Of a stretch of 33,429 nucleotides of DNA, positions 1 to 33,429 are shown one piece after another. The stretch covers positions 1 through 33,429 of the IMG/VR virus record IMGVR_UViG_3300046820_001817; one strand, 5' to 3'. Positions within the stretch are counted from its first letter, which is position 1; each line of letters opens with the position of its first letter. The DNA is from a virus. The notes beneath the pieces are model-generated. The model saw only the letters and a program-made list of their open reading frames with translations. It made no database searches and was not told the DNA's origin. The translations under genes and the position numbers were made by a program.

Positions 1-192
1 ATTTTGGCAGGGTTGGGGATGTTTTTGGAGAGCATCGAACACCAGGCACGGCAGCAGCTAGAAAATGAACAATCCGACAGGCGCTATATGCTGCAGCAAG
101 ACATAGGCACGCTACATACGCAGGTGGATCGGCTGGTATACCTGGCAACACAGCTGGGCAACGTTCGACAGAACAGCGAGGCAGGGCAATGA
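1..192 (+). CDS. Hypothetical protein, 5'-truncated (copy of gene at 31421)
   Basis: The reading frame is open from the first base and encodes the C-terminal part of the 125-residue protein at 31421-31798. An in-frame TTG at position 4 is not a real start; the beginning of the gene lies outside the window. The visible part is glutamine- and glutamate-rich and probably helical (coiled-coil-like), with no recognisable domain. It ends in TGA overlapping the ATG of the next gene. In the right-hand copy an additional gene is found at this junction. Confidence 0.75.
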   Translation: MLAGLGMFLESIEHQARQQLENEQSDRRYMLQQDIGTLHTQVDRLVYLATQLGNVRQNSEAGQ

Positions 193-398
193 GTGACAAA
201 CGACGCAAGGCAAAACGCCTGGCACAAGCAATACAGAAATTGCATCCAATTACGCGCGCTTGGGCACACATGGAATTTATCATGCGTCCAACAATCAACA
301 GATTTGCGCGCGAGGCACTTACCCAGATGACACAGCTGCAGAGTGCATACACCAAGCAGGCTAATAGTTTCATGAAAGAGTATGAGGCAGGGCAATGA
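189..398 (+). CDS. Small basic hypothetical protein
   Basis: This 69-residue protein starts at an ATG overlapping the preceding TGA (ATGA) and overlaps the next gene the same way at 395-398. The N-terminus is strongly basic (SDKRRKAKRLAQ), followed by predicted helix, so it may bind nucleic acid or a partner, but no family is recognised. A nearly identical copy lies at 32060-32269. The tight translational coupling suggests co-expression with the surrounding small early-type genes. Function unknown. Confidence 0.7.
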   Translation: MSDKRRKAKRLAQAIQKLHPITRAWAHMEFIMRPTINRFAREALTQMTQLQSAYTKQANSFMKEYEAGQ

Positions 399-841
399 AG
401 AAACAAGAATTAAAACGACAACTGAAATTGTATTCAGATATGGCATTGACATACCCAAATGATAGGAAACGATTTGCAGAACGGTATGCAGCAGACATCA
501 AAACGCAACTCGAGCAAAACGAAAAGATACGGGAGGCAATCGGTAACCAGTTATCTGATATGTGCGTAATGCATGATTCGGTATTGCTAAAATTTGAGCG
601 CTTGCAGGCTGATCACGACAAGCTACAGCAGGCATACGAGCGATTGCACGCCGAGCATATGCAGGCGCAAGCAGATGCAAACACAGCACAGGAAATCATA
701 GAGCGATTGCGGGTAAACCTCGAGCTCAAAATGGGTGCACTCGAGGCAGCGCGCGAGCATTCGCGGATTATTGAAGAAGATCGCAATACCATGGCACGGC
801 ACCTGGCTGCAGCGTTGAAGGCACAAGGGCAAGACGAATGA
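395..841 (+). CDS. Coiled-coil hypothetical protein
   Basis: This 148-residue protein is almost entirely charged and helical. A long stretch from about residue 55 to 135 has heptad-like spacing of leucines (KFERLQADHDKLQQAYERL), typical of a coiled coil. No enzymatic motif is visible. The copy at 32266-32712 is nearly identical for about the first 90 residues and again near the C-terminus, but differs in a block around residues 100-120 (LELKMGALEAAR against LMLKFGEIAEAC). That clustering points to recombination or local diversification between variants. Stop-start overlaps couple it to both neighbours. Confidence 0.7.
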   Translation: MKKQELKRQLKLYSDMALTYPNDRKRFAERYAADIKTQLEQNEKIREAIGNQLSDMCVMHDSVLLKFERLQADHDKLQQAYERLHAEHMQAQADANTAQEIIERLRVNLELKMGALEAAREHSRIIEEDRNTMARHLAAALKAQGQDE

Positions 842-1053
842 AACGCAAGCCAGTACGCAAGCTGATTACAAGCAGCACGCAATACTACACATACGGCACG
901 TACGAAATCTGCCTATACAAACATATTTCGTTTTGGCGTATCGAGGTAACAGCACGCAACAGTAAAGCACACATTGGAGAGCAAACCACGGCAGCCCAGG
1001 CGTTGGCAGCAGCGGTAGAGTATTGCGACAGTAGAGAGGCTGGCACGGTATGA
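838..1053 (+). CDS. Small hypothetical protein
   Basis: This 71-residue protein begins with a basic segment (KRKPVRKLI) followed by alternating beta-like segments rich in tyrosine and isoleucine. It is joined to its neighbours by ATGA overlaps. The copy at 32709-32924 differs at only a few positions. It shares a short pattern, a beta-rich core followed by an Ala-rich helix (AAQALAAAVEYCD), with the downstream 75-residue protein (EGAIALAEQYVN), so the two may be related small alpha/beta proteins. No function is assigned. Confidence 0.68.
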   Translation: MKRKPVRKLITSSTQYYTYGTYEICLYKHISFWRIEVTARNSKAHIGEQTTAAQALAAAVEYCDSREAGTV

Positions 1054-1277
1054 AATGGGAGCGGCACGGCATGGCATTGCAAGCAATACACCAAACGTAT
1101 AACCGTACCTGGGTACTGACAATAAGCGGCAAGCTGTCTGGGCAATGGGAGTGCAACGCATTCTGCAAAGAAACCAAACGTAGCAGCTCTATGCTGGCCT
1201 CGAGCATCGAAGGTGCTATAGCGCTTGCAGAACAATACGTAAACAATAGGCCGCGAATACCACGGGAGGCACAATAA
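1050..1277 (+). CDS. Small hypothetical protein
   Basis: This 75-residue protein is coupled by an ATGA overlap to the gene before it and by a TAATG overlap to the gene after it. It has several tryptophans in beta-like segments (TWVLTISGKLSGQWEC) and a C-terminal helix. The architecture resembles the 71-residue neighbour, suggesting an old duplication. The copy at 32921-33148 has a handful of substitutions. No family is recognised. Confidence 0.68.
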   Translation: MKWERHGMALQAIHQTYNRTWVLTISGKLSGQWECNAFCKETKRSSSMLASSIEGAIALAEQYVNNRPRIPREAQ

Positions 1278-2179
1278 TGCTACTCGAGAGCAAGCGCGAG
1301 CAATTGATTTGCCGCGATGATTTACGGTATACCGATCAGGTAATAGCGACGCTGCAATGTGCCGAATACGAGCCATGGTTAAAGGCGGCATTGCTTAACA
1401 TCCCTGATGATGACGTGCAATACCATATGGTCGAAATCGAAGGTGCAAGCTGCAACGGTGCCGAGCCGTTGACATTGCAGGATATTCGCAATTATCAACG
1501 CATAGCCTCAAGGGCAATCATTGCCGAGCGCGCTGCCGAGAATGAGCGAGAACGCAGGCGATTTAAACCGCTGCCGTATACACCAATCAAACCAGTAAAG
1601 CCAGAGAAACCAGCGAAGGCACCAAAACCTGAGGCACCTCGGCAGCGGCATGATAATCGATACGTGAACAATCTGTACTACACCAAACGGGTATGGTCTG
1701 ATGATCCTGCATATTATCGAACACGCACAGTGCCAGAAATTGCAACTGAAATGGGATGCAGCCAGGAATACGTATATACATATTGCAAGCGGCACGGGTT
1801 TACATTTAGACCACAAATAAACAAACTCGGGCGTTTAGTGCGAAAACGTGCACACATAGATAAAGAGTTATACCCAACTGATGCAGCCTGGTACCAGGCT
1901 CGCACAATTCAAGAGGCAGCCGACGCGCTAGGAATCAACTATCAGCAGATGGCAAAACATCTGCACAGGCACGGGTATAGCCACAAAACCATTAGCGCGG
2001 CAGATATCAACAATACGTATTTTCCATATGATGCTGAATGGTATGCAGACAAAACGGTAAAACAGATTGCCGAGGTAATGGGATTTTCACAGGATAAAGT
2101 ACGGCACTACCTGAAAAGCAGAGGTATTAAGCACGTACGACGGGAGCCGTATTTTAAGAGCAAGAAATTAAAGGGGTAA
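1277..2179 (+). CDS. Multi-HTH putative DNA-binding protein
   Basis: This 300-residue protein has an N-terminal helical part to about residue 95, then a Lys/Pro-rich linker (about 100-122), then three diverged copies of one module at about 141-180, 202-235 and 252-285. Each module has an Asp-x-x-[WY]-Tyr lead, a Thr-Val/Ile pair, and a helix-turn-helix such as IAEVMGFSQDKVRHYL. Three HTH units in tandem suggest binding to repeated or extended DNA sites. The gene is translationally coupled to its upstream neighbour. A second multi-HTH protein lies at 27103. It could be a transcription regulator or an origin or packaging-site binder; nothing here decides which. Confidence 0.75.
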   Translation: MLLESKREQLICRDDLRYTDQVIATLQCAEYEPWLKAALLNIPDDDVQYHMVEIEGASCNGAEPLTLQDIRNYQRIASRAIIAERAAENERERRRFKPLPYTPIKPVKPEKPAKAPKPEAPRQRHDNRYVNNLYYTKRVWSDDPAYYRTRTVPEIATEMGCSQEYVYTYCKRHGFTFRPQINKLGRLVRKRAHIDKELYPTDAAWYQARTIQEAADALGINYQQMAKHLHRHGYSHKTISAADINNTYFPYDAEWYADKTVKQIAEVMGFSQDKVRHYLKSRGIKHVRREPYFKSKKLKG

Positions 2180-2182
2180 ACC

Positions 2183-2572
2183 ATGGCTGGCAGCTGGCAC
2201 AAAACAGATACGTATGCAGATTTGGGCATATTGGTAGAGCGTCGCTGGGCAAAACAATCCGAATGGGTAGAAATTGTACCGACGGCTAACCAGCGCAATC
2301 ACGTTATTCTGTATGCAAAACGTACCATGCAAAACCGGTATACATTGCGGTTTATTTGTTCGCTGTACGTAAACAAAAAACTCGAGCTCGAGTATAAAGG
2401 CAAGCGGCAAGCAATCGAGTTTGATACCTGGTTACAAATGTGTGTAGATTTTGCGCGTATCACGCGGCAGCCATACAGCGAGCTACTGTATAACCTACGC
2501 TATTTGCGCGATCACGAACCAACCTGGGAAAAGGGTTTGCTAGTGCCTGACTATGAGGAAAACGACGAATGA
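2183..2572 (+). CDS. Hypothetical protein
   Basis: This 129-residue protein has a strong ribosome binding site (AAGGGG six bases before the ATG). The sequence is a mixed alpha/beta protein with an acidic C-terminus (YEENDE) and no recognised motif. It starts three bases after the multi-HTH gene and overlaps the first muralytic enzyme by an ATGA, so it is probably the last of the small early-type group read into the lysis region. Function unknown. Confidence 0.68.
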   Translation: MAGSWHKTDTYADLGILVERRWAKQSEWVEIVPTANQRNHVILYAKRTMQNRYTLRFICSLYVNKKLELEYKGKRQAIEFDTWLQMCVDFARITRQPYSELLYNLRYLRDHEPTWEKGLLVPDYEENDE

Positions 2573-2937
2573 ACACAATAATTTTATTTTGGTACCTAGT
2601 ATGTAATGGCGGGGTATGCCATCCCGAACCGCTCGAGGTAACGCGCGAGGCCCTGGCAATTATTAGTTGTGAATCAGGCGACGGGTACAACTATGGAACC
2701 TACTCGCTATACGCGCGCTCGGCAACCAATGACGGCGGGCTGTTTCAATTCAATGACGGCACCTATTTGCTGTTAACAGGTAGAGACCATGCCGAGAACG
2801 ACACACCAGGCAATCAGTATGCAGCATTTCGGCAGCTATGGAATCAGGGCAATGGCTGGAAGCATTGGAAGGCAAGCAAAAGCTGTTGGGGGCAGTGGAT
2901 GCGCATTGATGATGAAGGGGTAGCAGTATGGCGATGA
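2569..2937 (+). CDS. Resuscitation-promoting-factor-like / lysozyme-fold muralytic enzyme (copy 1)
   Basis: This 122-residue protein resembles the catalytic domain of Rpf and soluble lytic transglycosylases, which cleave the glycan strands of peptidoglycan. Residues 34-37 read CESG, with E35 as the probable catalytic acid, followed by an Asn/Tyr-rich loop and the GGLFQF signature near 56-61. The C-terminus has the aromatic block WKHWKASKSCWGQW. The first 17 residues are hydrophobic and could act as an export or membrane signal. A paralogue is at 3652, and an amidase and holin-like genes follow, consistent with host lysis or a virion-associated wall-degrading role. Confidence 0.72.
   Translation: MNTIILFWYLVCNGGVCHPEPLEVTREALAIISCESGDGYNYGTYSLYARSATNDGGLFQFNDGTYLLLTGRDHAENDTPGNQYAAFRQLWNQGNGWKHWKASKSCWGQWMRIDDEGVAVWR
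2901..2937 (+). repeat. 37-bp near-identical repeat shared by the 3' ends of the two muralytic genes
   Basis: The last 37 bases of the gene at 2569 recur at 3984-4020 with a single difference (GAT against GAC), although the bodies of the two genes differ much more and have different base composition. The direct repeats bracket 3 small genes and the second enzyme. They are plausible endpoints for recombination that inserted or duplicated the intervening segment. Confidence 0.8.
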
Positions 2938-3221
2938 CGCCGGATATCTATAGTCCGTGGAAAAAAACGGACGCGGCATGGCTGGGCGATGAGGTAGGGC
3001 ACGTGTCAGTATATTCGGAATATAAAGCTCTTCAGTGCGAAGATGCAATAGTCGTGTTACGCAGTTACCTGAATACGCCAAGAATAAACAACGTGCTAGT
3101 GTTCGATGCTTCGTTGTATCTGCGTATTGATGGTAAATGGCGGTATGAAATGGGATTGCAAGGCGTATACCCAAGCTGGGAAGCGTTTTTCAACTATTGT
3201 CGGGAACAGGGACATTCGTAG
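2928..3221 (+). CDS. Hypothetical protein in lysis region
   Basis: This 97-residue protein begins inside the last codons of the muralytic gene. ATG at 2928 is preferred because AGGGG lies about seven bases upstream; ATG at 2934 is possible. The sequence is aromatic-rich with a possible beta domain (FDASLYLRIDGKWRYEMGLQ) and no recognised family. Its base composition is less biased than that of the genome core and it lies between the two direct repeats, so it may belong to an acquired segment. Confidence 0.6.
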   Translation: MAMTPDIYSPWKKTDAAWLGDEVGHVSVYSEYKALQCEDAIVVLRSYLNTPRINNVLVFDASLYLRIDGKWRYEMGLQGVYPSWEAFFNYCREQGHS

Positions 3222-3267
3222 TGGCCATCATCACGATGACGGTCGGCATGGTGTTGGAGCGTAAACG

Positions 3268-3396
3268 ATGGGAGCCATAGCCTGTGAATTGCCTCATGTC
3301 ATGAAGTTCTTATCAATTGTATTAGGGCATATTATTGGCGTAACGATTGGTACTTGGATTGTATATTGTATGAGAAGTAGATGGGATGATGAATAA
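3268..3396 (+). CDS. Tiny single-pass membrane protein, possible lysis accessory
   Basis: This 42-codon frame starts at an ATG with a good Shine-Dalgarno (GGAG, eight bases upstream). A shorter start at 3301 lacks one. Residues about 13-33 form one hydrophobic segment (FLSIVLGHIIGVTIGTWIVY) followed by a charged tail (MRSRWDDE), the layout of small holin or spanin-type membrane proteins. It overlaps the start of the next gene and sits between two muralytic enzymes. No sequence family is recognised, so a role in lysis is inferred from position only. Confidence 0.5.
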   Translation: MGAIACELPHVMKFLSIVLGHIIGVTIGTWIVYCMRSRWDDE

Positions 3397-3655
3397 TAAA
3401 AATCCGTGGCACCATGGATTACCTCGGGCAAGCAAATTATTTGTTTTCTGCGGATGGGAAATACGGTGTCCATATGGTGAAGGAATACGCGGTGAAGGTT
3501 TCTACGCTGATTTGACAAAACCTACCGCTGCATGTGGCGAACCGGGACGCGGATTGACTAGGTTGTACAAATCAGAAATTGATATGTTTCTGACTGCCGA
3601 GGAAGCGCAATATAACGCTATCAAGTACGTGGCAAAGATTGAAGGTATCGAATGA
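3386..3655 (+). CDS. Hypothetical protein in lysis region
   Basis: This 89-residue protein begins with two consecutive ATGs (3386, 3389) overlapping the end of the tiny membrane gene, and overlaps the second muralytic gene by ATGA at 3652. It is Gly/Pro-rich in the middle with a short helical C-terminus (TAEEAQYNAIKYVAKIEG). I do not recognise it. It lies within the segment bracketed by the 37-bp repeats and lacks the CTCGAG sites frequent elsewhere. Confidence 0.55.
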   Translation: MMNNKNPWHHGLPRASKLFVFCGWEIRCPYGEGIRGEGFYADLTKPTAACGEPGRGLTRLYKSEIDMFLTAEEAQYNAIKYVAKIEGIE

Positions 3656-4020
3656 ACGTTATCATTCTCTTTTATTACCTATTGTGCAACGGCTCAGATT
3701 GCAACGTGGTGCCATTTGCAGTGACACGCGAAGCGGCGGCCATCGTGGCGTGCGAGAGCGGCGACGGTCACAACTACGGAACGTACAGCAGGCACGCACG
3801 GAGCGTAACGAGAGACGGCGGGTTGTTCCAGTTCAACGACGCCACGTACGAGTGGCTCGAAGGGCGGACGCATGCAGACACGGACGCACCAGCGACGCAG
3901 TACGCAGCGTTCCTGCGATTGTGGGACGATGGCGCAGGGTGGAAGCATTGGAAGGCATCGAAGGCGTGCTGGAGTCAGTGGCTGCGCATTGATGACGAAG
4001 GGGTAGCAGTATGGCGATGA
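3652..4020 (+). CDS. Resuscitation-promoting-factor-like / lysozyme-fold muralytic enzyme (copy 2)
   Basis: This 122-residue paralogue has the same length as the enzyme at 2569 and keeps C34-E35-S36-G37, GGLFQF and the WKHWKASKACW block. The predicted activity is glycan cleavage in peptidoglycan. The first roughly 60 bases look like the rest of the genome, but from about 3721 to 3990 the DNA is visibly more G+C-rich with different codon choice (for example GGCGACGG, GCGTGCGAGAGC). The last 37 bases match copy 1 almost exactly. This mosaic pattern suggests that the catalytic core was imported or swapped by recombination. Whether both copies are active or specialised is unknown. Confidence 0.72.
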   Translation: MNVIILFYYLLCNGSDCNVVPFAVTREAAAIVACESGDGHNYGTYSRHARSVTRDGGLFQFNDATYEWLEGRTHADTDAPATQYAAFLRLWDDGAGWKHWKASKACWSQWLRIDDEGVAVWR

Positions 4021-4089
4021 AAAGAAATTACAATAGCAGCAATGCAGCGATATGATGATTTATACGGTAATCAACACGGAGGCACAGCC

Positions 4090-4314
4090 ATGATACCGAA
4101 ACCAAAACGCGACAGCCTAAAACTCGAGCTGGGCAAGCTGCAACACGATTTAGAATTTTGGAGCAAAAAAGCAGGCAAGATACGTGCCGAAATCGATGCA
4201 GCCGAGCCAGGTACCGAAATCAAATTTAACGCAACCTGGCTGGCGAATATCGAGGTACGCATACGGAATATACAAACGGATTTAAAACGCGTTGCGGCAT
4301 TGCTCGAGCAATGA
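4090..4314 (+). CDS. Small coiled-coil hypothetical protein
   Basis: The start at 4090 is chosen over an in-frame ATG at 4042 because GGAGG lies about nine bases upstream. The 74-residue product is helical and charged with leucine heptads (LKLELGKLQHDLEFWSKKAGK and a C-terminal DLKRVAALLEQ), suggesting a coiled coil. It lies between the muralytic enzymes and the amidase. No function is recognised. Confidence 0.6.
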   Translation: MIPKPKRDSLKLELGKLQHDLEFWSKKAGKIRAEIDAAEPGTEIKFNATWLANIEVRIRNIQTDLKRVAALLEQ

Positions 4315-4355
4315 TTTTGCTATACTCATGGCATCAAACCGAAAGGCAAAATCAT
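4311..4355 (+). promoter_or_regulatory. Extended -10 promoter candidate enclosed by a 10-bp inverted repeat
   Basis: ATGATTTTGC (4311-4320) and GCAAAATCAT (4346-4355) are exact inverted repeats flanking TATACT (4321-4326). The TG at 4318-4319 makes an extended -10 (TGCTATACT); no good -35 is seen. The right arm contains the start codon of the next gene (4354), and its AAAGG Shine-Dalgarno lies at the edge of the loop. The element could be an operator over a promoter or an RNA hairpin that masks translation start. Confidence 0.4.
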
Positions 4356-4671
4356 GACAGCAGCAGTAATACCAAAGGCATTTGATTACGGAATACCAGG
4401 CGGTACCTACATGGCAACGCCTACGTTTAGCATTGTCGATAAGGCAGGGCAATGGTTTTGTACCAGCATGAGTAATGCCCAGGTAGGTACGCAATTTGGC
4501 ATACATGTTTGGTACCGTACGAGCATGCAGGCATCATGGCAGCTGTTGCGATTTAAAGACGGCTGCCACGGTAATTTAACGCTGTTGCAGGGCAAATTGT
4601 ATTTTGTCGTGAACAATAAAAACGGCTCGATTACTGCCGAGCAAATTGAACGATTTCAGGGGCTGGCATGA
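4354..4671 (+). CDS. Hypothetical protein upstream of amidase
   Basis: This 105-residue protein has a beta-rich pattern of alternating hydrophobic segments (WQLLRFKDGCHG, NLTLLQGKLYFVVNN) and overlaps the amidase gene by four bases. A promoter-like inverted repeat overlaps its start, so it may be the first gene of a lysis or late transcription unit. I do not recognise a family. A structural or wall-associated role is possible but unsupported. Confidence 0.6.
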   Translation: MTAAVIPKAFDYGIPGGTYMATPTFSIVDKAGQWFCTSMSNAQVGTQFGIHVWYRTSMQASWQLLRFKDGCHGNLTLLQGKLYFVVNNKNGSITAEQIERFQGLA

Positions 4672-5159
4672 TCATGCTAGAAATGAACGTACCAGCAACT
4701 AGCACAGGCGGCAAGCGTAGCAGCGCGCCTACCGTTATCGTATTGCATCATACGGCAGGGAGCGGCAACGCGGCTGCCGAGGTAGAGTATTTGCGAGAGA
4801 ATCCGCGCGGGGTATCGATACACTACCACGTAGCAAAAAACGGAGCTCGTACGCGTATGGTGCCTGATGACGTGATTGCATTCCATGTAGGTTTAAGCAA
4901 AGTAGGCAGCCTCGGCGCGCCAAACGCTGCCAGCCTCGGAATTGAAATCAGCAACACGGGCAGCAAAACAAAACCCGATCTATACCCAGCTGAGCAAGTA
5001 GCAAGCGTAGCAAGCATTGTGGCAACCTGGCTAAAGAAATACCCAGGCATTCAGATGATTACCAGCCACGCGGGCATAGATACCAAGGGCAAATACGATC
5101 CGTATAATTTTCCATGGGCTGATTTTTGGCGCCTGGTGGGTAAGGCAGTAAACGAATGA
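4668..5159 (+). CDS. N-acetylmuramoyl-L-alanine amidase (Amidase_2 / PGRP fold endolysin)
   Basis: This 163-residue protein matches the type-2 amidase family of T7 lysozyme, zinc enzymes that cut the bond between N-acetylmuramic acid and L-alanine in peptidoglycan. The motif VLHHTAG places the first zinc ligand at H27. The SHAGID segment gives H134, and KYDP gives K142 and D144, matching the Lys-x-[Cys/Asp] pair of the family. There is no added wall-binding domain and no signal peptide, so export would depend on the holin-like genes immediately downstream. ATGA overlaps link it to both neighbours. Confidence 0.9.
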   Translation: MIMLEMNVPATSTGGKRSSAPTVIVLHHTAGSGNAAAEVEYLRENPRGVSIHYHVAKNGARTRMVPDDVIAFHVGLSKVGSLGAPNAASLGIEISNTGSKTKPDLYPAEQVASVASIVATWLKKYPGIQMITSHAGIDTKGKYDPYNFPWADFWRLVGKAVNE

Positions 5160-5404
5160 GCGAAACGATAGAGGTAAAAGTTGCACGTATTGAGGAAAAA
5201 GTAGACCAGTTGCTACGATTAAGCCGAGCAAATGAAACGGCAATCAAGGCAAACGAAATCGAAATGCGAGCCGAGGTGAAAGAGCTAGCAACCAAACTGG
5301 CAGGCCTCGAGCAATCAATCAGCAAGATTTGGGGAGGCGTTGCAGCAATTGCAAGCCTGATCAGCGTTATTATGTGGCTCGTTAATAGGATGGTGCAACC
5401 ATGA
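5156..5404 (+). CDS. XhlA-like coiled-coil membrane protein (holin-associated)
   Basis: This 82-residue protein has a charged heptad-repeat region (about 1-55, with EVKVARIEEKVDQLLRL) followed by one C-terminal transmembrane segment (about 57-76, GGVAAIASLISVIMWLV). This is the layout of the haemolysin XhlA family, which works with a holin and amidase to lyse Bacillus-type hosts. It overlaps the amidase and the next small membrane gene, forming a compact lysis cassette. The assignment rests on architecture and position rather than a decisive motif. Confidence 0.65.
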   Translation: MSETIEVKVARIEEKVDQLLRLSRANETAIKANEIEMRAEVKELATKLAGLEQSISKIWGGVAAIASLISVIMWLVNRMVQP

Positions 5405-5583
5405 CAGCAAAACCCTGGTACAAATCTAAAACTATCTGGCTGAATATCATCATTGCTATTGCAACAATGACCATGATTCTTGCAGGCAATGAATACTGGG
5501 CACGGTATGCCGAGCCGCTGTTAATGATCAACGCGCTCGCTAATGCAGCCTTGCGTATTATCACTAGCGAAAGAATCGAGTAA
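5401..5583 (+). CDS. Small membrane protein, putative holin
   Basis: This 60-residue protein has a KPWYKSKTIW N-terminus followed by hydrophobic segments at about 11-30 and 38-53, and ends in a charged tail (ITSERIE). Short proteins of this type with an N-terminal K-W-Y-x-S-K-T-x-W motif are common next to phage endolysins and are often called holins. It overlaps the XhlA-like gene by ATGA. It would let the leaderless amidase reach the wall; direct proof is absent. Confidence 0.6.
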   Translation: MTAKPWYKSKTIWLNIIIAIATMTMILAGNEYWARYAEPLLMINALANAALRIITSERIE

Positions 5584-5587
5584 CAGT

Positions 5588-6223
5588 ATGAGCGATGAAG
5601 AAATTTTGCCGTTGATCGGCAGGGCAAAAAAGAAACCAGGCAGGCCGCGGAAGAAACCCGAGCTATTAATTAAGCAGCCTAGGCCGCGCGGCAGGCCTCC
5701 CAAGCTCGAGAGCATGAAACCACAGAACAAGCAGGCATCACGCGCGTATATACGGCCTGATACGATCATTCTCAAATACAGCGATGGACGCGAGGCACGT
5801 ACAACAAATTTAGACGTTGATGCCTGGTTACCAGTGTTTATAAAGCACCTCAGTTTGTGGGGTAATGTAACAGCCGCTGCCGAGTATGTGGGTATCAGCC
5901 GTAAAACGGCACGCAAGGCGTATAACGAGCGGCCTGATGTACGCGAGCAATGGCACGACGCAATAGAAGAGGCTGCCGAGCGCCTCGAAATGGACGTATC
6001 AGAGCGCGCGCGTAAATCCGATTTGCTGGCTATGTTCTTACTCAAGGGGTTAAAGCCTGAAAAGTATCGAGAGAAATACGAGGCGCCTGCTAGCCAGGTA
6101 GCTAATGATTTTATCGTAGAAATAGGTAACGAACCTGTTAGACAACTTGCAGAATTCCAACCCAGTACGTTTGTTGAAACAGACCGAATCGACAGCGCCA
6201 CAACTCGCATTCTTCCGGAGTAA
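5588..6223 (+). CDS. Terminase small subunit-like protein
   Basis: The product from ATG 5588 is 211 residues. An in-frame upstream ATG (5543) lies inside the holin-like gene and is rejected. Residues about 15-45 contain two AT-hook-like GRP cores (KKPGRPRKK, RPRGRPPK), and the central part has a helix-turn-helix (NVTAAAEYVGISRKTARKAY) followed by a helical region, as in small terminase subunits that recognise the packaging site. Its 3' end overlaps the large terminase frame by 77 bases. Position and HTH support the call; the tandem AT-hook-like N-terminus is unusual. Confidence 0.72.
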   Translation: MSDEEILPLIGRAKKKPGRPRKKPELLIKQPRPRGRPPKLESMKPQNKQASRAYIRPDTIILKYSDGREARTTNLDVDAWLPVFIKHLSLWGNVTAAAEYVGISRKTARKAYNERPDVREQWHDAIEEAAERLEMDVSERARKSDLLAMFLLKGLKPEKYREKYEAPASQVANDFIVEIGNEPVRQLAEFQPSTFVETDRIDSATTRILPE

Positions 6224-7334
6224 TGCCAGATTTCGCGCGTTTATCGGTGGACGCGGCAGCGGCAAAACCAGGGCAGGCGTTGTTGAGGTGTTGCGGCAGC
6301 CAGCAAACAGCACAGGCATGATCATTGCGCCTACCAATGCCATGCTACGCGATGGCGCGCGCAAAATGTTGCTAGACATTGCACGCAAGGCAAAAATACT
6401 GGTACAGGAAAACATCAGCACTGGCACAATCAGGCTGCATGGCAATCGTATTATTTTGCTACGCTCGGCAGAAAATCCCGAGCGGTTACGCGGTGCTAAC
6501 CTCGGCTGGCTATGGGTAGACGAGGCAGCATTAGTGCCTATAGCTACCTGGACAATTGCTATTGCAACGTTGCGAGAAGAGCCAGCACGCGCCTGGGTGA
6601 CAACAACACCACGCGGCCGCGATTGGATTTACGAGCTGTGGACGTCAGGCGATCCGGATTACGAAATCATACACAGCAAAACCGCTGATAATGTATTTTT
6701 GCCTGATTCATTTCTCAACACGCTGAAAAAATCCTATACCAGCGAGCAATTTAGGCAAGAGGTAGAAGGCGAATTTGTCGACATGGCAGGCGCGCTATTT
6801 AAACGGCAATGGTTTCAAATTGTCAATAGAGCACCTGATGGGCTTGCATGGTTTCGGTATTGGGATACTGCCACGAGTGTTCGACAGACAGCAGACTATA
6901 CAGCCAGCGTACGCGTTGCATTTGATGATACGGGAGTCATGTACATTGCAGACGGCATACGCATTAAAGCTGAATTTCCTGACGTGAGAAAAATCATGGT
7001 AGATACCATGAAATTAGAACAATACGATACTATGCAAGGGATCGAGCAAGCACAGGCAGGGTTAGGCGCCTTGCAGGATATTCGACGAATGCCAGAGCTT
7101 GCAAACATCAGCCTGCAAGGGTATGTAGTAACTCGCGACAAAATGCAACGGGCAATGCCCTGGGCAGTGCGAGCCGAGCAGGGTTTAATACGAGTAGTGG
7201 CAGGCGATTGGGTTAGCCAGTTTATTGATGAGTGTTTGTCATTTCCAAACGGGCAGCATGATGACATGGTAGACGCGGTTTCGGGTGCTGTCGAAATGCT
7301 CGCTACAGGGCAAGTGTTGTACGATTTCATCTAG
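6147..7334 (+). CDS. Terminase large subunit
   Basis: This 395-residue packaging motor and nuclease has a Walker A GGRGSGKT at 34-41 and a Walker B ending in WLWVDEA near 121-127. The C-terminal RNase H-like nuclease has acidic residues at D240 (YWDTATS) and in the QHDDMVDAV motif (370-377). The start is uncertain: TTG at 6147 gives the family-like lead (PQLAFFRSNARFRAFIGG) while overlapping the small subunit. It hydrolyses ATP to drive DNA into proheads and cuts the concatemer. A length near 400 is typical of shorter terminases. Confidence 0.92.
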   Translation: MQNSNPVRLLKQTESTAPQLAFFRSNARFRAFIGGRGSGKTRAGVVEVLRQPANSTGMIIAPTNAMLRDGARKMLLDIARKAKILVQENISTGTIRLHGNRIILLRSAENPERLRGANLGWLWVDEAALVPIATWTIAIATLREEPARAWVTTTPRGRDWIYELWTSGDPDYEIIHSKTADNVFLPDSFLNTLKKSYTSEQFRQEVEGEFVDMAGALFKRQWFQIVNRAPDGLAWFRYWDTATSVRQTADYTASVRVAFDDTGVMYIADGIRIKAEFPDVRKIMVDTMKLEQYDTMQGIEQAQAGLGALQDIRRMPELANISLQGYVVTRDKMQRAMPWAVRAEQGLIRVVAGDWVSQFIDECLSFPNGQHDDMVDAVSGAVEMLATGQVLYDFI

Positions 7335-7354
7335 CAGGTATATGAGGTACGGTA

Positions 7355-10309
7355 ATGGAATTTAAAGCAATCGAGGCAATACCAGGCTGGTATAGCATTG
7401 CCAAAAAGGCAGGCGAGCTATACGGCACATTGGATGCATACGAAAAAGTACCAATGTACTATCGTGCTATCAACTTGCGAGCAGATGCATTAGGTACCGT
7501 ACCGTATGAATTGACGCGAGCTGGCAACGCTGTTGATTATCCATTTACTACCCCATTAGAAAACCTCATACAGCAGACAGAACGCGCGCTCATGTTGACA
7601 GGGCGGGCATTCTGGCTGCGCTTGTATCGAGGTCGTGTACTGTACGGTTTTCAATTCCTAAATCCGCGATCTATTGAGGTAACTTATCATCCTGAAAAGC
7701 AGCAGGGTGCTGATTACATGACGGGCCTAACGTTTACCCAAAAAATCGACGGGCAGGTACATGCCGTTTGGACTATTGCAGACGTTGTATATTTTCACGA
7801 GCCGAGCATTAAAACCGATATTAACGAAGAAGTATCACCAGCAAAAGTAGCACTACAATCTGCCCAACTTGCGTATTACCTCGAGCGGTTTGCCTCGGCA
7901 TTTTTTGAACACGGTGCACAGCCTGCATTGGTGTTGAGCCTAGATAAATCTATTACGCCTCCCGAGCTCGAGCGAATGAAAAGCCATTGGACGCGATACG
8001 TAGAAAACGTATCCAACGCGTTTAAAACGTTCTTTTTTCGCGGCGATGTAAAAGCACAAATTGTGACATTTCCATTAGACCAGATGGATATGGTACCAAT
8101 TCAAGAGCGCGCGGTAATGAACATTGTTTCGACATTTGGCGTACCACGTACGATGATCGAGGCAAGCGCTGCCAACTATGCAACAGCAGACAGTGACCGG
8201 CAATCATTTTGGCGTGAAACGATTGTGCCACGCCTGGCATTCTATGAACGGGTATTGAATGAGCAACTATTTAAGCCATTAAAATATCAGTTTCAGTTTT
8301 TACCTGAAAAACTCGACGTGTTTCAGGTAGATGAAGCAGCGCGCGCGAATTCGCTTGTGCTATTGGTGCAAGCAGGCTTGCCATTGGCTGCAGCAATGAA
8401 ACAGCTAGGCTATGAAAACATCGAAGAGGCATTAGGGTTGCCATTGCCTCAAATAATTGACAATGACGGCGGGGTTAACGTTGATACAAATACGCCTGTA
8501 AACTCGCAACAGAACGCGGCACCTGATGAGGTTGTTGCAATCGATAACGCGGCAGGCAAGCGCGTTGCAGAGCTCGAGAAATACGAGGCAAAAGCACTGG
8601 CACGGTTTAAGCCAGGCAAGAGCGCTGCCGTGAAATTTACCAGCGACGTACTGCCAGGGTATCTGCTGGATTACATCGATAGCGAATTAGAGAGCGTAAA
8701 AAAAAAATCTGAAATCATAGCGGTGTTTGCTTCCGTCAAATTGGGTTATGCCGATATGACGCCAGGGGAGCAAAAAGTATACAAGGCAATCGTCAAGAAG
8801 CTCGAGAAACGCAACGAGGATATTAGCCAAAAGATTGTAGCGGGTGACTATAGCGGTATCGATACGGATTTACGGGGCATACTTGACAAATTCGTAGCTG
8901 ATACCGTTTTAGCAGCAGGTGCCGAGCGCGTAACACCAATACGCGGCATGGCTGATGAACAATCAGCGGCACTTATTGAGCAAGGCATTAAGCAGCACGG
9001 GAAAACGTACCTTGATCAGTACTGGAATCCGTTTTTACAGGATTTAAGCGCTACCGAAAAGAGCTACATTGACAAAGTAATAGCAGATTACATGGTAACG
9101 CCTGGCAATGGGCAAACCGATGTAATGCAGCAGCTGTCAATGTTTGGGCAGCTACGTGCCAGCCGTATTGCATTCACGGAGCCAACGCGCGCGGCATCAC
9201 AGCAGACGTTGCAGATATTCAATAACGCGCGCGCGGCAGGTATCAACGTTGTACGCATTTGGAATACCGAGAAAGATAGAAAAGTATGCCAGATGTGCCA
9301 AGAGCTGGACGGCTTAACCGATGACCAATGGCAGAGCGTGTACAAAGGCGATCAGGACATCATGCAGGGTGCACCAGCGCATGTAAATTGCCGTTGTGAT
9401 ACGGGTATTGATTACGTTGCAGAGGTAACACAGCCAGCCGAAACGCCTGCCGAGGTGTTGACGGTAGACGAAGCAACTGCACCAATTCCAACACCAACAC
9501 AGGTGCCATTGCTGCAGCGTGATGCTGCCGAAATTGCACAGCATATTAGAGACGCGGTGCCTGCTGATTTGCTGCAAGATGTTGCAGAAATCAAAGCCTG
9601 GGGACAAGGCGGCTCTACTCAATTGTATGATCAGGTAATGCAACATGCATTTGGAACACCAGAATATGATGCAGCATTTGCAAAATACTTAGCTGAAGGT
9701 AAACGTATTTATGGATTACAAAATACGATAGCTCTAAAAGAAGAACGCGTATATAAAACATTGTTGCAGGATTTGCGACATCCTACACCAGCAACAGCGG
9801 TATTAACATTCACAGGTAAAACAACTGCAGCGCAACGCGCAAGAATTACCGAATTAGTACAGGCGACCGTAGGCATTGCGCCTGATAACGGTACACCAAT
9901 TGCAATTACAGTAAGGGCAACATCATCTATAGGCGGGAGCATGGGCGGCGGCGTAATGACAATAAACAGGGAAGCAACTGCATCAACAATAGTACACGAA
10001 TCATTGCACGGACTGCAACAACATCAGCAATACGGCAACGCTGCAACAGATGCATTTGCAGCAATTCGTACGGCTGGAGAAAAACCGGTAAAGTTGTCTT
10101 CTACTGGATTCAGCAACGGTGGTAATACATATGTAGACAACACTGATTCTGGTTATACATTCCGCATTTATAAAAATAGACCTGCTGACTATGCAAAATT
10201 TCCTGAAGTGCTAACAACGGCATTTGATCACATTTCAAATAAGCCTGCAGCAAAAGACAAAGAGCTATTAGAGCTGTTTGCCCAAATAGTAAAGGATGGC
10301 GGCAAATGA
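7355..10309 (+). CDS. Portal protein fused to MuF head-morphogenesis domain and C-terminal zincin-like domain
   Basis: This 984-residue protein combines three parts. Residues about 1-375 match HK97-type portal proteins (YRAINLRADALGTVPYEL near the start). Residues about 590-690 match the Mu gpF/SPP1 gp7 domain, with C645-x2-C648 and HVNCRC at 676-681. The C-terminal part contains HESLH at 881-885, the HExxH zinc-metalloprotease motif, with E951 (PEVLTTAFDHI) as a candidate third ligand. From roughly 9610 the DNA uses GAA for Glu more often and lacks the GCCGAG/CTCGAG words common elsewhere, hinting at a separate origin. GAGGT precedes the ATG. MuF proteins with C-terminal toxin domains are known; fusion to the portal itself is unusual. 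Confidence 0.85.
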   Translation: MEFKAIEAIPGWYSIAKKAGELYGTLDAYEKVPMYYRAINLRADALGTVPYELTRAGNAVDYPFTTPLENLIQQTERALMLTGRAFWLRLYRGRVLYGFQFLNPRSIEVTYHPEKQQGADYMTGLTFTQKIDGQVHAVWTIADVVYFHEPSIKTDINEEVSPAKVALQSAQLAYYLERFASAFFEHGAQPALVLSLDKSITPPELERMKSHWTRYVENVSNAFKTFFFRGDVKAQIVTFPLDQMDMVPIQERAVMNIVSTFGVPRTMIEASAANYATADSDRQSFWRETIVPRLAFYERVLNEQLFKPLKYQFQFLPEKLDVFQVDEAARANSLVLLVQAGLPLAAAMKQLGYENIEEALGLPLPQIIDNDGGVNVDTNTPVNSQQNAAPDEVVAIDNAAGKRVAELEKYEAKALARFKPGKSAAVKFTSDVLPGYLLDYIDSELESVKKKSEIIAVFASVKLGYADMTPGEQKVYKAIVKKLEKRNEDISQKIVAGDYSGIDTDLRGILDKFVADTVLAAGAERVTPIRGMADEQSAALIEQGIKQHGKTYLDQYWNPFLQDLSATEKSYIDKVIADYMVTPGNGQTDVMQQLSMFGQLRASRIAFTEPTRAASQQTLQIFNNARAAGINVVRIWNTEKDRKVCQMCQELDGLTDDQWQSVYKGDQDIMQGAPAHVNCRCDTGIDYVAEVTQPAETPAEVLTVDEATAPIPTPTQVPLLQRDAAEIAQHIRDAVPADLLQDVAEIKAWGQGGSTQLYDQVMQHAFGTPEYDAAFAKYLAEGKRIYGLQNTIALKEERVYKTLLQDLRHPTPATAVLTFTGKTTAAQRARITELVQATVGIAPDNGTPIAITVRATSSIGGSMGGGVMTINREATASTIVHESLHGLQQHQQYGNAATDAFAAIRTAGEKPVKLSSTGFSNGGNTYVDNTDSGYTFRIYKNRPADYAKFPEVLTTAFDHISNKPAAKDKELLELFAQIVKDGGK

Positions 10310-10533
10310 AAATGCGCATTACTCGAAGTGATGAACAATCTACCTATAACGAGGCAACTGGGTTATTTATTGGGGACGAACAATTAACAGAATTCCTAAA
10401 CTTGTATATATCTGTTTTTGGTGATGTTGGAAACAATCCATTTGAACGTTTATTGACTCAAACAGAAGGTTTTCATTTGACTATTACCGAATACAAGCCA
10501 GACGAGTACCCAGAAGGTACGTTAGACGTATGA
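10306..10533 (+). CDS. Small acidic protein coupled to the portal fusion
   Basis: This 75-residue protein overlaps the end of the portal-MuF-zincin gene by ATGA and the next gene in the same way. It is clearly acidic (about 15 Asp/Glu against 5 Lys/Arg) with no recognised domain. Its AT-leaning base use matches the C-terminal zincin-like part of the fusion rather than the genome core, suggesting both arrived together. By analogy with MuF polymorphic toxins it could be a cognate immunity or chaperone protein, but this is inference from position and charge only. Confidence 0.6.
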   Translation: MKMRITRSDEQSTYNEATGLFIGDEQLTEFLNLYISVFGDVGNNPFERLLTQTEGFHLTITEYKPDEYPEGTLDV

Positions 10534-11000
10534 CAAAAATTATTATCGAAAACGCTGCCCTGCATTTAACCGAAAAGATGCGGGCAGCACAGCAAACAGC
10601 AATGGCAACCATTGCAGACATAGCCAAAACGCGACTCAATAAGGAAAAGCCTCCCGAGCCAGAGCCAGGCAGCATGAAATGGGTAAGCGACAAACAAGAG
10701 CGTTTTGTTAAACGCATGTTTGCTATGGGCAAAATGAAAAAGTACGTACGCGGCCGCGGCAACGGTTTGCCCTGGCAGCCCAGCAAAGCACTCAATAATT
10801 CATACGTGATTATGAAAGAGCAAATTGGGGAGGTATCAATTATCAGTACTGCAGCGTACGCGCGGTACGTTGTCGGAGAGGAACAAAGCCAGATACACAG
10901 AGGCAGATGGAAAAAGGGTAGCGAGGTAGCACAGGAATTGTTAGATTCGGGTGTTATCAGCAAAATCATACAGGATGCAATAGCAGGCGCGTTGAAATAA
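10530..11000 (+). CDS. Putative head-tail connection / HK97 gp10-like protein
   Basis: This 156-residue protein has a helical N-terminus, a Pro/Glu-rich linker (PPEPEPG), and a segment with the pattern YARYVVG-x-x-QS-x2-HRGRW near residues 110-128. That resembles HK97 gp10-like or virion morphogenesis proteins that complete the tail or neck. It lies just after the portal fusion instead of near the tail tube, which weakens the call. A hairpin covers its stop codon. It could equally be an uncharacterised minor head protein. Confidence 0.5.
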   Translation: MTKIIIENAALHLTEKMRAAQQTAMATIADIAKTRLNKEKPPEPEPGSMKWVSDKQERFVKRMFAMGKMKKYVRGRGNGLPWQPSKALNNSYVIMKEQIGEVSIISTAAYARYVVGEEQSQIHRGRWKKGSEVAQELLDSGVISKIIQDAIAGALK

Positions 11001-11026
11001 AGCATTTTCAACGCGTTTGCTATTAT
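10988..11026 (+). promoter_or_regulatory. Hairpin (terminator-like) followed by extended -10 promoter
   Basis: CGCGTTGAAA (10988-10997) pairs exactly with TTTCAACGCG (11006-11015) around an 8-base loop, and the stem is followed by TTT. It overlaps the TAA of the preceding gene. Directly after it, TG at 11018-11019 and TATTAT at 11021-11026 form an extended -10 (TGCTATTAT) without a clear -35. The pair could attenuate read-through and restart transcription for the Dps-capsid genes. Confidence 0.45.
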
Positions 11027-11056
11027 CTGACTAATAGGTAATGAAGAGGTAACACT

Positions 11057-11860
11057 ATGGCAGGCAGCAGACACAGTGCAAGCGATGTACAACTAATCAA
11101 GGCAGCTCGGAAGGCTGTAATGGATCATGCAACAGCAACGGCACAACATGCCGAGGCAATGAAAACCATGTTTGCAGATTTGGGCGATGACCTGAGCGAC
11201 GATGACGCAATGGTAAACAGCACGGGTACCGAAACCGACGCGGTACGCGCTGAAAAGAGCGTAAAAGCGGTAGACCTGCCAGGGCAATTGCGCGAAATCC
11301 TAGGCGAAACGATTTGCTTATGGTACAAGGCATCTGCAGCGCATTGGAATTTAGAAGGCGATGATTTTCCACAGTATCACGCATTTTTTGGCGAAATGTA
11401 CGAGACACTCGAGGCGGGCATTGATCCAACTGCCGAATACATTCGCGCGCTCGGATTCAAAACGCCTGCAACCATTGCACAGGCAACGGCATACCAGCTG
11501 GCTGATACCCTTACCGATGAATCACCATTACCGGTAATGCTTGCGAGCATCACGCTCGACAATATGCGAATGATTGACCTGCTGCAAGGCGGCATTTATT
11601 TTGCAGGCATTGCAGGTGAGTATGCAGTACAGAATTTCTTACAAGATCGCCTGGGCTATCATCAAAAGCTACGTTGGATGTTGCGAGCAATCCAAACACC
11701 TACACCAGAAATGCCAGAAATCGAAGAGCCAGGCGAAATGATTGCCGAGGCTGAACCGATGGAAGGCACCGAGGTAATGGCTGAATCAATGCCGCTCGAG
11801 GTATCGAAATCAGCACGCAACCTGGCAGCTGATTTGCTGTATGTATTGCGAGGTAAGTAA
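11057..11860 (+). CDS. Dps / ferritin-like protein in the head module
   Basis: This 267-residue protein contains a Dps-type four-helix domain at about residues 74-215. The Dps signature is intact: HWNLEG begins at H96, with H108, D123 and E127 at exactly the H-x11-H-x14-D-x3-E spacing of the ferroxidase centre, followed by IRALG. Dps proteins oxidise and store iron, and some bind DNA. It is flanked by an N-terminal acidic helical region (about 1-73) and a Glu/Pro/Met-rich C-terminal tail (about 216-267), both longer than in cellular Dps. It sits between portal and capsid genes behind its own promoter-like element (RBS GAGGT). A virion role is plausible. Confidence 0.85.
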   Translation: MAGSRHSASDVQLIKAARKAVMDHATATAQHAEAMKTMFADLGDDLSDDDAMVNSTGTETDAVRAEKSVKAVDLPGQLREILGETICLWYKASAAHWNLEGDDFPQYHAFFGEMYETLEAGIDPTAEYIRALGFKTPATIAQATAYQLADTLTDESPLPVMLASITLDNMRMIDLLQGGIYFAGIAGEYAVQNFLQDRLGYHQKLRWMLRAIQTPTPEMPEIEEPGEMIAEAEPMEGTEVMAESMPLEVSKSARNLAADLLYVLRGK

Positions 11861-13402
11861 ATGGCAGTAAAGGCAATCGGGGATTTTACGCTAAAAGGCA
11901 AGGGCATTGTATTCGGCGGCAAAGATTTGCAAGGCGATACATTTACCAAAAATACAGACCTGGGCGAAACGCGCTCGTTTGTCGGTATGCCTGTGTACTA
12001 CGATCACAGCCTAGGCGATTTGCGGCGGCAGATTGGTACCGTCAAGGCCTGGCAGCCTGATGATGATGGTATTGACGTTGAAATAGAGTTAGATCGACGC
12101 GACAAGTATGCAGCACAAGTGATGCAACTGGTAAAGCGGGGAGCGCTCGGGTTATCAACGGGCAGCCTGCCTCATTTGGTCGTGCGAGAAAATGGCGAGC
12201 TGAAACGATGGGTAGTAGGCGAAATCAGCCTAACACCAACACCAGCCGAGCCACGGACAACGGCATACAGCGAAGCTAAGCGGGCACCACAGGCGAATAG
12301 CGGTGCTCGAGCGTACGCGCTTGCATATAGTATTGAGTTACCAAAAGAGGTATCAGGTATGAACAAGGAAGAATTGAAGGGCGCTATGTTGGAAATCCTC
12401 GAGGAATCTGTAGGCACGCCAGTTGCAGGCGGCGGCGTTGTGGCAACCAAGGCACCAGCTACCAAGAAGCTTACGAGCCTGGGTTTTAGCAACGAAGGCA
12501 ATGAGGCAATTGTTCACTACATTAAAACCGGTGATGACATTGCAGCAAAAGCAACTTTGGTAGAAGGCACGGGCGCAAACGGTGGCTATACCGTACCTCG
12601 CGATTTCTATACCCAAATTATTGACAAGCGCGATCAATCCTGGATTGGTGCAAAACTGGGCATTCAGCGGTATACCACGGATCGCCAGATTTTTGACATT
12701 GCAGATCAGAATGGTAAATCCAATTTCGCGTTTGTTGCTGAATCAGGCGCGGCAAATTTCGACGAACCAACATTCTCACAGTCTGCAGTTACGGTGTACA
12801 CTGCCTCGCTCGCTATGAAGGTTTCTAATCAGCTGTTGCGTGACAACGCAATGGATCTGGAAGGGTTTCTTACTCGCGAAATCGGGCGCGCGTATGCTCG
12901 GCACCTTAATGATTACATGATTAACGGCACGGGCTCGAGCCAGCCATACGGTGTTCTTACTCGTGCAACCGTATCTGAAACTCTTGCGAGCGTTTCAGGC
13001 GTTGACCAGGCAGACATTATCAACATCGTACACAAGCTGCCGAGCTGGTACGCTGATGATGGCGCCTCGACGGGCTGGGTAATGCAAAACAGCACGCTCG
13101 GTGCTATTCGCGCGTTGCAGGGCAATTTCTTCAGCTTCCAACCAACACCACAGGGCACCATGGACAGCTTGTACGGCAAGCCGATTGCTATCACTGACAA
13201 GATTGCAGTACTGGGCACGGGCAACAAGCCTATCATTTTCGGCAATTGGGGATACTATGCATTTGTCGAAAACCTCGGGCTCGAGATTTCGCGCAATCCA
13301 TACGTATACCAGCCAAATTACCAAACTGCCATTTTCGTAACGGCACGTTGGGGCGGCGACGTTACGCAGGCCGAGGCGTTTGTTTATGGCGTGAATCCGT
13401 AA
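11861..13402 (+). CDS. Prohead protease fused to HK97-fold major capsid protein
   Basis: This single 513-codon frame encodes two proteins normally made separately. Residues about 1-140 match HK97-type prohead proteases: H49 (YYDHS), S99 in GLSTGSLPH, and the EISLTPTPAEPRT segment near the third catalytic residue. From residue 167 the sequence is an HK97-fold capsid: a helical delta-like scaffold (NKEELKGAMLEILEES), then VEGTGANGGYTVP, the E-loop region, and a C-terminal P-domain with TARWGGDVTQAEAF. The protease would cleave the delta region and itself during maturation. An internal in-frame start may also make capsid alone. Confidence 0.9.
   Translation: MAVKAIGDFTLKGKGIVFGGKDLQGDTFTKNTDLGETRSFVGMPVYYDHSLGDLRRQIGTVKAWQPDDDGIDVEIELDRRDKYAAQVMQLVKRGALGLSTGSLPHLVVRENGELKRWVVGEISLTPTPAEPRTTAYSEAKRAPQANSGARAYALAYSIELPKEVSGMNKEELKGAMLEILEESVGTPVAGGGVVATKAPATKKLTSLGFSNEGNEAIVHYIKTGDDIAAKATLVEGTGANGGYTVPRDFYTQIIDKRDQSWIGAKLGIQRYTTDRQIFDIADQNGKSNFAFVAESGAANFDEPTFSQSAVTVYTASLAMKVSNQLLRDNAMDLEGFLTREIGRAYARHLNDYMINGTGSSQPYGVLTRATVSETLASVSGVDQADIINIVHKLPSWYADDGASTGWVMQNSTLGAIRALQGNFFSFQPTPQGTMDSLYGKPIAITDKIAVLGTGNKPIIFGNWGYYAFVENLGLEISRNPYVYQPNYQTAIFVTARWGGDVTQAEAFVYGVNP
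12346..12361 (+). promoter_or_regulatory. Internal ribosome binding site and ATG at the capsid part of the fusion
   Basis: AGAGGT (12346-12351) lies seven bases before an in-frame ATG (12359-12361), codon 167 of the fusion. The same GAGGT-type site precedes the starts at 7355, 11057, 15186 and 18452. Initiation here would yield a 347-residue protein beginning MNKEELKG, exactly where a capsid delta domain would start. This could supply excess capsid over protease. Confidence 0.5.
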
Positions 13403-13413
13403 GAGGCTAGACA

Positions 13414-13626
13414 ATGCAGATTAAGCTAAAAAATGCATTAGCCTGCATTGTCAACGGCTCAACGCGGGCATTTGAGGGCGGGGCAATTGTTGACCTGCCC
13501 TCAAATGAGGCAATGCACCTGATCAACACTGGCAGGGCAATTGCTGTTGAGTCTGTGGCAAATGCACAAGGCGAAACCAAACCACAGGCTGCAGCAGTGG
13601 CTAAAGGCCGTAAACCGAAAGGGTAG
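13414..13626 (+). CDS. Small hypothetical protein downstream of capsid
   Basis: This 70-residue protein has GAGG seven bases before its ATG. It has a short beta-like domain with the pattern GGAIVDLPSNEAMHLINTGRA, followed by a flexible Ala/Lys-rich tail ending in KGRKPKG. Proteins with this pattern are frequent between capsid and connector genes of siphoviruses, without a settled function. A small head-associated role is possible. Confidence 0.6.
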   Translation: MQIKLKNALACIVNGSTRAFEGGAIVDLPSNEAMHLINTGRAIAVESVANAQGETKPQAAAVAKGRKPKG

Positions 13627-13629
13627 GCA

Positions 13630-14226
13630 ATGGCATACCTTACGGTATCAGCTCTCAAATCGTACCTGGGCATTCAATCGAGTACTGATGATAGCCTCTT
13701 AACAGACATTGTTGCCGAGGCGCAACAGGCAGTAGACGATTATTGCAACCGTACATTTGAGGCAGCGGCAGATACAACGCGGTACTATAACGCGCTCGAC
13801 ATTCGATACGGCGGCCGCGTTGATGCATTTCAGAATACGCTATTACTCGATTTTGATATGTGCCAGCTGACAACGGTAGTAAATGGCAATGGGCAAACGA
13901 TACCAGCCGAGGCATTGGTATTGCTGCCTACCAATTTCGTGCCGAGCTACGCTATCAAAATCAAGATGAATACCGCGTATGTATGGACATACATCGGCAC
14001 GCCTGATACAGCTATATCGGTAACAGGCAGATTTGCATATAGCATTACCTGCCCAACACCAATACGAGCGGCAACGCGGCGGCTGGCTGGTTACATGTAT
14101 CGAGCGAAAGACAACACAGCTGAGACGGATCGCAGCATCATGAGTGCAGACGGTATCAGCATCGCAGCACCTGCAATACCTACCGACGTAACGCGGATGC
14201 TCGAGCCATACAGGCGGCAATCATAA
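13630..14226 (+). CDS. Head-tail connector protein (gp6/gp15-like adaptor)
   Basis: This 198-residue protein has the helical N-terminus typical of HK97 gp6/SPP1 gp15 adaptors: LTVSALKSYLGIQ, then DDSLLTDIVAEAQQAVDDYCNRTFE. These adaptors form a ring below the portal to which the tail attaches. The rest is beta-rich followed by helices. Position directly after the capsid gene agrees with the canonical order. The start has an AAAGGG Shine-Dalgarno. It overlaps the next gene (TAATG). Confidence 0.8.
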   Translation: MAYLTVSALKSYLGIQSSTDDSLLTDIVAEAQQAVDDYCNRTFEAAADTTRYYNALDIRYGGRVDAFQNTLLLDFDMCQLTTVVNGNGQTIPAEALVLLPTNFVPSYAIKIKMNTAYVWTYIGTPDTAISVTGRFAYSITCPTPIRAATRRLAGYMYRAKDNTAETDRSIMSADGISIAAPAIPTDVTRMLEPYRRQS

Positions 14227-14678
14227 TGGCAACACATATCAACACTATTATTTCGGCACTGGCTGCAATGCCTGTACAGGCATTTGGTGCAACGGTAACG
14301 GTACGATCAGGCACGGGGCTGCATAACACACTTGAGGCAGCCGATGTGCCCTGCCGTATCATTTCACCATTAAACACAACTAGCCAGCGTACCAAGCGGG
14401 TTACACCAGGTGCGGGCAGAGTAATGCAGACCGAATGGACGATAGAAGATATTTGTTACTTGCGATTTGTCGGGGATGGTTTGGGGCTGGCTGATATTGC
14501 TACCGTGTATGTTGAATACATGAATAGCTATATTGAATGCTCGCGACAGCTGGGCAATTCGGTATATAGCATCGATTTGCTGCAACAGCGTACACAGGTA
14601 GTGCAATACCCTGCCTCGAGTGAACGCACATACCACGCGGTTATTAGTATCTGCACATTCACGGATATTGTGCAATAG
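14226..14678 (+). CDS. Putative tail completion / tail terminator protein
   Basis: This 150-residue protein lies between the connector and the tail tube gene, the usual place for head closure or tail terminator proteins. It shows alternating beta segments (GATVTVRSGTG, YLRFVGDGLGLADIATVYVEY) and few charged residues. There is no decisive motif, so the call is based on synteny. Only one gene occupies this slot here, where HK97-type phages usually have two to four, so some of these functions must lie elsewhere or be merged. Confidence 0.55.
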   Translation: MATHINTIISALAAMPVQAFGATVTVRSGTGLHNTLEAADVPCRIISPLNTTSQRTKRVTPGAGRVMQTEWTIEDICYLRFVGDGLGLADIATVYVEYMNSYIECSRQLGNSVYSIDLLQQRTQVVQYPASSERTYHAVISICTFTDIVQ

Positions 14679-14690
14679 AAAGGTAATACC

Positions 14691-15137
14691 ATGGCACAAA
14701 CTACACACGCAATGAACGGCAGTGCATTTTATATTGCAATGCAGACGGGCGGCACGGGAGCGTATACCGATATTTCGGGCAGCTCGCAGGCTATCGAAAT
14801 GCCAGAGCTTGAGCGTTTCACGGGAGAGGCATACACGCCTGATAGTGATACGGGTATTGTTGTATTCGGCAAGCAAAAGCCGTTTGATTTGACAGTAAAC
14901 GTTATCTATACCGAACAAACTAGCGAGGCATGGCATTTGCTCGAAGATGCATACCGAAATAAAAGTTTGGTTAGCATTAAATGGCAGCCAGCGGGCAGCA
15001 CTGCAGGAAATGACGCGTATGCAACCAACGCGGCACAAATCTACAAAATGCAGCTGCCAAATGGTGATGCCAGCAATTCAGATGTAATTGTTTGCTCGTT
15101 TACCCTGAAATGCACCAGCGTAACAATCACAACGTAA
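14691..15137 (+). CDS. Major tail tube protein
   Basis: This 148-residue protein resembles siphovirus tail tube subunits: an N-terminal NGSAFYIAMQTGGTGAYTDI strand region, a central loop, the LTVNVIYTEQTSEAWHLLEDAYRN segment, and a C-terminal beta strand (VIVCSFTLKCTSVTI). It precedes the chaperone pair and the tape measure gene, as expected. AAAGG lies seven bases before the ATG. A hairpin follows the gene, which may let the tube transcript accumulate above that of the downstream chaperone. Confidence 0.8.
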   Translation: MAQTTHAMNGSAFYIAMQTGGTGAYTDISGSSQAIEMPELERFTGEAYTPDSDTGIVVFGKQKPFDLTVNVIYTEQTSEAWHLLEDAYRNKSLVSIKWQPAGSTAGNDAYATNAAQIYKMQLPNGDASNSDVIVCSFTLKCTSVTITT

Positions 15138-15142
15138 TCACC

Positions 15143-15165
15143 TGGTAGCGAGCACAGCGCTACCA
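15143..15165 (+). promoter_or_regulatory. Hairpin between tail tube and chaperone genes
   Basis: TGGTAGCG (15143-15150) is an exact inverted repeat of CGCTACCA (15158-15165) with a seven-base loop. No T-run follows, so it is not a standard terminator. It could stabilise the upstream tube mRNA or dampen read-through. Confidence 0.45.
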
Positions 15166-15185
15166 ACTAGCACAGAGGTTATACG

Positions 15186-15410
15186 ATGTACGTTATTAAT
15201 CAGCGCAAGTTATCTATACGCGACGTTGCAGCGCTGCAGAATGCAGCCAAAACAAACGATATTACGACGCTATTGCCACTGATCGAGAAATGCGTTACCA
15301 CAGAAGACGGCAGCCCAGCCAGCGAGCTACCGTTTGAGCATTTCAATCAGATTATCGAAAAGATACTGCAGCGGCTGAGTTATCAAAACCCAAACTCGAG
15401 CGGCAGCTGA
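15186..15410 (+). CDS. Tail assembly chaperone, short form (G-like)
   Basis: This 74-residue protein begins after an AGAGGT Shine-Dalgarno and is helical (SIRDVAALQNAAKTND, FEHFNQIIEKILQRL). It lies between tail tube and tape measure genes, the position of lambda gpG-type chaperones, which bind the tape measure protein and tube subunits before tail polymerisation. A slippery heptamer near its end allows a -1 shift into a second frame. The normal product stops at 15410. Confidence 0.75.
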   Translation: MYVINQRKLSIRDVAALQNAAKTNDITTLLPLIEKCVTTEDGSPASELPFEHFNQIIEKILQRLSYQNPNSSGS

Positions 15411-15580
15411 TTGCGCATCTGTGGACAAGCGCGGCAATGCCTGTAGAGTACCTTGAGCTACTTGCATGCCGTGATTTGTATCACTGTACGCCTGATCAGC
15501 TGCCTGATTACGAGACGATACAACAACATCTGTTTATGATTAGCATAGAGCGTAGGCTCGGCAGAAAGGCGCAACTATGA
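15186..15580 (+). CDS. Tail assembly chaperone, frameshifted long form (G-T-like)
   Basis: A -1 shift at AAACCCA (15386-15392) would join the first 69 codons to an open frame running to TGA 15578-15580, giving about 131 residues. The added part begins KLERQLIAHLW and continues with PVEYLELLACRDLYHC and FMISIERRLGRKAQL, a sensible helical protein sequence with no start codon of its own. Its TGA overlaps the tape measure ATG (ATGA). This matches the conserved programmed frameshift of lambda-like tail chaperones. Without it, 15411-15576 would be an unexplained gap in a tightly packed genome. Confidence 0.78.
15386..15392 (+). promoter_or_regulatory. -1 ribosomal frameshift slippery site
   Basis: The zero-frame codons CAA AAC CCA contain A-AAC-CCA, a canonical X-XXY-YYZ heptamer. 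Slippage gives AAA CCC in the -1 frame, keeping the first two codon positions paired. The zero frame stops 18 bases later. Confidence 0.78.
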
Positions 15581-17541
15581 CGGCTGAAAACGTCGTAATT
15601 CGGTTTGTTGGAGAGGATGACGTTAGTAACGTCACTCAAACAATCGATAAAAATATGGGTGCGCTCGGCAATCAGGCAGATGCTGTTAGTACCAAAATGA
15701 GCGCATTTAATGGCATTGCAATGGGTGCATTCCAAGCCATTGGAGGCGCTCTTACTAATCTTGCAGGGGCTGGGTTATCCCAGCTCGGCAGTTTTTTCAC
15801 GGGTGCTATTGAAGAATCCTCAAGCTGGGCAAGCGCGCTGGCACAAACCGAGGCCGTCGTAAAATCAACAGGCGGCGCGGCAGGGCTGACGGCTGCCCAA
15901 ATGGGAGAAATGGCAAGCGCAATGAGCGCAGCCAGCGGTAACAGCATTTTCAGTGATGATGCCATTTTGGGTGCACAAAACGTGCTTGCGACATTTACCC
16001 AAATTAAGGGTACTAATTTTGGGGATGCAACCAGCGCAATTCTTGACGTTAGCCAGGCACTCGGGCAAGATTTGCAATCAACATCGATACAGGTAGGTAA
16101 AGCGCTAAATGATCCTGTAGCGGGTATTGGTGCATTGTCTCGAGTAGGCGTAACATTCAGCGAAGACCAAAAAGCAATGATTAAAAGCCTAGTAGAAACG
16201 GGCGACGTTGCAGGCGCGCAACAAGTAATTATTGCTGAGTTAAACAAAGAATTTGGCGGCTCGGCTGCAGCGGCTGCCGATACGTTTGCAGGCAGGCAGG
16301 CACGATTAGCAGCGCAATTCGACGACGTAAAACAGAAAGTTGGTGACGCGTTATTGCCTGTGCTCGGCAAATTGATGGATTTATTTGCTACGAAGTTTAT
16401 GCCGTATATCGAAATGGGATCAACTGCCCTGGCTGATTTGATTGCAGGTTTTGAAACAGATCAGGTAGGCGTATGGGTTACACAGTTGCAGACGGCATTA
16501 CAGCTGGTAGTGAGTAATTTTGATACCGTAAAAAACAACCTGGCTGCATTTTGGGAGGCATTCCAAGATAGCGATACCCTGTTAGGTTTGCAAGCGGCAT
16601 TTGCTGGATTAATGGCGGGTTTGGGCTCGCTGTATGCATCATTCCAAACAATTCTGCCATCATTAATGAGCATATTTACCAATTTTGGTACCATTGTCGG
16701 CAGCGTGTTGTATTCTGTCGGCGGGGCAATCGGGCCGCTGATTGCGTTGATTGGTGAAAAAATCGGCATGCTTATGCAGGCATTAGCACCAATTGCAGAA
16801 CAAATCATGAGCACGCTAGCCAGCCCAGCGGTACTGTCTGCCATCGATGCAGTAGTACAAATATTTGGGCTGTTGGGTGAAATCATCATTACTGTTGTGT
16901 ATAACCGTATTATGTTGCTGGTAGATGCATTTAAAACGCATTTGCTACCGATTGCAACAACAGTTATAAACGGGCTCGCTACTGTCATAAATGCTGTATT
17001 CCCTGTCATTAAAGGCATTTTAGAGAGCGTCATTTTATACATTAATGGTGATACCACAGGCGCTATTAATAAGCTCGGCGAAACGTTTGCCACGGTTTGG
17101 ACAAATATAAAACTGGCAGTACAGGGCGGCGTTGATTACATCGTAACGGCTATTAAAACTAAAATTGAAGAGGCAAAAAACCTCGGCACAGATTTGGTTA
17201 AGGGCATTGCAAGCGGTATCGATTTGGGCGTATCGTTTGTGAAAGATGCAATTGAGCGCGTGTTAGGTGATGCATTGCAAAAGGCTCGCGAATGGGGTTT
17301 GATTTCGTCACCATCACGCAAGTTTGCCGAAATGGTAGGCGCGCCTATTAGCCAGGGCATGGCGCAAGGTATTGTAAACAGCAGCGGCCTGGTAGCAGAC
17401 GCCTCGAGCATGGCAGTAGGCAACGCGGCTAGCGTTACTACGTATAATTACAACCTCAATGCCTCGTATGCTACAGTACAGAGCGAAGGCAGCATTATGC
17501 AGGATATGCGAGCTATGCAATTACTGTCGGGAGCGGTGTAA
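15577..17541 (+). CDS. Tail tape measure protein
   Basis: This 654-residue protein is the longest tail gene and follows the chaperone pair, as the tape measure always does. It has an Ala/Gly-rich N-terminal half with coiled-coil character, several hydrophobic segments at about 330-480 (for example VGGAIGPLIALIGEKIGMLM) that could form membrane-spanning helices for DNA entry, and the family-typical C-terminal ISSPSRKFAEMVG with MAQGIV. At about 0.15 nm per residue the tail would be near 100 nm. No lysozyme or peptidase motif is evident. Confidence 0.88.
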   Translation: MTAENVVIRFVGEDDVSNVTQTIDKNMGALGNQADAVSTKMSAFNGIAMGAFQAIGGALTNLAGAGLSQLGSFFTGAIEESSSWASALAQTEAVVKSTGGAAGLTAAQMGEMASAMSAASGNSIFSDDAILGAQNVLATFTQIKGTNFGDATSAILDVSQALGQDLQSTSIQVGKALNDPVAGIGALSRVGVTFSEDQKAMIKSLVETGDVAGAQQVIIAELNKEFGGSAAAAADTFAGRQARLAAQFDDVKQKVGDALLPVLGKLMDLFATKFMPYIEMGSTALADLIAGFETDQVGVWVTQLQTALQLVVSNFDTVKNNLAAFWEAFQDSDTLLGLQAAFAGLMAGLGSLYASFQTILPSLMSIFTNFGTIVGSVLYSVGGAIGPLIALIGEKIGMLMQALAPIAEQIMSTLASPAVLSAIDAVVQIFGLLGEIIITVVYNRIMLLVDAFKTHLLPIATTVINGLATVINAVFPVIKGILESVILYINGDTTGAINKLGETFATVWTNIKLAVQGGVDYIVTAIKTKIEEAKNLGTDLVKGIASGIDLGVSFVKDAIERVLGDALQKAREWGLISSPSRKFAEMVGAPISQGMAQGIVNSSGLVADASSMAVGNAASVTTYNYNLNASYATVQSEGSIMQDMRAMQLLSGAV

Positions 17542-18438
17542 ATGGCATTTCAAATACAGTACGCCTCAGGCGGCAACACGTACAACATTAGCAACCAGAG
17601 CCCAGCATTTCCGGTTCATTACCTCGGTGATGAAAATTTTGGTATGGCGCCATTGCATATGATTACGAGCCGATCGCCAGTACAACACGGTGATACTACG
17701 CTAGATTTTCGCCTCGATCCGCGAATCATACAAATACCGTTGCTGGTAGAGTGCGAAACATTGCAGGAACAATACGACCAGCGAAATTACCTGCTGCAGA
17801 TGTTTAAACCATCAAACCAAGATGGTACGCTGATTGTGACATACCCAGACGGCAGGCAGCGGTACATTACCACGCGTATTCTCGGCGGCCTTGATTTCAA
17901 TATGGAAACGTCAGCAGGGCATAGCATTCGCGCTGTTGTACGCATGCGTTGCAGTGATCCTACCTGGTACGATCCGAATCAAATAACGCTGCCGATTGTG
18001 ACTATTTCAGGTACACCAACCGTATACCCAAAAATCTATGCAACCACGTACGGTACAAGCTCATTTGGAGGGGAGTACGATTTAACGTATACAGGGACCT
18101 GGCTCTCTTACCCAATCATCACGGTTACGGGACCAGTAACCAATTTTTCGATAACCAACACCTCGAGCAATCAAAATATTACTCTGGTAGCAGGTACCGT
18201 GATTGCCGCGGGCAGTACGCTACGTTTTGACCTACGATACGGGTTTAAAACCGTACAAGATCAGACGGGAGCAAACAAAATCGGGTTAGTAGACTCGAGT
18301 AGCGAGCTGGCACAATTTGCCATATTCCCAGCACCTGACGTGCCAGACGCAATTAATACCCTGGTCGTAACAGGCACGGGTACAACCACGGCAAGCAGTG
18401 TGGCACTAAGCTATTACAATCGATACATCGGTATATAG
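17542..18438 (+). CDS. Distal tail protein (Dit-like)
   Basis: This 298-residue protein follows the tape measure directly. Its N-terminal region carries the HGDTTLDFRLDPRIIQIPLLV and LLQMFKPSNQDGTL patterns common in siphovirus distal tail proteins, which form the hub ring at the tail tip. The C-terminal half is beta-rich (galectin- or carbohydrate-binding-like in such proteins). It begins right after the tape measure stop. Position and pattern agree. Confidence 0.75.
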   Translation: MAFQIQYASGGNTYNISNQSPAFPVHYLGDENFGMAPLHMITSRSPVQHGDTTLDFRLDPRIIQIPLLVECETLQEQYDQRNYLLQMFKPSNQDGTLIVTYPDGRQRYITTRILGGLDFNMETSAGHSIRAVVRMRCSDPTWYDPNQITLPIVTISGTPTVYPKIYATTYGTSSFGGEYDLTYTGTWLSYPIITVTGPVTNFSITNTSSNQNITLVAGTVIAAGSTLRFDLRYGFKTVQDQTGANKIGLVDSSSELAQFAIFPAPDVPDAINTLVVTGTGTTTASSVALSYYNRYIGI

Positions 18439-18451
18439 AAGAGGTACAACC

Positions 18452-19369
18452 ATGGCAAGTAATGAGCGCTCGTTAGGATGGAATACAAGCACAAGCAATG
18501 ACGGAGCTGTAGCATACGACAGCACGCGTATGATTGCCATGGAACAAAAGACGCTCGGCAACGGCATTTTATTTACGGGCTCAAATTTGGCTATTTCGGG
18601 AGCCTCGAGCACTCTTACCATTGCAGACGGGGCGGCACTGATTAACGGGTATTTTTACGAATCCACAACGGCAAGCACTATCAGCACAAGCACGCTAAAC
18701 GGTACCTATACCCTGGCACTCATTGCAAACGCAACCGGATCGCCTGGTACTACCTGGACAGTTGCACAAACGGCAGCAGCAACAACAACCGTTTTACCAT
18801 CTACTGTACGTATGGCACTGGCAACGGGCGCGCAATTAACCACAATCGGAGCTGCAAACTATATCAGTATTGCAACGGTACAAGTAGGCGCTACAGGCCT
18901 CATTAGCAGTGTTACCAGCTTATACCCTTATGCAGCGGGTAGACAGGTACCAAATACCCAATATTGTTACATGCAAGGCGGCACGGTATCGTTAACCAAT
19001 GCCAGCACGTATTATGATTTGCTGAATTTCAGTGCACCAACCAACAGCACAGACGGCACGATTACCGCAAATGCAACAACAGGAGAAATCAAACTGCAGC
19101 TATCAGGGGTGTATACATTCTCGATTCGTTTGCATTTTGATACCAACACCACAGGCACGCGCAAAGCACTGATACGCAACCTCAGTGCTGAATTTTCGCT
19201 AATGAGCGCTGCAGTTATGCCGCTCGGCTCAGATAGCATATACCAGGCAGACTATACGTTACCTGTTGCGGTAACGCCTGGCACGCCTCGCAGTTTCTAT
19301 TTGCAAGCATGGGCAAGCACAGCAGGGCGATCGATAAACGATAGTTTTATAACCGTTGTGCGAGCGTAA
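18452..19369 (+). CDS. Putative tail fibre / tip protein with C1q-like C-terminus
   Basis: This 305-residue Ser/Thr-rich protein has a strong AGAGGT Shine-Dalgarno. The N-terminal half resembles tail tip proteins that organise the baseplate (GNGILFTGSNLAISGASS, TIADGAALINGYFYE). Residues about 195-305 show the spacing of a C1q/TNF-like jelly roll: GVYTFSIRLHFDTNTTGTRKALIR near the middle and a final FITVVRA strand. Such domains bind surface ligands. It lies between the Dit-like and gp37-like genes. Receptor binding is inferred, not shown. Confidence 0.6.
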   Translation: MASNERSLGWNTSTSNDGAVAYDSTRMIAMEQKTLGNGILFTGSNLAISGASSTLTIADGAALINGYFYESTTASTISTSTLNGTYTLALIANATGSPGTTWTVAQTAAATTTVLPSTVRMALATGAQLTTIGAANYISIATVQVGATGLISSVTSLYPYAAGRQVPNTQYCYMQGGTVSLTNASTYYDLLNFSAPTNSTDGTITANATTGEIKLQLSGVYTFSIRLHFDTNTTGTRKALIRNLSAEFSLMSAAVMPLGSDSIYQADYTLPVAVTPGTPRSFYLQAWASTAGRSINDSFITVVRA

Positions 19370-19372
19370 CCA

Positions 19373-20464
19373 ATGGCACCATACTACACAATGCAGCTGT
19401 ACGATAGCGCGGGAGCGCTGCAAGCTGTGGTAACAGATTTTAACAACCTGGCTATTAGCAAGCAGCTGAACGCTATCGATATGCTAGCATTCAGCCTAAG
19501 CAATCGCAGTCCAAGCGCGCAATATGTTGTATATGGTGCCATTGTGCAAGTTTGGCGGCAAGATGTTGATTTAGGCATACCCAATACCCTGGAATTTTCG
19601 GGAATAATCCGTAAACGCGTTGTAATTCGCGAGCTTGTTACACAGATATCAGTGCAGGCCGTCGGTATGCTGTCATTGCTGGCTGATCGCATCATTGCAT
19701 ACAAGGCAAATCAAACAAACCTCAGCAAGTTTACCGCTATACCTGCTGAAACGATTTTAAAACGGCTATTCAATTACAACATCGGCAGCCTGGCAACCAC
19801 GGCAAACGGCAGGATAGCAGACGGGCGAATTACTGGCATGACAACGGCAGCCAGCGGCGGAGCTGGCACGGCATTAACGTTAAAATGCAGCATGTTGCCA
19901 TTACTCAAAACTATGCAGGAAATAGCCTACAGCGGCGATATGGCGTTTACTCTGTCATATACCGCGCCTGCCAGTTGGACATTTACAACCTATGTAGGCC
20001 AAATCGGTACCAATCGCACAGCAACTATTGCGCTATCGGTATCGACAGGTACGGTAGCTCGCATCACACAAACGCAAGATCAGATTACTGATTTTAATGT
20101 GGTGTATGTAGGCGGCACAGGTACCGAAGAGGCAAAACCAATCATTACATACCCTGGCACTGGATTACCGACGGGCACGAGCTTGCGTGAAACGTTTGTA
20201 GATGCCAAAAACCAACAAAACAGCCCTGCAGGGTTTTTATCCCAATTTGGCGCCAAAACCCTTGCAGTACAGCGGCGTAAACGTGTTACTTACGCTGTCG
20301 ACGTGTTGCAGACAAGCGAAATGCGATATGGTAGAGATTATTTTTTTGGGGATAAAATCAGCGTCAATTTTGGCGGCACAACCATTGCGCAATATGTTAC
20401 GGCTGTAGGCCTCGAGTGGAAATCAACAGGGGATGAGGTAATCAGTGTCAAACTCAACAGCTAA
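19373..20464 (+). CDS. Tail tip / Tal-like protein (ReqiPepy6 Gp37-like)
   Basis: This 363-residue protein has an N-terminal beta barrel beginning YTMQLYDSAGALQAVV and containing LEFSGIIRKR, then a central region, and a C-terminal part with KTLAVQRRKRVTYAVDVLQ and YGRDYFFGDKISVNF. These patterns fit the siphovirus ReqiPepy6 Gp37-like family, tail-tip hub proteins analogous to Tal/gp27. The gene follows a fibre-like gene and overlaps the next by 20 bases. No peptidase motif is seen. It probably closes the tube and anchors fibres. Confidence 0.65.
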   Translation: MAPYYTMQLYDSAGALQAVVTDFNNLAISKQLNAIDMLAFSLSNRSPSAQYVVYGAIVQVWRQDVDLGIPNTLEFSGIIRKRVVIRELVTQISVQAVGMLSLLADRIIAYKANQTNLSKFTAIPAETILKRLFNYNIGSLATTANGRIADGRITGMTTAASGGAGTALTLKCSMLPLLKTMQEIAYSGDMAFTLSYTAPASWTFTTYVGQIGTNRTATIALSVSTGTVARITQTQDQITDFNVVYVGGTGTEEAKPIITYPGTGLPTGTSLRETFVDAKNQQNSPAGFLSQFGAKTLAVQRRKRVTYAVDVLQTSEMRYGRDYFFGDKISVNFGGTTIAQYVTAVGLEWKSTGDEVISVKLNS

Positions 20465-20936
20465 CATATACGATTTACTTACCAATCAACGCACAGACAT
20501 AGACAACATTGCAAGTGTTGAATACCCAGCCGCGGGTTTGACGTTGACGCGCTCGGGAACCCTGGCTATAACCACAGCAGGCACTACGATTACATGGCAA
20601 ACCGAAAAACGTAATTATGGGTTTACCTGGTCTGGCACTTCAATCACGATACCTGGCAGCGGGTATTATAGTTTCACGATGTTGTACACCTCAACCGTTG
20701 CACATATTGTACAAGCACGATTATTTGTGAACACAGTAAACGTTGCGTTTATGGCATCGTATGGGCTGTCATCGGTACGGCAGGCAGTTACTATAACGCG
20801 ATATTGCACCACGGGTGACAGTATTGAAATTAACCTGCTGCCTACGCTAAATACAACAATAAGCGTAAATGCTGAAAACACCGCGAGCGAATCACCATTT
20901 TTGCACGTTGTGCAACTCACAGGGAGCGTTGAATAA
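20445..20936 (+). CDS. C1q-like putative receptor-binding or fibre-head protein
   Basis: This 163-residue protein starts with GTG at 20445, chosen because GAGG lies just upstream and it preserves the TAATG overlap with the next gene. A short helical N-terminus (IYDLLTNQRTDIDNIAS) is followed by a jelly-roll-like pattern (GSGYYSFTMLYTSTVAHIVQ) resembling the C-terminal part of the protein at 18452. It may be a trimeric fibre head. No enzymatic residues are apparent. Confidence 0.55.
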   Translation: MSNSTANIYDLLTNQRTDIDNIASVEYPAAGLTLTRSGTLAITTAGTTITWQTEKRNYGFTWSGTSITIPGSGYYSFTMLYTSTVAHIVQARLFVNTVNVAFMASYGLSSVRQAVTITRYCTTGDSIEINLLPTLNTTISVNAENTASESPFLHVVQLTGSVE

Positions 20937-21256
20937 TGATAGTATTCAAAATCCGTATGGTAGATCCTGGTTTGGAAATTCAATATTGGGATGATTTGGG
21001 CAATTTGTATGCCGAGGTGCCGAGCGGTACACCAACAACAGATGCACCAACCCAGGCAGAGGCTATGCAGCTCTTGCGAGAGTATCGAAACGCGCGCCTG
21101 TTGGAATCAGACTATACGCAGCTCGATGACGCGCCATTAACACCAGCGCAAAAAGAGGCATACCGCGAATACCGGCAAGCATGGCGGGATTACCCAGCAT
21201 CTGTAAATGTTGAGACATGGCAAGGGCCTGCATACCCAACAAAACCAGTGCTATAA
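20936..21256 (+). CDS. Tail fibre assembly chaperone-like protein
   Basis: This 106-residue protein has a small N-terminal beta part and a C-terminal helical segment with the pattern YRNARLLESDYTQLDDAPLT then YREYRQAWRDYPA. This closely follows the phage tail assembly chaperone (Caudo_TAP-like) pattern of R-x2-LL-x2-SD-W/Y-T-x3-D-x-P and YR-x2-LRD. Such proteins help fold or attach fibres. It is the last gene before a group of terminators, which fits the end of the late operon. Confidence 0.65.
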   Translation: MIVFKIRMVDPGLEIQYWDDLGNLYAEVPSGTPTTDAPTQAEAMQLLREYRNARLLESDYTQLDDAPLTPAQKEAYREYRQAWRDYPASVNVETWQGPAYPTKPVL

Positions 21257-21305
21257 TAATCAGGCAATCCAATAGCTACTCCAAAACTTACTACGTGCCA
21301 CGCTG

Positions 21306-21348
21306 TAATGCCCTGCCACACAAGCAGGGCATTATGGTACAATTTTTT
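21306..21348 (+). terminator. Rho-independent terminator after the tail operon
   Basis: TAATGCCCTGC (21306-21316) and GCAGGGCATTA (21324-21334) form an 11-bp stem with a seven-base loop, with a six-T run at 21343-21348. The eight-base gap before the T-run makes it less ideal. Confidence 0.65.
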
Positions 21349-21385
21349 CATCGAATGCAGCTATGCTCATCAAAAACTAGCAATC

Positions 21386-21414
21386 AAACCTGCCAGCAAT
21401 GGCGGGTTTTGTTT
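21386..21414 (+). terminator. Second terminator hairpin
   Basis: AAACCTGCC (21386-21394) pairs with GGCGGGTTT (21401-21409) with one T-G wobble and a six-base loop, immediately followed by T-rich TGTTTT. It is a compact intrinsic terminator shape. Confidence 0.65.
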
Positions 21415-21451
21415 TATACTGATTTGGGGCTGTGGACTCCCCAAACAACTT

Positions 21452-21496
21452 AACTCGTTTTGTGTTGCGGGGAAGTGGCACAAAACGGGTTTTGTT
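21452..21496 (+). terminator. Third terminator hairpin, with overlapping -10-like sequence
   Basis: A 13-bp stem (21452-21464 with 21479-21491, core CGTTTTGTG/CACAAAACG, one wobble) surrounds a 14-base loop and runs into TTGTT. The trailing sequence also forms an extended -10 (TGTTATACT, 21493-21501). Three terminator-like hairpins in about 200 bases separate late from early genes. Confidence 0.6.
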
Positions 21497-21514
21497 ATAC
21501 TCTTAAAATACGTA

Positions 21515-21543
21515 TTGACAAATTGTATTACATGGTTTATCAT
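21515..21543 (+). promoter_or_regulatory. Strong sigma70-type promoter for the replication region
   Basis: TTGACA (21515-21520), a 17-base spacer and TATCAT (21538-21543) form a near-consensus promoter. The 5' part including CGTATTGACAAA and TGTATTAC is shared with the promoter at 30160. It lies just after the terminators and about 50 bases before the first early gene. Confidence 0.75.
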
Positions 21544-21594
21544 GCAGTCAGTCAGCAATGACAACAAGCAATATGAAACGAAAGAGGCGCAACC

Positions 21595-21825
21595 ATGGCA
21601 AGCACGGCACAGTTAAACACGGTAGAGCGGATTAACATCATTCTCGATTCAATTAACGGCGGGCTGTACAACGTTGTTACGGCTAATGTGAATATCCTGA
21701 TTTGGGATTTGCGATCAGCGCTAAAAATTTTGGGTTATGACGTTACCATTGCCGAGCATCACGAGGCAGTTACCGAAATTATCCAAAATTGGCAATGGGC
21801 TCGGCAGAATCAAAACTTGCAATAG
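21595..21825 (+). CDS. Hypothetical early protein
   Basis: This 76-residue protein is the first gene after the 21515 promoter, with GAGG seven bases before the ATG. It is helical with a short WDLRSALKILGYDV segment. No family is recognised. Being first in the early operon, it might act in host takeover or regulation, but the sequence gives no direct support. Confidence 0.62.
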   Translation: MASTAQLNTVERINIILDSINGGLYNVVTANVNILIWDLRSALKILGYDVTIAEHHEAVTEIIQNWQWARQNQNLQ

Positions 21826-21839
21826 TTGAATAACGCAAC

Positions 21840-21866
21840 GCCTGCCCAGTATCGAGCTGGGCAGGC
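21840..21866 (+). promoter_or_regulatory. Perfect 10-bp intergenic hairpin
   Basis: GCCTGCCCAG (21840-21849) and CTGGGCAGGC (21857-21866) form an exact G+C-rich stem with a seven-base loop. No T-run follows. It lies between two early genes and may limit read-through, protect mRNA or serve as an operator. Confidence 0.5.
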
Positions 21867-21888
21867 AACACAGAAAGCAGCACAGACA

Positions 21889-22236
21889 ATGAACAACACA
21901 CAGCACGACACAGATTGCACAGTATGCGGGGCCGCTATCGGGGAGTGCAGCGGGTATTGCACAGCCCTGCCGAATGAGTTAGACGATGTAGAGAAAGAGG
22001 TACAGCCGTTGAATAGCTACGAATTGCACCTACTCGAGGCACACAAAGAGCTCGCAAAACGAACACTCACGCCTCAACAGATGAACGCGCGGATTATCGA
22101 TGCAATGCGAACGCGGCAGATTATGCAGGATGCATATAGCCTGGCTGTAGAGAATGTGTATCGTGCCGAGCGCGCAAGCCGCGAGCCGCAAGCAGTGCCA
22201 GGCCTCGATTTGTCACCATTGGTATACATCGTATGA
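21889..22236 (+). CDS. Small protein with N-terminal zinc-finger-like cysteines
   Basis: The ATG at 21889 is chosen over an upstream TTG at 21826, whose reading frame would run through the perfect hairpin. The 115-residue product has a cysteine cluster near residues 10-23 (CTVCGAAIGECSGYC) that could bind zinc, followed by charged helices. Its family is unknown. It overlaps the next gene by four bases. A role in nucleic-acid or protein binding is only suggested by the cysteines. Confidence 0.6.
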   Translation: MNNTQHDTDCTVCGAAIGECSGYCTALPNELDDVEKEVQPLNSYELHLLEAHKELAKRTLTPQQMNARIIDAMRTRQIMQDAYSLAVENVYRAERASREPQAVPGLDLSPLVYIV

Positions 22237-22535
22237 TCATGCAGATACCAGTGCAATGCACAAGCATCATTTTTGGCATACGGCATGATTTCACACAACC
22301 AGGGGTTAGCTGTACGCTCATCGAGCAGGATTACAAAACATACAGCCTGGTATTTATCGAGGCAGACGCGGTACGGAATGTTTTTACCGCGTTTGCTGTC
22401 TCTAAGCTGCATACCGCGCGCGGCAAATGGGTATTTCTCGAGCTAGACGATACCGGCAAGGTAATCGGCATTTCAGGGTATGAGTACAACACAATCATTG
22501 CGTATTGTGATCTTGAATTGAGCGCAACTCGATGA
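22233..22535 (+). CDS. Hypothetical early protein
   Basis: This 100-residue protein starts at 22233 (ATGA overlap), with a second in-frame ATG at 22239. It is predicted alpha/beta with several strands (TYSLVFIEADAV, GKWVFLELDDTGKVIGI) and no recognised motif. It overlaps a tiny membrane protein gene at its end. Function unknown. Confidence 0.6.
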   Translation: MIMQIPVQCTSIIFGIRHDFTQPGVSCTLIEQDYKTYSLVFIEADAVRNVFTAFAVSKLHTARGKWVFLELDDTGKVIGISGYEYNTIIAYCDLELSATR

Positions 22536-22630
22536 TTACTGCAATTCTGTTTGTGGCAGCAATTGCATACATCATATTTGGCATTGTGGCAGTAGTAGTG
22601 ATTGTGGCACCAACACGAGAAAGGGAGTAG
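22532..22630 (+). CDS. Tiny membrane protein (32 residues)
   Basis: An ATG overlapping the previous TGA opens a 32-codon frame encoding nearly continuous hydrophobic sequence (ILFVAAIAYIIFGIVAVVVI) and a short charged tail (PTRERE). It fills the otherwise empty space between two early genes and ends five bases before the next start. Early phages often carry such single-pass proteins for host membrane interference or superinfection exclusion, but no homology is recognised. Confidence 0.5.
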   Translation: MITAILFVAAIAYIIFGIVAVVVIVAPTRERE

Positions 22631-22635
22631 TTACT

Positions 22636-23076
22636 ATGGCTAAGCGGATTGCAGAGCTGGCACGGCGGCAGGAAATCGAGCAACGGTATACCGAGGAATT
22701 TGTACAGGAAATGGCGCCAAATCTAACTGATTACCTGTTACCAATTCGCGAGGTAGTGAATGATCCGGTATTCCCTGGTGAATTGCTGTTAGGTGTTACC
22801 TACACACTGCAGCGGGAGCCACACTCGAGCTGGCATCGAACGGCACGTATTTTCGAGCGCAAGATACAAGAGGAAGAGGTGACTATAGTAGAGCTGAGCT
22901 GCAGCACTGAACGAATGAAGATGATTTGGACATTTGATTATGATGATGCATTGTGCCAGGCTGCCGATTTTCTACAGGCGGCATTAGTTTCAGAGGGGTT
23001 TGTTTATGTACCGAAAAAAATACCGAGCGCCTGGTATGCCGAGCAAGCAAATCAGCACCTCGAGCAAGATGGTTAG
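22636..23076 (+). CDS. Hypothetical early protein
   Basis: This 146-residue protein has a GGGAG Shine-Dalgarno. A charged N-terminal helix (KRIAELARRQEIEQRYTEEF) is followed by mixed alpha/beta sequence. No motif is recognised. Its 3' end overlaps the start of a ribbon-helix-helix gene by 8 bases. Function unknown. Confidence 0.6.
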   Translation: MAKRIAELARRQEIEQRYTEEFVQEMAPNLTDYLLPIREVVNDPVFPGELLLGVTYTLQREPHSSWHRTARIFERKIQEEEVTIVELSCSTERMKMIWTFDYDDALCQAADFLQAALVSEGFVYVPKKIPSAWYAEQANQHLEQDG

Positions 23077-23239
23077 CATTCGTATGCCTATCGAAATGGT
23101 GCCGTTATGGAAGGCAGCAGCCGAGCGGCAGCAAATGACGGGTACGGGGTTTATTTTGGATGCACTGCATAAAGCAATAGCGCGCGCCAGTGATGACGCG
23201 CGCCAGGGCTGCAGCACAGATACAGCAAGCACAGTATAA
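23069..23239 (+). CDS. Ribbon-helix-helix-like DNA-binding protein
   Basis: The start is set at ATG 23069 because the strand MVSIRMP opens a typical ribbon-helix-helix fold. A longer frame from 23000 would overlap the previous gene by more than 70 bases. The 56-residue product continues with LWKAAAERQQMTGTGFILDALHKAIARA, two helices as in CopG/Arc-type regulators, and a polar tail. Such proteins are dimeric DNA-binding regulators. The target is unknown; nearby promoters at 21515 and 30160 are candidates. Confidence 0.6.
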   Translation: MVSIRMPIEMVPLWKAAAERQQMTGTGFILDALHKAIARASDDARQGCSTDTASTV

Positions 23240-23254
23240 CAAAGAGGCACTACA

Positions 23255-23596
23255 ATGCGAGAAACTGATTTGGACTATCTGCGAATACTGACGCGCGATT
23301 ACCTCGAGTATAACAGCGAGGTAAAAGAGCTAGAAGAGCGCGCCAAAACAACGCGCGAAAGCATTGCAGATTTAATGCGTACGGCAGAAATCAAGAGCCA
23401 CACAATTAAGGGCCTGGCTACGCTCAAGATGACAGGCGAGAGCGAACGGTACAGCTACGATACCGCGGCAATTGATAATTTGATACTTGAGCTTATCGAT
23501 CAAAACACAGAGGCAACCGACGCAATAGCCAGGCGATTACGCGCGTATAAGAAAACAACCACGGTGAAATCATTTCTACGCATAGAAAAGGAATAG
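23255..23596 (+). CDS. Helical hypothetical protein
   Basis: This 113-residue charged protein has a GAGG Shine-Dalgarno. A long N-terminal helix (YLEYNSEVKELEERAKTTR) suggests a coiled coil, followed by a short beta part (GLATLKMTGESERYSYD) and a helix. The layout is loosely like siphovirus Gp157 or Gam-type early proteins, but I cannot confirm either. It lies between two small DNA-binding-type genes and upstream of the SSB-like gene. Confidence 0.58.
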   Translation: MRETDLDYLRILTRDYLEYNSEVKELEERAKTTRESIADLMRTAEIKSHTIKGLATLKMTGESERYSYDTAAIDNLILELIDQNTEATDAIARRLRAYKKTTTVKSFLRIEKE

Positions 23597-23602
23597 AGCC
23601 GT

Positions 23603-23791
23603 ATGCCCAGGCCTGTACTAGCAATGCCGAATTGGTTACACAAACGGATAACCGAAACGGCAAACCTCTACAATGTATCGGTATCGGCAATCATTGTTGC
23701 AATCCTCGAGGCGTTTTTTATGAACGCAAGTAGCGAGGTTATCGAGCGGGTAATTAACATCATTCGTACAAAGCAGATAGAAAGCGAGTAA
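23603..23791 (+). CDS. Small putative ribbon-helix-helix-type protein
   Basis: This 62-residue protein begins MPRPVLAMPNWLHKRITETANLYN, followed by VSVSAIIVAILEAFF, consistent with the strand and two helices of ribbon-helix-helix proteins. The motif is weaker than in the gene at 23069. It lies five bases before the SSB-like gene. It may regulate early transcription; no target can be assigned. Confidence 0.5.
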   Translation: MPRPVLAMPNWLHKRITETANLYNVSVSAIIVAILEAFFMNASSEVIERVINIIRTKQIESE

Positions 23792-23795
23792 CGCC

Positions 23796-24605
23796 ATGAG
23801 CTGGAAAAATGCAGCAAAGAACGTGCAATGGACAGAGGATACCGAAAAGGCAACATACCCACGCATACGCTGGAATAACGGCAGGCGTGTCGGGCGTGTC
23901 GGGGAGCCAGGGCAATTCTACGTAAAAGCACAGTATATGAACGGCTGCCCTGTCGGCTGGGCTGAATCCCAACTATACCCAAACGAGGAAGGGTACGAGG
24001 CGGCTGATATTGCTATCATCCCGATTGCACGACGTACGCAGCCGTTTACTATGGTAGATGGAGTAATGACCTGGCACAAACAGTACGAGCGTGATAAAGG
24101 CATGAAACTGTATACCGAAATCGTCTGTTTTTTGCGCGGCTATGACGAGCCAGTGATTTTCGCCTGTAAAGGCTGGATTGCTGGCAGGATTACCGCGGTA
24201 AAGCGTAGCGTATTTCAAGAGCATAATGATCTGGTCGTAAAAGTAGCAAACGCGCAAGCCGAGGCAGCGTTACCACAATGGGCGTTTTGGGTAGAGTTTG
24301 GCGGGGCATACGATAAGCAGGGCAAACCCGTGTTTATCGAGGTAGGCAGCGGCAGCCAAAAAGCAGCATTGCATGATGTTGTGTGGCTCGGCGGCATTAC
24401 CCAGCCAGCGAATGATAAACAAATCGAGGCCCTGTACATTGGTGATGAATTATTTAACAAGGCTGCCGTATTGCGTGCCGAGCTAGTAAATAGCGGCTGG
24501 CTCGAGGAACGACGCGGCAACACACAAGCCGAGGAAATTGCAGCGGCTACGCCTAAGATTGCACCACAATCCGAGGTGCCGTATGATGAGGAATCTATAT
24601 TTTAA
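23796..24605 (+). CDS. Putative single-stranded DNA-binding protein
   Basis: This 269-residue protein ends in an acidic tail with a hydrophobic tip (VPYDEESIF), like the DDDIPF tail by which SSBs recruit replication partners. A flexible Ala/Pro-rich region precedes it, and the central part is beta-rich (IVCFLRGYDEPVIFACKGW). It is larger than bacterial SSB and lies directly before the primase-helicase gene. A terminator follows it, so it ends the transcription unit from 21515. Similar phage proteins bind ssDNA; the OB fold is inferred. Confidence 0.6.
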   Translation: MSWKNAAKNVQWTEDTEKATYPRIRWNNGRRVGRVGEPGQFYVKAQYMNGCPVGWAESQLYPNEEGYEAADIAIIPIARRTQPFTMVDGVMTWHKQYERDKGMKLYTEIVCFLRGYDEPVIFACKGWIAGRITAVKRSVFQEHNDLVVKVANAQAEAALPQWAFWVEFGGAYDKQGKPVFIEVGSGSQKAALHDVVWLGGITQPANDKQIEALYIGDELFNKAAVLRAELVNSGWLEERRGNTQAEEIAAATPKIAPQSEVPYDEESIF

Positions 24606-24619
24606 GTAGGATTAGCGCG

Positions 24620-24654
24620 GGCAGGTTAGCACTGTGCTAGCCTGCCTTTATTAT
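24620..24654 (+). terminator. Intrinsic terminator after the SSB-like gene
   Basis: GGCAGGTTAGCAC (24620-24632) pairs with GTGCTAGCCTGCC (24634-24646) with one G-T wobble, followed by TTTATTATTT. The apical pairs must open to make a loop. It separates the SSB-like gene from the primase-helicase gene. Confidence 0.7.
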
Positions 24655-24665
24655 TTGGGGTAGCT

Positions 24666-26708
24666 ATGGATAGTACAGCAGCACAGGTGCTGGCAGCGTT
24701 AAAGCTCGAGCCAAACGAGGCGGGACAATATCGGCTTAATTCACCTTTACGGCCAGGCAGCGACAGCAATGCATTCAGCTTGCACATAACCGACGGAGAA
24801 CACGGTACCTGGCACGATCACGTTACCCAAGAATCAGGCAGCTTGTATGACCTCATCAAACGCTGCCCTGATTGGGGTATAGAGCCCTTGAGAGCGACGA
24901 TAGATAGCAGCAAGCGTGTTTATACTGACCATATCGATTACGCCTTGCAAAAGGGCGTTATTTGGGCTGTATTTGCTGATGCTGGTTTTAAGCCAGTGCG
25001 ACATATGCGACGGCCAGCATTAGAAATCAGTACCAACAACGGCAAGCGCTATCGGTATCTGGATTACCAGGGCGGCGAAACCTACACAAACGAAAAAGGG
25101 TTCACCGCGTGCTGGTACCGTCTGAATGAGGCTGTCAAGATGGCGCGAGCCAGTAAACAGCCGCTCGTATACTGCAACGGGGAGGCATCCACAGTTGTAG
25201 CACAGCATTTTGGAATTCCTGCCATTACTCTTGCAGGCGGCGGGGAGCGTGCACCAACCCCAAGCCTGCTGGCAGAGTTAAGCCGTATTTGGTCTGGCTC
25301 GATCATCATTGCACTCGATTGCGATAAAGCAGGCAGGGCAGCAACGGCAAAAGCAACCAAGGCAATGCAAGATGCTCGAATCAGTTGTTACGCTGTCGAT
25401 ATGCAATTAGGCAGCGGCGGGGATTTGGCAGACTGGGCAAAACTGTACGAAGCCGAGGCAATGCAACGCCTGGCAGCGCTCGAGCCGCAATCATTCAGCG
25501 CAAGTAATGAGTTATCGTACGAGCTTATCAGCGCGGATGCACTCGACAAAAAACGGTTTGCTGCCCTTACCTGGATTGTCGAAGAGTTAACGCCTGAAGG
25601 CTGTTTTATTTTGGCAGGCAAACCCAAGGCGCGTAAAAGTTGGGTAGGCACTCACATTGCGCGCGCTGTTGCTCGGGGTGATTTGGTATTTGGCAAATAC
25701 AAACCAACACAGGGCCGCGTGCTGTATTTGGATCTTGAATCCAATGAGCGGCGTATGCAATCCCGATTACGCCAAATGGAATTAACCGACGAATACGGCA
25801 ACCCGCAAGGGCAGCCAGCAAATTTGATGATTGCTACCGATTGGAGCCGAGGTACACAGGCGGTAGACGATTTAGAGGCGTATCTACTGAAATACCCTGA
25901 TACCGTTTTGGTAGTAATTGACATTCTCGAGAATTTCCGCGCGCCTCGCGATAAGCATGCAAACCCGTACAGCGAAGATTACGACGCGGTAAAGCCTCTC
26001 ACTATGCTGGCAGAAAAATACCATTGCGCAATCATTGCCATACACCATACTCGGAAAAGCAAATCCGATGATGCATTCGACGAAATAAGCGGCACAACGG
26101 GCCTGGCTGGTGGCGTTTCAGGTATGTATATTTTGAGCCGTTTGCCAGCTGATGAAACGCAATCCGAGCTGTTGGTACGGGGCCGCGATATTGAGGCAGA
26201 CGATAAACGGTTAATGACATGGAATAGCGATAAATCACACCATGAAATTATCGGTGATCCGGAATCATTCTTACTCACCAAAGAGCGTGCCGAGGTGCTG
26301 GCATTCCTCGAGGATACAAACGGCACACATTGGCGCGTGCAAGATATTAGCGAGCATATCGGCAAGTCTAGGCAATCAACGTATAACCTGCTGTCACGGC
26401 TAAAGGCATCGGGGCATGTAAAGCAAGATCAGCAAGGCAAGTATTTTATTATCAAGAGCGTTGCACCATACGTGCCAGTTGGGTACGAATCGAGAGCCGA
26501 AAAAGCCAAAACCGCTGAAATAGTACAATCAGTAACAGCCGAGCCGTTGCCTCGAGTAACAGCAACAGCGATGATACCTGATCAGCGGGTACCACAGTTG
26601 AAGGCAGCATTAGCAGCAGGCAACATTGCAGAATTTGAGCGGCTTGCCGCAATATTTCTACCTACTCGAGCAATGATAGATACATTACGCGGGGAGCTGT
26701 CAGCATGA
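24666..26708 (+). CDS. Primase-helicase (TOPRIM plus RepA-like ATPase)
   Basis: This 680-residue replication protein has several domains. The N-terminal 100 residues resemble a primase zinc-binding region that has lost its cysteines (GTWHDHVTQESGSLYDLI). A TOPRIM domain follows with E173 (YCNGEAS) and D218/D220 (ALDCDKAG). A RecA-fold AAA_25/RepA-type ATPase has Walker A GKPKARKS at 318-325, Walker B ending at D419 (VLVVID), and AIHHTRK. A C-terminal winged helix lies at about 542-594. It would synthesise primers and unwind DNA at the fork. No DNA polymerase is present, so host polymerase is probably recruited. Confidence 0.85.
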   Translation: MDSTAAQVLAALKLEPNEAGQYRLNSPLRPGSDSNAFSLHITDGEHGTWHDHVTQESGSLYDLIKRCPDWGIEPLRATIDSSKRVYTDHIDYALQKGVIWAVFADAGFKPVRHMRRPALEISTNNGKRYRYLDYQGGETYTNEKGFTACWYRLNEAVKMARASKQPLVYCNGEASTVVAQHFGIPAITLAGGGERAPTPSLLAELSRIWSGSIIIALDCDKAGRAATAKATKAMQDARISCYAVDMQLGSGGDLADWAKLYEAEAMQRLAALEPQSFSASNELSYELISADALDKKRFAALTWIVEELTPEGCFILAGKPKARKSWVGTHIARAVARGDLVFGKYKPTQGRVLYLDLESNERRMQSRLRQMELTDEYGNPQGQPANLMIATDWSRGTQAVDDLEAYLLKYPDTVLVVIDILENFRAPRDKHANPYSEDYDAVKPLTMLAEKYHCAIIAIHHTRKSKSDDAFDEISGTTGLAGGVSGMYILSRLPADETQSELLVRGRDIEADDKRLMTWNSDKSHHEIIGDPESFLLTKERAEVLAFLEDTNGTHWRVQDISEHIGKSRQSTYNLLSRLKASGHVKQDQQGKYFIIKSVAPYVPVGYESRAEKAKTAEIVQSVTAEPLPRVTATAMIPDQRVPQLKAALAAGNIAEFERLAAIFLPTRAMIDTLRGELSA

Positions 26709-27106
26709 CTATACCAAACCGCAATGCAGGGCTGTGGCAGCCGATTTGTGCATACTGCCTAGAAAAGTATCAGCCTGTGAATGATGATGGCATTGCCCTG
26801 TGTGGGTTTTGCCGACATCAGCGAACCAAGATACTTACTAGGCTGCAGACCATGGCAGGCGTGTTAAATGCCTCGCTGGTGCATGCAATCGAATCATTAA
26901 ACGATGTAGACAGTGATCGATACACGGCATACTATTTGGCTGCCGAGCAATGCCCAGCCGATAAGCGCGAGGCCCTGCAACGAAAGCTGCAGAAAACCAT
27001 TGCAGCAGGCGGCGCGTTTGGCGATTGCCTGGCATTACGCCTGAAAGTAGAGGCAGCCCAGGCGCGCTATCTAACTATCAAAACACTGTACGAGGCGATA
27101 CCATGA
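26705..27106 (+). CDS. Zinc-ribbon-containing hypothetical protein
   Basis: This 133-residue protein has a probable zinc ribbon: C15-x2-C18 (ICAYCLEKY), then LCGFCRHQ about 14 residues later. The rest is helical with Ala-rich segments. It overlaps both the primase-helicase and the multi-HTH gene by four bases, so it is probably a small replication accessory. The family is not recognised. Confidence 0.62.
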   Translation: MTIPNRNAGLWQPICAYCLEKYQPVNDDGIALCGFCRHQRTKILTRLQTMAGVLNASLVHAIESLNDVDSDRYTAYYLAAEQCPADKREALQRKLQKTIAAGGAFGDCLALRLKVEAAQARYLTIKTLYEAIP

Positions 27107-28152
27107 CACAGCCTACTGCACAACAGATACGCGAATACGCGCGGCACCATACCCAAATCGAAACGCGCAAGCATTTTGGCATCACGCGGCGGCAGCTACT
27201 CGATGCAATTGGGGAAATTACTATGCGTAAACCCTGGCACGATCCCGACGTGTTTGCCGCTGATTTGCGCAAGTTTAAAAACAACGTGCCATTACTGGCG
27301 AAATATTACGGTGTATCAGAAAGCAGCGTATACAGCCGTAAAAAGCGCCTCGCAATACCCAACATACGCAAGAGTTGGGGCAAGAAGGCTGATAATTATA
27401 TTTTGATGAATATTCACATTGCAAGCCTGGCAGATATTGCCAAACACCTTAAACGCACTACTCGAGCCGTTGCCGAGCGCGCGCGGCATTTGGGCATTTC
27501 GTATAAAGCAGCGCTTGGTTATACAAACGCCATGCTTGCTGAAGATTTGCAAACGAGTAGCAGCCAAATCAGCACCTGGGCAGAAAAAAACGGCCTGCCA
27601 TACGATGAACACAAAAGCGGGCATCGATCCTACGATTTGGATAACGTATACACCTGGCTCGAGGCAGGCAACATCTTGCGTTTAATCAATATCGACAAAT
27701 GCAGCAAGCAATTGCAGCAGATGCATGCCGAGGCAATGCAAAAGTATGTAGGCGCTCTCGAGCTTGCAACGTACGGTTTCGATGTACACAATAAACAACA
27801 CGCGCGCGCGCTCAAACCGCATTGCATCGGCAGAATGTGGGGATTTGGGCACGTATACGAGCGCGCTGCCATTTATGACTATGTTATTTTGTGGGTGCCG
27901 ACGATGAAAACGCGCGCGCTCTATTATGAAACCTGGTTTGGTTATTTGATTCACGATTTTCACCAGCGCTACATACAAACCAACCAGCTTGCTGCTATGA
28001 TCGGCGTGCAAAACATCACAGGCAGCGTATATGCCTATGGATTCCCAAGGCCGGTAAAATCAGGCATACACAGCCGAGCCGAGGTTATTGCCTGGCTGCA
28101 ATTATCGGGGAAATATCCCCAAATGCTGAAGGGGTTAACCAGTGGCAAGTAA
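27103..28152 (+). CDS. Multi-HTH DNA-binding protein adjacent to the origin-like region
   Basis: ATG 27103 is chosen over 27025 because it overlaps the upstream TGA and has GAGG seven bases before. The 349-residue product has several HTH-like units: about 5-40 (ETRKHFGITRRQLLDAI), 46-85 (LLAKYYGVSESSVYSRKKR), 100-132 (LADIAKHLKRTTRAVAERA), 138-190 (LAEDLQTSSSQISTWAEKN) and a last near 295-340. The middle is unlike any family I know. Located just upstream of the iteron-like repeats, it is a candidate origin-binding or regulatory protein. The protein at 1277 shares this architecture. Confidence 0.68.
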   Translation: MTQPTAQQIREYARHHTQIETRKHFGITRRQLLDAIGEITMRKPWHDPDVFAADLRKFKNNVPLLAKYYGVSESSVYSRKKRLAIPNIRKSWGKKADNYILMNIHIASLADIAKHLKRTTRAVAERARHLGISYKAALGYTNAMLAEDLQTSSSQISTWAEKNGLPYDEHKSGHRSYDLDNVYTWLEAGNILRLINIDKCSKQLQQMHAEAMQKYVGALELATYGFDVHNKQHARALKPHCIGRMWGFGHVYERAAIYDYVILWVPTMKTRALYYETWFGYLIHDFHQRYIQTNQLAAMIGVQNITGSVYAYGFPRPVKSGIHSRAEVIAWLQLSGKYPQMLKGLTSGK

Positions 28153-28441
28153 GCTGCAGTACCGAAAACGCAATATAGACCAAAACCAGCCGCTCATTGT
28201 CGCTGCCTTGCGTGCCTGTGGTGCCAGTGTCGTACTGCTGCATGATGCAGGCGCGGGCGTGCCTGATTTGTTAGTTGGATACCGCGGGCATACCCTGTTG
28301 ATCGAGGTAAAAAACCCAGCAATTAAAGGCAAGCTTAATGAGCGGCAAATACAGTGGCAGGCGCAATGGCTCGGCGCGCCTGTGCATGTTGTGTACACTG
28401 CCGAGCAAGCGCGCGACGTGCTCGAGGCGTTGCGTTTGTAG
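28142..28441 (+). CDS. VRR-NUC-type nuclease
   Basis: This 99-residue protein begins at GTG 28142, overlapping the previous gene. It has the PD-(D/E)xK core of VRR-NUC nucleases: PD with D42, then E55-x-K57 in LLIEVKNP, followed by a Gln-rich helix (NERQIQWQAQW). Stand-alone VRR-NUC domains of this size occur in phage replication modules and may resolve junctions or nick DNA. It is the last gene before the origin-like region. Confidence 0.8.
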   Translation: MASKLQYRKRNIDQNQPLIVAALRACGASVVLLHDAGAGVPDLLVGYRGHTLLIEVKNPAIKGKLNERQIQWQAQWLGAPVHVVYTAEQARDVLEALRL

Positions 28442-28840
28442 CGTACATTTTGTACACAGGTGTACACAGGCATATGCAAAACGCGCGTATATAGCTAATA
28501 CGCGCGTTGTTTTGTGCATTGCAACGCGGTACAAGCCTCGAGGCGGCAGGCGTTTCGGCAGCCATTGCGCCTGATGTTTACACGTCACGAAGAAATATCA
28601 GTGTACATGTTTACAAGTATGCTGTTTAAAGCATTGTAACGCGCTAAAACGTGTACACAGGGGGGGTGTTTACACCTGTGACAACCTGTTTACAAATGTA
28701 AACGGCTGTAAACAGGTACACACAGGTACACAGGTGTAAACAGGTGTAAACAGGTAAAATACAGACGAAAAAAGAGTACCTACATATAGATATATATATA
28801 TATATATATAAAACTCTCTATAGTGTGTGTTGTTTCTCTT
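28442..28840. other. Iteron-like repeats plus AT tract: candidate replication origin
   Basis: No gene is supported here. TGTACACAGG occurs twice in tandem (28451-28470). Between about 28570 and 28760 there are many variants of TGTTTACA, GTGTACACAGG and GGTGTAAACA in both orientations, including a tandem pair of GGTGTAAACA near 28733-28752. An alternating TA tract follows (about 28791-28811). Closely spaced short repeats next to an AT-rich segment, beside replication genes, are typical of iteron origins with an unwinding element. Confidence 0.6.
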
Positions 28841-29159
28841 GCTCATGCGTTGTTTGGCACTCTTGTTGATATACTCAGTATTCTATTGGTATTGTCGTGT
28901 TTTGAGCGGTTTATTTGCCTTGCATACTGAAATGCTATAGCTGGGCAGTATGACGCGCGCGCAATGTGACCGACCAGTCATATGCATGCACCTCAGGCAG
29001 GCGCAATGTTGATGCTGCCTGAACCTGTCATATAGGTGCGGGCATTGCTGGGTATGGCAGCCAAAGGGCGAGCCCAGCCCTCGCGCGCGCGAGCGCGCTC
29101 GGGCCGGGCTCGTCTGCCTCGATCGCGTTGCGTGCCAGGGCAGGCGGGGAGCCAGGCAG

Positions 29160-29193
29160 CGGCAGCGGGTGCACAACGCGCGCGCCATGCTCG
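29160..29193 (+). repeat. 34-bp direct repeat, copy 1
   Basis: This stretch (beginning CGGCAGCGGG, ending CGCCATGCTCG) recurs exactly at 29391-29424. A third partial copy sharing the GCGCGCGCCATGCTCGGCA core lies at about 29324-29351; copies 1 and 3 also share the following TGTGGCA. Confidence 0.85.
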
Positions 29194-29390
29194 GCAGTGT
29201 GGCAAGCGTTGCGTATGGCGTTGCAGACAGGTGCAAAGCATGCCGATACCAATGCAACATTATCAAAACAAATGTTGCTTTGAACCAGGGCACAGCATCC
29301 CAATGCCCTGCAACGCTCGGCAGCGCGCGCGCCATGCTCGGCACTGTGGCAGCAGGCGGCGGCAGTGTGGTGCCAGCTCGGCAGTGATCG

Positions 29391-29424
29391 CGGCAGCGGG
29401 TGCACAACGCGCGCGCCATGCTCG
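29391..29424 (+). repeat. 34-bp direct repeat, copy 2
   Basis: This is an exact second copy of 29160-29193, 231 bp downstream. Both lie in the G+C-rich non-coding region. Confidence 0.85.
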
Positions 29425-29704
29425 AGGCAGGCAGGGCAGGCGGCGGCACTGTCGGGGCTGGGCTGGGCTGGGCTGCCTCGCTGGCTGCCAACTGTGGGAA
29501 TTTGTTTTCCCCTAAGGAAGCACCGCGCGAGGCAATGAAAAACAAAAAGAAAAAAAGCAAAAGAAATGCTCACCATTGCCTAACGCGTTTAGGTCAACGT
29601 GAGCGCGGTGGTATCCCTTTTGCAGAGCGAGCCACGCAATAATGATAGCACAGCAAAGCAATGTACAATCAGTGCCAAGCAGCACACACAGCAAGGGGCA
29701 AGCA

Positions 29705-29917
29705 ATGACAGACAATCCCGAAACAATAACGCGGCTAATAATGCATTGTGAATTTGTCGTAGACGAAACAACGGCAGACGATACGGCGGTATTTACCTGT
29801 GATCAAATAGAAGTAATTACTACTGCATGGTTTACGATACGAACACGCAAGCCATTAAGCCAGGAACAACAGCAGGCAGCGAAGAAGGAAGCGCGCAAGA
29901 TACTGAAACAGCAATGA
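29705..29917 (+). CDS. Small hypothetical protein
   Basis: ATG 29705 is preferred over 29642 because AGGGG lies just upstream. The 70-residue product is acidic in the middle (DETTADDTAVF) and ends in a helical Lys/Gln-rich tail (QQQAAKKEARKILKQQ). It overlaps the next gene by ATGA. Unrecognised; it is the first gene after the origin-like region. Confidence 0.58.
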   Translation: MTDNPETITRLIMHCEFVVDETTADDTAVFTCDQIEVITTAWFTIRTRKPLSQEQQQAAKKEARKILKQQ

Positions 29918-30123
29918 TCGACACAATGCACATTGCGGAGCTAAGCATATACATACGCTGGCAGCAGCGGGATGATATGGCAGCGGGTGCATGGCAGGTG
30001 CTGCAATATGCGGACGATTTGGGCAGGCGTCTGCCATGGTACGAGGTGCAGCACGGGGAGATCAGCGAAGCCGAAAAGCAGGCAGCGCTATTGCGCGCGA
30101 GGCAACTGGCAAACGGCAAATAG
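29914..30123 (+). CDS. Small hypothetical protein
   Basis: The start at ATG 29914 (overlap with TGA) is preferred over 29827, which lies inside the previous gene. The 69-residue product is helical (LSIYIRWQQRDDMAAGAW, SEAEKQAALLRARQLANG). No family is recognised. A promoter lies directly downstream, so this gene probably ends a short unit. Confidence 0.58.
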   Translation: MIDTMHIAELSIYIRWQQRDDMAAGAWQVLQYADDLGRRLPWYEVQHGEISEAEKQAALLRARQLANGK

Positions 30124-30145
30124 CAGAAAAAAAACAAAAAAGGAA

Positions 30146-30188
30146 TTGCGCGCAACGTATTGACAAAATGTATTACGCCTTTTATACT
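30146..30188 (+). promoter_or_regulatory. Strong sigma70-type promoter with adjacent palindrome
   Basis: TTGACA (30160-30165), a 17-base spacer and TATACT (30183-30188) form a near-consensus promoter. Its upstream and spacer bases (CGTATTGACAAA, TGTATTAC) match the promoter at 21515. A 10-bp perfect palindrome TTGCGCGCAA lies at 30146-30155, just before the -35, and could be an operator. Confidence 0.75.
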
Positions 30189-30221
30189 GCAAGAGGATTT
30201 GCAATAGAGAGAGGCAGCACA

Positions 30222-30710
30222 GTGAGCATGGTAGCAGCATTAATGGATTTTTTGACGGGGAAAACAGCAGAGCGATTGCGAACGCTCGAGGCGCAAGCGG
30301 CAGAGGCATCGGCACGAATGGCAGAGGCGAATTTGCAATTTGCAAAACAGCAAAACGAGCACCTATACAAGCCGACGGATTTTTCGCCATACTTGCCAGC
30401 ATCACGCGAGACGATTGCAAAAGGGCTGTATCAGTGCCAGCAAGCGGGTACCGACGCAACGCAACATCTGAGCGTAGCGAATTATTTGTTTACCCTGAAA
30501 TACGATCACCGTACACAAACATTCACGCTAACCGATAAACCCTGGTACCACATTGAAAAGCGTGATGGTATATGGAATAGTTGCACGGTACAGGGTGATA
30601 TCAGCGGGAATCGCATAATCATTGATGAGGTAAATAGGGCAGTTGGGGAATTGATGCAGATGATTCGCGGGGATATTCGACAGAGCAAACAAGAAGAGGC
30701 AGCACAGTGA
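30222..30710 (+). CDS. Hypothetical protein with coiled-coil N-terminus
   Basis: The start is GTG 30222, downstream of the 30160 promoter and preceded by GAGGCAGCACA. The longer frame from 29991 would begin upstream of the promoter. The 162-residue product has a helical Ala/Glu-rich N-terminus (RLRTLEAQAAEASARMAEAN), then beta-rich sequence (YLFTLKYDHRTQTFTLTDK) and a C-terminal helix. The family is not recognised. It is the first gene of the promoter's operon. Confidence 0.65.
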   Translation: MSMVAALMDFLTGKTAERLRTLEAQAAEASARMAEANLQFAKQQNEHLYKPTDFSPYLPASRETIAKGLYQCQQAGTDATQHLSVANYLFTLKYDHRTQTFTLTDKPWYHIEKRDGIWNSCTVQGDISGNRIIIDEVNRAVGELMQMIRGDIRQSKQEEAAQ

Positions 30711-30961
30711 GCAACAGCGATTTTTGGAAACGGCAGGACGAATTGCCAACGATTATGGAACAACTTGCCAAAATGGAAACAACGGAAGGGCTGCAGAAAG
30801 AATTGCGCGCAATTGAAAAGTACCTGAACGACACTGCAGCGCTGGCAAAAGCAAACGGGGTGCCATTAATGATTCCTCGAGACATTAGCGCCAAATGGCT
30901 TGCGTTTGAACGTGAATTGAAGAACCGCGGTATCAGCATCAATGTACAACCAGGGGAGTAG
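30707..30961 (+). CDS. Small helical hypothetical protein
   Basis: GTG 30707 is preceded by GAGGCAGCACA, the same leader as at 30222. The 84-residue product is charged and helical (MEQLAKMETTEGLQKELRAIE). It overlaps the upstream gene by four bases. Function unknown. Confidence 0.62.
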   Translation: MSNSDFWKRQDELPTIMEQLAKMETTEGLQKELRAIEKYLNDTAALAKANGVPLMIPRDISAKWLAFERELKNRGISINVQPGE

Positions 30962-30965
30962 CACA

Positions 30966-31424
30966 GTGAGCGATATTATTCACGGCATAACGCCAAAAAC
31001 AGACGGAGTAGAGCAACGGACGGGGAGAGCGGCAACGCCCTGGGTGCAAGTCTATCGGGAGCCAGTGAGTATCGATGTAAACGAACCATTTGCCATATTG
31101 TTTCGACGTCGTACGCGCGTTGTGTATGGCACTGCCGAGCTGATCATCAGCACGGTAGGCAGAATGCGGCAGGATATGCCAGGCAAGACGGTACAAGGGC
31201 AGTATATGCCGTTGGGGCTGGGCAGTAATGGGCTGAAATACCGGTATTATGAAACGCTGGTGTTTGATACGAACAACCCAGGGCAACCGCTCGAGACGGG
31301 GCAAGCCTGGTCTGTGGATTTTGTCGACGGTAACAGCGACAAACACGCAACGGAGCAACATGAGGCAGCGGTTACCTGGGCAGAGGCAGCGATACAAACA
31401 GAAACATACGAGGCAGCAGAATGA
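30966..31424 (+). CDS. Hypothetical beta-rich protein
   Basis: GTG 30966 is preferred over ATG 30942, which overlaps the previous gene; GGAG and TAGCACA precede it. The 152-residue product is mostly beta segments (SIDVNEPFAILFRRRTRVVYG, YYETLVFDTNN) with an acidic helical C-terminus. No domain is recognised. It overlaps the next gene by ATGA. Confidence 0.62.
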   Translation: MSDIIHGITPKTDGVEQRTGRAATPWVQVYREPVSIDVNEPFAILFRRRTRVVYGTAELIISTVGRMRQDMPGKTVQGQYMPLGLGSNGLKYRYYETLVFDTNNPGQPLETGQAWSVDFVDGNSDKHATEQHEAAVTWAEAAIQTETYEAAE

Positions 31425-31798
31425 ACGAAGATTTAAACCGTGTCAACATGAAACGGATTCGCGCGGAATTGGCAAAACGGACAGAAGAAAAACTACAGCA
31501 GTACATTGCCGATGAAAAAACCGAAAACAATGCATTGCTGATGATGCTGTTGAAGCAAGCACAGCTAGGCATGCCAGCACGGGTAGCACTGTTGGAAATG
31601 GTAGGAATTTTGGCAGGGTTGGGGATGTTTTTGGAGAGCATCGAACACCAGGCACGGCAGCAGCTAGAAAATGAACAATCCGACAGGCGCTATATGCTGC
31701 AGCAAGACATAGGCACGCTACATACACAGGTAGAGCGGCTGATATACCTGGCAAATCAGCTGGGCAACGTTCGACAGAACAGCGAGGCAGGGCGATGA
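31421..31798 (+). CDS. Helical hypothetical protein (full-length version of left-edge gene)
   Basis: This 125-residue charged protein has leucine-rich heptads (LAKRTEEKLQQYIADEK) and a mildly hydrophobic middle (VALLEMVGILAGLGMFLE) that may be a single membrane-associated helix. Its last 64 codons correspond to the truncated gene at the left edge of the window. It is followed by the variant-specific gene at 31795. Function unknown. Confidence 0.66.
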   Translation: MNEDLNRVNMKRIRAELAKRTEEKLQQYIADEKTENNALLMMLLKQAQLGMPARVALLEMVGILAGLGMFLESIEHQARQQLENEQSDRRYMLQQDIGTLHTQVERLIYLANQLGNVRQNSEAGR

Positions 31799-32067
31799 TG
31801 GAATGGATAAAAATGACGAATTGTTTTCAAGCGACAGTAAAAAATACCGTGTTTTCCATTCGACCTTACGGCAAAGAATGGGAATTATCAATGCGAGAGC
31901 CAGGCGGGAGTACACATAAAACATTTGTACACATCATGGACGCATTGCTAATGGCTCATTACTGGGCATCATCAGTGGAAATGTTAGCTGTTATGCAGAC
32001 TATTACCGATGGATTTCCAGAGTTGCCAGATGACGACGAAGAAGACAGCGAGGAAGGCAATGAGTGA
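31795..32067 (+). CDS. Variant-specific small acidic-tailed protein
   Basis: This 90-residue protein is present only in the right copy. ATG 31795 overlaps the upstream TGA; a second ATG follows immediately. Central strands (FQATVKNTVFSIRPYGKEWELS) and a helix are followed by an acidic tail (PDDDEEDSEEGNE). Its stop overlaps the next gene by eight bases. In the left copy the flanking genes are joined directly by an ATGA, so the gene was gained or lost cleanly. No family is recognised. Confidence 0.65.
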   Translation: MMEWIKMTNCFQATVKNTVFSIRPYGKEWELSMREPGGSTHKTFVHIMDALLMAHYWASSVEMLAVMQTITDGFPELPDDDEEDSEEGNE

Positions 32068-32269
32068 CAAACGACGCAAGGCAAAACGCCTGGCACAAGC
32101 AATACAGCAATTGCATCCAATTACGCGCGCTCTGGCACACATGGAATTTATCATGCGTCCAACAATCAACAGATTCGCGCGCGAGGCACTTACCCAGATG
32201 ACACAGCTGCAGAGTGCATACACCAAGCAGGCTAATAGTTTTATGAAAGAGTATGAGGCAGGGCAATGA
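32060..32269 (+). CDS. Small basic hypothetical protein (copy of 189-398)
   Basis: The start at ATG 32060 matches the left copy; a longer frame from 32009 overlaps the variant gene and is rejected. The 69-residue product differs from the left copy at two positions (QQ-L for QK-L, and ALAH for AWAH). The basic N-terminus SDKRRKAKR is conserved. Function unknown. Confidence 0.7.
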   Translation: MSDKRRKAKRLAQAIQQLHPITRALAHMEFIMRPTINRFAREALTQMTQLQSAYTKQANSFMKEYEAGQ

Positions 32270-32712
32270 AGAAAAAGGAATTAAAACGACAACTGAAATT
32301 GTATTCAGATATGGCATTGACATACCCAAACGATAGGAAACGATTTGCAGAACGGTATGCAGCAGACATCAAAACGCAACTCGAGCAAAACGAAAAGATA
32401 CGCGAGGCAATCGGTAATCAGTTATCTGATATGTGCGTAATGCATGATTCGGTATTGCTAAAATTTGAGCGCTTGCAGGCTGATCACGACAAGCTACAGC
32501 AGGCATACGAGCGATTGCACGCCGAGCATATGCAGGCGCAAACAGACGCAAATGCAGCACAGGAAATTATAGAGAAATTGCGCGTAAAACTTATGCTGAA
32601 ATTTGGTGAAATTGCGGAAGCTTGCGAGCATTCGCGAATCATTGAAGAGGATCGAAACACCATGGCGCGGCACCTGGCTGCAGCGTTGAAGGCACAAGAG
32701 GCAACAGAATGA
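32266..32712 (+). CDS. Coiled-coil hypothetical protein (copy of 395-841)
   Basis: This 148-residue protein is near-identical to the left copy through about residue 90 but differs in a block near 100-120 (KLMLKFGEIAEACEHS) and at the last few residues (EATE). The heptad pattern is preserved, so the changes look tolerated in a coiled coil or possibly selected. Function unknown. Confidence 0.7.
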   Translation: MKKKELKRQLKLYSDMALTYPNDRKRFAERYAADIKTQLEQNEKIREAIGNQLSDMCVMHDSVLLKFERLQADHDKLQQAYERLHAEHMQAQTDANAAQEIIEKLRVKLMLKFGEIAEACEHSRIIEEDRNTMARHLAAALKAQEATE

Positions 32713-32924
32713 AACGCAAGCCAGTACGCAAGCTGATCACAAGCAGCACGCAATACTACACATACGGCACGTACGAAATCTGCCTATACAAGCATATTTC
32801 ATTTTGGGCAATTGAGGTATCAGCGCGCGGCAGTAAAGCACACATTGGGGAGCAAAAGACGGCAGCCCAGGCGTTGGCTGCAGCGGTAGAGTATTGCGAC
32901 GGTAGAGAGGCTGGCATAGCATGA
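32709..32924 (+). CDS. Small hypothetical protein (copy of 838-1053)
   Basis: This 71-residue protein has conservative changes from the left copy (AIEVSARGSK for RIEVTARNSK). It is coupled to its neighbours by ATGA overlaps as in the left copy. Function unknown. Confidence 0.68.
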   Translation: MKRKPVRKLITSSTQYYTYGTYEICLYKHISFWAIEVSARGSKAHIGEQKTAAQALAAAVEYCDGREAGIA

Positions 32925-33148
32925 AATGGGAGCGGCACGGCATGGCATTGCAAGCAATACACCAAACATACAACCGTACCTGGGTGCTGACGATTAGCGG
33001 CAAGCTGTCTGGGCAATGGGAGTGCAACATTTTCTGCAAAGAAACAAAGCGCAGCCGTTCAATAATGGCAGCAACAATCGAAGGGGCTATTGCTATTGCC
33101 GAGCAATATGCAAACAACAGACCGCGAATACCACGGGAGGCAGAATAA
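32921..33148 (+). CDS. Small hypothetical protein (copy of 1050-1277)
   Basis: This 75-residue protein has scattered differences from the left copy in the C-terminal half (RSIMAATIEGAIAIAEQYAN for SSMLASSIEGAIALAEQYVN). Its stop overlaps the next ATG (TAATG). Function unknown. Confidence 0.68.
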   Translation: MKWERHGMALQAIHQTYNRTWVLTISGKLSGQWECNIFCKETKRSRSIMAATIEGAIAIAEQYANNRPRIPREAE

Positions 33149-33429
33149 TGCTACTCGAGAGCAAGCGCGAACTGTTGATTTGCCGTGATGATTTGCGGTA
33201 CACAGATGAGGTAATAGCTACGCTGCAGTGTATGGAATACGAACCCTGGCTAAAGGCGGCATTGCTCAATATTCCTGATGATGACGTTGCATACCATATT
33301 GCCGAAATCGAAGGTGCAAGCTGCAACGGTGCCGAGCCGTTGACATTGCAGGATATTCGCAATTATCAACGCATAGCCTCAAGGGCAATCATTGCCGAGC
33401 GCGCTGCCGAGAATGAGCGAGAACGCAGG
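33148..33429 (+). CDS. Multi-HTH protein, 3'-truncated copy (of 1277-2179)
   Basis: The first 94 codons of the multi-HTH gene are present before the window ends. They differ from the left copy at a few residues (RELLIC, DEVIATLQCME, VAYHIAEIE) and become identical over the last 127 bases. All three HTH modules lie beyond the edge, so only the N-terminal helical part is seen. Confidence 0.75.
   Translation, partial: MLLESKRELLICRDDLRYTDEVIATLQCMEYEPWLKAALLNIPDDDVAYHIAEIEGASCNGAEPLTLQDIRNYQRIASRAIIAERAAENERERR

Follow-up and report, generated by a model that had tools for sequence, protein, structure and literature searches.

The window, a virus record of 33,429 bases, carries genes for a terminase, a portal/Mu-F fusion, a protease-capsid fusion, a head-tail connector, and a tape measure protein in tailed-phage order, as identified with Pfam and PHROG families. 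The gene under study lies among the head genes of this record (Table 1). The preliminary description had located it between the portal and capsid genes, and the position stands with two corrections: two small genes (10306-10533 and 10530-11000) separate it from the portal gene, and what follows it is not a simple capsid gene but a fusion of a head maturation protease to the major capsid protein. Within this fusion, ~100 residues separate the protease from the capsid fold, a stretch that could be the capsid's own scaffold. We use the term slot for the position between o10530 and the protease-capsid gene, abutting or overlapping the latter, which is where the window gene is found.

Table 1. Features of the head gene region in the window and of the Dps-type slot protein that it encodes
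Feature	Residues	Position	Strand	Basis or remark
Terminase large subunit		6147..7334	+	Pfam Terminase_6N and _6C
Portal protein fused to Mu-F-like domain		7355..10309	+	Pfam Phage_portal 4.3e-34, Phage_Mu_F 4.6e-8
Conserved gene o10530		10530..11000	+	Precedes the slot protein in nearly all relatives reaching that far
Probable ribosome-binding site, GAGG		11046..11049	+	Shine-Dalgarno-like, 7 nt ahead of the ATG; predicted from sequence
Dps-type slot protein gene	1-267	11057..11860	+	ATG start, 267 aa; remnant of a head-assembly protein plus Dps ferritin domain
N-terminal RHSxxD helix	1-48	11057..11200	+	Homologous to the same segment of HiPIP-type slot proteins
Linker	49-72	11201..11272	+	Low model confidence
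Dps four-helix core	73-213	11273..11695	+	Pfam/PHROG, AlphaFold2, Foldseek
Ferroxidase residue H96	96	11342..11344	+	Alignment, spacing
Ferroxidase residue H108	108	11378..11380	+	Alignment, spacing
Ferroxidase residue D123	123	11423..11425	+	Alignment, spacing
Ferroxidase residue E127	127	11435..11437	+	Alignment, spacing
Acidic P/E/M-rich linker, variable	214-245	11696..11791	+	Alignment, low pLDDT
C-terminal helix	246-267	11792..11857	+	~[KR]xxARxLLxxx, pattern common to most complete slot proteins
Head maturation protease fused to HK97-fold major capsid protein		11861..13402	+	Pfam Phage_capsid 1.5e-47; N-terminal protease PHROGs

The TAA stop codon of the slot gene abuts the ATG of the protease-capsid gene, and the slot and capsid genes of the relatives examined overlap by one to a few bases. 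Such stop/start junctions are conserved, and the one in the window suggests that the two genes may be translationally coupled. No cellular or prophage relative was found in tblastn scans of genome contigs. Further upstream, the C-terminal part of the portal/Mu-F protein contains a zinc-metalloprotease-like HExxH motif (HESLH, residue 881, window positions 9995-10009), and the L030-type relatives stop short of that region (L numbers designate other viral contigs).

Residues 77-212 of the slot protein match the Pfam family Ferritin (PF00210) with an E value of 5.6e-14 and 52.7 bits, above the gathering cut-off of 24.5, and the Dps family PHROG 3636 (phrog_3636) is matched at E = 5e-24. The AlphaFold2 monomer model, built on an alignment of 41 sequences (a version using 8 close relatives gave a pLDDT of 37 and was discarded), predicts a four-helix bundle of residues 73-98, 104-131, 158-186, and 189-213 with a short helix in the BC loop (140-143) and a core pLDDT mostly >90; outside the core, it places an N-terminal helix at residues 8-41 and a C-terminal helix at residues 251-264. 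The top PDB matches of this model in Foldseek are all Dps proteins, with Dlp-2 first (1jig, TM 0.92), followed by TpF1, S. aureus Dps, and others. H96, H108, D123, and E127 align column for column with the solved Dps PA0962 (8ff9) and with Vibrio cholerae Dps, and the four residues are invariant across the 41 viral Dps sequences of the alignment. Their spacing, H-x11-H-x14-D-x3-E, occurs nowhere else in the six frames of the window and arose in 10 of 20,000 shuffles of the protein. Five measurable comparisons gave dN/dS values of 0.04 to 0.12 for the core, equivalent to strong purifying selection. The preliminary description, which proposed a Dps-like ferritin in the capsid module with a complete ferroxidase signature at exact Dps spacing, is therefore borne out by the profile matches, the residue positions, and the neighboring head genes, and the bundle that it anticipated is the one that the model predicts. 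What the protein shares with the Dps family (PF00210, phrog_3636; 1jig, 8ff9) is the bundle, the BC-loop helix, the ferroxidase residues with their spacing, and an adjoining Trp, but its core is flanked by an RHSxxD helix and a C-terminal helix that belong to a phage head protein. We regard both the homology and the architecture as secure: the Dps domain encoded at 11057-11860 is real, and the architecture in which it is found is new.

Where do the two flanking segments come from? The preliminary description had correctly recorded N- and C-terminal extensions, but they are homologous to another phage protein and not to Dps tails. Scanned by themselves against Pfam and PHROG, the extensions yielded nothing credible, tblastn of the N-terminal extension against phage genomes gave no match, and the relationship was found via intermediate relatives. 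A profile made only from HiPIP-type proteins, which have no Dps domain, matches the N terminus of the window protein at E = 9e-9, compared to 0.097 for the best of 2000 shuffles. Since a Dps-less slot profile matches this end, the extensions are leftovers of a conserved slot protein; the C-terminal helix is linked to slot proteins by its alignment pattern only. The N-terminal helix has dN/dS values of 0.14 to 0.23. Among the close relatives (n = 17), those with complete ends keep the N-terminal RHSAxD...LGDD and the C-terminal LLYVxRG helix, and their acidic linkers are variable. Dps-type DNA-binding tails were considered as another origin of the extensions and rejected because the extensions match HiPIP-type slot proteins that lack Dps; compared to cellular Dps, no Lys-rich tail of the Dps type was recognized in the window protein.

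The slot protein of relatives consists of a phrog_2859 domain, the RHSxxD helix, a four-Cys HiPIP-like domain, an accessory domain, and the C-terminal helix. More distant relatives (L027-L036 and L072) are 333 to 445 aa long where complete, and most of them have a phrog_2859 domain (E values of ~1e-17 to 1e-20) N-terminal to the RHS segment and a DRNATP...PETRNF domain C-terminal to Dps. Neither the window protein nor its close relatives have these two domains, so the window protein is a reduced derivative and not a full slot member, and their loss from this lineage indicates that the slot protein tolerates change. An origin of the window form by loss of the phrog_2859 and DRNATP domains fits these architectures as a putative order of events. 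L097 encodes in the corresponding position, after its homologue of o10530 and ahead of the protease-capsid gene, a 369-aa protein with a phrog_2859-type N-domain, the RHS segment, the DRNATP domain, and the C-terminal helix but no Dps, and L037 has a free 142-aa Dps gene directly before a 378-aa slot protein without Dps.

The preliminary description missed that Dps stands here in the place of the HiPIP-like domain. This middle domain is ~80 aa long and has a cysteine pattern, C-x2-C-x7..13-C-x12-C-x2-W, that is intact in 51 of 53 distinct segments; of the remaining pair, one ends before the motif, and one is without the later cysteines. HiPIPs are the top three PDB matches of its profile (3h31, E = 5.4e-5; 1hpi, 0.0053; PioC, 0.037), and Pfam HIPIP is matched by 8 of 11 members, at best with 2.5e-5. 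Single sequences tried alone score below the Pfam HIPIP cut-off, hence the wording HiPIP-like. The distinct slot proteins collected comprise 65 with the HiPIP-like domain, 27 with Dps, none with both, and 3 truncated ones with neither, counts that describe searches seeded with the HiPIP and Dps types and not all phages. No third kind of middle domain was found among the slot proteins collected from these two seeds.

HiPIP-type and Dps-type phages can otherwise be very similar. L131 and L150 (HiPIP type) share with L031 (Dps type) 95 to 97.5% identity in TerL, 88 to 91% in the portal protein, 91 to 97% in the preceding gene, and 89 to 98% in the capsid protein, of which the L131 contig has only the first 123 residues. 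Their slot proteins are 87% identical over residues 1-143, and the middle domains are unalignable. Judged from these sequences, Dps and HiPIP-like domains are exchanged between near-identical phages, in places recently. Could the pairing of two iron-linked domains be a coincidence? The slot might take any small domain, and the four-Cys domain might bind zinc or be a disulfide knot, which would suit the subthreshold scores of single sequences and the general readiness of many phage structural genes to accept passenger domains. The HiPIP matches of the profile and of most members, the retention of the four cysteines, and the lack of a third middle domain, even allowing for how the searches were seeded, weigh against this explanation, which we consider unlikely.

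In the portal tree, the HiPIP group of L124, L131, and L150 nests within the Dps-type clade; the domain type must therefore have changed at least twice, which suggests that the HiPIP-like domain of these three phages is a reversal by recombination. In the Dps tree, the Dps sequences associated with slots all group together on a single branch (support, 95/89), and the free L037-type neighbor genes are sister to all fused Dps (98/92); L174, with a branch of >5 changes per column, was left out of the final tree. This topology fits a history in which Dps would have arrived once as a neighbor gene and then been fused.

All four ferroxidase residues are kept in 26 of the 27 distinct fused Dps, five of which have an inter-histidine loop longer by one residue. 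L174 (5995-7311) encodes a fused Dps-like domain without any ferroxidase residues, on a very long branch and with the slot flanks kept, meaning that not every member requires ferroxidase chemistry. As Dps typically assembles into 12-mers, the domain might serve as an oligomerization module whose shell is an internal core or scaffold, with iron chemistry incidental. Conservation of the flanking helices and the fusion in L174 would agree with such a structural use, but it does not account for the ferroxidase residues kept in nearly all fused Dps and throughout the alignment of 41 viral Dps, and the small HiPIP-like domain that fills the same place would not give the same scaffold. The ~100-residue region of the capsid gene may, moreover, already supply one. 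A purely structural function thus appears improbable, and a partly structural role is possible, since one divergent relative has lost the ferroxidase residues.

Modules of the slot protein also occur fused to head maturation proteases in other phages. The phrog_2859 domain is present in the prohead protease of HGTV-1, and in one annotated capsid maturation protease of DSL-LC01, and S-CBS3 and CRP-406 have it within their capsid polyproteins. In DSL-LC01, a different protein annotated as a capsid maturation protease has a HiPIP-like module at its C terminus. Ten viral-contig proteins were picked from the results of the HiPIP-like search; each of them matches a head maturation protease or major head protein family, and nine have the HiPIP-like motif. 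The tenth, in L200, joins a Dps domain, complete in its four ferroxidase residues, to the front of a head maturation protease (phrog_15531, E = 1e-17) and is encoded directly downstream of a gene with a phrog_2859-like N terminus and a HiPIP-like domain. This Dps-protease fusion is independent of the slot Dps and lies in an unrelated phage. Three BFVD proteins named "prohead protease" have Dps-like folds. The phrog_2859 domain of these protease accessory modules (HGTV-1, S-CBS3, CRP-406, DSL-LC01, and L183-L246) is common to the intermediates L027-L036, which in turn share the RHSxxD segment and the C-terminal helix with the window protein; the window protein differs from the protease modules in having lost the phrog_2859 domain and in having Dps where they have the HiPIP-like domain.

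Dps in phages is already known, and such genes are usually filed as host-stress helpers. They were reported in Lactobacillus phages, where Dps lies close to replication and repair genes and is read as stress protection (PMC6669764), the Dps of Gratiaviridae and gut phages is treated as a stress gene (PMC8008677), and a freshwater survey lists ferritin among phage oxidative-stress genes (PMC6802176). The window Dps shares with those of Gratiaviridae, gut, and Lactobacillus phages a putative iron/oxygen role but differs in being a ferritin built into a head-assembly protein. The window gene may nevertheless be an auxiliary gene of this host-protective kind, whose product counteracts reactive oxygen in the infected cell's cytoplasm and whose location in the head module reflects only late expression. 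Freshwater and gut phages have many ferritin, Dps, and other oxidative-stress genes interpreted in this way (PMC6802176, PMC8008677), free-standing Dps genes are common in phages, and L037-type phages hold Dps as a separate gene at the same place. Host protection leaves unexplained why Dps is fused in frame to the conserved ends of a head-assembly protein, why it replaces a middle domain, and why a second Dps was independently fused to a protease in L200, and we find it rather unlikely. In the open-access literature searched, no paper was found that deals with a fusion of Dps to a head protein, with phage heads containing HiPIP-like domains, or with an exchange of the two; nor did the literature searched discuss the HiPIP-like domain, widespread as it is in phage sequences and often located in head maturation proteases.

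We favor, as moderately probable, the reading that the window gene encodes a head-assembly protein with an exchangeable iron domain, here Dps, that joins the procapsid and sequesters or oxidizes iron close to the packaged DNA. The preliminary description had suggested a role in the virion or in assembly, and this is strengthened, since the two extensions represent conserved ends of a slot protein of head assembly. The RHSxxD helix and the C-terminal helix would attach the slot protein to the assembling procapsid, and the Dps domains would form their usual dimers or dodecamer. Cellular Dps oxidizes Fe(II) preferably with peroxide; in the window protein, the ferroxidase centers may use peroxide or oxygen to oxidize Fe(II) for storage, so that Fenton-active iron would be kept from the DNA during packaging or in the particle. 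The capsid-linked protease may cut or release the slot protein at its linkers, and the protein could be removed at maturation rather than kept in the head. In sister phages, the HiPIP-like domain would do a related iron/redox job, and the swap suggests that the heads of some phages may incorporate an iron-handling part that is interchangeable. Were the domain to enter the head, capsid assembly or virion survival would involve iron chemistry.

The arrangement resembles that of encapsulins (PMC6668986, PMC8346489), in which a ferritin-like protein is likewise encoded beside the gene of an HK97-fold shell and the cargo bears a conserved C-terminal peptide on a flexible linker. By this likeness, the C-terminal helix of the window protein on its variable linker is suggestive of a shell-targeting peptide, as far as its sequence and model indicate. 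Membership among encapsulin cargo proteins was considered and rejected: the shell in the window is that of a genuine phage, which has terminase, portal, and protease-capsid genes, and the likeness is one of analogy. Carriage of the domain into the head would offer a parallel to how encapsulins, with their HK97-fold shells, acquired ferritin cargo. A broader proposal, which we put forward tentatively and with more doubt than belief, is that tailed-phage heads have a dedicated iron/redox module that can be exchanged and is tethered to the head maturation machinery, most often a HiPIP-like domain of the [4Fe-4S] kind and in some lineages a Dps ferroxidase, and that the procapsid is an iron-managing compartment in which the genome is protected while being packaged or once in the particle. 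Were it true, it would be a viral parallel to ferritin-loaded encapsulins with the same HK97 shell fold.

Relatives of the HiPIP-like module are encoded in at least 550 viral stretches. Diverse phages have HiPIP-like four-Cys modules inside their head maturation proteases or protease-capsid polyproteins (L183, L184, L186, L187, L191, L211, L223, L238, and L246), and HiPIP-like modules were also seen as stand-alone genes of ~115 to 129 aa (L193-L195, L198-L199, L201, L205, L214-L216, L218-L219, L231, L236, and L254), several of them on contigs of >100 kb. In many other viral contigs (among L042-L054, L056, L061-L071, L085-L086, and L256-L335), a free Dps gene of ~144 aa immediately precedes the gene of a T4-like large terminase, and 23 of the 82 Dps open reading frames in the last contig set have such a terminase gene within 60 bases, a second recurrent association of Dps with a packaging gene. 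In L089, a 553-aa gene with a DUF6321 domain (4327-5988) is located directly upstream of a free Dps gene.
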